A program made the position numbers and the translations under genes. DNA of 64,000 nt from Hydrogenobacter thermophilus TK-6 (lineage in GTDB: Bacteria; Aquificota; Aquificia; Aquificales; Aquificaceae): contig NC_013799.1 in NCBI RefSeq assembly GCF_000010785.1, forward strand, positions 1,178,001 to 1,242,000, given 5' to 3'. Under the pieces are notes generated by a model, which saw only the letters and a list, made by a program, of their open reading frames with translations, did not search any database and was not told the origin of the DNA. Numbering within the stretch: the stretch's first letter is position 1; every line of letters starts with the position of its first letter. Of the stretch, positions 1-64,000 are shown piece by piece.

Positions 1-554
1 GGATACATATGTCCGTTGCAGGAAGGCACAACGTTTACAACGCTCTTGCAGGCATAGCGGTGTGCCTTCGTATGGGCATTTCGGTAAGCAACATAAAGAA
101 AGCTTTAGAAAGCTTCAAAAATGCTGAAAGAAGGCTTGAGTTTAAGGGCTACTTTAAAGGTGCTGCCGTGTATGACGACTATGGGCACCATCCTACCGAG
201 ATAAGGGCTGTTATAAAAGCTTTGAGGGAGATGTATCTCCAAAGGCGTATTGTTCTTGTCTTTCAACCTCACAGATACTCAAGGACTTATTACCTTTTTA
301 AGGATTTTGTGGAGGTTCTCAAAGAAGCCGATGTGTGCCTTTTGACAGACATATACTCAGCAGGTGAGGAAAACTCTTATGGGGTTTCCGCACAAGACCT
401 TGCAAAAGCCGCAGGTTGTGCCTTCTTTGAAAACAAAGAGGAGCTTTTTGATGCTATAGAGAAAAAAGTAAAGGACGCGGATGTGATCCTCTTTATGGGT
501 GCTGGAAGTATATCCCGCTGGTGTGAAGAGTTTTTGGAGACAGTCAAGATATGA
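1..554 (+). CDS. murC: UDP-N-acetylmuramate--L-alanine ligase, C-terminal part (5' truncated by window edge)
   Basis: This is the end of a Mur ligase that adds L-alanine to UDP-MurNAc in the cytoplasmic stage of peptidoglycan synthesis. The frame is open to the left edge, so the ATG at 9 is internal. It shows the end of the central domain (GRHNVYNALA) and then the C-terminal domain with DDYGHHPTE, HRYSR and the DIYSAGE loop, all typical of MurC rather than MurD, E or F. The stop overlaps the recJ start by four bases (ATGA). The ATP-binding GKT region lies outside the window. Confidence 0.93.
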   Translation, partial: IHMSVAGRHNVYNALAGIAVCLRMGISVSNIKKALESFKNAERRLEFKGYFKGAAVYDDYGHHPTEIRAVIKALREMYLQRRIVLVFQPHRYSRTYYLFKDFVEVLKEADVCLLTDIYSAGEENSYGVSAQDLAKAAGCAFFENKEELFDAIEKKVKDADVILFMGAGSISRWCEEFLETVKI

Positions 555-2203
555 AGGGTATATCTGGAAGGGATTGGCTAATACTGAGCCATCTTATAAA
601 ACCCCAAAGGCAGATGGAGGAAAAGTACGGATACTTGATAGCTCAGATACTTGCCAACAGAAACTTGGATGACAAGATTTTTGACAACCGGCTAAGGAAT
701 CTGCTTCCTTATCACCTCATACCCAACATAGAGCAAGCTGTGGAGAAGATAGCAAGGAGTGTAAAGGAAGGGAAGAGAATAGTTATATACGGGGACTACG
801 ATGTGGATGGTGTAACGGGAAGTGCCATCCTTTATGACTTTTTAAAAAAGGCCGGAGCTAAGGTCTATGCTGTGCTTCCCACAAGACAGACAGGCTACGG
901 ACTTAGAAAAGAGCTGGTGGAGACTTTTTCTAAGTATGCCCAGCTTCTGATCACCATTGATAACGGCACTACGGCTATTGAGGAACTCAAAGACCCTCCA
1001 ATAGAAACCATAGTAGTGGACCATCACAATCCCCACGAAGAGCTTCCCAATGCGCTGGTTGTAAACCCAAAGATAGACGAAGGGTTACCCAACGAACTAA
1101 AGGAAATATCCTCGGTAGCCTTGAGCTTTTATTTGGTGGCAAGGCTCAGAAGAGAGCTGGAAGTAGATGTGGATGTAAGAGATTACCTTTACCTTACCTC
1201 CATAGGCACCATTGCAGATGTTATGCCACTCAATCCTCTGAATCGCATACTTGTATCCAACGGTATCAGGATGCTAAACTACATTGCATCAGGTGGGGAG
1301 ACAAAAGCTTACGGTATAAAAGTTTTAATGGAGAGCATAGGCATAAGGGGCGAGGTCACCTCAAGGGACATAGCCTTCTCTATAGCTCCAAGGCTCAACG
1401 CACCGGGCAGAGTTTCAAAACCGAGTATAGCCATGAACTTGCTCCTATCAAAGGACGAAAATACTGCCAGAATGTGGCTTAAAAAAGTGGAAGAGGCAAA
1501 CGAGCAGAGAAAGTATATCTCCAATGTAGCTTTTGAAAAAGCTATGAGTGAAATAACTTCCAAAAAGGATAGGAACTTTCTTGTGGTGCGTATGGGCGAG
1601 TGGGCAAGTGGAGTGGCTGGCATTGTGGCAGGCAAACTTTCAAGCATGCTTTCAAAACCTTCTGCGGTTTTTTCCGTAGGTAAAGACCTGGCAACCGCTT
1701 CCGTAAGAGGCGTGGAAGGTATAAATGTTTACGAGGGGCTAAAAAAGCTTTCACACATGTTTTTAAGGTGGGGAGGGCACACCAGCGCTGCAGGTCTAAC
1801 CATAAGAAAAGAGCATCTGGACGAGTTTGAAATGATGATTGACCAAGTGTTTTCGGAAATAAAGGGAGAAGAACCAAGATTGTATATAGACATGATCCTG
1901 GACCCTACCCATGTGGATGAGGGTGTTCTCAGAAGTCTCAAGATGCTTGAACCTTACGGTGAAGGCTTTCCGCAGCCAGTGTTTGTATCCGAACCTCTGA
2001 GGATAGAGAAGATAGAGGAAAACAACGGTAGATGGCTTTTAAAAGCCCAGCCTAACATAAATTTCTTTGCTTACAATGTTCAATGGAGAAAGAACATAGA
2101 GAATATCCTTTTCTCAAAAAGAAGGGTAGTTTATACAGTAGATACCAGAAGGAGCAATTTTTTCAACCTTGTGGATGTGGAGGACTTAAATGGCTCTGGG
2201 TAA
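551..2203 (+). CDS. recJ: Single-stranded-DNA-specific exonuclease RecJ
   Basis: RecJ is a 5'-3' single-strand DNA exonuclease of the DHH superfamily, used in recombinational and mismatch repair. The protein has 550 residues, close to the family norm. It shows motif I YGDYDVDGVTGS near residues 79-90, the DHH signature (VDHHNP) near 157, and the DHHA1 GGH motif (WGGHTSAAG) near 406-414, which together supply the metal ligands and substrate contacts. The start is coupled to the murC stop, and the last 14 bases overlap the next gene, so the three are probably cotranscribed. Confidence 0.93.
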   Translation: MKGISGRDWLILSHLIKPQRQMEEKYGYLIAQILANRNLDDKIFDNRLRNLLPYHLIPNIEQAVEKIARSVKEGKRIVIYGDYDVDGVTGSAILYDFLKKAGAKVYAVLPTRQTGYGLRKELVETFSKYAQLLITIDNGTTAIEELKDPPIETIVVDHHNPHEELPNALVVNPKIDEGLPNELKEISSVALSFYLVARLRRELEVDVDVRDYLYLTSIGTIADVMPLNPLNRILVSNGIRMLNYIASGGETKAYGIKVLMESIGIRGEVTSRDIAFSIAPRLNAPGRVSKPSIAMNLLLSKDENTARMWLKKVEEANEQRKYISNVAFEKAMSEITSKKDRNFLVVRMGEWASGVAGIVAGKLSSMLSKPSAVFSVGKDLATASVRGVEGINVYEGLKKLSHMFLRWGGHTSAAGLTIRKEHLDEFEMMIDQVFSEIKGEEPRLYIDMILDPTHVDEGVLRSLKMLEPYGEGFPQPVFVSEPLRIEKIEENNGRWLLKAQPNINFFAYNVQWRKNIENILFSKRRVVYTVDTRRSNFFNLVDVEDLNGSG

Positions 2204-2675
2204 AAGCCACGACGCTGTAAATTTACTATTCCTTCCACTACCTCTTTACTTTTTACCCAAGGAGTTTTATATCCCCTTTACATTAGGCTATTTGATTGGC
2301 ACCTTTTTCCTGTCTCCAGACCTTGACCTTAAGCACTCCAAGCCTTCCAGAAGGTGGAGGAGCTTAAAAGTTTTGTGGCTACCATATCAAAAAAGCTCAA
2401 GGCACAGAGGCATGAGCCATGTACCTATTTTGGGCACCTTCCTAAGGTTAATGTATTTGAACCTTCTGGTAGTTTTTCTTTACTTTGTAGCCATTGGCGT
2501 TTTGTATACTGTAAGCCCACATCTATCCTACCCGCTTTTGTCTTTTGACCTTAAAGCTTTCTTTGATCATCTTGCCAAAAGCGAGTCAAGCTTTTACTTT
2601 CTTTTGGGACTCTTCCTTTCTGAGGTCCTTCATATGCTTTTGGATGCCCTTTTTACTTTCAGACGTATCTTATAG
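2190..2675 (+). CDS. DUF2227 family putative metal-binding membrane protein
   Basis: A protein of 161 residues that matches, from memory, the DUF2227 family best known from cyanobacteria. Its hallmarks are GKSHD at the N-terminus, LSPDLDLKHSKPSRRW, and WLPYQKSSRHRGMSHVPILG. The clustered Asp and His (SPDLDL, HRGMSH) look like metal ligands, as in YdjM-type membrane-bound putative hydrolases. Several hydrophobic stretches (about residues 8-40, 75-105 and 130-155) suggest 3-4 membrane segments. The biochemical role of the family is unknown. It overlaps recJ and is convergent with the nucleotide-sugar dehydrogenase. Confidence 0.75.
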   Translation: MALGKSHDAVNLLFLPLPLYFLPKEFYIPFTLGYLIGTFFLSPDLDLKHSKPSRRWRSLKVLWLPYQKSSRHRGMSHVPILGTFLRLMYLNLLVVFLYFVAIGVLYTVSPHLSYPLLSFDLKAFFDHLAKSESSFYFLLGLFLSEVLHMLLDALFTFRRIL

Positions 2676-3983
2676 CCTCCAGTAAACAAAACCCTCTTTA
2701 ATGGCTGCATCTTTTTCGTAAATGCCTTTTATGTCCACAAGGATGTATGGCTCAGTCATTATTGCCTTGTAAAAGGAAAGGTCAAAACTCTCTAAAAATA
2801 TGCTGTGTTTGACAGCTAAAAGGATACAGTCATAAGGTGCGTGCGCTTTTAAGTCCTTAAGAAGGTCTATACCGTACTCTTCCTTTACCTCCTTCTGGTT
2901 AGCCACAGGGTCGTATACATAAACCTCCATGCCGAACTCTTTTAGCTCCTTATAAAGTTCATAAACCTTGCTGTTTCTGATATCAGGTACATTCTCTTTA
3001 AAGGTTATGCCCATCAGCAAAACTTTTGCAGAATTTACCCTTTTACCGCTCTTTATGAGCAGTTTTACTGTCTGATAAGCTACATAGTAAGGCATGTTCT
3101 CATTTATCCTTCTTCCCGCCAGAATTAGCTCTGGCACATGTCCAGCCTCTAAGGATTTATGGGCAAGATAGTAGGGGTCTACAGGTATACAGTGTCCACC
3201 TACAAGTCCTGGCTCAAACCTCAAAAAGTTCCATTTGGTGCTTGCAGCTTTTAAAACTTCCTTTGTATCAATCCCCAACTTGTGAAATATTACAGAAAGC
3301 TCGTTCATGAGAGCTATGTTTATGTCTCTCTGTATGTTCTCTATGACCTTTGCAGCCTCTGCAGTCCTTATATCAGGTGCTCTGTAAACACCCACCTCTA
3401 TGACTTTGCCATAAACCGATGCTATCAGCTCAAGGGTGCTCTCTGTATCTCCAGCCACCACCTTGACAATTTTTTCTATGGTATGCTCCTTATCACCAGG
3501 ATTTACTCTCTCTGGTGAGTACCCTACAAAGAAGTCCCTCTTCCACTTTAATCCGCTCTCCTTCTCAAGTATAGGCACGCAGACTTCCTCGGTAGCTCCC
3601 GGATAAACGGTGGACTCATACACTACGACGCTACCTTTACTTAAATGCCTTCCTACAGTTTTAGAGGCTTCTTTCAGGAAAGAAAGGTCTGGATTTTTTA
3701 GCTTGTCAACAGGTGTGGGAACTGCCACCACTATAAACCTCGCTTCCGATATGCGTCTTTCGTCGCTGGTAAACTCTACACTGTGCTTAAGAAGGTCTTC
3801 TTTTTTTATCTCACCTGTGGTATCCACTCCGGAGAGAAGCTCGTCTATTCTTGATACCTTTTTATCGTAACCAACCACTTTGAAGTGCTTGGAAAAAGCT
3901 AAAGCCAAAGGAAGGCCCACATAACCAAGTCCAACTACGCAGATTTTCTCCTTGCCTTCCAACAGACTTTTAAAGTCAATCAC
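2670..3983 (-). CDS. Nucleotide-sugar (UDP-N-acetylhexosamine-type) 6-dehydrogenase
   Basis: A member of the UDP-glucose/UDP-GlcNAc/UDP-GalNAc dehydrogenase family, which oxidises the sugar C6 to a carboxylate with two NAD+. The 437-residue length and the sequence resemble the WbpA/TviB branch more than classical Ugd. It shows the N-terminal Rossmann motif VVGLGYVGLPLA (about 15-26), EVTV-like VYESTVYPGAT, the catalytic-cysteine motif GGHCIPVDPYY near residue 263, and the C-terminal NAD-dependent domain (GITFKENVPDIRNS). The start is GTG. The exact substrate cannot be decided from sequence. It would serve surface polysaccharide synthesis, as would the epimerase at the far end of the window. 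Confidence 0.88.
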   Translation of the reverse strand: MIDFKSLLEGKEKICVVGLGYVGLPLALAFSKHFKVVGYDKKVSRIDELLSGVDTTGEIKKEDLLKHSVEFTSDERRISEARFIVVAVPTPVDKLKNPDLSFLKEASKTVGRHLSKGSVVVYESTVYPGATEEVCVPILEKESGLKWKRDFFVGYSPERVNPGDKEHTIEKIVKVVAGDTESTLELIASVYGKVIEVGVYRAPDIRTAEAAKVIENIQRDINIALMNELSVIFHKLGIDTKEVLKAASTKWNFLRFEPGLVGGHCIPVDPYYLAHKSLEAGHVPELILAGRRINENMPYYVAYQTVKLLIKSGKRVNSAKVLLMGITFKENVPDIRNSKVYELYKELKEFGMEVYVYDPVANQKEVKEEYGIDLLKDLKAHAPYDCILLAVKHSIFLESFDLSFYKAIMTEPYILVDIKGIYEKDAAIKEGFVYWRL

Positions 3984-4008
3984 CTTTCATAGATTATACT
4001 ATAAAAGC

Positions 4009-5922
4009 ATGATAAGGGTTGTCATAGAAGATAAGGTTTACGAGGTTGAGGCAGGCACACCTCTGGGTGAAATATACCAAATGGCTGGTGTAGAGAATGC
4101 TGTAGGAGGAAAGGTAAACGGCAAGATATACGACCTGCAGACGCCCATAAGGGAAGATGCCAATATAGTGCCCATATACAAAAGTGATCCCGAAAGCTTG
4201 GAGATACTCAGGCACTCTCTGGCTCACATAATGGCACAGGCACTGAAAGAAATTTACGGAAAAGAGAAGGTACACCTTGGTGTGGGTCCTACAACAGAGG
4301 AAGGTTTTTATTACGATGTGGAAATAGAAGGGGTTAGACTGAGCGAGGATGACCTTTCAAAAATAGAAGAAAAGATGAGAGAGATAATACAAAGGAACTA
4401 TCCCATACTCAGGAGGGAGTTAGACAGGGAGGAGGCTATAAAGCTCTTTGAGAAGCTAAGAGAAAAGTACAAGCTGGAAATTATTAAAGGCATAAGCCCT
4501 GATGATGTCATATCCGTGTATGAGCAGAACGACTTTGTTGACCTGTGCCGTGGTCCACACTTGCCTACTACAGGTATGGCAGGAGCTTTTAAGCTTACTC
4601 ACATAAGCGGAGCTTACTGGAGGGGTGATTCTTCCCAGCCTATGCTACAGAGGATTTACGGCATGGCTTTTTGGGATAGCAAGGAGCTGGAAGAGAGGCT
4701 CAAATTTTACGAAGAGGCAAAAAAGAGGGACCACAGAAAGCTCGGGAGAGATCTGGAGTTTTTCATCATAGACGAGGATGTGGGTCCTGGTCTTGTACTC
4801 TGGCTTCCAAAGGGAGGTATTTACAGGAAGATTTTGGAAGACTACTGGAGGGAGGAGCATCTCAAGAGAGGCTATCAGTTTGTATACACCCCTCACATAG
4901 GAAATGCAAAGCTTTGGCAGATAAGCGGGCACCTTGATTATTACAGACCCAACATGTTTTCTTCCATGCAGGTGGATCAAGAGGAGTACTTTGTAAAACC
5001 TATGAACTGCCCCTTCCACATAGCCATATACAAAAGCAAGGTAAGGAGCTACAAAGAATTGCCTCTAAAACTTGCAGAGCTTGGAACAGTTTACAGGTAC
5101 GAAATGTCTGGCGTCCTGCACGGGCTTATGAGGGTTAGAGGCTTTACTCAGGATGATGCTCACATAATATGCACAGAGGAGCAGGTAGAGGATGTGATAC
5201 ACCAAACCCTTGAGTTTGCCATAAGTATGCTAAGAGACTTTGGTTTTGAGGAGTTTAAAGTTTACATTTCCACCAAGCCGGAGGATGCTATAGGATCTCC
5301 TGACCAGTGGCAGCTGGCAGAAAACTCTCTTAAAAAAGCTGTTGAGTCTATGGGAATTCCTTACCAGATAGACGAAGGTGGGGGAGCCTTTTATGGTCCT
5401 AAGATAGATGTAAAGATAAAGGATGCCATAGGAAGGCTCTGGCAGTGTTCCACCATACAGTTTGACTTTAACCTTCCTGAACGCTTTGATATGGAGTATG
5501 TAGGTCCAGATAACAAAAGGCACAGACCTTACATGATACACAGAGCGCTTTTGGGGTCCATAGAGAGATTCACCGGCATACTTTTAGAGCATTACGCAGG
5601 TGCATTGCCCGTCTGGCTATCTCCTGTGCAGGTAAGACTCATACCCATAGGAGAAGCTCACATGGATTATACCAAGAAGCTTGAAAACAGACTAAAAGAG
5701 GAAGGCCTTAGGGTAGAAGTAGATGACAGGGATGAGAGATTGAGTGCCAAGATAAGGGATGCGGAAGTGCAAAAGATTCCATATGTGATAGTAATAGGCG
5801 ATAAGGAAGTGAGTCAGGGTAAGATCTCTGTGAGGAGCAAAAAAGAAGGCAACTTAGGTAGCATGTCAGTTGAAGAGTTTATAAAGCATATCAAAGACAA
5901 GATAAAGAGCAAAGCACCATGA
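4009..5922 (+). CDS. thrS: Threonine--tRNA ligase
   Basis: A class II aminoacyl-tRNA synthetase of 637 residues from the ATG at 4009. It has an N-terminal TGS domain (residues 1-60), the editing domain with HSLAH near 69, the catalytic core with the zinc-site motif MNCPFH near 332, class II motifs 2 and 3, and a C-terminal anticodon-binding domain. The frame is open upstream to 3952, but that extension would overlap the divergent dehydrogenase and lies before the TGS domain, so I reject it. A TATACT -10-like box at 3995-4000 ends only eight bases before the ATG and there is no Shine-Dalgarno, which suggests a leaderless message. Confidence 0.96.
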   Translation: MIRVVIEDKVYEVEAGTPLGEIYQMAGVENAVGGKVNGKIYDLQTPIREDANIVPIYKSDPESLEILRHSLAHIMAQALKEIYGKEKVHLGVGPTTEEGFYYDVEIEGVRLSEDDLSKIEEKMREIIQRNYPILRRELDREEAIKLFEKLREKYKLEIIKGISPDDVISVYEQNDFVDLCRGPHLPTTGMAGAFKLTHISGAYWRGDSSQPMLQRIYGMAFWDSKELEERLKFYEEAKKRDHRKLGRDLEFFIIDEDVGPGLVLWLPKGGIYRKILEDYWREEHLKRGYQFVYTPHIGNAKLWQISGHLDYYRPNMFSSMQVDQEEYFVKPMNCPFHIAIYKSKVRSYKELPLKLAELGTVYRYEMSGVLHGLMRVRGFTQDDAHIICTEEQVEDVIHQTLEFAISMLRDFGFEEFKVYISTKPEDAIGSPDQWQLAENSLKKAVESMGIPYQIDEGGGAFYGPKIDVKIKDAIGRLWQCSTIQFDFNLPERFDMEYVGPDNKRHRPYMIHRALLGSIERFTGILLEHYAGALPVWLSPVQVRLIPIGEAHMDYTKKLENRLKEEGLRVEVDDRDERLSAKIRDAEVQKIPYVIVIGDKEVSQGKISVRSKKEGNLGSMSVEEFIKHIKDKIKSKAP

Positions 5923-6719
5923 TAAAAATGCCCCTCATATACATTAGCCTGGAGGAAGAAGAGAGGGGTTTTTTGGAGTATGTAAGCACCATTTTGAAAA
6001 AACTAAATCTGACGCCGCTTATACTTTACTCAAAGACCCTTCTTTCTGACCCCATAGGCTACATAACTCAAAGGCAAGAGGAACATAGCCTCTATCAGCA
6101 AATAAACAAATTTGTGGGAAATTACTTGGACAAGTTTGAAACTTATGTGAGCTTTGAAGGTATAGAGAAGGTGGTAGACAAGCTTATGTGTGATCATGGC
6201 GTAGATATGGCTTTCTTCAGATACAAAAAGCAGCTTTTTAGCAAATCTCTGCCGGAAAAGGTTATGAACAGCTTGCAAGAGCTGAAAATGTGGATATACA
6301 AAGACGGATGCCCTCCCCAAATTAGCAGTCTGTGTATACCTGTTGATTTTTCCGAAAGAACCTTAAAGCAGTGGAACTTTTTGGAGTATTTGAAGGAGCA
6401 TTTCTCTTTAAATTTTAGGCTTGTTTATGCCTTAAACGTGGCAAGGCTCAAAAATAAGCTATCCTCAGAGGAGTATCAGAAACTCTTAAAAGACAAAAAA
6501 GACGAAGCCGTGCATCTTCTTAAAGAGATGTTTGGGGATAAACAGTTGGAGCTTGACCTCCTTGAGGAGGACCCCTACAACGGTCTTTCTAAGCACATAA
6601 ACTCGGGAGACTACAACCTCCTTCTTATCAGCAAAAGAGGTAAAGGGATGGCAAAATTTGTAGGAAGCGTATCCCAGCACCTTACGAGGACGGTAAGATG
6701 TCCGCTGATTGTCCTTTAA
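5919..6719 (+). CDS. Universal stress protein (UspA superfamily)
   Basis: A 266-residue two-part protein. The C-terminal half is a recognisable UspA domain that begins at CIPVDFSERT (around 138) and ends with the ATP-binding signature G-x2-G-x9-GS-x-S (KRGKGMAKFVGSVSQH) and RCPLIVL. The N-terminal half is more divergent and may be a second, degenerate Usp unit. Such proteins bind ATP and accumulate under stress; the specific role here is unknown. Translation is coupled to thrS (ATGA overlap), and it overlaps plsC by 22 bases. Confidence 0.8.
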   Translation: MIKMPLIYISLEEEERGFLEYVSTILKKLNLTPLILYSKTLLSDPIGYITQRQEEHSLYQQINKFVGNYLDKFETYVSFEGIEKVVDKLMCDHGVDMAFFRYKKQLFSKSLPEKVMNSLQELKMWIYKDGCPPQISSLCIPVDFSERTLKQWNFLEYLKEHFSLNFRLVYALNVARLKNKLSSEEYQKLLKDKKDEAVHLLKEMFGDKQLELDLLEEDPYNGLSKHINSGDYNLLLISKRGKGMAKFVGSVSQHLTRTVRCPLIVL

Positions 6720-7336
6720 GCCTTTTTGCTAGGGTATTTCTTGCTCCTTTTTGTCCTGCTGTGAAACCGCTCTTTAGAAAACTCTTTAAAGTAAAGGTTC
6801 ATGGGCTTGAAAACCTTCCAGAAGGTGGCTACATAGTGGCTTCTAACCACAGAAGCCATCTTGACCCGCCCGTTTTAAACTCAGCATTCCCTAAGCATCT
6901 TACCTTTATAGCCAAGGAGGAACTTTTTAAGGTACCTGTATTGGGTGCTTTGCTTCCCCACATGGGAGCTATACCTATAAAGAGGGGTGCAGGAGATATA
7001 GAAACTCTTGAGCTTTCCCTGGAACTTCTTCACAGAGGATGCAGGCTGTGCATATTCCCAGAGGGAACAAGGGCAAACCCCGGAGAGTTTTTAAAGCCAA
7101 AGCTTGGGGTAGGACTGCTGGCTATAAAGAGCGCAAAACCCGTTGTACCCGTTTACATAGAAGGCACAGATTATGTCCTTCCCAGAGGCAAAAAGTTGCC
7201 GTCCCTTAGCCACCCTATACGCGTCTACATAGGAAAACCCAAAAGATACGACTTTTTGGAAGATAACCCAAAAGGCTACAGAACCGCCTCCAACCTGATA
7301 ATGGAAGAGATAAAAAAGCTGAGTTTCAAATCCTAG
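6698..7336 (+). CDS. plsC: 1-acyl-sn-glycerol-3-phosphate acyltransferase (PlsC-like)
   Basis: It acylates lysophosphatidate at the membrane to give phosphatidate, the second acylation of phospholipid synthesis. The 212-residue protein has the acyltransferase HX4D motif NHRSHLD (about 50-56) and FPEGTR (about 122-127), with a C-terminal VPVYIEGTD segment typical of the family. It pairs functionally with plsY at 20440, which performs the first acylation. The start overlaps the preceding gene, and a later start would still keep both motifs. Confidence 0.88.
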   Translation: MSADCPLSLFARVFLAPFCPAVKPLFRKLFKVKVHGLENLPEGGYIVASNHRSHLDPPVLNSAFPKHLTFIAKEELFKVPVLGALLPHMGAIPIKRGAGDIETLELSLELLHRGCRLCIFPEGTRANPGEFLKPKLGVGLLAIKSAKPVVPVYIEGTDYVLPRGKKLPSLSHPIRVYIGKPKRYDFLEDNPKGYRTASNLIMEEIKKLSFKS

Positions 7337-7361
7337 TAGTGTGCTATACTTATAAAGCCTT

Positions 7362-8483
7362 ATGTCAAAAGCTTTCTCCTTTGAGATTCTTGCTTCCGAA
7401 GGTAATGCAAGGGTAGGAAGGCTTATAACTCCGCACGGCGTTATAGAAACTCCCGTCTTTATGCCTGTGGGAACTCAGGGAACTGTTAAGGCTATGATAC
7501 ATAGACTTTTAGAAGAAATAGGTGTGCAGGTGATCCTTTCTAACACCTACCACCTTTACCTTAGACCAGGTGTGGAGGTTATAGAGCTGGCTGGGGGGCT
7601 TCACTCTTTTATAGGGTGGCAAAAACCCATCCTGACGGATAGCGGAGGCTTTCAGGTTTTTTCTCTCTCAAGAAGAAGGACAAAGGATAACAGGTCGGGG
7701 GTAAGGGTGTTGGAAGAAGGTGTTGAGTTTAGAGACCACCTTTCTGGCTCTCTTCACTTTTTCACACCAGAAAAGGTAATAGACATGCAGGAGGTTTTTG
7801 GTTCTGACTTTATTATGCCTCTTGATGAGTGTGTGGAGTATCCTACCACTTATACCTATGCTCAGGCATCCGTTGAGAGAACTCTAAGATGGCTTGATAG
7901 AAGTATAAAGCACAAAAAAAGAGAGGATCAGGCTCTGTTTGGTATAGTGCAGGGTGCTTTCTTTGAAGACCTCAGAAGATACTCTGCCATGGCAACTGTT
8001 GAGAGGGATCTCTTTGGTTATGCCATAGGTGGGCTTTCGGTGGGTGAGCCAAAGGAGATTATGTACGCTATGGTGGAAGTGGTGTGCGAGTACTTGCCAT
8101 GGCAAAAGCCCAGGTACCTTATGGGTGTAGGCATGCCAGAAGACTTGGTAGAATGCGTAGCAAGGGGTATAGATATGTTTGATTGTGTGGCACCCACAAG
8201 GATGGCAAGAACTGGCACACTATTTACCTCTCAGGGAAAGATAAACATAACTAACGAAATCTATAAAAAAGACTTCTCTCCTGTGGATGAAGAATGCAAC
8301 TGTTATACTTGCAGAAACTTTACAAAAGCTTACCTAAGACACCTCTACAAAGCGGATGAAATATCAGCTTACATACTTGGCACCGTACACAATCTTAGCT
8401 TTTATCACAAACTCATGAAGGACATAAGAACCGCCATAAAAGAGGGAAGGTTTGAAAGCTTAAGAAGGTCTTGGACGGTTTAA
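7362..8483 (+). CDS. tgt: Queuine tRNA-ribosyltransferase (tRNA-guanine transglycosylase)
   Basis: It exchanges the wobble guanine of GUN-anticodon tRNAs for a queuosine precursor (preQ1 in bacteria). At 373 residues it is the usual length. It shows the TDSGGFQVFSL motif near residue 90 with the proton-acceptor Asp, the MPLDECVEYP segment, the nucleophile-region sequence MFDCVAPTRMAR, and the C-terminal zinc site C-x-C-x2-C plus His (ECNCYTCRNFTKAYLRH). A TATACT box lies at about 7343-7348. No other queuosine genes lie in the window. Confidence 0.95.
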   Translation: MSKAFSFEILASEGNARVGRLITPHGVIETPVFMPVGTQGTVKAMIHRLLEEIGVQVILSNTYHLYLRPGVEVIELAGGLHSFIGWQKPILTDSGGFQVFSLSRRRTKDNRSGVRVLEEGVEFRDHLSGSLHFFTPEKVIDMQEVFGSDFIMPLDECVEYPTTYTYAQASVERTLRWLDRSIKHKKREDQALFGIVQGAFFEDLRRYSAMATVERDLFGYAIGGLSVGEPKEIMYAMVEVVCEYLPWQKPRYLMGVGMPEDLVECVARGIDMFDCVAPTRMARTGTLFTSQGKINITNEIYKKDFSPVDEECNCYTCRNFTKAYLRHLYKADEISAYILGTVHNLSFYHKLMKDIRTAIKEGRFESLRRSWTV

Positions 8484-8493
8484 AATTTAGTTT

Positions 8494-9198
8494 ATGTATA
8501 TTTATGAAGAGGTAAACCCCGAAAGACTCCTTATTCATCTTCACGGCTTTGCCTCAGACTTAAAAAGCTCCAAAGTGAGAACGCTAAGAGACTATGCCCT
8601 TGAAAAGAAAAGCTTTTCCTTCTTTGCCATGGACATGGACTATCATACTACCACTACCAGCAAAACCTTAGCAGTTTTAAATGCTCTTGTGCTGGGCTTT
8701 TCTCACACTTACCAGCAAATACTCCTTTCGGGTAGCTCGCACGGTGCTTATGTAATTCTCAATTACCTGAAGCTTTATAGCCCAGAGAACATAAAGGGAG
8801 TTTTTCTTTTTGCTCCCTCATACTCTACACTGCAGCTAACTGTAGCTCAAGAAGGTACTCAAAAGTGCGAAAGGTGGTTAAAAGGTGAGGAAGAGCTAAA
8901 AATAGTTGAGTGTGAAACAGGGATAAATCTCACTATACACAGAGACTTTGCTAAGGACATACTGGAAAGAGGATACGAGATAATACTTAACGGTGAGGTA
9001 CGTTTCCCCCAAAAACCTCCTGCCCATATACTTATAGTGCATGGCACGGAGGATAAGATAGTACCCGTAGAACACTCAAGGATATTTGCGCAGAAGGTAA
9101 AAGTCAAAAAGTATTTGGAGCTAAAGGACGATCACAGACTTAGCAGCACTTTTGAAAAGATAGTATGGCAAGAGGGAATTCTTGAGATTTTTGATTGA
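8494..9198 (+). CDS. YqiA/YcfP-like alpha/beta-hydrolase (probable esterase)
   Basis: A 234-residue small alpha/beta-hydrolase. Visible elements are the oxyanion-side HLHGFASD (about 15-22), the nucleophile elbow GSSHGAY (serine near 85), an acid residue in HGTEDKIVP, and a catalytic histidine in KDDHRLS near the C-terminus. This is a complete Ser-Asp-His triad. The HGFxSxxxSxK layout resembles the UPF0227/YqiA esterases. The substrate is unknown. It follows tgt by ten bases and is probably cotranscribed with it. Confidence 0.75.
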   Translation: MYIYEEVNPERLLIHLHGFASDLKSSKVRTLRDYALEKKSFSFFAMDMDYHTTTTSKTLAVLNALVLGFSHTYQQILLSGSSHGAYVILNYLKLYSPENIKGVFLFAPSYSTLQLTVAQEGTQKCERWLKGEEELKIVECETGINLTIHRDFAKDILERGYEIILNGEVRFPQKPPAHILIVHGTEDKIVPVEHSRIFAQKVKVKKYLELKDDHRLSSTFEKIVWQEGILEIFD

Positions 9199-9269
9199 TA
9201 CTTATCATAACACTATCCCTCTGGAGGTTTATAGTTATAAATTGTACTAAGCAAAAGGAGGTGTAAGTT

Positions 9270-9731
9270 ATGTTTGAATACAGCGAAAAGGTGCTTGACC
9301 ACTTTTTAAACCCCAGAAATGTGGGTGTGCTTGAGAATGCCAACGCCATAGGTCAGTGTGGTAATCCTGCCTGCGGTGATGCTATGCTCTTTACTCTCAA
9401 GATAAACCCCGAAAACGACATAATAGAGGATGTGAGGTTTAAGACATTTGGATGCGGTTCAGCCATAGCGGTATCCTCACAGCTCACAGAAATGATAAAG
9501 GGCAAACCTATAAGCTATGCTCTGAACCTGACCTACAAGGACATATTTGACGAGCTTGGAGGACTGCCACCTCAAAAGATCCATTGCACCAATCTGGGTC
9601 TTGAAACGCTTCATGTTGCCATAAAGGACTATCTTATCAAGCAAGGAAGGTTAGAAGAGGCTGAAAAGATACCCGGTTGCTACGAGGAGGAAGAAGAGGA
9701 AAGCAAGGAGTTTGAGTTTCTGTCTACATGA
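9270..9731 (+). CDS. iscU: Iron-sulfur cluster scaffold protein (IscU/NifU N-terminal type)
   Basis: A scaffold on which [2Fe-2S] and [4Fe-4S] clusters are built before transfer to apoproteins. The 153-residue protein has the three family cysteines in CGNPACGDA, FGCGSAIA and HCTNLG, and an Asp after the first site as in IscU. An extra cysteine (PACGD) sits two residues before that Asp. The acidic C-terminal tail (EEEEEES) is additional to E. coli IscU and resembles the A. aeolicus protein. A strong AAAGGAGGTG ribosome-binding site precedes the ATG. It heads a sulfur-handling operon. Confidence 0.9.
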   Translation: MFEYSEKVLDHFLNPRNVGVLENANAIGQCGNPACGDAMLFTLKINPENDIIEDVRFKTFGCGSAIAVSSQLTEMIKGKPISYALNLTYKDIFDELGGLPPQKIHCTNLGLETLHVAIKDYLIKQGRLEEAEKIPGCYEEEEEESKEFEFLST

Positions 9732-10771
9732 GTAAAGTAAGGGCTGTTGCTCTTCTATCTGGAGGGCTTGATAGTAGCTTAGCTGTCCACCTTCTTAAGG
9801 ACCAAGGCGTTGAGATAAAGGCTCTTTACTTTTATACGGGTTTCTGTATTACCGAACACAAAAGGCGCCTTGGACTTAAGAGGGAAGATGGACAGCAGTA
9901 TGTCAATCCTGCCTTTAGAGCGGCAGCCCAGCTTAAGGTTCCTATAGAAGTTGTGGATGTATCGGAGGAATACTTTAATATAGTTTTGAATCCCAAGTAC
10001 GGATACGGTAAGAATGTAAACCCGTGCATAGATTGTAGGGTACTTATGCTCAAAAAGGCAAAGGAGATTATGGAAAAAGAGGAGTATCACTTTGTGATAA
10101 CAGGAGAGGTTCTCGGTCAAAGACCTATGAGCCAGACAAGAGAGAGACTAAAGCTCATAGAGAGGGAGGCTGGGCTTGAGGGCTATGTGGTAAGACCCCT
10201 CTCTGCAAAACTTCTTCCCGAGACTATTCCAGAAAAACTCGGCTGGATATCCAGAGAAAAGCTCCTTGGTATAAGAGGAAGAGGAAGAAATGTGCAAATA
10301 AATTTGGCAAAAAAGTATGGGCTTGATTATGAACAGCCTGCAGGAGGATGCTGCTATCTGACGGATGAAAATTATGCAGCCAGATTTAAGGAAGCTCTTG
10401 TGGTTGAAGGCTCTATTACGAGAGAGGACCTGGTACTTTTTTCTGTAGGAAGACATCTTAGACTTCCATCAAAGGTAAAGCTTACGGTGGCAAGGAACGA
10501 AGGAGAGGTAAAATTTCTAAAAACCTTTAAAAATCGTTATCCACATGCTTACAGAAAGGATGGGAAAGGAACCTTTGTACTCATAAAAGGAAGCTTGCCA
10601 GAAGAAGAGTATAAGCTGGTAGCGGACATAGTAGCAAGGTATTCTAAAAGAGAGCCCTGCCAGGTGGTGCTGTGCATAGGTGGTAGAGAGATAGAGTTGC
10701 AGGGAGAACCTCTTGAGGACCATCTTCTGGAAAGCTTTAAAATATATAGTAAGGAAGGAGTGATAAAATGA
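9728..10771 (+). CDS. PP-loop ATPase of the ThiI/MnmA-like tRNA thiolation superfamily
   Basis: A 347-residue adenylating enzyme with the PP-loop ALLSGGLDSSLA (about 8-19), a Cys pair in NPCIDCRVLM (about 98-107), a GEVLGQRPMSQ segment and PAGGCCYLTDENYAARF (about 209-225). This layout belongs to a group annotated variously as ThiI-like or MnmA-like but lacking the N-terminal THUMP domain. Such enzymes adenylate tRNA and insert sulfur relayed on cysteines. Its position between IscU and TusA-like genes supports a sulfur-transfer role. The precise nucleoside product is not decidable. Confidence 0.72.
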   Translation: MSKVRAVALLSGGLDSSLAVHLLKDQGVEIKALYFYTGFCITEHKRRLGLKREDGQQYVNPAFRAAAQLKVPIEVVDVSEEYFNIVLNPKYGYGKNVNPCIDCRVLMLKKAKEIMEKEEYHFVITGEVLGQRPMSQTRERLKLIEREAGLEGYVVRPLSAKLLPETIPEKLGWISREKLLGIRGRGRNVQINLAKKYGLDYEQPAGGCCYLTDENYAARFKEALVVEGSITREDLVLFSVGRHLRLPSKVKLTVARNEGEVKFLKTFKNRYPHAYRKDGKGTFVLIKGSLPEEEYKLVADIVARYSKREPCQVVLCIGGREIELQGEPLEDHLLESFKIYSKEGVIK

Positions 10772-11019
10772 AGCTGGAAGACATAAAGCCGGATGTTGTG
10801 CACGATGTGGTGGGTACCTTCTGCCCCGTGCCTATAGCAGAGACATCCAAGGTCATGAAAAGTATGCAGATAGGTCAGGTGCTGGAGCTTATAGCTGACG
10901 ATCCTGGTGTGGTTGAGGACATACCTGCATGGTGCAATGCCACGGGACAGGAGTTTCTTGGAATGTATGAGGAGGATGGAGAGTATCACCTCTTTGTGAG
11001 AAAATTAAAGGAGCTATGA
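10768..11019 (+). CDS. TusA/SirA family sulfur-carrier protein
   Basis: An 83-residue TusA-like protein that carries persulfide sulfur on its single conserved cysteine in the CPVPI motif (GTFCPVPIAETSK, about 19-31); canonical TusA has CPxP. It also shows the DDPGVVEDIPAWCNATGQ segment characteristic of the fold. The start overlaps the PP-loop gene stop (ATGA), arguing for stoichiometric coexpression and sulfur hand-over to that enzyme. Confidence 0.87.
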   Translation: MKLEDIKPDVVHDVVGTFCPVPIAETSKVMKSMQIGQVLELIADDPGVVEDIPAWCNATGQEFLGMYEEDGEYHLFVRKLKEL

Positions 11020-11252
11020 AGGATAGAATAACCTTTGACACAAACCTCAAACAGCTCCTTGAGGAGTTTCCTAAGATAAGAGAGCTTCTTTACGAATACG
11101 GGCTTAGAAAGCTTGAAGAGGAGGACATTACGGACGTAGTGCTTGACAAGCTGACCCTCAAAGGATTTTTCCGTATGATGGATTTGGATGATGAAGCTCA
11201 GGGAATTTTGTGGGAAAAGATACAACATTTATACAAAGAATCGGAGGATTGA
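11016..11252 (+). CDS. DUF1858-like small protein
   Basis: A 78-residue protein whose first half (FDTNLKQLLEEFPKIRELL...) fits the DUF1858 pattern seen in proteins linked to hybrid-cluster and sulfur metabolism. Unlike many relatives it contains no cysteine, so it is unlikely to bind metal or carry sulfur itself. It is coupled by overlap to the TusA-like gene and lies before the NifU C-terminal gene. The function is unknown; a partner or adaptor role in sulfur relay is inference from context. Confidence 0.6.
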   Translation: MKDRITFDTNLKQLLEEFPKIRELLYEYGLRKLEEEDITDVVLDKLTLKGFFRMMDLDDEAQGILWEKIQHLYKESED

Positions 11253-11254
11253 AG

Positions 11255-11502
11255 ATGATGGAAAAGGAGTACAGAGAAGTGGAAGATATTTTGAAAAAGA
11301 TGAGGCCTGCCCTCAAAGACCATCACGGGGACTTAAAAGTTGTTGAGATCAAAGAGGGAAATGTTTATCTTCAATTTGAAGGTGGTTGTACAGAATGTCC
11401 TATAGTTGACGCCAGCTTAAAAGAAGTGGTGGATATGGCTATACGTGGAAATCTCTCTTGGGTCAAAAAGGTGGAAATACTCCAACCCAGACTCCACATT
11501 GG

Positions 11503-11506
<4 letters not shown>
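11255..11506 (+). CDS. NifU C-terminal (Nfu-type) iron-sulfur domain protein
   Basis: An 83-residue single-domain protein like the C-terminal domain of NifU/NfuA, with the cluster-binding C-x2-C motif in GGCTECPIVD (about 48-57). Nfu dimers carry a [4Fe-4S] cluster and deliver it to targets. I chose the ATG at 11255 because a GGAGG lies at 11243-11247; the frame is open further upstream to 11210, but that start would overlap the previous gene. The stop overlaps the aroE start. Confidence 0.83.
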
Positions 11507-12905
<1,399 letters not shown>

Positions 12906-12908
12906 GAG

Positions 12909-14006
12909 CTAATCTATTACAGACCCACCTTTTAGAAGGTGTCCCAAAAGACCAGTCATGTTGAGAAAAACTTTGTCAAACTCCAGCAGGTAATATCTGC
13001 CTTTCTTCTCCAACGACCTTTCGGCAATCTGGATATGTGCAGAAGCATGTTTCATCTGTTCAAGAAAGAGAAGGGCATTTTCCTTTTTGTTGAACCTACA
13101 TCTGAAGGTTCTGTAAACCTTTCCTTCGGACCTCACCATCTGACATGCCTTGAATATGCCCTCCAGAAAGGCTTCTCCTATCTCCTTATAGAGGCTTTCA
13201 TTTTTTTCGACCTGTTCTTCTTCTATAAAGAGTGCCAGTCTCAAAAGTCTATTGGTATAGTAATCTGCTGGTAGACCCAGCATGTTTAGGGATGTCACCT
13301 TTATGTCGTTGATGTTGGCATAGCTGGTTATGTACTTTACCCTTTTATCGCGCTCAGCATCCTCTTTAAACACAACCCCCTCTCTTTTCTCTTGGTTGAG
13401 CTTTTTCAGGAGGCGCTTTATCTCCTCTATCTGCGTCAGCTCAAACCTTCCAAACATCTCCACATGAGGAAGTCCGTATTTGTCTATAATCCTGAGCTTT
13501 TCCCTGTACGGTAAAAAGCCCTGCTCTCCCTTTTTCATAATATCAAAGACAAAGAAGGCTATGTCTTCTTGGATGTATGGGGGGAACTCCTCCACATAGG
13601 GATTTTCTGGACCTGCCACCTCCGCACACAGGACAAGATGGGGATTTTCTTCAAAGAACTTCTCACTTATAAACTCTCTCACTCTGTCAGTGGTGAAGGG
13701 GCATATGTATCCACCCCTTGTCAAAGTGTAAATCTCTCCTTTGTAAGAGAATATCCGAGTGTTGTATCCGTCCACCTTCTCCTCTACCCATACAGGTGCA
13801 TTAAACTGCTCTGGAAGGCCAGTTGTGAGCTGAAATATTCTTCCTATGTGTGGGTAGCCCCACACCACAAAGTCCTTAAAGATGGCAGTACCTCTGGGTA
13901 TGTCTTTGTAGTCATCGGTGAATCTGAGGTACTCTATATCCTTAAAAACTTCCGTTCTTACCTTGTTTTTCTTCAGTGCTTCTTTGACTATCTGTGCATC
14001 TATCAT
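12909..14006 (-). CDS. ATP-dependent RNA ligase, archaeal Rnl3 (Pab1020) type
   Basis: A nucleotidyltransferase-superfamily RNA ligase of 365 residues. The adenylated lysine is K77 in [11 protein letters not shown] (motif I KxDG). Other motifs seen are [13 protein letters not shown] (motif III region), FFVFDI (motif IIIa), EGVVFKE (motif IV) and KYITSY (motif V). The C-terminal domain resembles that of circularising, dimeric archaeal ligases. The ATG at 14006 is preferred over a TTG one codon upstream. A TATAAT on this strand (14017-14022) sits 10 bases before the ATG, so the leader is very short or absent. Confidence 0.88.
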
Positions 14007-14045
14007 CAACAGCTTTATTATACCAATGTTGTAAATTTATATAGG

Positions 14046-15839
14046 ATGGAGAGGATAAGGAACTTTTCCATAATAGCGCATGTGGACCATGGCAAGTCTA
14101 CCCTGGCGGATAGGCTTCTTGAATTTACTGGAGCCGTGTCAAGGCGTGAGCTAAAAGAGCAGATGCTAGACACTCTGGAGATAGAGAGGGAGAGGGGTAT
14201 AACCATAAAGCTCCAAGCTGTCAAGATGTTTTACAGAGCAAAGGACGGAAACACCTATACCCTACACCTGATAGACACACCTGGACATGTGGACTTTTCT
14301 TACGAAGTTTCAAGGGCTCTTGCTGCCTGTGAGGGGGCAGTGCTTCTTGTGGATGCAACGCAGGGAATAGAAGCCCAAACGGTAGCTAACTTTTGGAAAG
14401 CTGTGGAGCAAGACCTTGTGATACTACCCGTTATCAACAAAATAGACCTTCCTTCTGCAGAGCCAGATAGGGTAAAAAGACAGATACAGGATGTGCTGGG
14501 ACTTCCCTCCGAAGATGTTCTGCTGGTATCTGCCAAGGAAGGCATAGGTATAGAGGAAGTGCTAGAAGCTATAGTAAATCGCATACCCCCACCCAAGGGA
14601 GACACCCAAAAGCCTCTAAAAGCTCTCATATTTGACTCTTACTACGACCAGTACAGGGGTGCTGTGGCTTTTGTGAGGATTTTTGATGGTGAGATAAAGC
14701 CCGGTATGCGCATAAGGCTGTTCTCCACGGGAAAGGAGTTTGAGGTGGTAGAAGTAGGTGCTCAAACACCCAAGATGACCAAGTTGGAGAAACTTACCAC
14801 AGGAGATGTGGGATACATAGCCGCTTCCATAAAAGACCTTAGGGACATAAAGATAGGAGACACCATAACGGATGCCAAAAACCCTGTGGAAAGTCCTGTA
14901 CCCGGCTTTAGACCTGTCAAGCCTATGGTTTATGCAGGTATATACCCTTCCGAAGGATACACCTATGAACAGCTGAGGGATGCACTTGAAAAGTATGCCA
15001 TAAACGACGCAGCCATTCAGTACGAGCCAGAAACCTCCCCTGCGCTGGGTTTGGGTTTTAGAGTAGGCTTTTTGGGACTGTTGCATATGGAGATAGTCCA
15101 AGAGAGGCTTGAAAGAGAGTATGGCGTTAGCATCATCACCACCGCACCCAGCGTAGTATACAGGGTGAGACTAAAGAGCGGTGAGATAAAAGAGATAAGA
15201 AATCCCTCAGACCTCCCAGAAAACTGGGGCATTGTGGAAGCCATAGAAGAGCCTTTTGTCCTCCTTACCATCATAACACCCAAGGATTTTGTTGGCAACA
15301 TTATAAATCTTTGTCAGGAGAAGCGAGGTGTGCAGCAAAAGTTTCTTTACCTTGACCCAAACACCGTCATGCTTGAGTACCACATGCCCCTTAGCGAGAT
15401 CATAATGGACTTTCACGACAAGATAAAGGGATTATCTAAGGGGTATGCCTCTTACGATTATGAATTTCTGGGCTTTAAAGAGGAGGACCTTGTAAGGCTC
15501 AATGTGTTTATAAACAACCAGCCTGTTGATGCCCTTTCCTTTATAGTGCACAGGGAGAAAGCTTACAGAAGGGCAAGGCAGTTGGTGGAAAAGCTCAAGG
15601 AGGTAATACCAAGACAGCTCTTTGAGGTGAAGGTGCAGGCAGGGATAGGGAGCAAGGTCATAGCCTCTGAAAGAATACCACCACTCAGGGCAAATGTGAC
15701 AGCCAAGTGCTACGGTGGAGACATAACAAGAAAGAAAAAGCTTCTTGAAAAGCAGAAGGAGGGTAAAAAGAGACTCAAACAGTTTGGGAAGGTAGAGCTT
15801 CCCCAAGAGGCCTTTTTGGCGGTGCTGAAGGTGGAGTGA
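14046..15839 (+). CDS. lepA: Elongation factor 4 (LepA)
   Basis: A translational GTPase that acts on stalled or translocated ribosomes. From ATG 14046 it has 597 residues, the canonical size. It shows the G1 motif AHVDHGKST, the effector-region [10 protein letters not shown]3 DTPGHVDF, G4 NKIDLP and G5 SAKEG, followed by domains II, III and V and the LepA-specific C-terminal domain ([32 protein letters not shown]). The frame is open far upstream, but that region is antisense to the RNA ligase and has no LepA homology. Confidence 0.97.
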
Positions 15840-15848
15840 AAACTCCTT

Positions 15849-18203
15849 ATGGAGAACTTAGAGAAAGCAAGAAAGTTTATACAGGAGCTTGAAAGCAACA
15901 GGGTAAAACTAAAAAGGAGCTACGGCGTAGGCATTTATCTTTTTAACCTCCTCAAGCAACACCTGGAATCCACATATCTTAACCTTCTTAAGGAGTTTGA
16001 CAAGCTCCCTATAGAAAAGCGCATAGGTATACTCAAAGTCATAAAAGGAAGACTCAGCCAGCCTGCCTACAAAAAGGCGGTGGATTTTTCTCATGTGGAG
16101 AAAAAGCCCATAGAGAAGTTTTTTCTGCCTATTGAAAAGGTCAGTATTCTTGACCAGAAAGAGAAGAAGCTTTTGAAAGCTCTTGGTATAAATGACCTTT
16201 ACTCGGCTCTGTGGTATCTTCCTGTCAGATACGAAGACAGAAGGCTCAACAACTCAATAAAAACCACCAAGCCAGGACAAAAGGTAGCGCTAAAGCTAAG
16301 AGTGTTGGAAACAGGTTATGACCCTTCGGAGAAGTATCCCGCATATGTAAAGTGTGAGGATGGTACTGGCATTTTGTATCTGCGCTTTCGCTACAAAGAC
16401 CAAAAGCCCCTTTATGCTTTCAAAAAGGGGTCTTATATAGTAGCCTACGGAAGACTCAAAGAGTTCAAAGGTGAGAAGTACATGGTGCATCCAGAGGTTT
16501 CCTTCCAAGAGGAAGAATTTGGCAAAATCCTACCCTTTTACTACATAAGAAGCAAAGGAGAGATAAAAGCCATATCTTCCAAAACCAGACACAGAAAGAT
16601 AAGACAAGCCATAGGAAAGCTCCTTGAGTATGTCAAGTACATGCCGGAGTATCTTCCTGAGGAGCTACTGCAAAAGTATCAATTTCCAAATATAGCGGAA
16701 AGTCTTTATATGGCACACAGTCCTCAGGATGGGGATGAGGATGCACTCAACAGTCGCGCAACTCCTTTTCAGAGAAGGCTTATCTACGAAGAGCTTTTCC
16801 TCTTTCAGCTCCTTCTTCAAATAAGAAAGAGGCAGATAAGCAACCTTGAGGCAGTAAAGCTCTCCCACCCAGAGAAACATACGGAGGAACTAATCAGCAC
16901 ACTACCTTTTAAACTAACAGAAGCCCAAAGAAGGGTCCTTGAAGAGATAGCAAAAGACTTAAAGACGGGAAAGCCTATGAACAGGCTGCTTCAGGGGGAT
17001 GTGGGGAGTGGCAAAACGGTGGTGGCTATGGCTGTATCTTACGCTTTTGCCAGAGAGGGCTACCAGTGCGCCATAATGGCTCCCACAGAGATACTGGCAC
17101 AGCAACATTACGAGAACTTTAAAAGATTTCTTGAGCCCCTGGGGGTAAAGGTGGGCTTGCTGACAAGTTCCGTTAAAGGTTCTGCAAGAAATAGCGTTTA
17201 TAGGCACATCTCTGCAGGAAATATAAGCGTTCTTATAGGTACGCATGCTCTTCTTCAAGACAGGTTGGAATTTGAAAACTTAGCCTTTGTGGTGATAGAT
17301 GAGCAACACAGGTTTGGTGTGATGCAAAGAAGGGAGATGCTCAGCAAAGGTAAGAATCTTTTCCCTCACTGCCTTGTAATGAGCGCAACACCCATACCAA
17401 GAACTTTAGCTCTCTCCCTTTACGGTGACCTGGACATATCCATCATAGACCAGATGCCAGAAGGCAGAAAACCAGTAATTACAAAGTTGATATTTGAATC
17501 ACAGATGGAAAAGTGTATTAGCTTTATAAGGAGCGAGCTTGAAAAAGGCGGAAAGGTATACGTGGTTTATCCTCTCATAGAAGGCTCTGAGAAGGTGGAG
17601 CTAAAGTCAGCAACGGAAAGCTACATGCTCTGGAAAAGTCTATTTCCAGACAGGAAGGTGCTTTTGATGCACGGCAGGCTAAAGGATCAGGAAAAGGAGG
17701 CGGTTATGCGGGAGTTTAAAGAAAGCGCAGACATTCTGGTTTCTACCACCGTGATAGAGGTGGGTGTGGATGTGCCATCGGCAACTGTTATGGTGATAGA
17801 GTCGGCTCATATGTTCGGGTTATCTCAGATACACCAGCTCAGAGGCAGAGTAGGAAGGTCAGAAAGGCAAGGGTACTGCTTTTTAGTGGTGCCAGACAGC
17901 CTCAAAAATACGGATGCTGAAGCCATAAAAAGGCTCAGGGTGCTGGTGCAAACGAGCGATGGCTTCAAAATAGCTGAAGAAGACCTCAAGATGAGGGGTC
18001 CTGGTGAGCTTCTGGGTGCTTCCCAATCGGGTTATTTTGGTTTTACTGTTGCCAGTTTGGCAAGGGCGGAAGATAGATACCTGCTGGAGCTTGCCAAAGA
18101 AGACGCAAAAGCAATGATAGAGAAGCTTAACCATATGGAAAACCTGAAGAAAGTCTTAGCTTACAGATACAAGGATAGCATAGATATGAGCTACATAGCT
18201 TGA
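15849..18203 (+). CDS. recG: ATP-dependent DNA helicase RecG
   Basis: A branch-migration helicase that remodels stalled forks and Holliday junctions. At 784 residues it is slightly longer than E. coli RecG, because of an N-terminal helical extension (residues 1-90). It has the wedge/OB domain in the first third, Walker A GDVGSGKT near 383, the DEQH box in VVIDEQHRFGV, motif III MSATPIPRTLAL, and C-terminal helicase motifs (TTVIEVGVDVP, QLRGRVGRSE). It starts nine bases after lepA. Confidence 0.95.
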   Translation: MENLEKARKFIQELESNRVKLKRSYGVGIYLFNLLKQHLESTYLNLLKEFDKLPIEKRIGILKVIKGRLSQPAYKKAVDFSHVEKKPIEKFFLPIEKVSILDQKEKKLLKALGINDLYSALWYLPVRYEDRRLNNSIKTTKPGQKVALKLRVLETGYDPSEKYPAYVKCEDGTGILYLRFRYKDQKPLYAFKKGSYIVAYGRLKEFKGEKYMVHPEVSFQEEEFGKILPFYYIRSKGEIKAISSKTRHRKIRQAIGKLLEYVKYMPEYLPEELLQKYQFPNIAESLYMAHSPQDGDEDALNSRATPFQRRLIYEELFLFQLLLQIRKRQISNLEAVKLSHPEKHTEELISTLPFKLTEAQRRVLEEIAKDLKTGKPMNRLLQGDVGSGKTVVAMAVSYAFAREGYQCAIMAPTEILAQQHYENFKRFLEPLGVKVGLLTSSVKGSARNSVYRHISAGNISVLIGTHALLQDRLEFENLAFVVIDEQHRFGVMQRREMLSKGKNLFPHCLVMSATPIPRTLALSLYGDLDISIIDQMPEGRKPVITKLIFESQMEKCISFIRSELEKGGKVYVVYPLIEGSEKVELKSATESYMLWKSLFPDRKVLLMHGRLKDQEKEAVMREFKESADILVSTTVIEVGVDVPSATVMVIESAHMFGLSQIHQLRGRVGRSERQGYCFLVVPDSLKNTDAEAIKRLRVLVQTSDGFKIAEEDLKMRGPGELLGASQSGYFGFTVASLARAEDRYLLELAKEDAKAMIEKLNHMENLKKVLAYRYKDSIDMSYIA

Positions 18204-18204
18204 T

Positions 18205-18981
18205 CTATTCCACCACAACAGGTGGAAGGCATGCAAGAAACCTCAAGCCAAAGTAAGCGGTTCCAATTTTGAATTTGTAAGTGTATATCTTCACCGTATA
18301 GCTACCCTTCTCTACGAGACGTTCGTTTATATGGTTCTGGTCATAAACAGCCATAAGGCTTTTGTTTTTGCTCAAAAGCACCAGCACTCTATCTGTGCTC
18401 ATTCTTATCACATACCTTCCACTACCCTTTAGCCTCTCACCCGGAAAAAAGTAACCACTTTCCGAATACACATAAGCGCTTAGCTTTACTTTGTCCGAGA
18501 GGGGCACCGCTCTATAAACATTAAGAGGATTTATATCGCTGCAAGGGGTGTCTTGAAGCAAGTTCCTTCTTCTTCCCAATATGAAGGAGTAGGAGGGAAA
18601 GTCGTAAGACATGAAGGATGCTATTATGGGCATATCCGAGAAAAAAGGTAAACACTCGTCAGCGCTATAAAGGGAGTACATGTCAGCAGGCTCTTTTAAA
18701 ACCAAACTTTTGGGTAGGAACTCAAAAACCAAATAAGAAAGCCTTACGAGCAGTGGAAAGTCCTCATAACTCACGCCTTTTGTTTTTAAATCAAGAGATG
18801 CTTCTATCCCTTTTTCCTTCATAGCTTGAGCTAGCTTTTTAGGATTTCCCAGAGGAGCATTAAAAACTGTCTTTACATTTATGGCGAAGGTGCATCCTTT
18901 GCTTACAGGTATAGGGCTTGGGTGAGGTACGGAATAATCTATGTGGGTAAAAAAACTAAAAGGTAGAATATGATAAGTCAA
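18205..18981 (-). CDS. Hypothetical protein, probably exported
   Basis: I do not recognise this 258-residue protein. The start shown is a TTG with TGGAG four bases before it. In frame upstream, with no ATG, GTG or TTG, the sequence reads as hydrophobic residues (WLLTLYLWSFL), so the true start may be an unusual codon further up that makes a signal peptide. The C-terminal half alternates beta-type strands (SGYFFPGERLKGSGRYVIR, SYTVKIYTYKFKIG) and looks like a beta-sandwich, faintly like carbohydrate-associated domains, but that is weak. It is convergent with recG and follows the GT39 gene. Confidence 0.55.
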   Translation of the reverse strand: MTYHILPFSFFTHIDYSVPHPSPIPVSKGCTFAINVKTVFNAPLGNPKKLAQAMKEKGIEASLDLKTKGVSYEDFPLLVRLSYLVFEFLPKSLVLKEPADMYSLYSADECLPFFSDMPIIASFMSYDFPSYSFILGRRRNLLQDTPCSDINPLNVYRAVPLSDKVKLSAYVYSESGYFFPGERLKGSGRYVIRMSTDRVLVLLSKNKSLMAVYDQNHINERLVEKGSYTVKIYTYKFKIGTAYFGLRFLACLPPVVVE

Positions 18982-19012
18982 AAAGCTCCACAGGTAGAGA
19001 GTCAGAAGCCAT

Positions 19013-20443
19013 CTAATAGCCCATTGGTAAGCTTTCCTCCAAACCTTTGTAGTTTCTAAGCTTGTATATGTAAAAACTTCCTACCTCTTTGCCTCTCCAA
19101 AAGACTCTGTAATGCTCCTCCCATATTATACCATCAAAGGCTTTAAGCACTCTCTCCTCCGCGGGTGATACGCTCACAAATATGGCATCTTTCCCCATGT
19201 ATGCCTTCATACCCCCCTTCCAAAGGTCATATTGGTTCATCCTTCTCCCAAGGTTTATGCAGTAAGTTCTTGGATTGCCTTTTGTATAGAAGGCAAGCTC
19301 TGCAGTAACTTGATACTGAGGTGAAAACACAAGCTCATTGCCCGTATAAAGCCGGCTCACCCTTTTACCCAGCTCCCTCCACCCTACTAAAAACTTGGTG
19401 GGGTCTCTCTCAGGAGGCAAAAGTCTTCCAAGACCCACCATATCCAGAAGAGGTGTAAAATGCAGGAAAATAAAGAGAATCAAAGATATGAGGTAGGAAG
19501 GCAGCAGCAGGATGCTTCTTGAGAGAAAGTAAGAAGTTAGCACAAAGCCAGAAAAGTAGGCAAATCCAGACCAGTTGGCTTCCACCCTCTTGTGGAGAGA
19601 AAGCACCAGAAAGAAGAAAAAAACAGGAAGGGAGTAGAAGGTAAAAAAGATAAGCCTCCTGTCCTTTAAACTTCTCACCCACGCGTAGAATAGTACAAAA
19701 AAGGGAATTAAGGAAAGGAGAAGCATCTGACCACCCAAAAACTCAAGAGTATTGGATAGACCAAAAAGCTCCTGGCTTTTTGTAGCAAGGGTGGAAACAT
19801 GCTTAAAAGATACAAAGTTGTGAAGATAGTTCCATATTAGCACTGGAAGGGAAAGGAAAAAGGCAGGCAGAAGGCTAAGGTAGGGGTTTGGGCTTTTAAG
19901 GAGGTCTCTTCTGTAAAGAGTCATGTAAGCAAGACTAATAGGTAGAAGAAATACAGCTGGATACTTGCTTAAAAAAGCAAGACCTGCCAGCACTCCAGTG
20001 AGCAGCCAAAGGCTTGCTCTATTCTTTTCAAAAGCCAAGTAAAGGCACATGACAGAAAGGGACCAGAAGAAGATAAAGGGAGCGTCAGTGGTCATGAGCA
20101 GTGAGTTTATGGCATAACCAATAGTAAGCTGAGGAAGCGTTGAGGCTATAAGGGCAACCTTTTTATCAAAGATTTTTTTTACAAAAAGGTAGGTGAAAAT
20201 GGAGAGCAAGAAGGAGAGCAGTATGGGAGTTATCCTCACTGCCAGCTCGCTGTTTCCCAAAAGCTTGCTACTCAAAAAGTTCATATATGCAACCATGGGG
20301 GGTTTGGAATAGTAGCTAAGGTCCAAGTTCCTTGACCAGTCCCAGTACTGAGCCTCCTCCGGCGAGAGGTCAATGGGATAGTAGAGGACATAAAATATCC
20401 TGAAAGCTAAAAGAGTAAGGTTAAAGAAAAGTACATAAATCAT
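19013..20443 (-). CDS. Membrane glycosyltransferase, GT39/ArnT-like
   Basis: A polytopic enzyme of 476 residues from the dolichyl-phosphate-mannose-protein mannosyltransferase/ArnT superfamily. It transfers a sugar from a polyprenyl-phosphate carrier on the outer face of the inner membrane. The first loop carries the conserved acidic pair in PIDLSPEEAQYWDW and the SYYSKPPMVAY motif typical of the ArnT-like branch. There are about ten membrane spans, then a soluble C-terminal domain (about 370-476). The acceptor (lipid A or protein) is unknown. Its first bases overlap the plsY stop. An in-frame 8-T run (20173-20180) is intact here. Confidence 0.85.
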   Translation of the reverse strand: MIYVLFFNLTLLAFRIFYVLYYPIDLSPEEAQYWDWSRNLDLSYYSKPPMVAYMNFLSSKLLGNSELAVRITPILLSFLLSIFTYLFVKKIFDKKVALIASTLPQLTIGYAINSLLMTTDAPFIFFWSLSVMCLYLAFEKNRASLWLLTGVLAGLAFLSKYPAVFLLPISLAYMTLYRRDLLKSPNPYLSLLPAFFLSLPVLIWNYLHNFVSFKHVSTLATKSQELFGLSNTLEFLGGQMLLLSLIPFFVLFYAWVRSLKDRRLIFFTFYSLPVFFFFLVLSLHKRVEANWSGFAYFSGFVLTSYFLSRSILLLPSYLISLILFIFLHFTPLLDMVGLGRLLPPERDPTKFLVGWRELGKRVSRLYTGNELVFSPQYQVTAELAFYTKGNPRTYCINLGRRMNQYDLWKGGMKAYMGKDAIFVSVSPAEERVLKAFDGIIWEEHYRVFWRGKEVGSFYIYKLRNYKGLEESLPMGY

Positions 20444-21027
20444 GAGCCTTTAAAGCCGTGTTCTCTCCCCTCCAGCAGTCTGGCTATGTTGTCCCTGTGC
20501 CTGCAAAACACCAGAAAGACTATCACAAAAGACATGAGCAAAACCTTAAAGGGATAGCCCAAGATGAACAAAAGTAGGGGTGCGGATGCGGAGGCTGTAA
20601 GAGAGGCTAAGGATACATACCCCTTGAGTTTAAAAACTGCATACCAGATAATGAGGCATACTATACTAGCCAGAGGCGATAAGCCCAGAAGGACGCCAAG
20701 GGAAGTGGCTACAGCCTTACCACCTTTGAAGGAATGAAAGATGGGAAATATATGGCCCAATACGCTGGCAATGCCCACAAAAACAATCGTCCAGCTGTCT
20801 ATTCCAAAGTAAATTCTTGCAAGCACCACCGGAAAAAGCCCCTTTAGCGTGTCAAGAAGGAAAACCAGCACAGCATACTTTATGCCTAAAGCCCTCCCTA
20901 CATTAGTAGCTCCCACATTACCGCTGCCTACGGACCTTATGTCCACACCCTTTGCTCTGGCTATATGCTCTCCGAAAAGCACAGAGCCAAGAAGGTAGGC
21001 AAAGAGGATAAGCAAAAGGCTGTCCAT
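20440..21027 (-). CDS. plsY: Acyl-phosphate:glycerol-3-phosphate acyltransferase
   Basis: An integral membrane enzyme making lysophosphatidate from acyl-phosphate and glycerol-3-phosphate. It has 195 residues and about five membrane spans. It shows the three PlsY signature loops: [12 protein letters not shown] (about 35-46), [20 protein letters not shown] (about 93-112) and a C-terminal cytoplasmic H-R-D-N segment ([13 protein letters not shown]). It is divergent from guaA and shares a 16 bp intergenic region with it. Confidence 0.94.
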
Positions 21028-21043
21028 AAGCTATAATTTTATC

Positions 21044-22567
21044 ATGATAAGGCGTCCCATTATAGTTTTAAACTTTGGGTCTCAGTATGTGCAACTCATA
21101 GCAAGGAGAGTAAGGGAGGCAGGCATCTACAGTGAAATATTGCCTTACGACACAAGTGCTCAGGAGATACTGAGCAGAAAACCTTACGGCATAATACTTT
21201 CAGGAGGTCCAGCATCCGTTTACGAGCCTGACGCACCACTGCCTGACCAGAACATATACACTCTTGGCGTGCCTGTGCTAGGCATATGCTACGGACTTCA
21301 GGTGATGGCTCACCAGCTGGGTGGGAAGGTAGAGAGAGCCACAAAGCAAGAATACGGAAGGGCAAAGCTGACTGTAATAAAAGAAGACCCCATTTTTTAT
21401 GGCATTCCCAGAGAGTTTGATGTGTGGATGAGTCATGCGGACAAGGTGATATCCCTTCCTGAAGGCTTTGAGGTGATTGCCTCTTCGGAGAATTCGCCAT
21501 ATGCAGTAGTAAGAAGAGGAAATCTTTATGGCTTTCAGTTTCATCCTGAGGTGGCACACACCAGCTACGGCATGGAGATATTCCGCAACTTCCTTTACAG
21601 AGTTTGTCATGCTCAAAAAAACTGGGAAGTGGGAGACCTTGTGGAAGAGAAAGTTTCAGAGATTAAAAGCACAGTAAAAGATGGTAAAGTTATCTGCGCC
21701 CTCTCGGGAGGTGTGGACTCTACAGTTGCTGCCACCCTTACTTACAAAGCTATAGGAAATAATCTTAAATGCATCTTTGTGGACCACGGACTTTTAAGAA
21801 AGGGGGAGGTGCAGGAGGTGGAAGGCTACTTTAGAAGCCTCTCCCTTCCCTTCAAGACTGTGGACGCAAAAGAGCTTTTCCTGAGCAGGCTCAGAGGGGT
21901 AGAAGACCCAGAGGAGAAGCGAAGGATAGTAGGTTACACTTTCATTGAAGTTTTTGAAGAAGAGGCTAAAAAGGTAGGTGCGGACTTTCTTCTTCAGGGA
22001 ACGCTCTACCCTGATGTGGTGGAAAGTGCGGGTCTGCCCGGAGCAAAAGTCATAAAGACACACCACAATGTGGGAGGACTTCCGGAAAGGTTGGGCATCA
22101 AACTACTTGAACCCCTAAGGGAACTTTTCAAGGACGAGGTAAGACAGATAGGCAGAAGCTTGGGACTGCCGGAGGAGATGCTCAAAAGACACCCCTTCCC
22201 CGGTCCAGGACTTGCCATAAGGGTGCTGGGGCAGGTGAATGAGGAGGACCTTGACATCCTCAGGGAAGCGGACTACATATTCATAGAGGAATTAAAGAGG
22301 TGGGGACTTTATGATAAGGTGTGGCAGGCTTTTGCAGTGCTACTGCCTGTAAAGACGGTGGGCGTGATGGGAGATGTGAGGACTTACGAGAGGGTTGTGG
22401 CCCTAAGAGCTGTTGACAGCGTTGACGGTATGACGGCAGATTGGGCAAGGCTGCCTTACGAATTTCTTGACCATGTGATGAGAAGGATAATAAACGAGGT
22501 AAAGGGTGTAAACAGGGTGGTTTACGATGTATCTTCCAAGCCTCCTGCCACCATAGAGTGGGAGTGA
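21044..22567 (+). CDS. guaA: GMP synthase (glutamine-hydrolysing)
   Basis: It converts XMP to GMP using ATP and glutamine ammonia. The 507-residue protein has an N-terminal class I glutaminase (nucleophile Cys in LGICYGLQ, His/Glu in FQFHPEV), the PP-loop ATPase [12 protein letters not shown] (about 221-232) and the C-terminal dimerisation domain ending PATIEWE, the invariant GuaA tail. A TATAAT at 21032-21037 ends six bases before the ATG and there is no Shine-Dalgarno, so the message is probably leaderless. Confidence 0.97.
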
Positions 22568-22570
22568 GCC

Positions 22571-23461
22571 TTGCAGAGTTTTATAAGCCTGACAATTCTT
22601 CTTTTTATCTCGTTGGGAGGCTTGCTTTTCAGCGATTTTTTCAAAGGGTTTAAAGACTTTATAGTGCCTCTTTTAACTATGGTCATGCTCAGTATGGGCA
22701 TAACTCTGGACAGAGAGGACTTTTTGCGCATACTAAGAAGGCCTGTAATGATAGCTTACGGTGCTCTGCTTCACTACAGTGTGATGCCTCTGCTGGCTTT
22801 TTCTTTGTCTTTACTCTTTGGGATAGGTAAGGACCTCTATGTGGGTATGGTGCTGGTGGGTTCTGTTCCCAGCGGAACAGCTTCCAATCTTATAACTTAT
22901 TTGGCAAAGGGGGACCTTCTTTATTCGGTGAGTATAACCACCTTTTCAACGCTTTTGGCTCCTTTGTTTACACCCCTTTGGACATACATCCTTGCAGGCA
23001 GATATGTGCATGTTCCCTTCCTTGATATGGTGGAGGATGTGCTTAAGATAGTTCTATTGCCTGTTATGATGGGACTTTTAATAAAGGAGCTTTTTCCACA
23101 GGTGAGGCGCTTAGAGAGATTTCTGCCTTATGTGTCTGTGGGGGTAATAGGTTTTATAATTGCAGTGGTGCTGTCTTTGAATGTGGAAAACTTGAGGGGT
23201 GTGCCTTTTAAACTTTTCTTTGCTGTTTTTCTTCACAATGCACTGGGTTTTCTTCTGGGTTTGGCCATAGGAAAACTTTTTGGGCTTGATACAAAAATGT
23301 CAAAGACACTCTCTATTGAGGTAGGCATTCAAAACTCGGGATTGGCAGTAGCTTTGGCAGTAAAACACTTTACACCTTTGGCATCTTTGCCCGGAGCCAT
23401 CTTCAGCCTTATACAGAACATTAACGGCATAATTTTGGCTATACTTTACAAAAGGTTATGA
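22571..23461 (+). CDS. BASS (bile acid:Na+ symporter) family transporter
   Basis: A 296-residue membrane protein with about nine to ten hydrophobic spans. It fits the bile acid/sodium symporter fold: VPLLTMVMLSMGITLD (about 31-46), SVPSGTASNLITYLAKGD (about 97-114, first crossover region) and SIEVGIQNSGLAVALA (about 247-262, second crossover). These match the sodium-site loops of the family. Substrates in bacteria are often small organic anions such as pantoate; the one here is unknown. The likely start is TTG at 22571, three bases after guaA. Confidence 0.85.
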   Translation: MQSFISLTILLFISLGGLLFSDFFKGFKDFIVPLLTMVMLSMGITLDREDFLRILRRPVMIAYGALLHYSVMPLLAFSLSLLFGIGKDLYVGMVLVGSVPSGTASNLITYLAKGDLLYSVSITTFSTLLAPLFTPLWTYILAGRYVHVPFLDMVEDVLKIVLLPVMMGLLIKELFPQVRRLERFLPYVSVGVIGFIIAVVLSLNVENLRGVPFKLFFAVFLHNALGFLLGLAIGKLFGLDTKMSKTLSIEVGIQNSGLAVALAVKHFTPLASLPGAIFSLIQNINGIILAILYKRL

Positions 23462-24111
23462 GGATAATACTGCTTTTATTTGTCTTTTTGAGCGGTTGCG
23501 CAGTAAGTGTAAGAGAAAGAAAAGAGACACAAACATACCAAGAGCTAAAGGTCAATTGTGAGACACCCATTTATACAAAGGGCTACTACTGCCATGGTGA
23601 GAGAGCAAAAAGCGCGCTAGTTCAACCTCTTAGCAGGGTGAAGATCACCAATTTGAGAAACGGGAAAAGTATAACCATAGCTGTGGTGCGTGATGAGGCT
23701 GCTGATGGTGTGTGTCTGCCAGAAAGGTACGCATACCTTCTTGGTCCCGCTCCCTTTCCAGCAAGGCTGGACATCCAAAGGTGCGGAAAGGAAGGCATAA
23801 CAACATGTCCTGCCAAGATAGAGGGTCTTGCCAGCTACTACGCGAATGAATACCACAGCAGGGAGTCCTCTTACGGCGTGCCTTACGACATGCATGGCAT
23901 GTACGCAGCCCACAGGAGTTTGCCTCTTGGTACACTGCTTCGTGTGATAAATCCGGAAAACGGAAAGGAGGTGGTAGTAAAAGTGATAGACAGAGGTCCT
24001 TTCAAAGAGGGGAGGGTGCTGGACCTTTCTTACGAAGCTGCAAGAAGGCTTGGTATGGTGCAAAAAGGTGAGGCAAGGGTTGTGGCTTATGTATTGAGAT
24101 GCGGTGAGTGA
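23458..24111 (+). CDS. rlpA: RlpA-like septal lytic transglycosylase, lipoprotein
   Basis: A 217-residue protein with a lipobox signal peptide (LLLFVFLSGCAV, lipidated Cys near 14), so it is anchored in a membrane on the periplasmic side. The C-terminal half is a double-psi beta-barrel with GLASYYANEYHSR, AAHRSLPLGT, VVVKVIDRGPF and the DLSYEAARRLGM segment, including the catalytic-type Asp in DRGP. RlpA cleaves glycan strands lacking stem peptides. The middle (about 45-110) contains an extra cysteine-containing segment that resembles a second, imperfect barrel repeat (MKITNLRNGKSITIAVV type). It overlaps the BASS gene start-to-stop. Confidence 0.88.
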   Translation: MRIILLLFVFLSGCAVSVRERKETQTYQELKVNCETPIYTKGYYCHGERAKSALVQPLSRVKITNLRNGKSITIAVVRDEAADGVCLPERYAYLLGPAPFPARLDIQRCGKEGITTCPAKIEGLASYYANEYHSRESSYGVPYDMHGMYAAHRSLPLGTLLRVINPENGKEVVVKVIDRGPFKEGRVLDLSYEAARRLGMVQKGEARVVAYVLRCGE

Positions 24112-24989
24112 AGCTTTTTAACCACAGGCACAAAGGCTTTTGTGGACACCAAGAGGGTGTCTCCCACACTGAGTTCCTGCGCGGTTTTTTTGTCTACCAC
24201 CACCTGCACCAGCTCCGACCCTACTGCTATGCTGAGGATGCACGCCACATCTACGCAGACCTTTTCCAAAAGCACGCCTGTGAGAGAAAACTTGGGAGAC
24301 CACTCTCTTGAGAATAGCACCTCCCTTGGGGTGCCAAAGGCTTTTATCCGACCGTTTTCAATCCTCAGGACTCTGTCCGCAAGCCTGAGTACATCCTCTA
24401 TGCTGTGCGAAACCATGAAGGTAGGAATCCGGTACTTTCTCTGGAAAGCCTTTATCTCGTCCCGCAGAGCTATGGCAGTCTCTTGGTCAAGGGCTGAGAG
24501 TGGCTCGTCAAGGAGCAAAAGCTTGGGCTCTCTGGCTGTAGCTCTCAAAAGCGCCACCCTCTGCTTTTGACCTCCCGAAAGCTCGGAAGGCTTTCTGTCT
24601 TTTAAAGCTTCCATTTTGGCAAGTCTGAGAAGCTCCAGAACTTTCTGTGGGTCTTTCCTCTTCATCCCGTAGGCTATGTTTTCCGCCACCGTCATGTTGG
24701 GAAATAGGGCATAGTCCTGAAAGACAAAGCCCACATCCCTCTTCTGGGGTGGGAGGTTTATACCCCTTTTAGAATCGTGCCAGACCTCACCATCCACTTC
24801 CAGATAACCCTCGTCAGGCTTTTCCAGCCCCGCTATGATTCTCAGTAGGGTAGTCTTTCCCGCACCGGAGGGTCCAAAGATGAGCAAAAACTCCGCATCA
24901 CTTACCTCAAGCTCCACATCCAGTAAAAAATCTCCGCCAGGTCCATGAAGGCGCTTTCTAACATAGAGCCTTATCAAAGCAGACTCCAC
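24087..24989 (-). CDS. modC: Molybdate ABC transporter ATP-binding protein
   Basis: The ATPase subunit of the molybdate importer, 300 residues. It has Walker A FGPSGAGKTTLLR (about 36-48), Q-loop, signature LSGGQKQRV (about 119-127), Walker B LLLLDEPLSALD and the H-loop VSHS. A C-terminal TOBE/Mop domain (about 230-300) probably senses or binds oxyanion, as in ModC. It is the last gene of the mod operon and overlaps the convergent rlpA by 25 bases. It overlaps modB by 16 bases. Confidence 0.93.
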   Translation of the reverse strand: MESALIRLYVRKRLHGPGGDFLLDVELEVSDAEFLLIFGPSGAGKTTLLRIIAGLEKPDEGYLEVDGEVWHDSKRGINLPPQKRDVGFVFQDYALFPNMTVAENIAYGMKRKDPQKVLELLRLAKMEALKDRKPSELSGGQKQRVALLRATAREPKLLLLDEPLSALDQETAIALRDEIKAFQRKYRIPTFMVSHSIEDVLRLADRVLRIENGRIKAFGTPREVLFSREWSPKFSLTGVLLEKVCVDVACILSIAVGSELVQVVVDKKTAQELSVGDTLLVSTKAFVPVVKKLHSPHLNT

Positions 24990-25645
24990 CTCCTGTTAAG
25001 AAGGTAAAGAGCCAGAAGCGTCAGGAAGGAAAGAGAAAAGAGCACAAGGGCGTAAACGTGGGCTGCTGTGTAGTTTATCGCCTCCACCGCGTCGTATATG
25101 GCAATGGACACCACCCTGGTTTCCCCCTCTATGTTGCCACCCACCATAAGCACCACACCAAACTCTCCTATGGTGTGAGCAAAAGAGAGAACTACGCCCG
25201 TAAGGATGGATGCCTTCATGTTGGGAAGTATAACTCTAAGGAGCGTCTCCAGTTTGGACTTGCCCAGCGTCCAGCTCGCCTCTATGAGGTCTCTGGGGAT
25301 GCTTCTGAAGCCCGCGGTAAGCGGGTGGACCATCATGGGAAGGCTGTAAATGATAGAAGCCAACACTATGCCCTCAAAGTGAAACACCAGCTGTTTGTTA
25401 AAGAGTTTGTACCAGAGTGAACCTATAAGCCCGTGCTTGTTAAAAAGGAGCAGAAGGTAAAAGCCAAGGACTGTGGGAGGGAGCACTAAAGGTAATGCAA
25501 CCAATACCTCTATAATCGTGCTTATTCTGCGCTTTGTATAGGCAAGGTAGTAAGATACGGGAATGCCAACAAGTAAAAGCAGAGCGGTGGTTACGGAGGC
25601 GAGCTTGAAGGTAAGCCAGAAGGGAGACCAGTCTATCTCACTCAT
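24974..25645 (-). CDS. modB: Molybdate ABC transporter permease
   Basis: The membrane subunit of the molybdate importer. I start at the ATG at 25645 (MSEIDWSPF...), giving 223 residues, the usual ModB length; an upstream in-frame start at 25720 would add 25 residues inside the preceding gene. It has about five to six membrane spans and the EAA loop EASWTLGKSKLETLLRVILP, which contacts ModC. The start overlaps the stop of the TOBE gene by eight bases, indicating translational coupling. Confidence 0.92.
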   Translation of the reverse strand: MSEIDWSPFWLTFKLASVTTALLLLVGIPVSYYLAYTKRRISTIIEVLVALPLVLPPTVLGFYLLLLFNKHGLIGSLWYKLFNKQLVFHFEGIVLASIIYSLPMMVHPLTAGFRSIPRDLIEASWTLGKSKLETLLRVILPNMKASILTGVVLSFAHTIGEFGVVLMVGGNIEGETRVVSIAIYDAVEAINYTAAHVYALVLFSLSFLTLLALYLLNRRWSLL

Positions 25646-26036
25646 GAATAGCCTCCAGAGCCACCTGCAGGGGAGGGACAAAAACATAAACCTGCTCTCC
25701 CTCGGAGATGCCAAGCGCATCCAGCTGTTTAGTCAAGAGCATGACCTTTAGCTCCAGACCTGCGCAGGTTAACTTAACCAGCGAAAGCACGGACCCACGC
25801 TCTACGCTTTTTACCACTCCTACGAAAGTATTTATACACGGGGTCTTCTCCTTCATGAGTATTATGCTGCTTTCTTTGACTACGCACTCTACCCTCCTGC
25901 CCTCTTCCACAAAGGCGGCATGGTGCGGAGCTGACAGCACCACCGTGTATAAGTCTCCCAAATCTGTCTTTACTTCCACCTGCGACACACCGTTCAAAGA
26001 TCTTATTCTCTTCACTCTGCCGTGGATGGCATTCAT
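25638..26036 (-). CDS. Tandem TOBE/Mop-domain molybdate-binding protein
   Basis: A 132-residue protein made of two TOBE-like repeats (about 1-62 and 68-132), each opening with a GRVKRIR/GVVKSVER-type strand. This is the di-Mop architecture of small oxyanion-binding proteins and of the ModE C-terminus. It has no DNA-binding or ATPase domain. Sitting between modA and modB, it is probably a cytoplasmic molybdate/tungstate store or an accessory to ModC. It overlaps modA by one base and modB by eight. Confidence 0.75.
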   Translation of the reverse strand: MNAIHGRVKRIRSLNGVSQVEVKTDLGDLYTVVLSAPHHAAFVEEGRRVECVVKESSIILMKEKTPCINTFVGVVKSVERGSVLSLVKLTCAGLELKVMLLTKQLDALGISEGEQVYVFVPPLQVALEAIHE

Positions 26037-26788
26037 TACTTCTCACCTGGCAGGACAAAACCGTACTTTACGAATATCTTTCTTGCCTCGGGACTTCCCA
26101 CAAACTCGTAAAACCTTTTCACCGCCTGAGAGTTCTCGCCCACCTTGGTAATCCCATAGCCTTGCACTATGGGAGCGTGCTTGTTTTCTGGCACCAGCCA
26201 GTAGTTGCCTGCCTTCTTCATATTTTCAGAGATGGCAAGGGAAAGGGGTATAAGACCCACATCCGCAGAGCCCGAATAAACGAAGCTGGCAGTCTGGGAG
26301 ACGTTCTCGCCCAGCACCAGCCTGTCCTTTACCTTATCAAAAACTCCGTAGTTTTCCAGCACCTGCTTGGCAGCTCTCCCATAAGGCGCATGCTCCCAGT
26401 TGGCTATGGCTATCTTTTTGGCTTGAAAGAGCACCTGAGGAAACTTGGAAGGGTCAAGACCCGAGTCTTTGCGCACCCACACCACCAGCCTTCCCACCGC
26501 GTAAGGCTTAGGCTTAGTGACCACATAGCCCTCTCTGTATAACTCTTCCACGTACTTCATGTCCGCGGAGAAAAACAGGTGGTATGGCGCACCCGATTTT
26601 ATCTGCGCGGTGCCCTTGCCAGAAGAGCCAAAGATGAGCTCCACCTTATCCTCGGGATGCTCCTTCTGGTAGATGTCTGCTATCTCTTTAAGAGCGTACT
26701 GCAGGTCCGCTGCGGCAAAGACCCTTATGAGCTCTGCCTTAGAAAGACCAAAGAGCAAAAGCAAAGAAAGAAGCAAGGACCTCAGCAT
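26036..26788 (-). CDS. modA: Molybdate ABC transporter periplasmic binding protein
   Basis: A 250-residue periplasmic binding protein with a clear signal peptide (MLRSLLLSLLLLFGLSKA). The mature protein starts with the ModA pattern IRVFAAADLQYALKEIADIY and includes FGSSGKGTAQIKSGAPYHLFFSAD, whose serines contact the oxyanion in the family. The C-terminal FYEFVGSPEARKIFVKYGF is also typical. A GGAGG precedes the ATG. It could carry tungstate as well as molybdate; thermophiles often use either. Confidence 0.92.
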   Translation of the reverse strand: MLRSLLLSLLLLFGLSKAELIRVFAAADLQYALKEIADIYQKEHPEDKVELIFGSSGKGTAQIKSGAPYHLFFSADMKYVEELYREGYVVTKPKPYAVGRLVVWVRKDSGLDPSKFPQVLFQAKKIAIANWEHAPYGRAAKQVLENYGVFDKVKDRLVLGENVSQTASFVYSGSADVGLIPLSLAISENMKKAGNYWLVPENKHAPIVQGYGITKVGENSQAVKRFYEFVGSPEARKIFVKYGFVLPGEK

Positions 26789-26809
26789 AGTAGTACCTCC
26801 TTGAAAGGT

Positions 26810-27013
26810 TTATTTACCTATCATCACATCTGTAGCCTTGATGACCGCATACACGCTGTCGCCTTCTTTGAGGTTAAGCTCCTGTGCAGACTGTCTCGTA
26901 ATTACCGCCACCACCTCCTGACCGCCCACATCCATAACCACCTCCGCAGCTACCTGTCCCAGCAGTACCTTCTTGACAGTGCCTTTGAGCTTGTTGCGTG
27001 CACTTACTTCCAT
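26810..27013 (-). CDS. Molbindin (single Mop-domain protein)
   Basis: A 67-residue single Mop/TOBE domain (SARNKLKGTVKKVLLGQVAAEVV ... shortened here; GEGDS-like KEGDSVYAVIKATDVMIGK at the C-terminus). Molbindins form hexamers that store molybdate or tungstate in the cytoplasm. The ATG at 27013 is chosen because GGAGG lies eight bases upstream; a GTG three codons earlier is less likely. It stands between the regulator and modA, so the operon encodes two free Mop proteins plus the ModC TOBE domain. Confidence 0.85.
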   Translation of the reverse strand: MEVSARNKLKGTVKKVLLGQVAAEVVMDVGGQEVVAVITRQSAQELNLKEGDSVYAVIKATDVMIGK

Positions 27014-27027
27014 GATAAACACCTCCT

Positions 27028-28038
27028 TTACAAGAGCACTTTTTCCAAGCTTTTTTCTACGGAGTAGCCGGGCATAGCCTTTAAAAACTCCCTGTAGCGC
27101 CTTGAGACAAGAGCAGAGAGCACCTTAGTAAAGGCTTTATCTTTCTCCAGCTCCTCCCTGTAGCAGAGGCAGTAGTCTTCTCTTCTTACGCTCAGAAACT
27201 CAAGCCCGTACTCGCAGGCAAAGAGCCTGGTAGCCACACCCGCATCTCCAAAAGCGTTTTTTATGCTAAAGGCAAGCTCCCTGTGCCCTCCCTCCACTTC
27301 CCTGAAAAGCCCCGCCTTTACTTCCTCTTTTATCTCCTCAAAGGCTTTCCTTGAGCCAGAGCCTTCCTCTCTCACCAGCCACACAAGCTTTCTGTTTTTG
27401 AGGTCTTTAAAGCTCTTTACTTTAGCATCTTTCCTTGTAAGCACCCCCTCCTCCCACGAGAAGAGCCTTATAACCGCAAAACCACTGCCCAGAAAATCTT
27501 TTATCTCCCTGAGGTTCTCCTCAAAGCTCCCCAGATGCACGCCTGCCATATGCACATAACCATCCTTCAAAAACCTCAGAGCTTTCCGGCTGGAAGCGTA
27601 AACCGCTACCGTGCGCACACCCTCCGAGATAAGCTCGTAAGAGAGAAGCCCGAAGGAAGTATCGCATCCCGCAAAGACATAGGTGGGGAGGGTGCTTTTG
27701 TTAAACCACTCTATTTTCCCATCCTTTAGCGTTCCGTCAGGAGGCAAAAGAGTGAGCATTCGCGCATCCATCGGGTAAATCACCAGTTTTTCACCTACCC
27801 TCGCGCTAACAAAAGGACCATCCACCAGACCACAAAAGATGAGCTTTTCCTCCTCACCGAAGAGCTCCTCAACGGTGCATCCGAGGGCTTTAGAGAGCTT
27901 TATGGCGTACTCCACGGAAGGCACAGCTCTGCCAGACTCTATGGCGCTGAGGGTGCTTCTTGGCATACCGCAGAGCTTTGCCAGCTCTTCCTGAGAAAGT
28001 CCTCTTTTAAGCCTGTACTCCTTGACCTTGTTGTTCAC
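27028..28038 (-). CDS. XRE-family regulator fused to a molybdate-binding-protein-like domain
   Basis: A 336-residue one-component regulator. Residues 1-62 are an XRE/Cro helix-turn-helix (LSQEELAKLCGMPRSTLSAIESGRAVPS). Residues from about 110 on resemble the PBP-like domain related to ModA: FAGCDTSFGLLSYEL, VHLGSFEENLREIKDF, VREEGSGSRKAFEE and FGDAGVATRLFACEYGLEFL. It heads the mod operon and has no separate transporter role, so it probably senses intracellular oxyanion and controls the operon in place of ModE. The start is GTG, with a consensus promoter leaving almost no leader. Confidence 0.82.
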   Translation of the reverse strand: MNNKVKEYRLKRGLSQEELAKLCGMPRSTLSAIESGRAVPSVEYAIKLSKALGCTVEELFGEEEKLIFCGLVDGPFVSARVGEKLVIYPMDARMLTLLPPDGTLKDGKIEWFNKSTLPTYVFAGCDTSFGLLSYELISEGVRTVAVYASSRKALRFLKDGYVHMAGVHLGSFEENLREIKDFLGSGFAVIRLFSWEEGVLTRKDAKVKSFKDLKNRKLVWLVREEGSGSRKAFEEIKEEVKAGLFREVEGGHRELAFSIKNAFGDAGVATRLFACEYGLEFLSVRREDYCLCYREELEKDKAFTKVLSALVSRRYREFLKAMPGYSVEKSLEKVLL

Positions 28039-28046
28039 GATGATAT

Positions 28047-28075
28047 ATTATACTTTTATGCTAAAATATTGTCAA
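28047..28075 (-). promoter_or_regulatory. Sigma70-type promoter of the mod operon (leaderless)
   Basis: On the minus strand TTGACA (28070-28075) and TATAAT (28047-28052) are separated by exactly 17 bases, a perfect consensus promoter. The -10 box ends eight bases before the GTG of the XRE-PBP gene, so transcription should begin at or next to the start codon. The promoter also overlaps the start of the divergent TauE-like pseudogene at 28058. Confidence 0.8.
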
Positions 28076-28678
28076 GCGGGAGCTTTTCTTTTAGGCTTTT
28101 TTGTTTCCATAATCGGAGGGTTTGTAGGTCTTGGGGGGGGCGGAGTTCCGCCTGCCTTTTTTAATAAAGCTCTTTGGTTTTGCTCCTCTTGAGGCGGTGA
28201 TCATAAACAAGGCTACCAGTTTGGTGGTGGTCTCTTCAAGTCTTGTTTCAAGAACAGCTGTCATTCCTTTCTCTGAGATGATGAAGAACCTTACCTGCCT
28301 GGTCCTCTTCTTTATCCTGTAGGTGCTTTAGCAGGTTTTCTCATAGGTGTAGTAGCAGCCCTTTTAGGTGTTGCAGGTGGAGAGCTTCTCATACCTACTA
28401 TAACCTTACTTTATCATCTTGATGTTAAGCTGGCTGGAAGCATGTCTTTGCTGGTAAGCCTTACTACTATGCTCTTTGCCTTTGCTCGCTACAGCAGGGA
28501 CAGGAGCTTTTTGGTACTAAGGGAAAAGGTAAGGTTTATGCTCTTTATGGTTTTTGACTCTCTGCTGGGTAGCTTCTTGGGTGGGAGCTTGCTTTTGAAG
28601 GTAATACCTCAAGAGGGTATTCTAATGCTTCTGGTGCTTATCCTTCTGATATCTTCTTATAAACTCCTGAAACACTGA
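28058..28678 (+). pseudogene. TauE/SafE-type sulfite/anion exporter homologue, two frameshifts
   Basis: Three reading-frame pieces join to make one TauE/SafE-like membrane protein of about 205 residues. The first piece runs from ATG 28058 (LGFFVSIIGGFVGLG). The frame then changes at an 8-G run (28133-28140): with seven Gs the sequence continues as GLGGAEFRLPFLIK. A second shift near 28290-28320 restores the first frame, giving PVGALAGFLIGVVAAL and GVAGGELLIPTITL, the second-half repeat typical of the family, to the stop at 28678. The paired G-rich motifs (GLGG, GVAGGE) mark the two homologous halves. It may be a real pseudogene, a phase-variable gene or a base-calling error at the G run. Confidence 0.72.
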
Positions 28679-28681
28679 GTT

Positions 28682-30301
28682 TTACTCCGCACAGCACGAG
28701 AGCTTGGAAACATCTTTTACAAAAGCTTGAGCGCCAAGCTTTATGGATTCAGAAAGGGTGGGATACACATCAACGGTTCTTATTACATCATCCAAAGTCA
28801 AACCGTACTTTACCAGAAGAACCGCTTTGTGTATAAGCTCAGCGCTGTGAGGTGCCAGTATGTGAATACCCAGTATCCTTTTAGTCTCCTTGTCTATAAC
28901 GGTTTTTATCAACCCATCGTGTTTAAAGCTGATTAAGGCTCTCGGAACCTTAGAAAATTCAAGGATTCTTACATCCACACTATAACCCATTCTTATGGCT
29001 TCTTCCTCTTTCAGACCAACGCTTGCAAGTTCAGGGTCCGTAAATACAGCGTGAGGTATGTGTCTATAATCTACTTCTCTTTTGTTTCCTAATAAGGCAT
29101 TTTCCGCCGCGATCCCTCCCTCCATTGCCGCAACTGTAACCAGCATAAACTTTCCTACACAATCACCAGCTGCATAAATATCTTTATTAGTGGTTTGCAT
29201 AAACTCGTTTGTCTGTATAAAGCCTTTCGCATTCGTTTTTACGCCAACAAGTTCAAGCCCAACACCCCCTGTATTAGGTTTCCTACCAGTAGCTACGAGG
29301 AGGTCAGTCCCACTGATTACTCTATTCGTATTTCCAGCTCTAACCTTCACATAAATGATTTCTCCTTCTTGCTTTACCTCATCCACAACTGCGCCTGTGA
29401 TGATCTCTATGCCTTCCCTTTTGAGAGATTCTTTTAAGCGCTCTCTTAGCTCCGGCTCCTCTCCCGTCAGAATTTCAGGCAGAGCTTCCACTACGGTAAC
29501 CTTGCTACCCATCCTTGAAAAGGCTTGACTGAGTTCCAGACCTATTGCACCCCCTCCTATAACCACCAGATGCTCTGGCACGTAGTCTATGTTGAATATG
29601 CTGTCGCTGGTATAGTATCTTACCGTGTCCAAGCTCTTTATCTGTGGTACATACGGTCTTGAACCTGTAGATATTAAGGCTTTCCAGAAGGAGACCTCCC
29701 TCTCCCCTACAATGGCTTTACCCTTCCCTAAAAACCTTCCTCTTCCTTCCCTGTACTCAATGTTAGGGTAAGCATCTAGGACGTTCCAGTACTTTTCTTT
29801 TCTGAGTCTTTCAAGGAGTTCTTCCTTAGCTTCTAAGACTTTTCTCATATCTATTTGCGCTTTCTCCACACTTACGAAAGGGCTACTTTTCAGAGAATAG
29901 AAGGTATTGGCTATCCCTATCAGGTACTTGGAAGGTACGCATCCTCTGTTCAGACATGTACCACCTATCGTGCTGTTTTCTGCAATGAGTACCTTAGCTC
30001 CAAGCTCGGAAGCTCTTATGGCTGCTGCAAAGCCTGCAGAACCACCACCTACGATAAACATGTCATAAACATCACCCTTTGGTATGTAAATCTCAATACA
30101 CTCTTGAAGGGGTTCTGCACCGTATCCAGCCCTTCTAACAGCTTCAACAAGTTCCTCTATGTTCGCTTTTCCTTCCACCTGTGCATAACCCTGAGGAAAG
30201 TAAACGCTGACCCTTTCAACACCTCTGACAGTTTCTAAAGCTTTCTTCACAGTACTGGCACAATGTTCGCAGGTCATTCCAGTTATCTTCAACTTAATCA
30301 T
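28682..30301 (-). CDS. merA: Mercuric reductase with N-terminal HMA domain
   Basis: A flavoprotein disulfide reductase of 539 residues that reduces Hg(II) to volatile Hg(0) with NADPH. An N-terminal heavy-metal-associated domain (MTCEHC at 8-13) is followed by the FAD motif IVGGGSAGFAAA, the redox-active disulfide GGTCLNRGCVPSK (about 113-125), the NADPH site VVIGGGAIGLELSQAF and the dimerisation domain. The C-terminal vicinal Cys pair (residues 536-537, SCCAE) that distinguishes MerA from lipoamide dehydrogenase is present. It is the last gene of the mer operon and is convergent with the TauE-like pseudogene. Confidence 0.95.
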   Translation of the reverse strand: MIKLKITGMTCEHCASTVKKALETVRGVERVSVYFPQGYAQVEGKANIEELVEAVRRAGYGAEPLQECIEIYIPKGDVYDMFIVGGGSAGFAAAIRASELGAKVLIAENSTIGGTCLNRGCVPSKYLIGIANTFYSLKSSPFVSVEKAQIDMRKVLEAKEELLERLRKEKYWNVLDAYPNIEYREGRGRFLGKGKAIVGEREVSFWKALISTGSRPYVPQIKSLDTVRYYTSDSIFNIDYVPEHLVVIGGGAIGLELSQAFSRMGSKVTVVEALPEILTGEEPELRERLKESLKREGIEIITGAVVDEVKQEGEIIYVKVRAGNTNRVISGTDLLVATGRKPNTGGVGLELVGVKTNAKGFIQTNEFMQTTNKDIYAAGDCVGKFMLVTVAAMEGGIAAENALLGNKREVDYRHIPHAVFTDPELASVGLKEEEAIRMGYSVDVRILEFSKVPRALISFKHDGLIKTVIDKETKRILGIHILAPHSAELIHKAVLLVKYGLTLDDVIRTVDVYPTLSESIKLGAQAFVKDVSKLSCCAE

Positions 30302-30311
30302 GCTAAACCTC

Positions 30312-30590
30312 CTAAAACTTCGTCTCTCCTAGGATCTTGCCTCTGTAATTACCAGCCTGAGATATGGCTTTAAGTACCGTTTCTTCCCTAACCTGGTCAT
30401 CGGCGACTACAACAGCTATTTTGTTTTCCAAAGATGTAAGCACCCACTTTACACCCTTGACTTGAGATATGGCTTTTTTTACAGCTACAGGACACATCTC
30501 GCAAGTCATACCTTCCACATCAAAAACTATAACCTTTTCTGCAAAGGTAAGGTTTACAAAGGCAAGTAAAGCAATAAATAACTTTCTCAT
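30312..30590 (-). CDS. merP: Periplasmic mercury-binding protein MerP
   Basis: A 92-residue exported HMA-domain protein with a signal peptide (MRKLFIALLAFVNLTFA) and the metal-binding motif GMTCEMCPVAV (about 28-38). MerP captures Hg(II) in the periplasm and passes it to MerT. I chose the ATG at 30590 because GGAGG lies nine bases upstream and the signal peptide begins there; an open frame 17 codons longer overlaps merT. The C-terminus (QAGNYRGKILGETKF) is slightly longer than in proteobacterial MerP. Confidence 0.9.
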   Translation of the reverse strand: MRKLFIALLAFVNLTFAEKVIVFDVEGMTCEMCPVAVKKAISQVKGVKWVLTSLENKIAVVVADDQVREETVLKAISQAGNYRGKILGETKF

Positions 30591-30594
30591 GACA

Positions 30595-30934
30595 TTAACC
30601 TCCGTAAATTTTGGCAAGCACATACGGATAAAAGGTAGCAACTATAAGAAGCACAAGTGAGACCCAGGCAAGTCCCCTGCTGAGTCTTTGAGTCCAGAAT
30701 GGTTCATTGCATGCACAGCTAAGTTTTTTTTCTCATGTATAACCTGTATATGGAGTATAAAACGCTTCCGTAACCAACAGCTAAAAAGTACCACCTGTAT
30801 GGCTCAAGAGCGCTCAAAGAGCTTAAACTACCTGCGGAAGTACCAAAAACCACAAAGAGAGTAGGAGCTATACAGCAAGAGGATGCAAAGAAAGAAGCCA
30901 CAGCACCCACTATGCTTCCTAAAGCTTCCCTCAT
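30595..30934 (-). pseudogene. merT: Mercuric transport protein MerT, split by a +1 frameshift in an A8 run
   Basis: The first 71 codons encode the MerT N-terminus with the first-helix Cys pair (SSCCIAP, C20-C21) and LEPYRWYF, a classic MerT motif. At a run of eight A on this strand (30724-30731) the frame shifts into an early stop. With seven A the frame continues as RKKLSCACNEPFW (the second Cys pair of MerT) and a last membrane helix (LAWVSLVLLIVATFYPYVLAKIYGG) ending at 30595, just before merP. The continued frame makes a complete protein of about 112 residues. Transcriptional slippage could still make functional product; a sequence error is also possible. Confidence 0.85.
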
Positions 30935-30937
30935 TTT

Positions 30938-31228
30938 TTAACCTCCTTTCACAAGCTGTCTTACCGCTCTCATAAAGTCTTCAAGAGCTTTGACATTACC
31001 CGATTCAACACCTGGTTTTACACAGGAGTTGAAGTGCTCCTCAAGAAGGAACATAGCCATACTGCTTATAGCTGACTTAACTGCGGACATCTGGATGAGG
31101 ATCTCATCACAGCTTCTGCCCTCTTCCAACATCCTTCTTATGCCCTTGACTTGACCCTCAATCCTTGAGAGCCTCCTCATAAGCTCCTGCACACTCTCTT
31201 CCGATAGATAAACCTCGCACCTCTCCAT
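30938..31228 (-). CDS. CsoR/RcnR-family metal-sensing repressor
   Basis: A 96-residue all-helical repressor (DUF156). The residue set C40, H65 and C69 (GRSC..., EEHFNSC) matches the Cys-His-Cys copper ligands of CsoR-type proteins. The basic patch SRIEGQVKGIRRMLEEG is the family DNA-binding helix. It is the first gene of the mer operon (repressor-merT-merP-merA), a place normally held by MerR, and it faces an inverted repeat in the promoter. A GGAGG lies seven bases before the ATG. It could sense mercury, copper or both. Confidence 0.9.
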   Translation of the reverse strand: MERCEVYLSEESVQELMRRLSRIEGQVKGIRRMLEEGRSCDEILIQMSAVKSAISSMAMFLLEEHFNSCVKPGVESGNVKALEDFMRAVRQLVKGG

Positions 31229-31231
31229 ACC

Positions 31232-31278
31232 TATACCTCCTATGGGTATAATATAATGAAGGAGAAAAAATTTGTCAA
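31232..31278 (-). promoter_or_regulatory. mer operon promoter with candidate CsoR-type operator
   Basis: On the minus strand TTGACA (31273-31278) and TATATT (31250-31255) are exactly 17 bases apart. A perfect inverted repeat, TATACC (31232-31237) and GGTATA (31245-31250) with a seven-base centre, overlaps the -10 edge and the expected start point and reaches into the leader. Repression by the adjacent CsoR-like protein through this dyad is inferred from its position. Confidence 0.75.
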
Positions 31279-31316
31279 TTTGAACTGGTGTGAAGCTTCC
31301 TGTAAATTATATCCTC

Positions 31317-32102
31317 ATGTTAGAGTGCTTTGTGCTTGGAGGAGGTGAGAGCAGGCGGTTTGGTGAGGACAAGCTCCTTTTTCCTATAAAAGGAAAGGAA
31401 TGTATAAGGTATGTGTTGGATGCACTTGCTGGAGTATGTGGCAGGCTTGCAATAGTTGGAAAGGATAGGCATAAGTTCTTCGCCATAAAAGATGTTGAAT
31501 TTGTGCCTGATATACTCACAGAGCAAGGTGCCCTTGTGGGAATATACACAGCTCTCAAAAGTGCAAGAACGGACAAGGTCCTTGTGGTAAGTGGAGATAT
31601 GCCTCTTGTCAAGCCATCGCTTGTAAGGTATATAGTAGATGAGTACAAAGATCCCATAACCATCTACTGTATAAGAGGAAGGCTTTATCCGCTCTTTGGT
31701 GTATATTCCACAAAAATTTTGAAAGACCTTGAGACCTACCTCAAAGAAGGCGAAAAAAAAGTGATGGATTTTATAGAGAGAGTAGGATATAACTGTATAA
31801 AGGAAGACGAGGTGATTCATCTTGATCCTCTGCTTCTTTCTTTTATAAACATGAACACAAAGGAGGACCTAAAAGTTATATTAAAAAACATGGGTGTTGT
31901 AAAGCTAAAAGTGAGCGGAATGACTTGTGAGCATTGTGTGAATACTGTAAAGAGGGCTCTTATGTCTGTAGATGGTGTTTCAGATGTTAGCGTGAGCTTG
32001 GAAAAGGGCGAGGTAGAGGTGATAACCCAAAAGGATATAGAACTTCAAGCTCTAAAAAGTGCCATAGAAGAGTGGGGCTACAAGGTTTTAGGTGAGGTTT
32101 GA
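31317..32102 (+). CDS. mobA: Molybdopterin guanylyltransferase (MobA-like) fused to an HMA metal-binding domain
   Basis: A 261-residue two-domain protein from ATG 31317. Residues 1-190 are a MobA-type nucleotidyltransferase: LGGGESRRFGEDKLLFPI (about 7-24), PDILTEQGALVGIYTAL, VVSGDMPLVKP and the C-terminal INMNTKEDL. This is the GTP:Mo-cofactor guanylyltransferase. Residues 195-261 are a heavy-metal-associated domain with GMTCEHC, close in sequence to the HMA of MerA across the promoter. A Met-Gly at the junction (near 31892) could be an internal start making free HMA domain. An intact 8-A run lies in frame at 31753-31760. Confidence 0.85.
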   Translation: MLECFVLGGGESRRFGEDKLLFPIKGKECIRYVLDALAGVCGRLAIVGKDRHKFFAIKDVEFVPDILTEQGALVGIYTALKSARTDKVLVVSGDMPLVKPSLVRYIVDEYKDPITIYCIRGRLYPLFGVYSTKILKDLETYLKEGEKKVMDFIERVGYNCIKEDEVIHLDPLLLSFINMNTKEDLKVILKNMGVVKLKVSGMTCEHCVNTVKRALMSVDGVSDVSVSLEKGEVEVITQKDIELQALKSAIEEWGYKVLGEV

Positions 32103-32694
32103 GGAACTAAGAGGGCACCTTAATAATTTGCAACTTATAGGCAGTGGATGGAGAAGCTATGTTTATAGGTCTTCTCTCTGTGGTAAAGATGTTGCCATAA
32201 AGGTGGCAAAAGAGAAGGGTTTAGAAGAAGCCATAAGAAAGGAGGCACGCATACTGGAAAAGCTCAAGGGCATAAAGAACTTCCCTCAAATCATCGTGTG
32301 GGGTGATGACTTTTTGGTCTACGAGTTTATAGATGGAATACCCTTTGAGAAGTGCAACATAACCCCCCAACAGAAGGTATTAATTCTCTTAAAAGTTCTT
32401 GAACTTGCTTATCTTCTTGACAGCATGTGCATATCAAGGGACGAATTTCAAAGGCTGGACAAGAATCTGCTGGTGGATAAAGACTTGGAAGTTTACATTA
32501 TTGACTTTGAAAGAGGCAATATCTCATGCAAAAGAAAAACTAACATAACACAGCTTATGCAACTCTTTGTGAGGGAGGGCTACATGGATTTAAAAAAAGC
32601 CATAGATTTGGGAAGAGCTTACGCTAAAGAACCCAAGAAGGTGGTTCATGAGCTTAAAAATCTCCTTGAGAAAGCTTTACGAGAAACTTCTTGA
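32092..32694 (+). CDS. Small serine/threonine-kinase-like protein
   Basis: A 200-residue minimal protein-kinase fold. Visible elements are a glycine-rich start IGSGWRSYVYRS (about 16-27), the ATP lysine in VAIKVAKEKG, a C-helix Glu (RKEARILEKL), a hinge VYEFIDG, a catalytic-loop-like RLDKNLLVD and a metal-binding YIIDFERG (DFE in place of DFG). It resembles the small archaeal/bacterial predicted Ser/Thr kinases (COG2112-like, Bud32 neighbours). Substrates are unknown. The GTG start overlaps the mobA-HMA stop by 11 bases. Confidence 0.75.
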   Translation: MRFEELRGHLNNLQLIGSGWRSYVYRSSLCGKDVAIKVAKEKGLEEAIRKEARILEKLKGIKNFPQIIVWGDDFLVYEFIDGIPFEKCNITPQQKVLILLKVLELAYLLDSMCISRDEFQRLDKNLLVDKDLEVYIIDFERGNISCKRKTNITQLMQLFVREGYMDLKKAIDLGRAYAKEPKKVVHELKNLLEKALRETS

Positions 32695-33310
32695 CCTCTA
32701 TGGCTACCAAAACTGGTGGCCAATTGACGAGGAGTATCACAAAAATATGGGCACAGACCCAAGGGACGAGGTAATAATCTCAGCGGTGCTGACCCAAAAC
32801 ACCAGCTGGAAAAATGTGGAGAGGAGTCTGGAAAGGATAAAAAGAGAGGGAATTCTGTCTCTTGAGTTTGTGAGAAGCGTTGATGAAAAGACTCTGCAAG
32901 ACCTTATAAGACCAGCAGGTTTTTACACGCTAAAATCTAAGAGACTCAAAGAGCTGGCACTCTTTATGAACCCAACGGAAAAAGTCAAATACGTGAGTCG
33001 CGGAGATTTACTGAAGATAAAGGGAATAGGAAGAGAAACTGCAGATGTTATACTTCTTTATGCAGGAGGTAGGCTCTACTTCGTTATAGATAAATACACA
33101 CAGCGTTTTATAGAGAGATTTTACGGACTAAAAGGCAGCTACGAGAGTCTCAAAAACTTTTTTGAGGAAAACCTACCAAAAGATGTAAAAGTTTATAAGG
33201 AATTTCATGCCCTAATGGATGAGCATGCCAAAAGGTTTTGTAAGAGCATCCCCCTCTGTGGAGGATGCCCATTAAAAGATATGTGCATCAATGCAAGCCC
33301 ATCCTCTTGA
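32648..33310 (+). CDS. Endonuclease III-like HhH-GPD DNA glycosylase
   Basis: A 220-residue base-excision-repair glycosylase. It has VLTQNTSWKNVERSL, the helix-hairpin-helix LLKIKGIGRETADVILLYA (about 120-138) and the catalytic Asp region YFVIDKYTQRFIERF, followed by a C-terminal iron-sulfur loop with cysteines spaced C-x5-C-x2-C-x5-C. Canonical Nth has C-x6-C-x2-C-x5-C. The WWP and NTSWKNVE features suggest the 3-methyladenine (MagIII-like) branch rather than Nth itself. The 5' end overlaps the kinase gene by 47 bases, so the true start could be later. Confidence 0.82.
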   Translation: MSLKISLRKLYEKLLDLYGYQNWWPIDEEYHKNMGTDPRDEVIISAVLTQNTSWKNVERSLERIKREGILSLEFVRSVDEKTLQDLIRPAGFYTLKSKRLKELALFMNPTEKVKYVSRGDLLKIKGIGRETADVILLYAGGRLYFVIDKYTQRFIERFYGLKGSYESLKNFFEENLPKDVKVYKEFHALMDEHAKRFCKSIPLCGGCPLKDMCINASPSS

Positions 33311-33917
33311 GTAGTCTTCCTCTCCAGACCCATATGAGCACACCCATCACTATAAGATAAGCTATGGTAAAAACTCCCATGAGCGTTCTCTTTGCCTTCT
33401 CTTGAGGGGAAGGTTCAGAAACGGACTTTAGATAAGCTATAATTTTGGCGGTTTCTTCAGGTCTTCCCGTCATGACGGCGGGCATGGATGTGCCTGGGAG
33501 TACCTTCTGCGGGTCAAGTATGAAGTTAAAGAGGTACTCTTTACCTCTGGAAAGGTACATGGTGGATAGGTCTGGGGGAACTTTGCCGAAAGATTCTTTA
33601 AGCTGAGAGAGCTCTGTGTAAAAAGCGCTCTCGTAAACCTCGTTGGGAAGTATCTTTCCGTACTTTTCCTGCAGAACCTTAAGGTTAGGATTTGCCTGTA
33701 CGGAAGAGGGATAAACCGCGTCATACCTTACCGAATGACAGGCTTGGCAGTTCTGTTCAAAGAGCTGTTTTCCCTCTTTGGCATATCTCACATCTTGTAC
33801 TATTTTCTCGTATTGGGCAGGCATTTCATACCTTTCATGCGGTGCAAAGATGTTGTTTATCCAAATGATGTAGAAGAAGGCAAGGGTCAAAATGGTGAAA
33901 AAGACAGCTTTAACCAT
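33288..33917 (-). CDS. petC: Cytochrome c1 subunit of the bc1 complex
   Basis: A 209-residue membrane-anchored c-type cytochrome with an N-terminal hydrophobic segment (FFTILTLAFFYIIWI), the haem motif CQACH (about 43-47), a methionine ligand candidate in PGTSMPAVMTG and a C-terminal anchor (LMGVFTIAYLIVMGVLIWVW). It accepts electrons from the Rieske centre and passes them to soluble cytochrome c. It is the third gene of the minus-strand Rieske-cyt b-cyt c1 operon. Confidence 0.92.
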   Translation of the reverse strand: MVKAVFFTILTLAFFYIIWINNIFAPHERYEMPAQYEKIVQDVRYAKEGKQLFEQNCQACHSVRYDAVYPSSVQANPNLKVLQEKYGKILPNEVYESAFYTELSQLKESFGKVPPDLSTMYLSRGKEYLFNFILDPQKVLPGTSMPAVMTGRPEETAKIIAYLKSVSEPSPQEKAKRTLMGVFTIAYLIVMGVLIWVWRGRLLKRMGLH

Positions 33918-33918
33918 C

Positions 33919-35103
33919 TTACTTACCTCCTCTCGCTTTGTACCAGCCCCACTCTATAACAGATATTACAGGAAGGGATATAAAGAAGGCAAAGAGGGTT
34001 GCTGTAAAGGTAAGACCCAGCATGGCGTTGGTGGGAGTGGGTGGCATGGTACCCAGTATGGTAAGAGCCATGGCGGATATAACCAGCACTATGTACATCA
34101 CAAAGAAGAGAGGTCTTTTTCTCGCGCTTTTGAAGGGTGAGAAATCAAGGAAGGGAAGCAGGAGCAGTAGTAAAAGCGTTAAGCTGAAGGCTATAAAGCC
34201 TAGAAACTTCTGGGGAATAGACCTGAATATGGTGTAAAAAGCCAGAAGGTACCACTCGGGTGCTATGTGAGGAGGTGTCTTAAAGGGGTTTGCGGGCTCA
34301 AAGTTATCCGCAGGCAGGAAGTGGTGCATGTAAAAGAAAACAAAGAAGAAGAAAACAGCAAGGTAACCCATTACATAGGCACCTTCCTTTAGGGTCATAT
34401 AAGGATGGAAGGGAACGCCTTCCTTCTTCTTGTCTATCTCTACACCCTCGGGGTTTGATATACCCGCAGCCCTGACCAGATAGAGGTGAAAGCCCACAAG
34501 TCCTAAAAGTATAAGGGGCAAGAGCCATATGTGAAGTCCAAAGAACCTTCCCAGGGTTATCTGGCCAAGCTCGTATCCGCCCTTCATCCAGACAGATATC
34601 GTCTCACCTAAAGCGCCGGGTATGGCAGTAGGTATCTCTGTGGTGACCACCATACCCCAGTAGGAGAGCTGTCCCCATGGTAAAAGATAGCCTGAAAGTG
34701 CAGTAGCTAAGAGTATGAAAAATATGAACCATCCCACTATCCATGTTAACTCCCTGGGTTTTTTGTAAGCGTTGTAGTAAATGCCGGTGAACATGTGAAG
34801 GTAAACGAGCGCCAGAAAGAAGTTCGCTCCTGCGGCATGCACATGTCTGAATAGCCACATGAAGGGTATCTCTTTCATTATGGTGTAGTTGGCGCTGTCA
34901 AAGGCTGCATGAACATTGGGCTGATAGTACATGGTAAGAAATATACCCGAGATGATCTGTATGGCAAAGGCTATGAGAGCCATAACACCAAAGGCATACG
35001 GAAAAGTTAAGTTCTTAGGCACTTTGTATTCCACCATCTGTGACTGCCAGAGTTCGCTTATGTGAGTCCTTTCATCTATCCACTTTCCTATCCTTCCAAA
35101 CAT
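33919..35103 (-). CDS. petB: Cytochrome b subunit of the bc1 complex
   Basis: A 394-residue polytopic protein with eight or more membrane helices. It shows the first haem-ligand helix (FRHVHAAGANFFLALVYLHMF), the second pair of histidines (FFGLHIWLLPLILLGLVGFHLYLVR, here split for reading), the Qo-site PEWY motif (IAPEWYLLAFY) and GYLLPWGQLSYWG. It is full length, not the split b6/subunit IV form. It oxidises quinol from Sqr among other sources. Confidence 0.95.
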   Translation of the reverse strand: MFGRIGKWIDERTHISELWQSQMVEYKVPKNLTFPYAFGVMALIAFAIQIISGIFLTMYYQPNVHAAFDSANYTIMKEIPFMWLFRHVHAAGANFFLALVYLHMFTGIYYNAYKKPRELTWIVGWFIFFILLATALSGYLLPWGQLSYWGMVVTTEIPTAIPGALGETISVWMKGGYELGQITLGRFFGLHIWLLPLILLGLVGFHLYLVRAAGISNPEGVEIDKKKEGVPFHPYMTLKEGAYVMGYLAVFFFFVFFYMHHFLPADNFEPANPFKTPPHIAPEWYLLAFYTIFRSIPQKFLGFIAFSLTLLLLLLLPFLDFSPFKSARKRPLFFVMYIVLVISAMALTILGTMPPTPTNAMLGLTFTATLFAFFISLPVISVIEWGWYKARGGK

Positions 35104-35115
35104 GCCTCAACCTCC

Positions 35116-35634
35116 TCAGGTTTGTTCTTTTATAAATCCGGGTTCACCTATGACCAGCTTATTACCTTGAAGATTCTGGGGTGGTATGTGAAGAGGCAAA
35201 GGAGGAGGACCCGCTATGTTATCACCCCACGGTGAGTAAAAGCCTCCATGACAGGGACAGTGAAAGACTGGATAGTTGTATTCAGCTTCACCCTGAGGTT
35301 TCCAAAGAGGAATGCATCCAAGATGCGTGCAAACCGCTATGAGAGCATAAGCACTGTGCCCCTCAAGAAGTTTTCTGTTTTTATCCTCCTTGGTAGTACC
35401 GTTCCACTGGAAGTTGGTGGGCAGATGCACCACGAAAACAGGCTTGCCCTTCCATGAGACCACCCTTACAGTCCCTTCCGGGATTTGTGATATGTCCACT
35501 TCCACCTTAGCAGCAGCTAAGGATGCGGCACTGGGAGCAAGAGTCTTAATTATGGGATACAAAACCCCTGCAACACCCACTACTCCCAGCCCGCCTATGG
35601 CAAGACTTATGAGGTCTCTCCTTGAGGCTTCCAT
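35116..35634 (-). CDS. petA: Rieske iron-sulfur subunit of the bc1 complex
   Basis: A 172-residue protein with an N-terminal membrane anchor/Tat-like segment (RRDLISLAIGGLGVVGVAG, twin Arg at 5-6) and the two Rieske boxes CTHLGCIP (about 102-109) and CPCHGGFYS (about 126-134), which bind the [2Fe-2S] cluster through two Cys and two His. The first gene of the bc1 operon. It has a good AGGAGG ribosome site, and the -10-like TATAAT at 35670-35675 lies in repeat copy A. Confidence 0.95.
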   Translation of the reverse strand: MEASRRDLISLAIGGLGVVGVAGVLYPIIKTLAPSAASLAAAKVEVDISQIPEGTVRVVSWKGKPVFVVHLPTNFQWNGTTKEDKNRKLLEGHSAYALIAVCTHLGCIPLWKPQGEAEYNYPVFHCPCHGGFYSPWGDNIAGPPPLPLHIPPQNLQGNKLVIGEPGFIKEQT

Positions 35635-35652
35635 GGTATTACCTCCTGATGC

Positions 35653-35752
35653 ATATTCATAACGAATTAATTATATCACCAAAAAGCAAAAGAGATAAAA
35701 GGGGTTTTTAATACTTTTTGTCTATTTAAAAATTCTTGCATATAATTATAAA
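35653..35752. repeat. Direct repeat copy A: bidirectional promoter upstream of the bc1 operon
   Basis: About 100 bases that recur in the same orientation at 39358-39455. The first 62 bases differ at only two positions; the rest is more diverged with one single-base gap. A minus-strand TATAAT (35670-35675) faces the Rieske gene. On the plus strand TTGTCT (35718-35723), 17 bases and TATAAT (35741-35746) point into the inserted DNA. It ends at the insertion-sequence-like end that follows. Confidence 0.8.
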
Positions 35753-35754
35753 CT

Positions 35755-35777
35755 CACGCCGGGTGAGAAATTCAGAA
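35755..35777 (+). repeat. Solo insertion-sequence terminal inverted repeat
   Basis: These 23 bases match the left end of the insertion sequence at 38612-38634 in all but about five positions (shared core GTGAGAAA and TCAGAA). No transposase of that type follows directly. With the end at 39341-39357 it bounds the whole 3.6 kb inserted block. Confidence 0.65.
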
Positions 35778-36080
35778 AGCCTGTAGCTTCTTAGAAAAAA
35801 GTACCCCTCCTCCTAAGGGGATGTAATTGAGAATATAATATGCTAAACCTTTAGCATAAAGTCCCTGCAAGTATTAAGGCAAAAGGCGTAAATATCTCTT
35901 GGACGAAGGCCATAAGGTAAGCATAGAGGCTATACGGGAGTGGTTCCATTCAGTACAGTAAGTAAGGTACTTAGAGCCATGTACGCATAGGCATTTTGGG
36001 TTTACTTGAATGAGAGCAAAATAAAGACCTTTGGGAAGAGCAATGTTGTTTGGAATGCAAAATATGAAACTGCATGAAGT
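35778..36080 (+). pseudogene. Decayed transposase remnant and hairpins in the bc1-glycosyltransferase gap
   Basis: No intact gene. Two short hairpins occur: CCCCT/AGGGG (35804-35820) and a 9-base dyad TATGCTAAA/TTTAGCATA (35839-35858). Downstream, short frames separated by stops read KYLLDEGHKVSIEAIREWF and YLNESKIKTFGKSNVVWNAK, which look like pieces of a DDE transposase of another insertion sequence, perhaps IS6-like. I cannot name the family with confidence. Confidence 0.4.
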
Positions 36081-37439
36081 CTATACCTTACTGGAAGTTA
36101 AAAGTTGACATGGTCTCCTGCCAAGCCAGCTAAACACCAGAAAACATACAAAGAACAGAAAAGAAACAATGCAAACATATACCCCTTCCCACCTTTTACC
36201 CTTTAGACTTGCAATAAGCACAATAAATGTTAAAATCAGCATAGCAAACTCTCCTATATACAAGTGTCTTTCTTTAACATTGGACTTGGGTGTCCTGTAA
36301 AAAGACACTTTTAGCTTAAGGAAAGCTCTAATAGGTGCGTAGCTCATAGGAAAGAAGAGCGAAAAGTAAAAAAGCAGAGCTATAAAAGCGTCTGAATAAG
36401 AAATTCCGTCCAATTTTCTGTAGATGTGCATAAAGCTGTAAACCCTAGAAAGCAAAAATCCGCTCAGTAGCCCGACCCCCAGCCAACTTAACCACCCTCC
36501 TAGCAGAGAAAAGACTAAGGAAATTAACAAAGGAGTGTGCCAAACTGCGTTTTGTATCCAAAAGGCTACCTTTTGTTTTGCTCTAAGATTTTTTCCAAAG
36601 GTTAACTCCCAAAAATGTTTAAGTATTGTTTGTGCGTTGCCATATGCCCACCTAAATCTTTGCTGCCTGCAGGAAAACCATGTGAACGGCATAAGACCTT
36701 TTCCCACGCTCTCGTCCACATAAGCACCCTTAAAACCCTTTAGGTTTATCCTAAGCCCCATTTCGCTGTCTTCGGTTATCACTTCATCACTCCACCTACC
36801 GGCTTTTTCTAAACATTCCCTTTTTATAAACCCTACAGTTCCCATAAAGGATACAGCCTCCAGCACATGACACATTCTCATTATCACCGCAAAAAAGTAC
36901 CTATAAGACAGGTACATAGCCCTGAAAAAGAGCGTGTTGGGATAGTCCCTGTAGTCTTGGGGAAACTGTACTACAGACCAACCTTTTTGTGTGTAGCTAA
37001 CACCCCTTTTTATAAAGTCCCTTCTTACTGTATAATCGCTGTCTACTACAGCCAGCACCTGGGTTTTAGGGTTCATAAGCTCAAGCGCTTTGTTAAGAGT
37101 CCCACCTTTAAAGCCATGGGTTCGTATGTGGTAATATTTACAAACCTCGCTCTCCTGGCAGTATTTACTTATAGGTTTTCTAAGGTGGCGGCAAGGGGTA
37201 TTGTTGACCAGCGCTAACACCTCATACTCCTTGTAGTCTTGTTTTTTTAAACTTTCAAGGGTTTGAAGAACCACCTCAGGTGGCTCTTTGTGTATTGGCA
37301 CATGCACGCTAACAAACTGATCGTGAAAGCTTTCTACACTTTCAGGCTTTTTGTAGTCAAAAGCCTTTCTCAGAAAATAGGTTTCTATTGTATAAGGCAA
37401 AAGCCCAAAAAGGAAGAAAAACAGCTCCATAGTATCCAA
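36081..37439 (-). CDS. Processive family 2 glycosyltransferase (cellulose-synthase-like)
   Basis: A 452-residue membrane glycosyltransferase. An N-terminal membrane segment is followed by the GT-A catalytic domain with the D-x-D in VVDSDYTV (about 132-139), the acceptor-site TED in VITEDSEMGLR and the Q-x2-R-W motif QQRFRWAYG (about 264-272), then four or more C-terminal membrane helices. These motifs define processive beta-glycan synthases that secrete polysaccharide. The product is unknown. It lies within the inserted block, downstream of the GT4 gene on the same strand. Confidence 0.88.
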   Translation of the reverse strand: MDTMELFFFLFGLLPYTIETYFLRKAFDYKKPESVESFHDQFVSVHVPIHKEPPEVVLQTLESLKKQDYKEYEVLALVNNTPCRHLRKPISKYCQESEVCKYYHIRTHGFKGGTLNKALELMNPKTQVLAVVDSDYTVRRDFIKRGVSYTQKGWSVVQFPQDYRDYPNTLFFRAMYLSYRYFFAVIMRMCHVLEAVSFMGTVGFIKRECLEKAGRWSDEVITEDSEMGLRINLKGFKGAYVDESVGKGLMPFTWFSCRQQRFRWAYGNAQTILKHFWELTFGKNLRAKQKVAFWIQNAVWHTPLLISLVFSLLGGWLSWLGVGLLSGFLLSRVYSFMHIYRKLDGISYSDAFIALLFYFSLFFPMSYAPIRAFLKLKVSFYRTPKSNVKERHLYIGEFAMLILTFIVLIASLKGKRWEGVYVCIVSFLFFVCFLVFSWLGRRPCQLLTSSKV

Positions 37440-37461
37440 CCTCCCTTTTGGTTAAAGATTG

Positions 37462-38592
37462 CTAGATTTTGGTGAGTATTAAATCAGGTCTATAAGAGAG
37501 AATCTTTTTCCTTATCTCATCCCAGCTTTCTATAACTTTTTGGTACACTTGTAGGTAGCCTTCTGTCATCTTTTGGTATGTAAAGTTTTCTTCTACGTGC
37601 CGCCTGCAATCTTCTGGGTTTATTTTATCAATGTACTTTTTGTAAGCTTTTACAAGTCCTTCTATTAAGTCTTCATCCATAAACTTTGGACGCTTTCTCA
37701 CTTTCACAAGAGTTCCTGTCTTGCCGTGCAGTACTATCTCCCTGGCAGAGCCCCTGTCTGCCACAAACACAGGAGTTCCACAAGCCATAGCCTCAATCAT
37801 CACAAGACCAAAAGGCTCTCTCCATTGCATGGGAAATATGAAGGCGGAGGCTTTGCTTAGGTATTCCACCTTTTCCTCAAACTCTACTTCTCCAACAAAG
37901 ATTACCTTTTTACCATCCACACGAGGTTTTATGTACTTTTGGAAGTACTCTTCTTCCTGTGGTGTGTCCACTTTCAGCATTAGGTATAGCTTTTTACCAA
38001 GGCGTTTGGCAACTTCTATAGCTTCGGCTACGCCTTTTTCAAAGGTAGATCTACCTATAAAAACCAAAAAGTCTTCCTTTTTTGGCTGGTAGGGGAAGAG
38101 TCTTACATCTATACCGTTATACACCGTGGCTACATAGTTAGCAAAAGGTAGCGGTTCTCTTTGATTGTTGGAAATAGACACCAGCTGAGCATAAGCCAAA
38201 TATGGAAACCTTTTGTATAGCCTTGAAAACCCTTCCAGAAGTGAGTGTATGGTAAATACCGCCGGCTTTTCCAAAAGGGTAAGAGTAAAGAACCACTGAG
38301 GGTTATGGGGGTAAAAATGAATGTGTATGATGTCAAACTCTTCCTGCTTGGCAAGCACTTGGCATGCTTCAAGATACTCGTAATAAGCAACTTTCTGCTG
38401 GTCTTTCCAACCAAGCGGCTGGCATATGGGAACTAAACGAGCGTCCACCTGAGACCCTTCAGTAGCAAAAAGAGTGCAGTTTATACCCTTTTCCCTAAGA
38501 CCTTTTATGATGTTATAAACTACCAGCTCTGTTCCGCCGTACTTTTGGGGTGGTATTTGGTATATGAGTGGTCCTACCTGCGCCACCCTCAT
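37462..38592 (-). CDS. Family 4 glycosyltransferase
   Basis: A 376-residue GT-B enzyme. The N-terminal domain begins with VAQVGPLIYQIPPQKYGGTELVV (glycine-rich acceptor side) and has HIHFYPHNP. The C-terminal donor domain has FIGRSTFEKGVAEAIEVAK, and the E-x7-E motif in EPFGLVMIEAMACGTPVF. It retains anomeric configuration; donor and acceptor are unknown. With the GT2 gene it forms a two-gene polysaccharide module. A TATAAT on this strand lies immediately upstream, next to the left end of the insertion sequence. Confidence 0.88.
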   Translation of the reverse strand: MRVAQVGPLIYQIPPQKYGGTELVVYNIIKGLREKGINCTLFATEGSQVDARLVPICQPLGWKDQQKVAYYEYLEACQVLAKQEEFDIIHIHFYPHNPQWFFTLTLLEKPAVFTIHSLLEGFSRLYKRFPYLAYAQLVSISNNQREPLPFANYVATVYNGIDVRLFPYQPKKEDFLVFIGRSTFEKGVAEAIEVAKRLGKKLYLMLKVDTPQEEEYFQKYIKPRVDGKKVIFVGEVEFEEKVEYLSKASAFIFPMQWREPFGLVMIEAMACGTPVFVADRGSAREIVLHGKTGTLVKVRKRPKFMDEDLIEGLVKAYKKYIDKINPEDCRRHVEENFTYQKMTEGYLQVYQKVIESWDEIRKKILSYRPDLILTKI

Positions 38593-38611
38593 TCTCTCGT
38601 TAATATTATAA

Positions 38612-39357
38612 TACGCTGAGTGAGAAAATCAGAATTGCCAAACAATAGTCTCTAATAAACTCCTCCCAGTTATGCAACTCATAGAAGAAACCCTCAGAAA
38701 AACCAAAGCAGGCAGAAAACCCAAAATCTCCAACGCCCAAATAGCTACTCTATTCATCCTCTCCTGCATAACAAACACACCTGTCCTAAAACTCGCTCAA
38801 TTCCTAATACATCCCAAGCTCAAGTCCTACCACATCTTCAGGAAAACAAGGATTAAAAGGATATACAAAATCCTGAGATATTATATGCATTCAAGAGTTA
38901 TGGCAGTAATAGTTCTAAAATTGAGGAGGTTATACAGTGAACACTACAAAAGAGAAGTATTGAGGAGTTATGCTATGGAGTGCTTGTAATGGTAGTTTGT
39001 GACACAGATGGTATTGTTTATGACCTTTGGTTTCATCCTGCGAGTATGAACGAGGTTAAGTCTTTGAAGCTAAGGGTAAGTAAGGGGTTTTGGTTGAGGG
39101 AGTTATTGAAGAGGTTTGAGCTAATAGGGGACAAAGGATACAGGCATTGTGAGTATGTGAAGGTATGTGAGAGCAAGGAAGAGAAAGCTCATAGGCAAGT
39201 AGTGGAGGGGGTGTTTTCATGGCTAAAGAGGTTTAACTATGTGAGTGGGTGGAGGAAGGGGATTACGTTTTTGACCTACTTATATGCTTATGCTTTGGGT
39301 TATAGTTTCTTTAGAAAAAGGGAGGTTCTGACATGTGCCTAATTTCTCACTCGGCGT
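38612..39357 (+). mobile_element. Defective IS982/IS5-like insertion sequence with terminal inverted repeats
   Basis: About 746 bases bounded by imperfect inverted ends: left ACGCTGAGTGAGAAAATCAG and, read inward from the right, ACGCCGAGTGAGAAATTAGG. The transposase inside is split and lacks a stretch, which fits the shorter length than the 900-1000 bases usual for such elements. I see no clear short target-site duplication at its edges. Confidence 0.75.
38672..39342 (+). pseudogene. DDE transposase, internally deleted and out of frame
   Basis: The N-terminal 105 codons (TKAGRKPKISNAQIATLF; the DNA-binding part) are in one frame, and the C-terminal 120 codons are in another, starting at about 38980. 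The C-terminal piece has the second acidic motif IGDKGYRH and a glutamate in RQVVEGVFSWLKRF, plus LWFHPASMNEVKSLK typical of IS982-like enzymes. The segment that should hold the first catalytic Asp is missing at the junction near 38945-38980, so the enzyme should be inactive. Confidence 0.75.
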
Positions 39358-39455
39358 ATATTCATAACGGATTAATTATATCACCAAAAAGCAAAAGAGA
39401 TAAAAGGAGTTTTTAATACCTTTTACTTGTGATGGAAATTCTTATATAATTATAA
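39358..39455. repeat. Direct repeat copy B: bidirectional promoter upstream of sqr
   Basis: The second copy of the 35653-35752 sequence, same orientation. It begins directly at the right end of the insertion sequence. Its minus-strand TATAAT (around 39375-39380) would now read toward the insertion sequence and the minus-strand glycosyltransferases, while its plus-strand promoter faces sqr. Confidence 0.8.
39422..39450 (+). promoter_or_regulatory. Candidate sqr promoter
   Basis: TTTACT (39422-39427), a 17-base spacer and TATAAT (39445-39450) lie 40 bases upstream of the sqr ATG, which has a good AAGGAGG site. The same arrangement, TTGTCT-17-TATAAT, is seen in copy A. Confidence 0.6.
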
Positions 39456-39490
39456 GCTGGTGTAATAAAAGTTTTTAAGGAGGTTAAGTT

Positions 39491-40783
39491 ATGAGCAAGC
39501 ACATAGTTATACTTGGTGGTGGAATGGGTGGAATAGCCACCGCTTATGATCTGAGGAAGCTGGACAAAAGTCTTAAGATCACAGTGGTGTCAGGAAGACC
39601 CTATTTTGGTTTTACGCCTGCGTATCCTCACTTAGCCCTTGGTTGGAGAAAATTTGATGACATTACTATGCCATTGGCTCCCTTACTTTCCAAGCACGGC
39701 ATAGACTTTATTAACGAGAACGGGGAGAGCATAGACCCTGATGCTAACAAGGTAAAAACTACAGGCGGCAAGGAGATCTCTTACGATTACTTGGTTATAG
39801 CTACTGGTCCCAAGCTGGTCTTTGGCGCGGAAGGCCAAGAACAGCACTCCACATCCGTATGTACTGCAGAGCATGCTATGGAACTAAACAGAAAACTTGA
39901 GGAGTTTTATAAAGACCCTGGACATGTGGTGGTGGGTGCCATACCCGGCGTGAGTTGCTTTGGTCCTGCTTACGAGTTTGCCTTTATGCTTCATCACGAG
40001 CTTAAAAAGAGGGGTATAAGACACAAAGTGCCTATAACTTATATAACCTCAGAACCTTATGTGGGACACATGGGGCTTGGTGGGGTTGGACCCTCCCGAA
40101 GGCTTATGGAAGACACCATGGCAGAGAGAAGTATAAAATACATAGCCAATGTGAAGATAACTAAGGTGGAGCCTGATAAAGTTATTTACGAAGACTTAGA
40201 AGGAAAGACCTATGAGGTTCCGTGCAAGCTTTCCATGATTATGCCAAGATTCATGGGTCCAGATGTGGTGGCTTCCGCGGGAGATAAGGTGGCAAATCCT
40301 GCCAACAAGATGGTTATAGTAAACAGGTGTTTTCAGAATCCTACATACAAAAACATATTTGGCGTAGGTGTAGTAACTGCTATACCTCCTGTTGAACAAA
40401 CACCTATACCTACAGGCGCACCCAAGACGGGCATGATGATTGAGCAGATGGCTTTGGCTGTTGCTCACAACATAGTAAACGACATAAGAAACTCCACAGA
40501 CAGGTATGCACCTGAGCTTTCTGCCATATGCGTGGCGGATATGGGAGGGGATGCTATGGGATTCTTTGCTTCTCCAGTCCTTCCACCCAGGTCTGTGGTC
40601 AAATACAAGAAGGCTGTCTGGATGCACTGGTTTAAGTCCGCCTTTGAAAAGTACTTCATGTGGAAGGTAAAGACAGGTGATGTGGCTCCTTTCTTTGAGG
40701 AAGGCATGCTAAAGCTTATGTTTAGTGTCCATCCCATACATCTGTGCAAGGATTGTGCGGGTTCTCCAGGATCTCCCTGTTAA
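39491..40783 (+). CDS. sqr: Sulfide:quinone oxidoreductase
   Basis: A peripheral membrane flavoprotein that oxidises sulfide to sulfur/polysulfide and reduces quinone. It has 430 residues. The FAD motif is VILGGGMGGIATAYDL (about 6-21). Cysteines in SVCTAEH, GVSCFGPAYEF and AICVADMG fall exactly at 124, 156 and 347, the positions I recall for the redox and bridging cysteines of the A. aeolicus enzyme. VGHMGLGGVG and the C-terminal amphipathic region (WMHWFKSAFEKYFMWKVKTG) for membrane insertion are also present. The tail ends in a C-x2-C and final Cys (CKDCAGSPGSPC). It feeds the bc1 complex encoded nearby. Confidence 0.95.
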   Translation: MSKHIVILGGGMGGIATAYDLRKLDKSLKITVVSGRPYFGFTPAYPHLALGWRKFDDITMPLAPLLSKHGIDFINENGESIDPDANKVKTTGGKEISYDYLVIATGPKLVFGAEGQEQHSTSVCTAEHAMELNRKLEEFYKDPGHVVVGAIPGVSCFGPAYEFAFMLHHELKKRGIRHKVPITYITSEPYVGHMGLGGVGPSRRLMEDTMAERSIKYIANVKITKVEPDKVIYEDLEGKTYEVPCKLSMIMPRFMGPDVVASAGDKVANPANKMVIVNRCFQNPTYKNIFGVGVVTAIPPVEQTPIPTGAPKTGMMIEQMALAVAHNIVNDIRNSTDRYAPELSAICVADMGGDAMGFFASPVLPPRSVVKYKKAVWMHWFKSAFEKYFMWKVKTGDVAPFFEEGMLKLMFSVHPIHLCKDCAGSPGSPC

Positions 40784-43041
40784 TCCTTTCGTAAATACAC
40801 TATGGAGGCACCTGTGCCTCCTTCCTTTGGATAAGCCTCCCTGTGGAAAACCACCAGGTCAGAATTGGACAAAAATTCCTCCACAGTCTTTTTCAGAGTT
40901 CCATGACCGTGAATTACCTTTACATTCTTTGCACCCAGCTTGTGAGCCTCCTCCAGAAAAAGCTCCAGCTTGCGGAGCGCCTCATCTACGGAAAGTCCTG
41001 TAAGATTTATCTCAGAGGGCAAACCTTTTCTTATCTCAAAACTTACCACTTCCTCACTCCTTGTGGGCGGGTCTGTTTTTTTTAGGTCCTTCAGACTCAC
41101 CCAAGCTCTCACACCACCAAAGATAACGCCAGCTCTGTCACCTTTTATTTCAACCACTCTACCTTTTGAACCCATAAGCTCCACCCAATCGCCAACTCTT
41201 ACCTCTTCTACAGAGAGTTTCTTCTCTATGTCCTTTCTCTTTTCTCTTACAAACTCTCTGAGTCTTTGCCTCTCTTTGGCACTTTTGAGCATCTCTTCTC
41301 CCTCCCTTTTGAGTTTTTCCAAGTAATCAAGCGCATCCTTTAGCACCTTTTCCCAGCTTTGCTGTTTCTCTCTTTCAAGCTCATAAAGGAGTTTCTCCTG
41401 CTCCTTCCTTGTCTTCTCAAGCTCTAACTTTAACTGCTCTACCTCCTTTAGCTTCTCGGTGTATTCTCTAATGTAATTTTCCAAGTTCTCTCTCGCAGTT
41501 TTGTACTCTTGCATCCCTTTGGGAAGATGCTTCCGAGATAGCTCTAAAACTTCCTTAGGCATTCCGTACCGCTCCGCCACCTCAAAAGCCATGCTCTCTC
41601 CTACCGTGTTGTAAAGTATTGCATACTTGGGCTGCAGGCTCTGCCTGTCAAAGGCTACGCTTGCAGGTGTATAATAGTCAGAGTTTATGGCGTAAAGCTT
41701 TATGGGTGTGTGATGAGTGGTTGCAAACACATAAGCACCCTTCTGGCTAAGATACTCCAAAAGTCCTATTCCTAAGGCGGAACCCTCTATAGGGTCCGTG
41801 CCAGCACCCAACTCATCCAGCAAAACAAGAGACTTCTCGTTTACCAGCGGTAAAAACTCCACTATGTTGGACACATGGGCTGAGAAGGTTGAAAGATTCT
41901 GCTGAAGGCTTTGCTCATCACCTATATCGGTGAATATGCTTTCAAAGACAGGTAATTGACTGCCTTCTCCTGCAGGTACAGGCAGGGCGCACTGAAACAT
42001 AAGACAGCAAAGCCCAAGGGTTTTTAGTGCTATCGTCTTACCTCCCGTGTTGGGACCTGTCAAAACCAAGCCCTTTCTCTCTGAGAGGTCTATATTTACG
42101 GGAATTACCTCATCTTTTAGAAAGATGAGCAGAGGATGTCTTGCTTCTTTGAGTTTTATAGCATCACCAATATTTATGAGATTACCACCTATGAGCTTGG
42201 AAAACTTAGCCACAGCCTTAAGGAAGTCCACCCTTAAAAGCGTCAAAAAGGCATCGTGCAATCTATCAGATTCCTCACCTATATAGGCGGTTATTTTTTT
42301 CAGGACTCTCTTTACCTCCTGTTCCTCCTCGTCCCTCAAAGTTATAAGGCGGTTGTTAAGTTCCACCACATGGTGGGGTTCTATGTAAGTAGTAAAGCCA
42401 GAGGAGGAAGTGCCATGAACTATACCTATGATCTTTTTAGCTTCGGAACTTTTGACAGGAAGCACATATCTGTTGTTTTTGAAGGCTACAAACTTATCCG
42501 AAAAAAGATTTACCGCATCAGGTCTTGAAAGAAGGCTTTCTAACCTCTTCACGATCTCCTTCTCCACGCTCCTGATTTTTTGTCTTATCTGGCTGAGGTC
42601 CTCACTGGCAGAATCCTTTACAAAGCCTCTCACATCTACAGATGACTCTATTACGCTTTCAAGGTTTGAAAAGAGATGAAGGTGTTTCACAAGAGTCTGC
42701 AGGTGGGGATATACGCTTACCTGGCTTCCTATTACTTTTCTTATCTCCCTCAGGAGCTTGATAACCTTCAGGATGGATAGTATCTCCTCCACACTCAGTA
42801 GAGCGTCCTTTATAGAAGACTTTTTTATTAGCTCTTCCACATCGTCAAAGGGGTAGATGGGTACATCTTCAGCCATCTTCATAAAGTCTGCTGTGATGTT
42901 TATTTGCCTTCTCAGGTCATCTGGGTCTTTTATAGGTCTTAAACTATCTATGAACCTCTCGGTTGCCTTTGAACTCACAAACTCTTTTAATTTTTCCAGC
43001 ACCTTAAAGAACTCTAACCTCTCCAAATCTCTTTCTCTCAT
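40780..43041 (-). CDS. mutS2: MutS2 family protein with Smr nuclease domain
   Basis: A 753-residue MutS2. It lacks the mismatch-recognition domain of MutS1 and has the core/lever helices, the ATPase with Walker A TGPNTGGKTIALKT (about 329-342), DELGAGTDPIEGSALG (Walker B) and TTHHTP, a long coiled coil (about 510-620), a KOW-like segment and the C-terminal Smr endonuclease (HGHGTLKK, about 715-722). Such proteins limit recombination or rescue collided ribosomes. Its 3' end overlaps the sqr stop region. A tnpB element lies directly upstream. An 8-T run at 41076-41083 is in frame. Confidence 0.95.
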   Translation of the reverse strand: MRERDLERLEFFKVLEKLKEFVSSKATERFIDSLRPIKDPDDLRRQINITADFMKMAEDVPIYPFDDVEELIKKSSIKDALLSVEEILSILKVIKLLREIRKVIGSQVSVYPHLQTLVKHLHLFSNLESVIESSVDVRGFVKDSASEDLSQIRQKIRSVEKEIVKRLESLLSRPDAVNLFSDKFVAFKNNRYVLPVKSSEAKKIIGIVHGTSSSGFTTYIEPHHVVELNNRLITLRDEEEQEVKRVLKKITAYIGEESDRLHDAFLTLLRVDFLKAVAKFSKLIGGNLINIGDAIKLKEARHPLLIFLKDEVIPVNIDLSERKGLVLTGPNTGGKTIALKTLGLCCLMFQCALPVPAGEGSQLPVFESIFTDIGDEQSLQQNLSTFSAHVSNIVEFLPLVNEKSLVLLDELGAGTDPIEGSALGIGLLEYLSQKGAYVFATTHHTPIKLYAINSDYYTPASVAFDRQSLQPKYAILYNTVGESMAFEVAERYGMPKEVLELSRKHLPKGMQEYKTARENLENYIREYTEKLKEVEQLKLELEKTRKEQEKLLYELEREKQQSWEKVLKDALDYLEKLKREGEEMLKSAKERQRLREFVREKRKDIEKKLSVEEVRVGDWVELMGSKGRVVEIKGDRAGVIFGGVRAWVSLKDLKKTDPPTRSEEVVSFEIRKGLPSEINLTGLSVDEALRKLELFLEEAHKLGAKNVKVIHGHGTLKKTVEEFLSNSDLVVFHREAYPKEGGTGASIVYLRKD
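40804..40821 (+). terminator. Hairpin after sqr, inside the mutS2 coding end
   Basis: A perfect 8 bp stem GGAGGCAC/GTGCCTCC with a two-base loop lies 20 bases after the sqr stop, followed on the plus strand by TTCCTTT. It could terminate sqr transcription. It also encodes residues near the MutS2 C-terminus (GGTGAS), so the same bases serve both strands. The T tract is weak, so its efficiency is uncertain. Confidence 0.5.
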
Positions 43042-43051
43042 AGTTCCCCCT

Positions 43052-44156
43052 TTATAGACATTTATTCTCCATAAAAGGGAGTTTTGCAGGGTAGGGGACT
43101 ATAGGCTCCCTACCAAACCGTTGGAGAATGTTCACCGCCCCAACTACATCAGCATCATTCTCATATCCACATCTGATGCAGTGAAACCATTCCCCATCAC
43201 GGTTTGCACTGTCCACATAACCACACTGGGGACAGCTCCTGCTGGTGTTAAAAGCAGGAACTATGCGCCACTGGACTCCAGCTACCTCGCACAGCTCCCT
43301 TATTCGCTTTAAAACATAAGAATAAGTCCAATAGTTAAACCTCCTGTTAACCAACCTGCTCCATTTCCCCCTTTTTCCTCTCTTGAGATTTCTCAGGTTC
43401 TCTAAAACAGGACTAAAAGTCCCATCTATCGCTCGTTTCAAAATTCTGTTTATTTCAGTCTTCAGAAAATGCAAAGCTCTCTTAAACCTTTTACTTCCTT
43501 GTTTTTTGGGTAAAATCCTCTTTTCAATGATTTCTTTCACTTCTCTTCCAAAAACCTGCCCATCAGATAAAGTTAAAAGCTTTCTGTATCCAATATCAAT
43601 TCCTTTTGGTTGTTTTTCCTTCAATTCAACTCTCTTTTTGAAAGTCAGCTTTAAGAACCACTTATTGTTTTTCTTTAACAACTCCACATCCGAAGCCATT
43701 TCCCATTCATCAAAGTATTTTTTTTGCATAATCATAGTTCTTAACTGGAAAATTAATCCATCTTTGACCTTCTGGGTCTCTAAGTCTAAACCAGAAATCA
43801 AATGAGTTTTCTCCCTTCTCAAATTTGTAAAATCTCTGATCCAGTTTGCTACTTACTCTTTTGATTTCAGGTTTGCTTATCTTTTTGCCTTTCTTTTTCT
43901 TTTCAAAGATACTTTTCAATATGTCAGTTGCCTGAGCTAAAGCACATCCCAGATATCTCTTTGATAACCAGGTATCATAAGGATAGTTTTTCACATCCTC
44001 ATAGGTAGGAAACCTATCTTCTGTAAATCCCTTATCCGCAAAATATTGTAAAGCCTTTCTGTATTCTTCCCATAGACTATCAAGAAACTTTTTCTTACCA
44101 GTATTTGCAAATTCTAAACTGAATAATAAACTTCTTTTTATCTCCTGCACTCTCAT
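43052..44156 (-). pseudogene. tnpB: TnpB RNA-guided nuclease gene (IS605/IS1341 type), +1 frameshift at an A8 run
   Basis: Two overlapping frames make one TnpB of about 365 residues. The N-terminal part starts at 44156 (RVQEIKRSLLFSLEF) and is thrown out of frame at eight A (plus-strand T run 43718-43725); with seven A it continues as DYAKKYFDEWEM. The rest holds the RuvC residues in GIDIGYRKLL (Asp), PVLENLRNLKRGKRGKWS (Glu) and DADVVGAVNIL (Asp), and a four-Cys zinc ribbon (CPQCG, CIRCG). No tnpA is present. The 3' end, where a guide omega-RNA would form, runs into the mutS2 leader ten bases away. Confidence 0.82.
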
Positions 44157-44166
44157 CTCTCTGTCT

Positions 44167-44195
44167 ATTTAACTATTTTCATCCTCATTTGTCAA
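44167..44195 (-). promoter_or_regulatory. Candidate tnpB promoter
   Basis: On the minus strand TTGACA (44190-44195), a 17-base spacer and TTAAAT (44167-44172) precede the tnpB start at 44156 by about ten bases. This would read through the broken tnpB toward mutS2, so it may also supply mutS2 transcription. Confidence 0.55.
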
Positions 44196-44232
44196 GAAAG
44201 GACTATAAAATCAGTTATTAGTTTCAACACCT

Positions 44233-44991
44233 TCAGCCTTTGATGAGCTTCCTGAGTAAGTATCTGTCCCCCTCCAGCTTGGTTAAAACCGCCTCCACCC
44301 CGCCGATGACAAAACTCAGCCTCATCTTAACAGGCAGGTAGGTCTCCTCATCCAGCCACAGATACCACCTACCTTTGGGCTTTAAAAGTCCCTTAGTTTC
44401 TATGTTGGGAGAAACCTCAATCACCCTTGTGTTAAAGCCACCTACCTCCGTATCCGCATACTCCTCCTTTATTACCGAATATGGTAGTACATAATCCTTC
44501 TCATCGTAAAACATAAGCACTGTCCCGTAGCTTTTTATAGCAGAATCTCTGTAAAGCAATAGGCTTGCTGTGTATGGTTCCACATAGCCCGAGTACTTAT
44601 AAACTTTCTCTTCGTTTCGTTCAATCTCATTGGTGAGCTTTTTGTACTTTACCTCCTTTACATATATCTTCCCATCCTTAAATCTATACTCCTGATATCT
44701 TTTGAACTCTCCCTCTTCCTGATAGTACTCAAACCTGACAGGACTTAAAGGATCTTTATCTATAGTTGCCTGTCCTCTGTTGTACACTCTTTTTACTAGC
44801 CTTCCCACATTTATGGTCCTTACAACACTTGACACTTTAAGGTTTTTCCCCTCATCTTTGTATGTTATACAGGTTTCTGCAACGGGCAAAAACAGAAAGT
44901 AAGCTTTATAACACGCGGTAAGGTGGTTTGCAAAGGAGAAAAGGGGCAAAAAGGTCAGAAGGAGTAGAGCCTTTTTAAGTCTTCCAGCCAA
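44233..44991 (-). CDS. DUF3108 family exported protein
   Basis: A 252-residue protein with a signal peptide (LKKALLLLTFLPLFSFA) and an all-beta pattern through the mature part. It fits DUF3108: CYKAYFLFLPVAETCITY, a central VYKYSGYVEPYTASLLLYR, and the C-terminal RWYLWLDEETYLPVKMRLSF. The family is periplasmic and of unknown function, possibly a lipid or lipoprotein carrier by fold. Its start overlaps the TPR gene by 37 bases, and it is the last gene of the three-gene operon. Confidence 0.75.
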   Translation of the reverse strand: MAGRLKKALLLLTFLPLFSFANHLTACYKAYFLFLPVAETCITYKDEGKNLKVSSVVRTINVGRLVKRVYNRGQATIDKDPLSPVRFEYYQEEGEFKRYQEYRFKDGKIYVKEVKYKKLTNEIERNEEKVYKYSGYVEPYTASLLLYRDSAIKSYGTVLMFYDEKDYVLPYSVIKEEYADTEVGGFNTRVIEVSPNIETKGLLKPKGRWYLWLDEETYLPVKMRLSFVIGGVEAVLTKLEGDRYLLRKLIKG

Positions 44992-45278
44992 GACCTCATC
45001 TCCTCAGCCATAGAAGGGTGATTGTGCTTTATAGCTTTTTCTATGCCTTCCTCCAGAGCTTTCATAGCTTTCTCATACTGTCCCATCTCTTCATAGCACT
45101 TGGCAAGCACTTTGTAGCCTGCACCCTCGTCCTCTTTAAGCTGTAAGTATTCTTCCATGTGCTTGGCGGAATTTTCGTAGTTTTTCTTGTTGAAATACTC
45201 AAGGGCTAAGGAGTAGTGCACCATTGGATTGTTGGGACTTTTTTCAAGAAGGCTAAGAAAGTATTCAAGCCTGTCCAT
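44955..45278 (-). CDS. Small TPR-repeat protein
   Basis: A 107-residue protein with about two and a half tetratricopeptide repeats: NPMVHYSLALEYFNKKNYEN, GAGYKVLAKCYEEMGQYEKA (about 52-71) and a C-terminal helix pair. TPRs mediate protein-protein contact. It has no signal peptide. It is coupled by a 14-base overlap to the disulfide oxidoreductase upstream and overlaps the DUF3108 gene downstream. The partner is unknown. Confidence 0.8.
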   Translation of the reverse strand: MDRLEYFLSLLEKSPNNPMVHYSLALEYFNKKNYENSAKHMEEYLQLKEDEGAGYKVLAKCYEEMGQYEKAMKALEEGIEKAIKHNHPSMAEEMRSWLEDLKRLYSF

Positions 45279-45945
45279 TGTTTTCTTCCCTCCTTAGCTT
45301 CTCGTAGGCGGATATTATGTATCCCAGGAAAGCGTTTTCTGGCTGCGCACCCACAAACTCCACAAGCCCTCTGTTTATCACTATCTTAGGCACACCCACC
45401 ACCTGAAACCTCTCCGCAAGGTCAGGGTTTTCGCTGGCATCCACCACCAGAGCCTTAATGTAGTCGCTGGCAATGGCAAAGTTCATGGCGGTTATTGCCG
45501 CAGATGGACAGTATCCACACGAGGTTGTAACAAATACCATAATTTCCAAAGGCTTATCTATGCTCTTTAACATCTCAACGGTCTTTTCTGAAAGTCTGGG
45601 TGCTCTCTTGGACACCTGCACTATACCCTGCACCAACGTACTAAACTCAAGACCCGCAGGCAGTCCTATGTATCTGATGCCGTAGTCCTTTTCACCCTCT
45701 ATAACTATGGTAGGCACCCTTTCAATAGCGTAAGCCTGCGCCACATCTCTTTCTATAAGCGGTGAATAAACCTCAAGCTCTATCTTTTCGGGTTCTATCT
45801 GTGAAACTTCCTTTAGTAGCTCTTCAGCTACCTGGCATGTTTCACATCCTATAGCCTGAGAGAAGAGTTTTAGCTTTACTTTGTTTTCAAGCTCTTTGGA
45901 GAGAATATCTCTTAGCTGTGATCTTACCTCAAGGCTGAGAAGCAT
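45265..45945 (-). CDS. Protein disulfide oxidoreductase with two thioredoxin folds
   Basis: A 226-residue PDO of the thermophile type, with two tandem thioredoxin/glutaredoxin folds. The N-terminal site is GCETCQVAEELL (C-x2-C near 33-36) and the C-terminal site is SCGYCPSAA (C-x2-C near 143-146), with cis-Pro segments ERVPTIV and VGVPKIV. PDOs form and isomerise disulfides in cytoplasmic proteins of hyperthermophiles. The ATG at 45945 has GGAGG eight bases upstream; an in-frame GTG two codons earlier is less likely. It lies behind a perfect palindrome. Confidence 0.9.
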   Translation of the reverse strand: MLLSLEVRSQLRDILSKELENKVKLKLFSQAIGCETCQVAEELLKEVSQIEPEKIELEVYSPLIERDVAQAYAIERVPTIVIEGEKDYGIRYIGLPAGLEFSTLVQGIVQVSKRAPRLSEKTVEMLKSIDKPLEIMVFVTTSCGYCPSAAITAMNFAIASDYIKALVVDASENPDLAERFQVVGVPKIVINRGLVEFVGAQPENAFLGYIISAYEKLRREENNGQA

Positions 45946-45956
45946 CTTCACACCTC

Positions 45957-45982
45957 CTTAAGAATATAATTATATTCTTAAG
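45957..45982 (-). promoter_or_regulatory. Perfect 26 bp palindrome, candidate operator of the disulfide oxidoreductase operon
   Basis: The half-site CTTAAGAATATAA is followed directly by its exact complement, with no spacer. It abuts the ribosome-binding site of the oxidoreductase gene and contains a TATAAT on the minus strand, so a bound dimer would block transcription start. The regulator is not identified; nothing next to it encodes one. Confidence 0.65.
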
Positions 45983-45986
45983 TACC

Positions 45987-46025
45987 TTAATGCAAGTGCC
46001 AACAAAAAAAGTATAATTGCATTAA
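45987..46025 (+). promoter_or_regulatory. Inverted repeat and -10 box before the methyltransferase operon
   Basis: TTAATGCAA (45987-45995) and TTGCATTAA (46017-46025) are perfect inverted 9-mers with centres 30 bases apart, close to three helical turns. Between them lies TATAAT (46012-46017) on the plus strand, facing the methyltransferase ATG at 46052. The layout suggests a repressor or activator pair around the promoter; no protein is known. Confidence 0.5.
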
Positions 46026-46051
46026 AATGATATTTGCAAGGAGGCGGGCGG

Positions 46052-46711
46052 ATGAACCAGTTGGAGGTTTTCAAAAGTCAAGAGGCGGACAGGTGGTTTG
46101 AGAGAAACAGAGAAAGCTTAAAACCCAAAGACGATGTTATAGTATGGCTTTTGGATACATACGGGCTTTTAAACGAAAAGAGTAGTGTGCTTGAAGTGGG
46201 TGCTTCCAACGGCTACAGACTTGCAAGACTGCATGAAAAGTATGCCTGCAGATGTGTAGCAGTAGAACCTTCCCAAAAAGCTGTTGAAGATGGAAAAAAG
46301 AGCTTTCCTTTTTTGGAGTTTTACCCAACTACCGCTGAGGAGATGGATTTCTCAGAAGAGTTTGACCTCATTATAGTAAATAGTGTATTTCATTGGATAG
46401 ACAGGAAGAATCTTTTTAAGGTTGTGGCAAACATAGATAAGGCTTTAAAGGAGGGTGGCGCATTGGTAATTGGTGACTTTCAGCTACCTGTGCTTTTGAA
46501 AAATCCTTACCATCATGTGCAGGAAGAGGTGTATACTTACAAACAGCCTTACAAAGAGATGTTTTTAAGCTCAGGACTTTACCTTGAACTTGCAAGTTTT
46601 TGTTATAACCATGATACTAAGGAGTTTAAGGAAATAAATCTGGCAAACCTCTTTTGCGTAAGCCTTTTAAGGAAACAGGAGCTTTATCTGAGACAGGATA
46701 AGGTATTATGA
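46052..46711 (+). CDS. SAM-dependent methyltransferase, surface-sugar operon
   Basis: A 219-residue class I methyltransferase with motif I VLEVGASNGYRLARL (about 45-59), an acidic residue in VAVEPSQKAVE and the IIVNSVFHWIDRKN segment (motif IV region). The N-terminus EVFKSQEADRWFERN is typical of methyltransferases in glycan clusters. The ATG at 46052 has AAGGAGG seven bases upstream. Its stop overlaps the SpsF-aminotransferase gene. The substrate, probably a sugar or sugar-nucleotide, is inferred only from context. Confidence 0.8.
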   Translation: MNQLEVFKSQEADRWFERNRESLKPKDDVIVWLLDTYGLLNEKSSVLEVGASNGYRLARLHEKYACRCVAVEPSQKAVEDGKKSFPFLEFYPTTAEEMDFSEEFDLIIVNSVFHWIDRKNLFKVVANIDKALKEGGALVIGDFQLPVLLKNPYHHVQEEVYTYKQPYKEMFLSSGLYLELASFCYNHDTKEFKEINLANLFCVSLLRKQELYLRQDKVL

Positions 46712-48744
46712 AGGTGGGGCTTGTAGTTCAGGCACGCAACGGTTCTACTCGCTTTCCTAAGAAGATGGTCTCAAACCTTAACGGTAAGAAGCTTTTAGAA
46801 TGGGTACTTCTCAGAGCTGGGAGGGCAAAAGCTCAAGAGAAGGTGGTGGCTACCTCAAACCTTTCACAGGACGATATCATAGAGGAAACAGCCAAAGCCT
46901 TAGGCTGGAAGGTTCTAAGAGGGGATCCCTTTGATGTGCTAAGCAGGTACGCAAGAGCGGTTAGAGATTTCGGACTTGATTATGTGATAAGAATAACTGG
47001 AGACTGTCCACTTGTAGACCCAAAACTTGTGGATTTTGCCCTTGAAAAGACCTTGCAGGAAGACTCTGACTATACGATGCTTGCGGGGATCATAGACGGT
47101 TTTGACGTGGAGGTGATAAGAGGTGAGTGGATATTGAAAGCGGACCTATCAGCCAGACTGCCATCCGAAAGGGAGCATGTTAGTCCCTACATAAGAAAAT
47201 CCCGAAAGGCTAAAAAGCTCTTCCTGAATTGTCATCAAGAGGACCTTTCTCAGATACACTTGAGCGTGGATTATCCAGAGGACCTTATGATTATAGAAAG
47301 ACTATTGAGAGAACTCGGAAGGGAGGATTTTACCTATGAGGATGTGGTAAAACTTATAAAGGAAAAACCCCATCTCTTAGAGAGAGATAAAAAGATAGTC
47401 CCCAACGAAGGATACCTGAGGTCTATACAAGAGGATAGGGAGTTTGTGAAAGGTCTTAAGGGTAAGTCTCTAAGGTTAGAAGAGAGTTTGAAGCATTTTG
47501 AAAAAACTAAAAAACTCATTCCCAACTGCTCACAAACCTTCAGCAAATCTTACCTGCAGTTCTCTGTGGGTGCAAGCCCCCTGTTTGTGGAGGAGGCAAA
47601 AGGAGTTTATCTGAAGGATCTGGACGGAAACACTTACATAGACTATACCATGGGACTTGGAGCCTGCATCCTCGGTTATTCCTTTGAACCTGTGGTCAGT
47701 CAGGTAAAAAAGCAGCTGGAGAAAGGTATTGTTTATACTCTACCCCACAGACTTGAGGCACAGCTTGCAGAGCTTTTAACTCACATAATACCCTGCGCGC
47801 AGATGGTCCGATTTGGTAAAAATGGTTCGGATGTTACCTCTGCAGCGGTCAGAGTTGCCAGGGCATACACAGGCAGAGATATGATAGCGTGCTGTGGATA
47901 CCATGGGTGGCAGGATTGGTACATAGGCACCACTACAAAGAGTATGGGCGTACCAGAGGCTGTTAAAAAACTCACCTTAACCTTTGAGTACAACAACCCG
48001 CAGAGTCTTGAGAGGCTCTTTGAGGAATATCCCCACCAAATAGCCTGCGTCATAATGGAACCTGTGGGCATAGAAGAACCCAAAGATAACTTTTTGCAAA
48101 AAGTTAGAGAAATTACCCACAAGCATGGCGCTTTACTGATATTTGATGAGGTAGTCACTGGCTTTAGATTCTCCCTTGGAGGTGCGCAGGATTACTTTGG
48201 AGTGGTGCCAGATCTTGCTTGCTTTGGCAAAGCGATGGGCAACGGCATGCCCATATCAGCATTAGTAGGAAGAGAGGATATTATGAAGCTTTTTGAAGAT
48301 GTCTTCTTCTCCTTCACCTTTGGTGGCGAAACTGCCAGCATAGCAAGCAGCATAGCAGTTATAAATTACATGAGAGAGAATGAAGTAATAGCTTACCTTT
48401 GGGAGAAGGGACAAAAGGTGAGGGAAGGCATACTAAAACTTGTAGAGGAAAAGGAACTTGAGGATGTGGTGAAAGTCAAAGGTTATCCTGTCAGATTCGT
48501 AGTTGATTTTGCAGGTGAGGATGGCTTAAAACTCAAGACTCTCTTTCAACAGGAATGTGCCAAAAGGGGTGTGCTTTTTAGTGGTTCCCACAACATAAGC
48601 TACTCTCACAGAGATGAGCATATAGAAGAAACCCTACGAGTATACGATCAGGTTCTGGACATACTCAAGTATGCCCTTGAGTATGATATGGTGGATGAGC
48701 TTCTGGAAGGTGAGGTTATAAAACCAGTTTTTAGAAAGCCGTGA
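46708..48744 (+). CDS. SpsF-like cytidylyltransferase fused to a class III (GSA-type) aminotransferase
   Basis: A 678-residue fusion. Residues 1-245 are a nucleotidyltransferase of the SpsF/CMP-sugar synthetase type (GLVVQARNGSTRFPKKM, VIRITGDCPLVDP, HVSPYIR). Residues 260-678 are a PLP aminotransferase like glutamate-1-semialdehyde aminomutase: LDGNTYIDYTMGLGA, FGKNGSDVTSAAVR, IFDEVVTGFR and the PLP lysine K508 in FGKAMGNGMP. It probably makes and activates an amino sugar rather than serving haem synthesis, since it sits with a PseG-like gene. ATGA overlaps tie it to both neighbours. Confidence 0.88.
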   Translation: MKVGLVVQARNGSTRFPKKMVSNLNGKKLLEWVLLRAGRAKAQEKVVATSNLSQDDIIEETAKALGWKVLRGDPFDVLSRYARAVRDFGLDYVIRITGDCPLVDPKLVDFALEKTLQEDSDYTMLAGIIDGFDVEVIRGEWILKADLSARLPSEREHVSPYIRKSRKAKKLFLNCHQEDLSQIHLSVDYPEDLMIIERLLRELGREDFTYEDVVKLIKEKPHLLERDKKIVPNEGYLRSIQEDREFVKGLKGKSLRLEESLKHFEKTKKLIPNCSQTFSKSYLQFSVGASPLFVEEAKGVYLKDLDGNTYIDYTMGLGACILGYSFEPVVSQVKKQLEKGIVYTLPHRLEAQLAELLTHIIPCAQMVRFGKNGSDVTSAAVRVARAYTGRDMIACCGYHGWQDWYIGTTTKSMGVPEAVKKLTLTFEYNNPQSLERLFEEYPHQIACVIMEPVGIEEPKDNFLQKVREITHKHGALLIFDEVVTGFRFSLGGAQDYFGVVPDLACFGKAMGNGMPISALVGREDIMKLFEDVFFSFTFGGETASIASSIAVINYMRENEVIAYLWEKGQKVREGILKLVEEKELEDVVKVKGYPVRFVVDFAGEDGLKLKTLFQQECAKRGVLFSGSHNISYSHRDEHIEETLRVYDQVLDILKYALEYDMVDELLEGEVIKPVFRKP

Positions 48745-49817
48745 TAAGGTTAAGGCTGATAAGAAAGGAAAAGTTAATCTGTCCAGAGTATCCGTGGGAG
48801 GGGGTGCATACATACCTGTATGGCTCGGTGATAAAGCTATCCACCGGCTACAGGATGTATTACCAGAGTTATTTGGACGGTATAGGTTTTTTTGTATGCC
48901 TTGCCGAATCTGAGGACGGCATTAATTGGAAAAAGCCCCTCATAAAACCTCTCAAAGAGGCGGTGCCTTATCTCTATCCTACTGTAGAAGTGGAGGGCAA
49001 AATATTAGACTTTTACCACAGCACCAAGTCTTTGGAATGTATGAGCAATGTGGTAGCAAACTATCACATCCATTCTGTCCTGCATAATCCAGAAGATGAA
49101 TACCCTTACAAACTCTTTGGATACACCCAAGAAGGCTACTGCGTAGCTTTTTCAAAGGACGGGATAAATTTTATCCAGTACGAGGCAAATCCAGTAATAC
49201 CCTTGCTCAAGTTTCCCAACAGAAAGACTAAAAAGGTCTGGTATAGCGATGTGGCGCCTGTTTTCTATGATAGAAAAAGAAGACTGTACAAAGCCATGGT
49301 GAAGACATACAAGATGGATGCTGAGGGAAGAACAAGAAGATGCGTTGGACTTTCTACATCTAAGGATTTTTTAAACTGGACAAAACCCAAAACCGTATGG
49401 ATACCTTCGCAGGAGGAAGATAAGCTTGCTCAGAAATTGGGCTTTAACTGGGCGGACTTTTACGGGCTTTGTCCTTTCAATTACAAAGATTACTACCTTG
49501 GCTTACTCTGGCTTTTCTTTATAGACTACGAGTTTGAAAGGGGAACGCACGAAGGTAAGATAGGACTATACTTAGCATACAGCAAAGACAGCTTACACTG
49601 GCAAAGACTCTCTGACGAACCTCTAATACCTTTAGAAGACTGGCATAATGGTATGATAACCACGGCAAATCAGCCCATCATTGAAGGAAACAGGCTAAAG
49701 ATATACTATTCTGGTGCCAACTTCACTCATGGATACGGAGAGTACGAAAAACCCTTTGATGAAAAAAAGCATAGAGCTTGCATAGGACTTGCGGAGTTTG
49801 AGATCCTTGAGGATTAA
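48741..49817 (+). CDS. Five-bladed beta-propeller glycosidase-like protein
   Basis: A 358-residue protein that resembles the GH43/GH32-type five-bladed propeller superfamily. Repeats of the type FFVCLAESEDGINWKKP, YCVAFSKDGINFIQYE, CVGLSTSKDFLNWTKP and LYLAYSKDSLHWQRL appear, each one propeller blade. Acidic residues in YSDVAPVF and the like could be catalytic, but the usual set is not certain. There is no signal peptide, so it acts in the cytoplasm. The GTG start overlaps the fusion gene's stop. A hydrolase or sugar-nucleotide-binding role in the operon's pathway is inference. Confidence 0.72.
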   Translation: MIRLRLIRKEKLICPEYPWEGVHTYLYGSVIKLSTGYRMYYQSYLDGIGFFVCLAESEDGINWKKPLIKPLKEAVPYLYPTVEVEGKILDFYHSTKSLECMSNVVANYHIHSVLHNPEDEYPYKLFGYTQEGYCVAFSKDGINFIQYEANPVIPLLKFPNRKTKKVWYSDVAPVFYDRKRRLYKAMVKTYKMDAEGRTRRCVGLSTSKDFLNWTKPKTVWIPSQEEDKLAQKLGFNWADFYGLCPFNYKDYYLGLLWLFFIDYEFERGTHEGKIGLYLAYSKDSLHWQRLSDEPLIPLEDWHNGMITTANQPIIEGNRLKIYYSGANFTHGYGEYEKPFDEKKHRACIGLAEFEILED

Positions 49818-50784
49818 GTTCTTCACCGAAGGAGGTAAAGGTATAGGATTTGGTCATTTGATGCGCTGTCTTTCTCTCTGTCAAGCTTTTGAAGAGGTCT
49901 CTGGCGAATGCTTATTTGTGATAAGAGGCACAGAGGAAGTAAGGACAGCATTGAATAGACCTCTAAAACTCCTTGACTGGCTTGAAGATATAGAGCTTTT
50001 TGAAAGGGAGCTAAAGGATGCACACCTTATAGTGATAGATTCCTATCTTGCAAAGCCTGAGCATTATGAGATATCGTGTAAAAAGGCAGGCAGAAATCTC
50101 TTTATTGATGACTTTGGGAGGATGGCGTATCCATGTGGCTATGTGCTAAATGGTAGCGTATACGCAAAGGACCTGAACTATCCCCAGAGGCGAGATGTTG
50201 TATATCTCTTAGGAAGTGAGTATACTCCCCTGCGAAGAGCTTTTTGGGAGGTGCAGCAGAAGGAGATAAGGGAAAAGGTAGAGAAGGTTCTCATAACCTT
50301 TGGAGGTGATGATTCCAAAGGTATGACAAGAAAGGTGGTTAATGCTCTTGAAAGGGAGTTTCCGTACTTGGAAAAGCTGGTAGTTGTTGGTTCAAGCTAT
50401 AAAAACAGAGAGGAGTTATACGCATTAGCTTCTGAGAAGGTAAAGATATACGAAAACCTACCTGCGGAAGGTATGAAAAACCTCATGTTGAAGGCAGATA
50501 TAGCCATAAGCGCAGGAGGACAGACTACTTACGAGCTTGCCGCAGTTGGTGTGCCTTCTGTATTGGTAGCAGTAGCGGATAATCAGCTTTTAAACTGCAA
50601 GAGTTGGCATAAGGAAGGCTTTGCTCTCTATGCAGGCTGGTGGGAAGATGAGAACATAGAAGAGATGGTTTTGGCAGCAGTTGAAAAACTTCTTAAGCAC
50701 CAACTCAGGCTTTTCTCCAGTACAGTTGGGAGAAGACTGGTGGATGGTCAGGGTGCAAGAAGGGTAGCCCATAAAATTAGTTAA
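49807..50784 (+). CDS. PseG-like UDP-sugar hydrolase
   Basis: A 325-residue GT-B-fold protein like PseG, which removes UDP from UDP-2,4-diacetamido-trideoxy-altropyranose during pseudaminic acid synthesis. The PseG/SpsG hallmark GKGIGFGHLMRCLSL (catalytic His near 16) is followed by DSYLAKPEHYE, FIDDFGRMAYPC, VLITFGGDDSKG and ISAGGQTTYELAAVGVP. The start is one of three in-frame TTG codons (49789, 49798, 49807); I favour 49807, ten bases inside the previous gene. Partner genes such as pseB, pseC or pseI are not in the window. Confidence 0.82.
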   Translation: MRIKFFTEGGKGIGFGHLMRCLSLCQAFEEVSGECLFVIRGTEEVRTALNRPLKLLDWLEDIELFERELKDAHLIVIDSYLAKPEHYEISCKKAGRNLFIDDFGRMAYPCGYVLNGSVYAKDLNYPQRRDVVYLLGSEYTPLRRAFWEVQQKEIREKVEKVLITFGGDDSKGMTRKVVNALEREFPYLEKLVVVGSSYKNREELYALASEKVKIYENLPAEGMKNLMLKADIAISAGGQTTYELAAVGVPSVLVAVADNQLLNCKSWHKEGFALYAGWWEDENIEEMVLAAVEKLLKHQLRLFSSTVGRRLVDGQGARRVAHKIS

Positions 50785-50824
50785 CATTCATCTACACTTT
50801 AACAAAAGACTTAAATTATTAAAT

Positions 50825-51394
50825 ATGGACAGGAAGGAGAAAATAGTTGAACTTATAAATCAGGGCTATGACAATGTAAAAGCTCTTTCACAATACTTTG
50901 GTGTTTCTCTCATGACTATTTACAGGGATGTGAGAGAGCTTGAAAAGGAGGGAAAGATAATAAGGAAGCACGGAGAGCTAAGATTGAGAACCCAAGAGGA
51001 TTTAAAGGAGGAGAAGATAGATACATGCGCTTACTGTACAAAGGCTGTGGATAGAAGACTTGAATTTATATATCACCTTAAAAACAGAAAGGTAAAAGCA
51101 TGCTGTGCTCACTGCGGTCTTTTGTTATACAAAGACATAAAGGAAGATGAGGTTGAGGCATGTATGACATGGGACTTTATAACAGGAAATCCCATAAGCT
51201 GCTACTCAGCTTGGTATGTAATAGGATCTTCTGCATTGCCCTGCTGTAGCCCCTCAGCCATAGCTTTTGCCAGCAGAGAGGATGCAGAAAAGTTTGCAAA
51301 GGGTTTTGGTGGTGTTGTAACGGACTTTGAGAAGGGTGTTGAGGGCATAAGGGAACTTATGAAAAGGGGACAGAGGGTGGATATAAAGCTATGA
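50825..51394 (+). CDS. DeoR-type helix-turn-helix fused to a NosL-like metal-binding domain
   Basis: A 189-residue fusion. Residues 1-55 are a DeoR-like winged helix (VKALSQYFGVSLMTIYRDVRELEKEGKIIR). The rest follows the NosL pattern: CAYCTKAV, CCAHCGLLLY, WDFITGNPISCYSAWYVIGSS, PCCSPSAIAFASREDAEKFAK. NosL proteins bind Cu(I) and deliver it to nitrous-oxide reductase. Here there is no lipobox, so the protein is cytoplasmic and may be a metal-responsive regulator. It lies in an operon with the next lipoprotein gene. Confidence 0.78.
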   Translation: MDRKEKIVELINQGYDNVKALSQYFGVSLMTIYRDVRELEKEGKIIRKHGELRLRTQEDLKEEKIDTCAYCTKAVDRRLEFIYHLKNRKVKACCAHCGLLLYKDIKEDEVEACMTWDFITGNPISCYSAWYVIGSSALPCCSPSAIAFASREDAEKFAKGFGGVVTDFEKGVEGIRELMKRGQRVDIKL

Positions 51395-51993
51395 AAAAGC
51401 TATTTTTATACACTTGTTTTATCTTATTTGCTGGATGCGCACCTGCTCCCAAGCTGCTTCCTCTGGAGGACGGACTTAAGGTAAACAGAGAAAACTTTAT
51501 GTCTGTATACGAAGGTGAACAAGTAAAGATACTTGTCAAAGCGCAGGCATGGAAGTATTCGCCCTCGGACCTCTCTTACTATGTCACGCCCCTGTACATG
51601 GAAGTGAAAAACCTATCACAGAAGAATATAAGTATAGATAGGCACGGTATATATCTTTTGGATGACAAAGGCAACCAATACAATGCCTTATCTCCCGGTG
51701 AAGTATCCTCCATGCTAAGCTACAGTGTGGGTTTTTCCCTTGGTATAGCATATTACTCCTCCCCCTACTGGTTTGGTTGGTATCCCTACTATCCTTACTA
51801 TCCACCCACCTATCCGGATATACTTAATTACGCCTTCGTATACGGCACAGTGGAGCCCAAAGCTACCCTCAAAGGTTTCCTTTACTTTCAAAAGCTTCCC
51901 AAGGAAATCAAAAACGTAACATTGAAGATAACATACAGAGTTAACGGAGAGACTAAAAGCGTGAGCTTTCCCTTTGAGGTAAAAAACAAGTAA
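51391..51993 (+). CDS. Hypothetical lipoprotein
   Basis: A 200-residue lipoprotein with a clear lipobox (FILFAGCAP, lipidated Cys near 16). The mature part is beta-rich: YVTPLYMEVKNLSQKNISI, an aromatic Tyr/Pro/Trp-rich stretch (YWFGWYPYYPYYPPTYP, about 129-145) and VTLKITYRVNGETKSVSFPF at the end. It looks like a DUF-type immunoglobulin-like fold for the envelope. No function is known. It is coupled by overlap to the HTH-NosL gene, so the regulator may control it. Confidence 0.7.
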   Translation: MKKLFLYTCFILFAGCAPAPKLLPLEDGLKVNRENFMSVYEGEQVKILVKAQAWKYSPSDLSYYVTPLYMEVKNLSQKNISIDRHGIYLLDDKGNQYNALSPGEVSSMLSYSVGFSLGIAYYSSPYWFGWYPYYPYYPPTYPDILNYAFVYGTVEPKATLKGFLYFQKLPKEIKNVTLKITYRVNGETKSVSFPFEVKNK

Positions 51994-51997
51994 CCTC

Positions 51998-52026
51998 TTG
52001 GAAAAATTCACTGGAGGGAGTATAAT
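51998..52026 (+). promoter_or_regulatory. Candidate promoter of the DsbC-like gene
   Basis: TTGGAA (51998-52003), 17 bases, then TATAAT (52021-52026), ending 20 bases before the ATG at 52047, with a GAGGAGGA ribosome site between. The -35 box is only 4/6 to consensus. Confidence 0.6.
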
Positions 52027-52046
52027 TTAGAGTGAGGAGGAAGATT

Positions 52047-52790
52047 ATGACAAAAAAGTTATGTATTCTGCTCTCGTCCACAGTTATTTTAGCTGTTTCA
52101 TCCTCATGCGGAGCGCCTTCCGCCAAATGTCCCAGCAAAGACGCTGTTAAAAATTCAGTGAAGGACCTCATACCACAGGACTTTACTGTGGAATCAGTCT
52201 CTGGAGTTAAAGAGATCAATGGACTGTGCGAAGTTGTTATTAAAGTAGGTGCGCAACCTCTGGTGTTTTATACCGATAGCACAGGTAATTATGTAGTGGC
52301 AGGCAACATCATAAGCCTGAAGGATAAGAAAAACTTAACCAGAGAAAGACAGCAGGAGTTTATGAAAGTATCCACAGACCAGCTTAAAGAGCTGGAAAAG
52401 CACGTAAACTTCACCTACGGGCAGGGCAAGAAGTTCATTTACTACATAACGGACCCAGACTGTCCCTTCTGTAAGAAAAGCGAACCCATAATAGAGGATT
52501 GGGCTAAAAAAGCAGGAGTGCAGATAAAAGTAATTCTCTTCCCTCTTCCTATACATCCACAAGCCTTTGGCAAATCTGTGGCTCTTGTGTGTGATAAGAA
52601 GGGATGGGAAGAACTGGTAAAGGGGTATGAGTCAAAAAATCAGTGCGATGAAGGTAAAAAGGCTATCACCGATAACCTTCAGTTTTTGAGTCAGCTAGGC
52701 GTAAATGGAACCCCTACCTTTGTGGGTATGAACGGCAAAATGCAATCGGGAGTACCTACGGAGGAGGACCTGAACAAGCTGATAAACTGA
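52047..52790 (+). CDS. DsbC/DsbG-like thiol:disulfide protein, lipoprotein
   Basis: A 247-residue envelope protein from the ATG at 52047 (GAGGAGGA upstream; an in-frame GTG five codons earlier is less likely). Its signal ends SSSCGAP, a lipobox. An N-terminal DsbC-type domain (about 25-110) precedes a thioredoxin fold with the active site DCPFCKKSEP (C-x2-C near 146-149) and the cis-Pro GTPTFVG. It would isomerise or reduce disulfides in periplasmic proteins or c-type cytochromes. A further Cys pair (LVCDKKG, NQCDEG) is typical of DsbC relatives. Confidence 0.85.
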   Translation: MTKKLCILLSSTVILAVSSSCGAPSAKCPSKDAVKNSVKDLIPQDFTVESVSGVKEINGLCEVVIKVGAQPLVFYTDSTGNYVVAGNIISLKDKKNLTRERQQEFMKVSTDQLKELEKHVNFTYGQGKKFIYYITDPDCPFCKKSEPIIEDWAKKAGVQIKVILFPLPIHPQAFGKSVALVCDKKGWEELVKGYESKNQCDEGKKAITDNLQFLSQLGVNGTPTFVGMNGKMQSGVPTEEDLNKLIN

Positions 52791-52793
52791 TGT

Positions 52794-53921
52794 ATGGAAT
52801 GGTTAAAAGAGGAGCTTGATAGGATAAAGAAGGCAAGCCTTTATAGGAGCAGAAGTCTAAGGGAGGGTATCTTGGACTTTTGTTCCAACGACTATCTGGG
52901 TCTTAGGGATCACCCGGAGGTTATTGAGGTATCGTTGAGGGTTTTGAAAGATGGCGGTCTTGGCTCTGGAGCATCACAGTTAGTTTCTGGGTACACTAAA
53001 TATCATAAAGCTTTGGAAGAAAAGCTGGCTGAGTTTAAGGGGACTGAGTGTTGCGTAGTTTTTGGCTCTGGATACCTTGCCAACCTGGGTGCCATATCTT
53101 CCCTTGTTAGGGAAGAAGATGCCATTTTTAGTGATGAACTAAATCACGCCAGCATCATAGATGCCTGCAGACTCTCTAAAGCCAGTGTTTTTGTTTTTAG
53201 ACACAGAGACTACCATCATCTTGAAGAGCTTTTGCAAACGCACAGAAGGAGCTTTAGAAGATGTCTCATAGTTAGCGATACGGTTTTTAGTATGGATGGG
53301 GATGTGGCAAACATCAGCACTCTCAAAAGGATGGCAAAAGAATACGAGTGCATGCTTTATCTTGATGAGGCGCATGCAACGGGAACAATAGGAAAAAGTG
53401 GAAAAGGTGGTCTTGAAGAGTTTTCGGAAAGCTGGGAAGAGTTTATGATACTCATGGGGACTCTGTCAAAAGCTCTTGGCTCTTACGGTGCCTTTGTATG
53501 TGGCTCTAAAGCGCTTTGTGAGTATCTTGTAAACAAGGCAAGGAGTTTAATATTTTCCACTTCCTTACCTGCATGCCTGTGTGCAGGTGCGGAAAAGTCC
53601 CTTGAGGTCATAGAGAGAGAACCGTGGAGAGTAAAAAAGTTGAAAACTCTCTCAGAGCGCATGTTTGAGAACCTGAGGAGCTTTGGTTTTGATATAAGCT
53701 TTCACCAAACACCCATCATCCCCATAATGGTTTACGATGAGAAGAAAGCTTTAAGCATAAGAGATGCTCTTTTGGAAAGGGGTGTTTTTATTCAGGCTAT
53801 AAGGCATCCCACTGTAGCGATTGGAAAGGCAAGGCTCAGACTTACTGCCAGCCTAAGATACTCGGAGGAGGACCTTGAGCTTCTCTTCTCATCAATAAAA
53901 AGCGTAGCTATAGCCTGCTGA
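52794..53921 (+). CDS. bioF: 8-amino-7-oxononanoate synthase
   Basis: A PLP enzyme condensing pimeloyl-(ACP/CoA) with alanine in biotin synthesis. It has 375 residues and shows DFCSNDYLGLRDHPEV, GSGASQLVSGYTKYHKALE, DEAHATGTIGKSGKG and the PLP lysine in GTLSKALGSYG (about 222-232). Close relatives (KBL, ALAS, SPT) share the fold, but the length and first motif favour BioF. No other bio genes lie in the window. The start lies four bases after the DsbC-like stop. Confidence 0.88.
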   Translation: MEWLKEELDRIKKASLYRSRSLREGILDFCSNDYLGLRDHPEVIEVSLRVLKDGGLGSGASQLVSGYTKYHKALEEKLAEFKGTECCVVFGSGYLANLGAISSLVREEDAIFSDELNHASIIDACRLSKASVFVFRHRDYHHLEELLQTHRRSFRRCLIVSDTVFSMDGDVANISTLKRMAKEYECMLYLDEAHATGTIGKSGKGGLEEFSESWEEFMILMGTLSKALGSYGAFVCGSKALCEYLVNKARSLIFSTSLPACLCAGAEKSLEVIEREPWRVKKLKTLSERMFENLRSFGFDISFHQTPIIPIMVYDEKKALSIRDALLERGVFIQAIRHPTVAIGKARLRLTASLRYSEEDLELLFSSIKSVAIAC

Positions 53922-56733
53922 CGGACCTTTCTACCATATCCTTTATGATCTCTTTCTCCAAAGGAGAGCTTACCTTGGGAAGTATAGTTTCTAACACTGC
54001 ACTTTTGGCGTTTTTGTATTTTTCTAACCTTCTTGCGCATCTTATGGTATCCCTTATGGAAAACACAAACTCAACAGGCTCTTCGGACTTTTGAGTTTGG
54101 TAAGCCCTGTAGGCGTTCCTTATGGCGTTAGCTATGGTCAATAGGTCAAAGATCATAAGCAGCTTCTCTTCCCTCTGTGGAGTGTAAAGCTTCTGTCCCA
54201 GCTCAGTTTTGACAGAATTTATCACATAGTACCAAAGATATGTAAACTCTTTACCCGATATATGCTCAAAGCCCTGCACATGATCCTTGAGTATAAGCGC
54301 TTCGTCTGGATAGTAAAAACCACCCTCTGCTTGGAAGGGGGGATAATCAATGTAGAGAATGTCAGCCCTTGACTTTATATCCTGAGGTAGCTCCGAAACT
54401 CCCAGATAGTTTTGGGGGTTCATACCACCCAAAAGTATCACATCCTTCCTTGCCTTTATCACCTCACCGGAGGAAAGCACCAAGTACCTTCTGTAGTCAA
54501 ACAAGGGGTTAAACATCTTTACAAGAGATGCAGGTAGCGTGTTTATCTCATCAAAGTAAATGACTGCACCTGGTGTTTGCAAAGCCTTTACCAGGTCCGA
54601 ATAAACCTTCCTGGTGCCCCTTTTGGGGTCAAATTCATACATGAAGGTTATGTCTTCCCTCTCCATCTTGGAATTGCAGGGAATGATGTAAAGGGGTCTT
54701 CCCGTCAGCGCAGAGAAGACCTCTACCAGAAAGTTCTTTCCTACACCTGCATCTCCCTCAAGGATGAGTATACCCTCTTTGTATATTAACTGCTCCTTTA
54801 TCAGGGATGTGAGTTTTTCAAGGTTCTGAACAAACCAGGGTGTTTCTTCATAGGACACCACAAGTGGAAGTCTATACTCTTGATAGGAAAATAGCCCATT
54901 GAGGTGCCTCAGATAGGACTTTATCCACTTAGGTGGATGTTTTATCTCCTCAGCCTTAAGTATGTTGGAGTATCTTTTTGGTTCTCTAACTATTCCATCC
55001 GACCTTTCAAAGCTAATTTTAACATAAACCTGCCCATCTGCGCTGTACTTTTCCTCTGCTTGAAGCCTCCAAGGCAGTCTTCTTCTTTCACCGGAAAACT
55101 TCTCTATGCTTTCGCTACCAAATATAACATGCGAATCTTCAATAACTATCCTGTACCTTGATAACCTGCTCTCAAGAAGTTTCTCCTGAAAGAGTTTTAC
55201 AAGCTCCTCCTGAGCTTTTGTCTGCATATCTCTGGGAAGTAGTAAAAAGAAAGCTCTTGCCTCTTTTACCTCATCTATACCTTCAATGGCTTTCAGGTCC
55301 ATTTCCTGAATTTGGCTCAGGGCTTTTCTCACTCTCTCAAGATGCTCCTTGGTTTTTCTGTCAAAGTACTCTATTACCTGCTCTCTTAGATTTTCCAGGC
55401 TTTGCCTTTCTTCACCTTGCAAGGCTTTTATCCAGTCATCAATCTCCCTTAAGTCTTTATCCTCTATCTGATGGTTGGATAGCTTTTCTTTTAGGCGCTT
55501 AATAAACAGGTTTAGCTCCGCCTTCTTTATGTCTTCCTCAGCCTTGCTTATGATCTCTCTGACTTGTCTTATGGGTGCATCAAGGGAGAGGACCTCTCTG
55601 TATTCCTTTAGGTTTTCAAGGCTTTCACCATCTTTTAGAGAGGAGAGTCTCTTTTGGAGGTTTTTGTAAGAGTTTTCCGCATTCTTTATCATCTGCTTTA
55701 TGCGGTCCTGCGTGTAATAAAATTCCGAAAGGTTGGAAGAGAGCTTTACAAGGTAATAAAGCCTCTTCTCTTCATCATCTTGGTAAGCACATGTGTATAT
55801 GCTCCCGTCTGGGCTTACTCTTACCACCGAGTAGCCAAAACCCTCTAAGGTCTGAAGGTAAGACATGCTCTCAAGGTCCACTATGCCAAGCCTGTTATTC
55901 TCAGCATCAGCTATAAAGAGTATCCTCCCATCTTGGGATATGTCCAATTGGGAGGGGTTTATGGGAAGGTCCAGACTTGCCACCTGGGTGTGGCTATTAA
56001 GGTCATAAACTGCTATGCTGCTTTGGTAACCAAAGATGGCTAAGCTTCCCTTAAGACAGAGGGACCTTTTGGCAGGGTATGGCATAACCTTTAGCAAGTT
56101 CCCCCCTCTATCGTAGATGGCGACTGCATCACTGCCAGAGAGCAAGAGCTTACCATCCTCCAACACTTTTAGCACCTCAAGCTGACCTATGCCTGCATCT
56201 CTGTAGCTAAAGCTTCCTGTAAAATCTATGGTCTCCACGCTTAGATCTCCAACAAGCTCTATGGTGTATATCCTTTCACCTACAGTTCCAAAGGCTAATG
56301 TGCCTCTTTTGATGTCAAGCCCAGAAGATGGTCTTATACCTTCCTGCGAAAACTTTACACTCTTCCAAGTTTCTGGCCGTCTTTTGTCTGTCATATAATA
56401 AACCAGCAGATAGGGGGGTGTTAGAAGCGCCAAGTAGTTGCCCCTAAAGACTATGTCAGTGATTACTTGTGCGGGAGGTCTGGCTGGAAGTCTGTGGAGT
56501 TTCCCCTTCCAGTCATAAAACTGGATTATGCCGTGCCTTCTTCCCACCAAAAGCCAGTAGCCATCTTCGGATACTCCTATGGTCTCTATCCAGAACTCTT
56601 CTATACGAGCATCGCTGTCCCTCTCCAAGCTCTCATCTTTTTCAAGCACAATCTCTTTATCACCTACTATTACTTTTATCTCTTGCGTTGGCTTGCTCTT
56701 TTTTAGCTGAAAAAGTTTTTCAAAAAAGCTCAT
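53908..56733 (-). CDS. Beta-propeller, coiled-coil and AAA+ (dynein/MoxR-type) ATPase
   Basis: A 941-residue protein in three parts. Residues 40-330 form WD40/YVTN-like repeats (ISQDGRILFIADAENNRLGIVDL; VSPDGSIYTCAYQDD; shortened). Residues 330-530 are long charged helices, likely coiled coil. Residues 640-941 are an AAA+ module with Walker A EGDAGVGKN near 656-664, where Asn replaces the usual Thr/Ser, Walker B VIYFDEIN near 725-732 and a sensor GGMNPQNYLG near 763-772, closest to the dynein-related/MoxR class. It has no signal peptide or membrane segment. The substrate is unknown. It lies divergently upstream of reverse gyrase and converges on bioF. Confidence 0.75.
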   Translation of the reverse strand: MSFFEKLFQLKKSKPTQEIKVIVGDKEIVLEKDESLERDSDARIEEFWIETIGVSEDGYWLLVGRRHGIIQFYDWKGKLHRLPARPPAQVITDIVFRGNYLALLTPPYLLVYYMTDKRRPETWKSVKFSQEGIRPSSGLDIKRGTLAFGTVGERIYTIELVGDLSVETIDFTGSFSYRDAGIGQLEVLKVLEDGKLLLSGSDAVAIYDRGGNLLKVMPYPAKRSLCLKGSLAIFGYQSSIAVYDLNSHTQVASLDLPINPSQLDISQDGRILFIADAENNRLGIVDLESMSYLQTLEGFGYSVVRVSPDGSIYTCAYQDDEEKRLYYLVKLSSNLSEFYYTQDRIKQMIKNAENSYKNLQKRLSSLKDGESLENLKEYREVLSLDAPIRQVREIISKAEEDIKKAELNLFIKRLKEKLSNHQIEDKDLREIDDWIKALQGEERQSLENLREQVIEYFDRKTKEHLERVRKALSQIQEMDLKAIEGIDEVKEARAFFLLLPRDMQTKAQEELVKLFQEKLLESRLSRYRIVIEDSHVIFGSESIEKFSGERRRLPWRLQAEEKYSADGQVYVKISFERSDGIVREPKRYSNILKAEEIKHPPKWIKSYLRHLNGLFSYQEYRLPLVVSYEETPWFVQNLEKLTSLIKEQLIYKEGILILEGDAGVGKNFLVEVFSALTGRPLYIIPCNSKMEREDITFMYEFDPKRGTRKVYSDLVKALQTPGAVIYFDEINTLPASLVKMFNPLFDYRRYLVLSSGEVIKARKDVILLGGMNPQNYLGVSELPQDIKSRADILYIDYPPFQAEGGFYYPDEALILKDHVQGFEHISGKEFTYLWYYVINSVKTELGQKLYTPQREEKLLMIFDLLTIANAIRNAYRAYQTQKSEEPVEFVFSIRDTIRCARRLEKYKNAKSAVLETILPKVSSPLEKEIIKDMVERSVSRL

Positions 56734-56809
56734 TCTTTAAATAATAATAGAAGCAGAGCATGAAGGAGTATGATACACATTATGAGAGTTTGGCTTAAGA
56801 TAATAAATC

Positions 56810-59800
56810 ATGATTAAAAGTTTATTGCTTAAACTTTGCCCCAACTGCGGAGGAGACATAACTGCAGAAAGACTCATAAAGGGACTTCCCTGTCAGAACT
56901 GTATGCCTGATGAAGATAAAAACTTATGCGAAGCACTAAAAGAGGGCAGTTTGAAGAAGCTCTGCACCGCTCTTGAGCAAGTGAGTGATTGGGAGAAGCT
57001 CTTTGAGAAGCACATAAAATCTAAACCTTGGAGTCTACAAGTCTCTTGGGCAAAGAGAGTACTTTTGGGAAGCTCCTTTGCTCTTTTGGCTCCAACCGGT
57101 ATAGGTAAAACTTCCTTTGGAATATCCATGGCTCTTTACCTTGCCAGCAAGGGGAAAAAGTCTTACATAGTGCTTCCCACCAAGTTACTTGTAAAGCAGG
57201 TGAGCGCAAGGCTCAAAAAAATGGGCGCGGATAAAAAACTTCTTCTTGCTTTTGGTGATGAGGAAGGCAAAAAGAAGGAGGAAAACAAGGAAAGGCTAAC
57301 AAAAGGGGAGTTTTTAATACTTGTAAGCACCTCCATGTTTCTCTACAAAAATTACCACCTTATACCTAGAGACATCTCCTTTGTGTTTGTGGACGATGTG
57401 GACTCCTTTTTAAAGACAGCCAAGAACATAGACAAGGCTCTTTACCTTCTTGGCTTTAAAGAGCAAGATGTGGAAAAAGCTATGAATCTGATAAGAATCA
57501 AGGAGAAGTTTAAAAAAACAGAGGAGGACTGGGAAAAGATAAGGGAGCTATCCAATGAAATAAAAAGCATTTCTGAAAAGGTAAAGGGAGTTTTGGTGGT
57601 GTCATCCGCCACATCTAACCCCAAATCCAGCAGAGTAAAGCTCTTTAGAGAGCTTCTTGGCTTTGAGATAGGAACGCCTACCTTTTACCTAAGAAACATA
57701 GTGGATGCTTATGCGGATTACCAAGAGCTCAGCCTTGCAGAGTGGATAAGAAAGTTAGGCAAAGGGGGGCTTGTTTTTGTATCCTCTGACAAAGGTAAAG
57801 AGGAGGTGGAAAAGCTAATAAGAGAGCTGGAAAAAGCTAATATAAGTGCTGTCTCTTACGAAGACATGGACGAAAGTAAGCTGTCTGATTACGAAAGGGG
57901 AAAGGTGGATGTGATTGTTGGTATAGCCTCTTACAGAAACCCTTTAGCAAGGGGCTTTGACATGCCTCATGTGGTGAGGTATGCCATATTTTATGGAGTT
58001 CCCAAGATAGTGCTATCTTTGCAGTTTGAGAAGAATCTCTCTCACTTGCTCTGGGCTCTGGCTTCCATAAGACCATATATAGCAAAACATATCAAGGATT
58101 ATATAAATCGGGTGGATGACTGGATAGTCAGGCTAAAAAGGTATCAGTATATAAGCGACCAGTACATGGAAGATAAAAAGGACCTAAAAGAGAGGATAGA
58201 AAAGTTAAGAGAGGAGGTAAAGAATTTCCTTATGAAGGAGGAGGTCCTTCGCCTCCTTGAAACTTCTGAGGACATAACCTTGAGATTTAAAGACGGAGAC
58301 TACCAGATGGTCCTTTCGGACGCGACGGGCTATATTCAGGCCAGCGGGAGAACTTCCAGAATGTTTGCCGGAGGCATTACCAAAGGACTTAGCATAACTT
58401 TAATTGACGATAAAAGGGCTTTTAACCACCTTAAGAAGAAAGTAAGGTGGTTTAGCGAGGATATAAACTTTGTCCCTGTATCTTCTGTGGACCTTGATAG
58501 CCTGCTTTCGCAGATAGAAGAGGACAGAAAGAAGGTTAAAAGGTATCTAAGCGGTGAGGCTGCAACGGAGCGTCCGGACCTTTTAAAGCCCGTACTTATA
58601 GTAGTTGAATCTCCCAACAAGGCAAAAACCATAGCTAACTTCTTTGGAAAGGCAGTAAGAAGGAGGATAGGACAGCACGAGGTCCTTGAGACCTCCCTTG
58701 AAGACAGATACCTCATGATCACTTCCTCCCTCGGACACATACTTGACCTCAACAAAGAAGCGGGTTTTCATGGTGTTTATGTAAATTCCCAAATCGTACC
58801 TGTTTACGAGAGCATAGAAGGAAAAGAAGAGGTCATAAATAGTCTCAGAAGGATGTCTGTTGAAGTCAGTGAGGTGCTTGTGGCAACCGACCCTGACACG
58901 GAAGGAGAAAAGATAGGCTGGGACATTATGGAACTTTTAAAGCCGTATGTGAAAGACATAAAGAGAATGGAGTTTCATGAAGTTACCAAAAAGGCTATAG
59001 TCAAAGCCATAAAGGAGCCAAGAGAGTTTAATGTCAATTTGGCAAAAGCCCAGGTGGTACGCAGAGTTGCAGACAGGTGGATAGGTTTTGAGTTTTCTCA
59101 GTATTTGCAGCAAGCCTTTGGCAAAAATTGGCTCTCGGCTGGCAGAGTTCAAACGCCAGTCCTTGGCTGGATCATAGAAAGAGAAAAAGAGTACAGGAAG
59201 AAGATATACAAGGTAGTAGTGAGGGTGGAAAAAGATGGCAAACTCTTCAGGGTAGAGTTTAGCTTTGAGAACAAAGAGGAGGCTCGGGAGTTTTATAACA
59301 AGCTCAATTACCTTGAGTTTGAAGTACTTGAAACTAAAGAAGAGTTTAAAAATCCACCGCCTCCATATACAACAGATAGCCTCCTCAAAGATGCCAGCGA
59401 TAGATACAGGTTTTCACTTCCCAAAACTATGCAGTTGGCTCAAACCCTATTTGAGCTTGGATTTATCACATATCACAGGACGGATTCTACAAGAGTGTCG
59501 GACCAAGGAATAAGCGTTGCAAAAGAGTATATAAAAGAAGAACTCGGGGAGGCATACTCTCATCCGAGGACCTGGGCGGAAGGTGGAGCGCATGAATGCA
59601 TAAGACCAACAAAGCCCTTGGATACAGAAGAGCTAAGGTCCATAGTGCTAAGTGGGCAAGTAGAGGGTATAGGTAAAGAGCACTTAATGCTCTATGAGCT
59701 TATCTTCAGAAGGTTTATGGCAAGTCAGACAAGACCTGTTAAGGTAAGAACCCTTGAGGTGCTAATAAGAGCACTCTCCTCTGAGCAAAGGCATACGCTG

Positions 59801-60250
59801 GTGGTGGATGTTCTTGAAGATGGCTGGGACAAGTTTCTCCATTTAGAAACCCATCCTACGCTGGAGGGTAAGGTTTATGTGGAGGATAAAAAGGAACTCA
59901 GAGAACTCCCAAAAGCCTTCCTTTACACCCATGGAGAGCTGGTTCAGGATATGAAGAAAAAGGGTATAGGAAGACCTTCCACATACGCCACCATAGTTGA
60001 AAAGCTTTTGGAGAGGGGGTACATTATAGAGAGAAAGGGATTTCTCATACCTACCAAGCTTGGCAAAGAGGTGTATGAATATCTGAGCAAAAGAGAAGAA
60101 ATAAAAGGCTTTCTGTCAGAGGAGTATACAAGAGAGCTTGAAAACCTCATGGATATGGTGGAACAGGGAAGTGCAAATTATGAGAACATACTGAAAAATT
60201 TATACAGAAGTATAATGTTTTTAGAACCAGCTTTGGAGGTGGAAAGATGA
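56810..60250 (+). CDS. rgy: Reverse gyrase
   Basis: The hallmark enzyme of hyperthermophiles, introducing positive supercoils with ATP. It has 1146 residues in one chain. An N-terminal zinc finger (C10, C13, C28, C31) precedes an SF2 helicase-like domain with Walker A APTGIGKTSFG (K100) and the DDVD box (FVFVDDVDSF), a latch region, then from about 594 a topoisomerase IA domain: LIVVESPNKAKT, DPDTEGEKIGWD and the catalytic Tyr in GFITYHRTDSTR near 888. The second zinc finger seen in many archaeal enzymes is not evident. It overlaps the next small gene. Confidence 0.97.
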   Translation: MIKSLLLKLCPNCGGDITAERLIKGLPCQNCMPDEDKNLCEALKEGSLKKLCTALEQVSDWEKLFEKHIKSKPWSLQVSWAKRVLLGSSFALLAPTGIGKTSFGISMALYLASKGKKSYIVLPTKLLVKQVSARLKKMGADKKLLLAFGDEEGKKKEENKERLTKGEFLILVSTSMFLYKNYHLIPRDISFVFVDDVDSFLKTAKNIDKALYLLGFKEQDVEKAMNLIRIKEKFKKTEEDWEKIRELSNEIKSISEKVKGVLVVSSATSNPKSSRVKLFRELLGFEIGTPTFYLRNIVDAYADYQELSLAEWIRKLGKGGLVFVSSDKGKEEVEKLIRELEKANISAVSYEDMDESKLSDYERGKVDVIVGIASYRNPLARGFDMPHVVRYAIFYGVPKIVLSLQFEKNLSHLLWALASIRPYIAKHIKDYINRVDDWIVRLKRYQYISDQYMEDKKDLKERIEKLREEVKNFLMKEEVLRLLETSEDITLRFKDGDYQMVLSDATGYIQASGRTSRMFAGGITKGLSITLIDDKRAFNHLKKKVRWFSEDINFVPVSSVDLDSLLSQIEEDRKKVKRYLSGEAATERPDLLKPVLIVVESPNKAKTIANFFGKAVRRRIGQHEVLETSLEDRYLMITSSLGHILDLNKEAGFHGVYVNSQIVPVYESIEGKEEVINSLRRMSVEVSEVLVATDPDTEGEKIGWDIMELLKPYVKDIKRMEFHEVTKKAIVKAIKEPREFNVNLAKAQVVRRVADRWIGFEFSQYLQQAFGKNWLSAGRVQTPVLGWIIEREKEYRKKIYKVVVRVEKDGKLFRVEFSFENKEEAREFYNKLNYLEFEVLETKEEFKNPPPPYTTDSLLKDASDRYRFSLPKTMQLAQTLFELGFITYHRTDSTRVSDQGISVAKEYIKEELGEAYSHPRTWAEGGAHECIRPTKPLDTEELRSIVLSGQVEGIGKEHLMLYELIFRRFMASQTRPVKVRTLEVLIRALSSEQRHTLVVDVLEDGWDKFLHLETHPTLEGKVYVEDKKELRELPKAFLYTHGELVQDMKKKGIGRPSTYATIVEKLLERGYIIERKGFLIPTKLGKEVYEYLSKREEIKGFLSEEYTRELENLMDMVEQGSANYENILKNLYRSIMFLEPALEVER

Positions 60251-60648
60251 TCCTTCACCCGCTTTTTGCTTACACCACAATCCTCCTGTCGCTCATTGTT
60301 TTTGTGCTTTATGCCCTTAGTCTTACTCTGCTAAAAAACAGTCAAGCTTTCAGGTATGCCCTGGTTATGCACGGATTTCTTATACTTGTTTCACTGATAG
60401 CAGTTCTTGCCGGCTTTTCCGTATCAAATGTGCCTCTCGTCCAGTCAAAAGCTCCCGGTGTTTGGCTATTTCCCCACAAATGGAACGGCATCTTTCTGTT
60501 TGTATACACTCTTTTATCCTTTCTCCTTTTCTGGTTTAAAGGGGCTGATGTTGGCAGAAAAGGTATATATGTGAGTGTGCTTGGTATCCTTATAGTTATG
60601 TTTCAGCTCTTCACAGGATGGATGATAAGGCTTGTCTTTTTCTCCTGA
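60247..60648 (+). CDS. Small four-helix membrane protein, unknown
   Basis: A 133-residue integral membrane protein with four hydrophobic helices at about 5-28, 38-60, 75-97 and 105-130. Conserved-looking histidines occur in HPLFA, VMHGFL and FPHKWNG, which might ligate haem or metal, but I cannot assign a family. It is translationally coupled to reverse gyrase (ATGA overlap) and followed closely by dxs. Confidence 0.65.
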   Translation: MILHPLFAYTTILLSLIVFVLYALSLTLLKNSQAFRYALVMHGFLILVSLIAVLAGFSVSNVPLVQSKAPGVWLFPHKWNGIFLFVYTLLSFLLFWFKGADVGRKGIYVSVLGILIVMFQLFTGWMIRLVFFS

Positions 60649-60668
60649 AGGTAATAAATTGATAGGCT

Positions 60669-62564
60669 ATGCTTGAAAGGTACAAACTTTTGAAGGAGTA
60701 TGCAGGCCCCATAGACCTCAAGTACATGTCTTACCAAGAGCTTATAAACCTTGCGGAAGAAGTTAGGGACTATATATTAGAGGTTACCGCAAAGAACGGT
60801 GGACATGTAGCGCCGGGTCTTGGGGTTGTAGAGCTTACCATAGCTCTTTTGAGGGTTTTTGACCCTCCTTCGGATGTGATAGTCTGGGACATAGGTCATC
60901 AGGCATATCCTTGGAAGATCCTCACCGACAGAAAGGAAAAATTTCCTACTCTGAGACAGTACGGTGGTATATCAGGCTTTTTAAGAAGAGAAGAGAGCGT
61001 ATACGATGCCTTCGGTGCAGGACACAGCTCCACCTCTATCTCTGCAGCTTTGGGCTTCAGAAAGGCTATGGACCTTCTTGATCAGAAAGGCTATGTGGTA
61101 GCTGTCATAGGTGATGGTGCTATGACCGCAGGTATGGCTTTTGAGGCACTTAACAACGCCGGACACCTAAGACCCAACCGCTTTATAGTTATTCTCAACG
61201 ATAACGAAATGTCCATATCACCTAATGTAGGTGCCATATCCACTTATCTGAGTAAGATATTAAGCGGTAGGTTTGTTCAGGAAACAAGACAGAGGGTAAA
61301 GCGCCTTCTGGAGCACATAAGCGGTGTCTCCAGAATAGCCAAGCTAACTGAAGAATTTTTAAAGGGACTTATATCTCCCGGCATCATCTTTGAAGAGCTT
61401 GGCTTTAATTACATAGGACCTGTGAATGGTCATGACCTTCAGGCTCTTGAAAGAACGCTGGAAAACATAAAGAGCATAGAAGGTCCGGTTTTGCTCCATA
61501 TATACACCAAGAAGGGCAAGGGCTACAAACCTGCGGAGAACGACCCTGTAACTTGGCACGGGGTTGCACCCTACAAGAGAGAGTCCGGTGAGTTTATAAA
61601 AAAGCCTTCGCCACCCACTTGGACTTCCATATTTGGCAAAGCTGTGGTGGAACTGGCTCAGATGTATCCTGACCTTGTGGTCATCACTCCAGCCATGAGA
61701 GAAGGCTCCGGACTTGTGGAGTTCAGTCAGAAGTTTCCCGAAAGGTTCTTTGATGTGGGTATAGCAGAGCAACACGCCTGCACCTTCGCAGGAGGACTCG
61801 CCGCGCAGGGACTAAAACCAATAGCAGCCTATTACTCCACTTTTCTGCAAAGAGCTTACGACCAGGTAATCCACGATATAGCTCTGCAGAATCTTCATGT
61901 GGTCTTTGCCATAGACAGGGGAGGTTTAGTGGGAGATGATGGTCCTACCCATCACGGAGTCTTTGATCTGTCTTATCTTAGGTGCATTCCCAATATGGTA
62001 GTGTCCGCTCCAAAGGACGAGCAGGAGCTCAGGGACCTTCTTTACACTGCCATAAACTCTCACGGTCCTTTTGCCATAAGGTATCCGAGAGGACCAGCTT
62101 ACGGTGTGCCCACAGAAGGCTTTAAAGAGGTGCCAATAGGTAGCTGGGAGATGCTTGTGGAGGGCGAGGATGCCGTCATCCTTGCAGTTGGCTATACAGT
62201 ATATCAGGCGCTTAAGGCTTCGGAAATGCTAAAGGAGGAAGGCATAAAGGTGGGTGTAGTTAATGCAAGGTTTGTAAAACCTATGGATGATAGCATGCTT
62301 GCGCATTTGTGCAAAACCTATCCAGTTTTTATAACTGTGGAGGACAATGTTATAGTCGGGGGGTTTGGTGCGGGGGTGTTGGAGTGGCTGTCCCAAAAAG
62401 GCATTCTCAAAAGAGTTCTCACCATAGGTGTGCCAGATAGATTTATTGAGCATGGAAACCAGAACCTGCTAAGAAGCTTGGTGGGTATAGATGGTGAAGG
62501 TATAGCCAACAGAGTAAGGGAGTTTCTAAGGCCCTTAAAAAGTTCAGAGCTTCACATCCTTTAG
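60669..62564 (+). CDS. dxs: 1-deoxy-D-xylulose-5-phosphate synthase
   Basis: The first enzyme of the MEP isoprenoid pathway, TPP-dependent, joining pyruvate and glyceraldehyde-3-phosphate. It has 631 residues. It shows GHVAPGLGVVELTIAL, WDIGHQAYPWKIL, the TPP motif VIGDGAMTAGMAFEALNNAG, the second domain DVGIAEQHACTFAGGLA with catalytic Glu, and DRGGLVGDDGPTHHG. Isoprenoids feed quinones and lipids. The last 21 bases overlap the convergent epimerase gene. Confidence 0.97.
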   Translation: MLERYKLLKEYAGPIDLKYMSYQELINLAEEVRDYILEVTAKNGGHVAPGLGVVELTIALLRVFDPPSDVIVWDIGHQAYPWKILTDRKEKFPTLRQYGGISGFLRREESVYDAFGAGHSSTSISAALGFRKAMDLLDQKGYVVAVIGDGAMTAGMAFEALNNAGHLRPNRFIVILNDNEMSISPNVGAISTYLSKILSGRFVQETRQRVKRLLEHISGVSRIAKLTEEFLKGLISPGIIFEELGFNYIGPVNGHDLQALERTLENIKSIEGPVLLHIYTKKGKGYKPAENDPVTWHGVAPYKRESGEFIKKPSPPTWTSIFGKAVVELAQMYPDLVVITPAMREGSGLVEFSQKFPERFFDVGIAEQHACTFAGGLAAQGLKPIAAYYSTFLQRAYDQVIHDIALQNLHVVFAIDRGGLVGDDGPTHHGVFDLSYLRCIPNMVVSAPKDEQELRDLLYTAINSHGPFAIRYPRGPAYGVPTEGFKEVPIGSWEMLVEGEDAVILAVGYTVYQALKASEMLKEEGIKVGVVNARFVKPMDDSMLAHLCKTYPVFITVEDNVIVGGFGAGVLEWLSQKGILKRVLTIGVPDRFIEHGNQNLLRSLVGIDGEGIANRVREFLRPLKSSELHIL

Positions 62565-63512
62565 CCAGTCCCAGTTTTTTAAAGTCCACTCTACGGTTCT
62601 CTTTATGCCTTCCTCAAGACTTACCTTTGGCTTCCAGCCCAGCATCTTTTGAGCTTTTTCTATGTCTGCCCATGTTGCCCTCATATCCGCCTTGTGAAAT
62701 TCTCTGTACTCCACCTTTGCCTTTTTGCCCGTGTACTTTTCTATAAGCTCAATCACATAAGATAGCTGGTGAGGGTTGTTGTTTCCAAGATTGAATATTT
62801 CATATCCCTTTGAGTTGAGTGCCAGGAGCGTACCTTCCGCTATATCGTCTATGTAAGTAAAATCTCTACTCTGAGTTCCATCACCGAATATCTCCAGGGG
62901 TTTCCCTTCCAGCACCCACTTTATAAACCTAAACACGCTCATGTCAGGTCTTCCTGCAGGGCCGTAAACGGTAAAGTAGCGCACTATCAGCACATCAATG
63001 CCATAAAGGTAGTGGTAAGTGTAAGCTATAACCTCAGCGGATTTTTTTGAGGCAGCGTAGGGAGATATAGGGAAGTTTACCGGAAGCTCCTCTTTGAAGG
63101 GCATAGACTGTCCAGCATACAAAGACGAAGTGGAAGCAAGTAAAAACTTCTTTACACCAAATTCTTTGCAAAGCTCAAGGAGGTTAAGCGTTCCCATAGC
63201 GTTGGTGCTCATATAAATAAAGGGGTTTTCCATAGAGTATCTAACGCCGGCTCTTGCAGCCTCGTTTATAACGGCATCAAAGGAGTGAGCCTTAAAAACT
63301 TCCCTCAGAGAGCAAAAATCCTCTATGTCAAGCTGGTAGAAGGTGAAGTTTTTGTATTTTTTTAAGAGGTTTAATCTGTAGTTTTTTAGTTTCACATCAT
63401 AGTAATCGTTTAAGTTATCTACGCCAACTATCTGAATGCCCTTCTCCAAGAGCTTTTCCGATACCTTCCAGCCTATGAACCCCGCACAACCTGTGACTAA
63501 AAAGCTCTGCAT
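62544..63512 (-). CDS. UDP-sugar 4-epimerase (UDP-glucuronate 4-epimerase-like)
   Basis: An extended short-chain dehydrogenase. From the ATG at 63512 it has 322 residues. It shows the NAD loop VTGCAGFIGWKVSE, DNLNDYYDVKLKNYRL (a segment typical of UDP-GlcA 4-epimerases), ASTSSLYAG and the catalytic Y-x3-K in SPYAASKKSAE, and RYFTVYGPAGRPDM. Upstream in-frame ATGs at 63521 and 63536 would encroach on the divergent ATPase gene. It would act on products of the dehydrogenase at 2670 for surface polysaccharide. Confidence 0.87.
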   Translation of the reverse strand: MQSFLVTGCAGFIGWKVSEKLLEKGIQIVGVDNLNDYYDVKLKNYRLNLLKKYKNFTFYQLDIEDFCSLREVFKAHSFDAVINEAARAGVRYSMENPFIYMSTNAMGTLNLLELCKEFGVKKFLLASTSSLYAGQSMPFKEELPVNFPISPYAASKKSAEVIAYTYHYLYGIDVLIVRYFTVYGPAGRPDMSVFRFIKWVLEGKPLEIFGDGTQSRDFTYIDDIAEGTLLALNSKGYEIFNLGNNNPHQLSYVIELIEKYTGKKAKVEYREFHKADMRATWADIEKAQKMLGWKPKVSLEEGIKRTVEWTLKNWDWLKDVKL

Positions 63513-63527
63513 TATAATCATTTTAGC

Positions 63528-64000
63528 ATGCATCACCTATACCCCGATGATGTACTTTCTTTACTAAAGACCAGCTTTTTGGGACTGAGTGAGGAAGAAG
63601 CAAAGAGGAGATACCAGCAGTACGGAGCCAACCAGCTGACTGAAGAGGAAGAAAGTAAGTGGAGAGTACTTCTCAGGCAATTCACCAGTCCCTTTATAGT
63701 TATCCTGATGGTGGCGGGTCTTGTGGCTGTCTTTTTTGGGGACCTTGCGGATGGGATGGTGGTTTATGGGCTTGTAATTGCCAACGGTCTTATAGGCTTT
63801 TATCAGGAACTTAAGGCTATTGCATCCATAAAAGCTCTGAAAATGGTAAGCGCTCCAAGTATTAGAGTGATAAGAGATGGGAAAGAGAAGGAGGTAGAAG
63901 CCAAATATCTGGTGCCCGGTGATATAGTTCTTCTCTCAGAAGGTGATATGGTTCCTGCTGACATAAGGTTGCTGGAGTCAAGTGGGGTAGTTGTAGATGA
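63528..64000 (+). CDS. P-type cation-transporting ATPase, N-terminal part (3' truncated by window edge)
   Basis: The frame is open from ATG 63528 to the right edge (157 codons). It reads as a P2-type ATPase N-terminus: LGLSEEEAKRRYQQYGANQL, a first membrane pair (TSPFIVILMVAGLVAVFFGD), VVYGLVIANGLIGFYQELKA, and the actuator domain start RVIRDGKEKEVEAKYLVPGDIVLLSEGDMVPADIRL, all typical of Ca2+/Mg2+/K+-transporting ATPases. The phosphorylation DKTGT motif lies beyond the window, so the ion is undetermined. It is divergent from the epimerase. Confidence 0.88.
   Translation, partial: MHHLYPDDVLSLLKTSFLGLSEEEAKRRYQQYGANQLTEEEESKWRVLLRQFTSPFIVILMVAGLVAVFFGDLADGMVVYGLVIANGLIGFYQELKAIASIKALKMVSAPSIRVIRDGKEKEVEAKYLVPGDIVLLSEGDMVPADIRLLESSGVVVD

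Follow-up and report, generated by a model that had tools for sequence, protein, structure and literature searches.

The bc1 operon and the sqr gene of Hydrogenobacter thermophilus TK-6 face away from each other, each beside a near-copy of the same promoter-like sequence of about 100 bp, with an insert of 3.6 kb between the copies. The question is how one promoter came to stand twice. The original prediction proposed an ancestral divergent pair, bc1 <- P -> sqr (P, the shared promoter), split by an insertion that left a copy of P on each side. Such a locus would be a natural case of a mobile element driving apart two divergent operons that serve central energy metabolism, with neither side losing its promoter. 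The window, a stretch of 64,000 nucleotides, covers positions 1178001-1242000 of the genome (1,743,135 bp, single contig), and its relevant features are collected in Table 1. The predicted gene identities (Rieske protein, cytochrome b, cytochrome c1, GT2, GT4 and an SQR-like flavoprotein) were all borne out.

Table 1. Features of the bc1-sqr locus, in window coordinates
Feature	Position	Strand	Remarks
Cytochrome c1	33288-33917	minus	bc1 operon
Cytochrome b	33919-35103	minus	bc1 operon
Rieske protein	35116-35634	minus	first gene of bc1 operon
Copy A, left arm of direct repeat	35653-35754		divergent bc1/sqr promoter; repeat search, alignment
Copy A bc1 -10	35675-35670	minus	TATAAT
Copy A sqr-type -35/-10	35718-35723 / 35741-35746	plus	TTGTCT/TATAAT, 17-base spacer
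LE1, left terminal inverted repeat of element	35756-35805	plus	ACGCCGGGTGAGAAATTCAG...; remnant of one IS subtype
GT2-family glycosyltransferase	36081-37439	minus	cargo; homologue adjoins frr in G001/G003/G004
GT4-family glycosyltransferase	37462-38592	minus	cargo
Inner flank of second IS	38591-38612		22 bp, AT...AT, ATTCTCTCGTTAATATTATAAT; GT4 start codon through a TATAAT
Second IS copy (LE2...RE2)	38613-39357	plus	defective
LE2	38613		start of defective IS
RE2, right terminal inverted repeat	39338-39357	minus	ACGCCGAGTGAGAAATTAGG on minus strand
Copy B, right arm of direct repeat	39358-39458		repeat search, alignment
Copy B orphan bc1 -10	39380-39375	minus	TATAAT
Copy B sqr -35/-10	39422-39427 / 39445-39450	plus	TTTACT/TATAAT, 17-base spacer
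sqr, SQR-like FAD oxidoreductase	39491-40783	plus	flavoprotein

The repeated promoter and its ancestral setting

Copies A and B form a direct repeat in which 84 of 103 alignment columns are identical. The differences are unevenly spread, with 2 in the first 62 columns, as had been predicted, and 17 in the other 41 (Fisher p 1.2e-6). Many further copies of the 100-bp unit, as in an ordinary repeat family, had been named as evidence against a split promoter; a search of the 1.74-Mb genome matched the unit at two places and no more (E 5.7e-47 and 2.1e-27), and a repeat family was rejected on this count. Each copy contained all the elements ascribed to it, namely a minus-strand TATAAT and a plus-strand -35/-10 pair with a 17-base spacer. 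A consensus scan by itself was no better than chance, finding 7 promoter-like matches in the region versus 8.6 in shuffled sequence and no full -35/-10 on the bc1 side. Better evidence for promoter function is provided by conservation: when A and B were aligned with the intergenic regions of six relatives (G001-G004, G014 and G021), both putative -10 blocks were conserved, the first corresponding to the bc1 -10 region of the minus-strand promoter (TCATAAC...TTAATTATAT) and the second to the sqr -10 region (ATATAATTATAA).

When 40 related genomes were searched with the promoter and with the Rieske and SQR proteins, the Rieske gene and sqr proved to be divergent neighbours, separated by one single-copy intergenic region, in the same six relatives, four of the same genus (G001-G004) and two of another genus of the family (G014 and G021). 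Genomes with a single promoter copy and no insert, which the original prediction had proposed to look for, thus exist. In other members of the family, e.g. G005, G012 and G019, the Rieske gene and sqr are distant from each other. As the single-copy empty sites show, bc1 <- P -> sqr is the ancestral order for this part of the family, and the predicted split with a promoter copy left on each side gained support from them. The contrary possibility, that bc1 and sqr were never adjacent, was rejected for this genus and for that of G014 and G021.

Comparison with the empty site of G004 showed how the copies have fared. Copy B is identical to it in 98 of 103 columns, a smaller divergence than that between A and B, and therefore copy A must have changed quickly. 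Changes relative to G004 in the bc1 and sqr halves numbered 2 and 15 for copy A, and 0 and 2 for copy B. Nearly all the A/B divergence thus appears to lie on A and in its sqr-facing half, and these small numbers are as expected if the copies began identical and an orphaned half then decayed. A and B share one base absent from G003 and G004. The orphan bc1 half of B (39358-39420) carries no private change when compared with G004, though it no longer faces bc1; it may serve as upstream region of sqr, it may drive the GT genes, or sequence exchange between A and B may have kept it unchanged. In their divergence the two copies provide a natural test, on a small scale, of which half of the shared promoter is required by each operon.

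Borders of the insert and the insertion-sequence group

The outer repeat, of 101-102 bp, adjoins the inverted ends of one IS group, with LE1 starting at 35756, RE2 ending at 39357 and gaps of 0-2 bp; its alignment score was 65.5 versus a shuffle maximum of 13. Within these borders, the LE1 remnant lies on the left, the defective IS on the right and the GT pair between them, LE1 and RE2 coming from different subtypes of the group. The transposase gene of the defective IS is broken into two ORF fragments (38672-38989 and 38980-39342), and an internal deletion has removed the segment bearing the putative first catalytic Asp (DGT). Insertion of this internal IS alone was rejected as the cause, there being no repeat across its own ends. 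The shared outer repeat suggests that the LE1...RE2 unit moved jointly, as a composite transposon would. Elsewhere in the window, at 43052-44156, two overlapping minus-strand ORFs split by a frameshift have, by eye only, the look of a TnpB/IS605 OrfB-type protein with a CPQCG...CIRCG zinc-finger motif.

Long direct repeats proved to be the habit of this IS group. In 31 further elements from 7 Aquificota genomes, repeats of 23-38 bp (median 27) abutted the same ends. G043 contributed 23 copies of a 966-bp relative, 15 of them with repeats of 23-38 bp abutting the ends, and copies from G056, G038, G004, G019 and G036 behaved likewise. Most repeats begin and end with AT; TTATAA occurred in 12 of 31 versus 3.2 when shuffled, and TATAAT, on either strand, in 17 of 31 versus 6.0, an enrichment that holds for these exact words only. 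Insertion sites fell in no ORF of at least 90 amino acids in 24 of 32 cases, whereas the share for positions drawn at random from these loci was 16%. For the most part, the target repeats of the group lie in AT-rich, TATAAT-containing intergenic DNA. The idea that target promoters always have one orientation with respect to the transposase was considered and dropped, since perfect TATAAT was found on both strands and a loose 5/6 test was not significant. The boundaries of the A/B repeat scored below every training half-site in a half-site matrix, yet ranked among the best 11% and 6% of positions locally.

Elements of the group measure 966 bp in G043, 959 bp in G004 and 963-964 bp in G038 and G056, encode transposases of 276-283 amino acids and have terminal inverted repeats of the ACGCYGRGTGAGAAATT type, most copies starting with AC. 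Of 118 Aquificota genomes, 15 contained the transposase, and when 84,980 species genomes were scanned by a method that detects close relatives only, all loci returned were from Aquificota. Its best match was the NCBIfam IS982 model, below threshold (28.5 and 42 bits versus a cutoff of 130); a Pfam search with intact copies gave no match. Residues D109, D167 and E235, invariant in an alignment of only 4 sequences, are candidates for the D/D/E triad. No sequence relatives were found among solved structures, and the AlphaFold model (mean pLDDT 76) had as best PDB fold matches the mariner Mos1 transposases, weakly (E 3e-3, TM 0.24). The profile match suggests that the enzyme is a remote IS982 relative.

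Two further arrangements were seen among the group's loci. At L197 (G043:C1:382000-386500), two elements occupy one promoter and the same target repeat is present three times; nested in the larger element are transposase ORFs of a different IS type, which by eye is IS110-like. In the Aquificota MAG QZM4, as read by eye, the 29-bp and 26-bp repeats flanking two IS copies are swapped between loci (L268/L269), as if recombination between copies had rearranged the genome. The group is multi-copy, with intact, near-identical copies in sequenced genomes (23 in one), which makes the origin of its long, variable target duplications open to study.

Cargo and the route to the present structure

The GT4/GT2 pair adjoins frr in three congeners (G001, G003 and G004), in G004 between frr and leuD. 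In H. thermophilus TK-6, frr and leuD are direct neighbours separated by about a dozen bases (L267 6694-6707), and the single GT4 gene of the genome lies within the insert. The GT genes are only 73-80% identical to those of congeners, and their identities group G000/G004 versus G001/G003 (unrooted), as do those of SQR. The inner flank of the second IS (38591-38612) has the look of a single arm from a normal target duplication. Because this 22-bp sequence begins at the GT4 start codon and ends in AT like an ordinary target half, the second IS probably first inserted in front of GT4; a search of the genome for a partner copy marking the donor site found none.

Other elements with the same ends carry cargo as well. 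One in this genome (223194-224883; L115 1695-3384), without transposase and flanked by direct repeats of 23-24 bp, encodes a BsaWI-like restriction enzyme and an N6/N4 DNA methylase, and in G019 an EAL-domain gene is enclosed by ends of this group and flanked by a 24-bp direct repeat (L210 475-2282; G019:C1:736974-738781). A shrunken unit related to the restriction-modification element was observed at 985710-986077 of the TK-6 genome.

Since the repeat abuts inverted IS ends and the group makes duplications of 23-38 bp elsewhere, target duplication is the leading explanation of the A/B repeat, contrary to the earlier judgement that it was far too long and diverged for a normal target-site duplication. 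We consider it fairly probable that the 3.6-kb insert is a mobile unit with IS borders, that it transposed into the promoter shared by bc1 and sqr, and that the doubling of this promoter is its target-site duplication. The unit would consist of LE1, the GT2/GT4 pair and the defective IS with RE2. In a single strand transfer, LE1 and RE2 would have acted as a pair and attacked P at points about 101 bp apart on its two strands, one next to the sqr -10 and the other close to the bc1 -10; repair of the gaps would have copied the divergent promoter in full. After insertion, bc1 would have kept copy A and sqr copy B; later, decay would have affected the unneeded sqr half of A, with B remaining near its ancestral state. 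Established parts of this account are the empty sites, the IS borders, the long duplications of the group, the same-ended cargo elements and the absence of the GT pair from its usual frr locus.

A duplication in one step is favoured over a route in two, not proven, because 101 bp exceeds all 31 other repeats of the group (23-38 bp). This length and the weak half-site scores count against a routine one-step event. The differing subtypes of LE1 and RE2, the quick change required of copy A, the defective state of the IS and the missing donor partner of the inner flank also weigh against the account. The final structure alone is compatible with both routes. In the two-step route, two IS copies would have made ordinary insertions, with duplications of about 25 bp, at the sqr -10 and at the bc1 -10, and unequal exchange between them would have placed the intervening segment on both sides of the IS, the glycosyltransferases having joined via the same IS copies. 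Exchange between IS copies with swapped target duplications occurs in the group (L187/L188 and L180/L186 in G043, and by eye L268/L269), and L197 is a case of one promoter struck twice with three repeat copies. About 70 bp separate two -10-like sites within P, each boundary could accommodate an AT...AT repeat of 22-24 bp, and the left and right ends do differ in subtype. Such a course would nevertheless take at least three events at one intergenic region and enough homology for recombination between subtypes, and no leftover repeat from a separate insertion is visible at the bc1/sqr intergenic region; we regard it as rather unlikely.

The remaining explanations are far less credible. Had the 100-bp promoter been duplicated in tandem beforehand by replication slippage, with the IS-bounded unit inserted between the copies later, the same final order would result, and the presence of only two copies fits this; however, the insertion would have had to strike the junction to within 2 bp at either border without itself producing a duplication, and no tandem duplication was found in the relatives examined, which makes this course very improbable. 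There is likewise but a slight chance that one copy is foreign, brought in when circular or transferred DNA with its own related bc1/sqr promoter integrated by a single homologous crossover. The copies do differ by about 18%, more than B differs from G004, and the modest identity of the GT genes to those of congeners would suit a foreign source. By contrast, the base shared by A and B to the exclusion of G003 and G004, the nearly identical bc1 halves and the SQR-like grouping of the GT identities speak against it, and exact IS ends at both borders would not be predicted.

Returning to transposition with target duplication, a wider reading of the whole group can be offered tentatively, with somewhat more doubt than confidence. 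An undescribed Aquificota IS group, remotely related to IS982, may insert into promoter DNA at -10-like sequences with a stagger that is long and variable (usually 23-38 bp, up to about 100 bp), thereby copying promoter cores to both sides, sparing host expression and letting cargo spread; the bc1/sqr locus would be its most extreme case, a divergent promoter having been copied whole.

Comparison with known systems

A description of this IS group was not found in the literature searched. Queries joining long target duplications with promoter and transposase gave no match, and those joining Aquificae with target site duplications found only PMC2266710. The nearest family in sequence is IS982, defined by a length of 0.85-1.28 kb, a single transposase of about 290 amino acids and terminal inverted repeats starting 5'-AC. 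The present elements resemble it in their length of about 1 kb, a transposase of about 280 amino acids with candidate D/D/E residues and 5'-AC ends, and differ in that the transposase falls below the NCBIfam IS982 cutoff and that their repeats, 23-38 bp in 31 elements and 101 bp at bc1/sqr, contrast with the 2-10 bp of IS982 (PMC7335449).

Long target repeats are known from other systems. Those of IS1549/IS1634 are likewise variable and range from 8 to 514 bp, which would take in 101 bp, and no mechanism had been proposed for them as of that report (PMC2266710); these elements, however, have a transposase family derived from IS4 and measure 1.5-2 kb, whereas repeats of the present group are mostly of 23-38 bp at AT-rich, -10-like sites. 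The IS1202 group also makes long duplications (16-28 bp), for which no target motif was found, and differs in its larger transposases (441-457 amino acids, ISAjo2 type) and 5'-TGT ends (PMC10132070). Insertion with long target duplication has been proposed for restriction-modification units (Nobusato 2000, as cited in PMC3031569). There too, long direct target repeats flank gene units, of which the present group has an example in this genome; unlike them, the present units are bounded by IS terminal inverted repeats, which points to a transposase-based cause. A preference for insertion near promoters is shared with TnGBS, ISLre2 and ISKra4, which insert upstream of the -35 at a fixed distance (PMC3942029), whereas in the present group the -10-like sequence falls inside the duplicated target. 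The IS group at the bc1/sqr locus thus combines features of IS982, IS1549/IS1634, IS1202, TnGBS-like elements and restriction-modification units.
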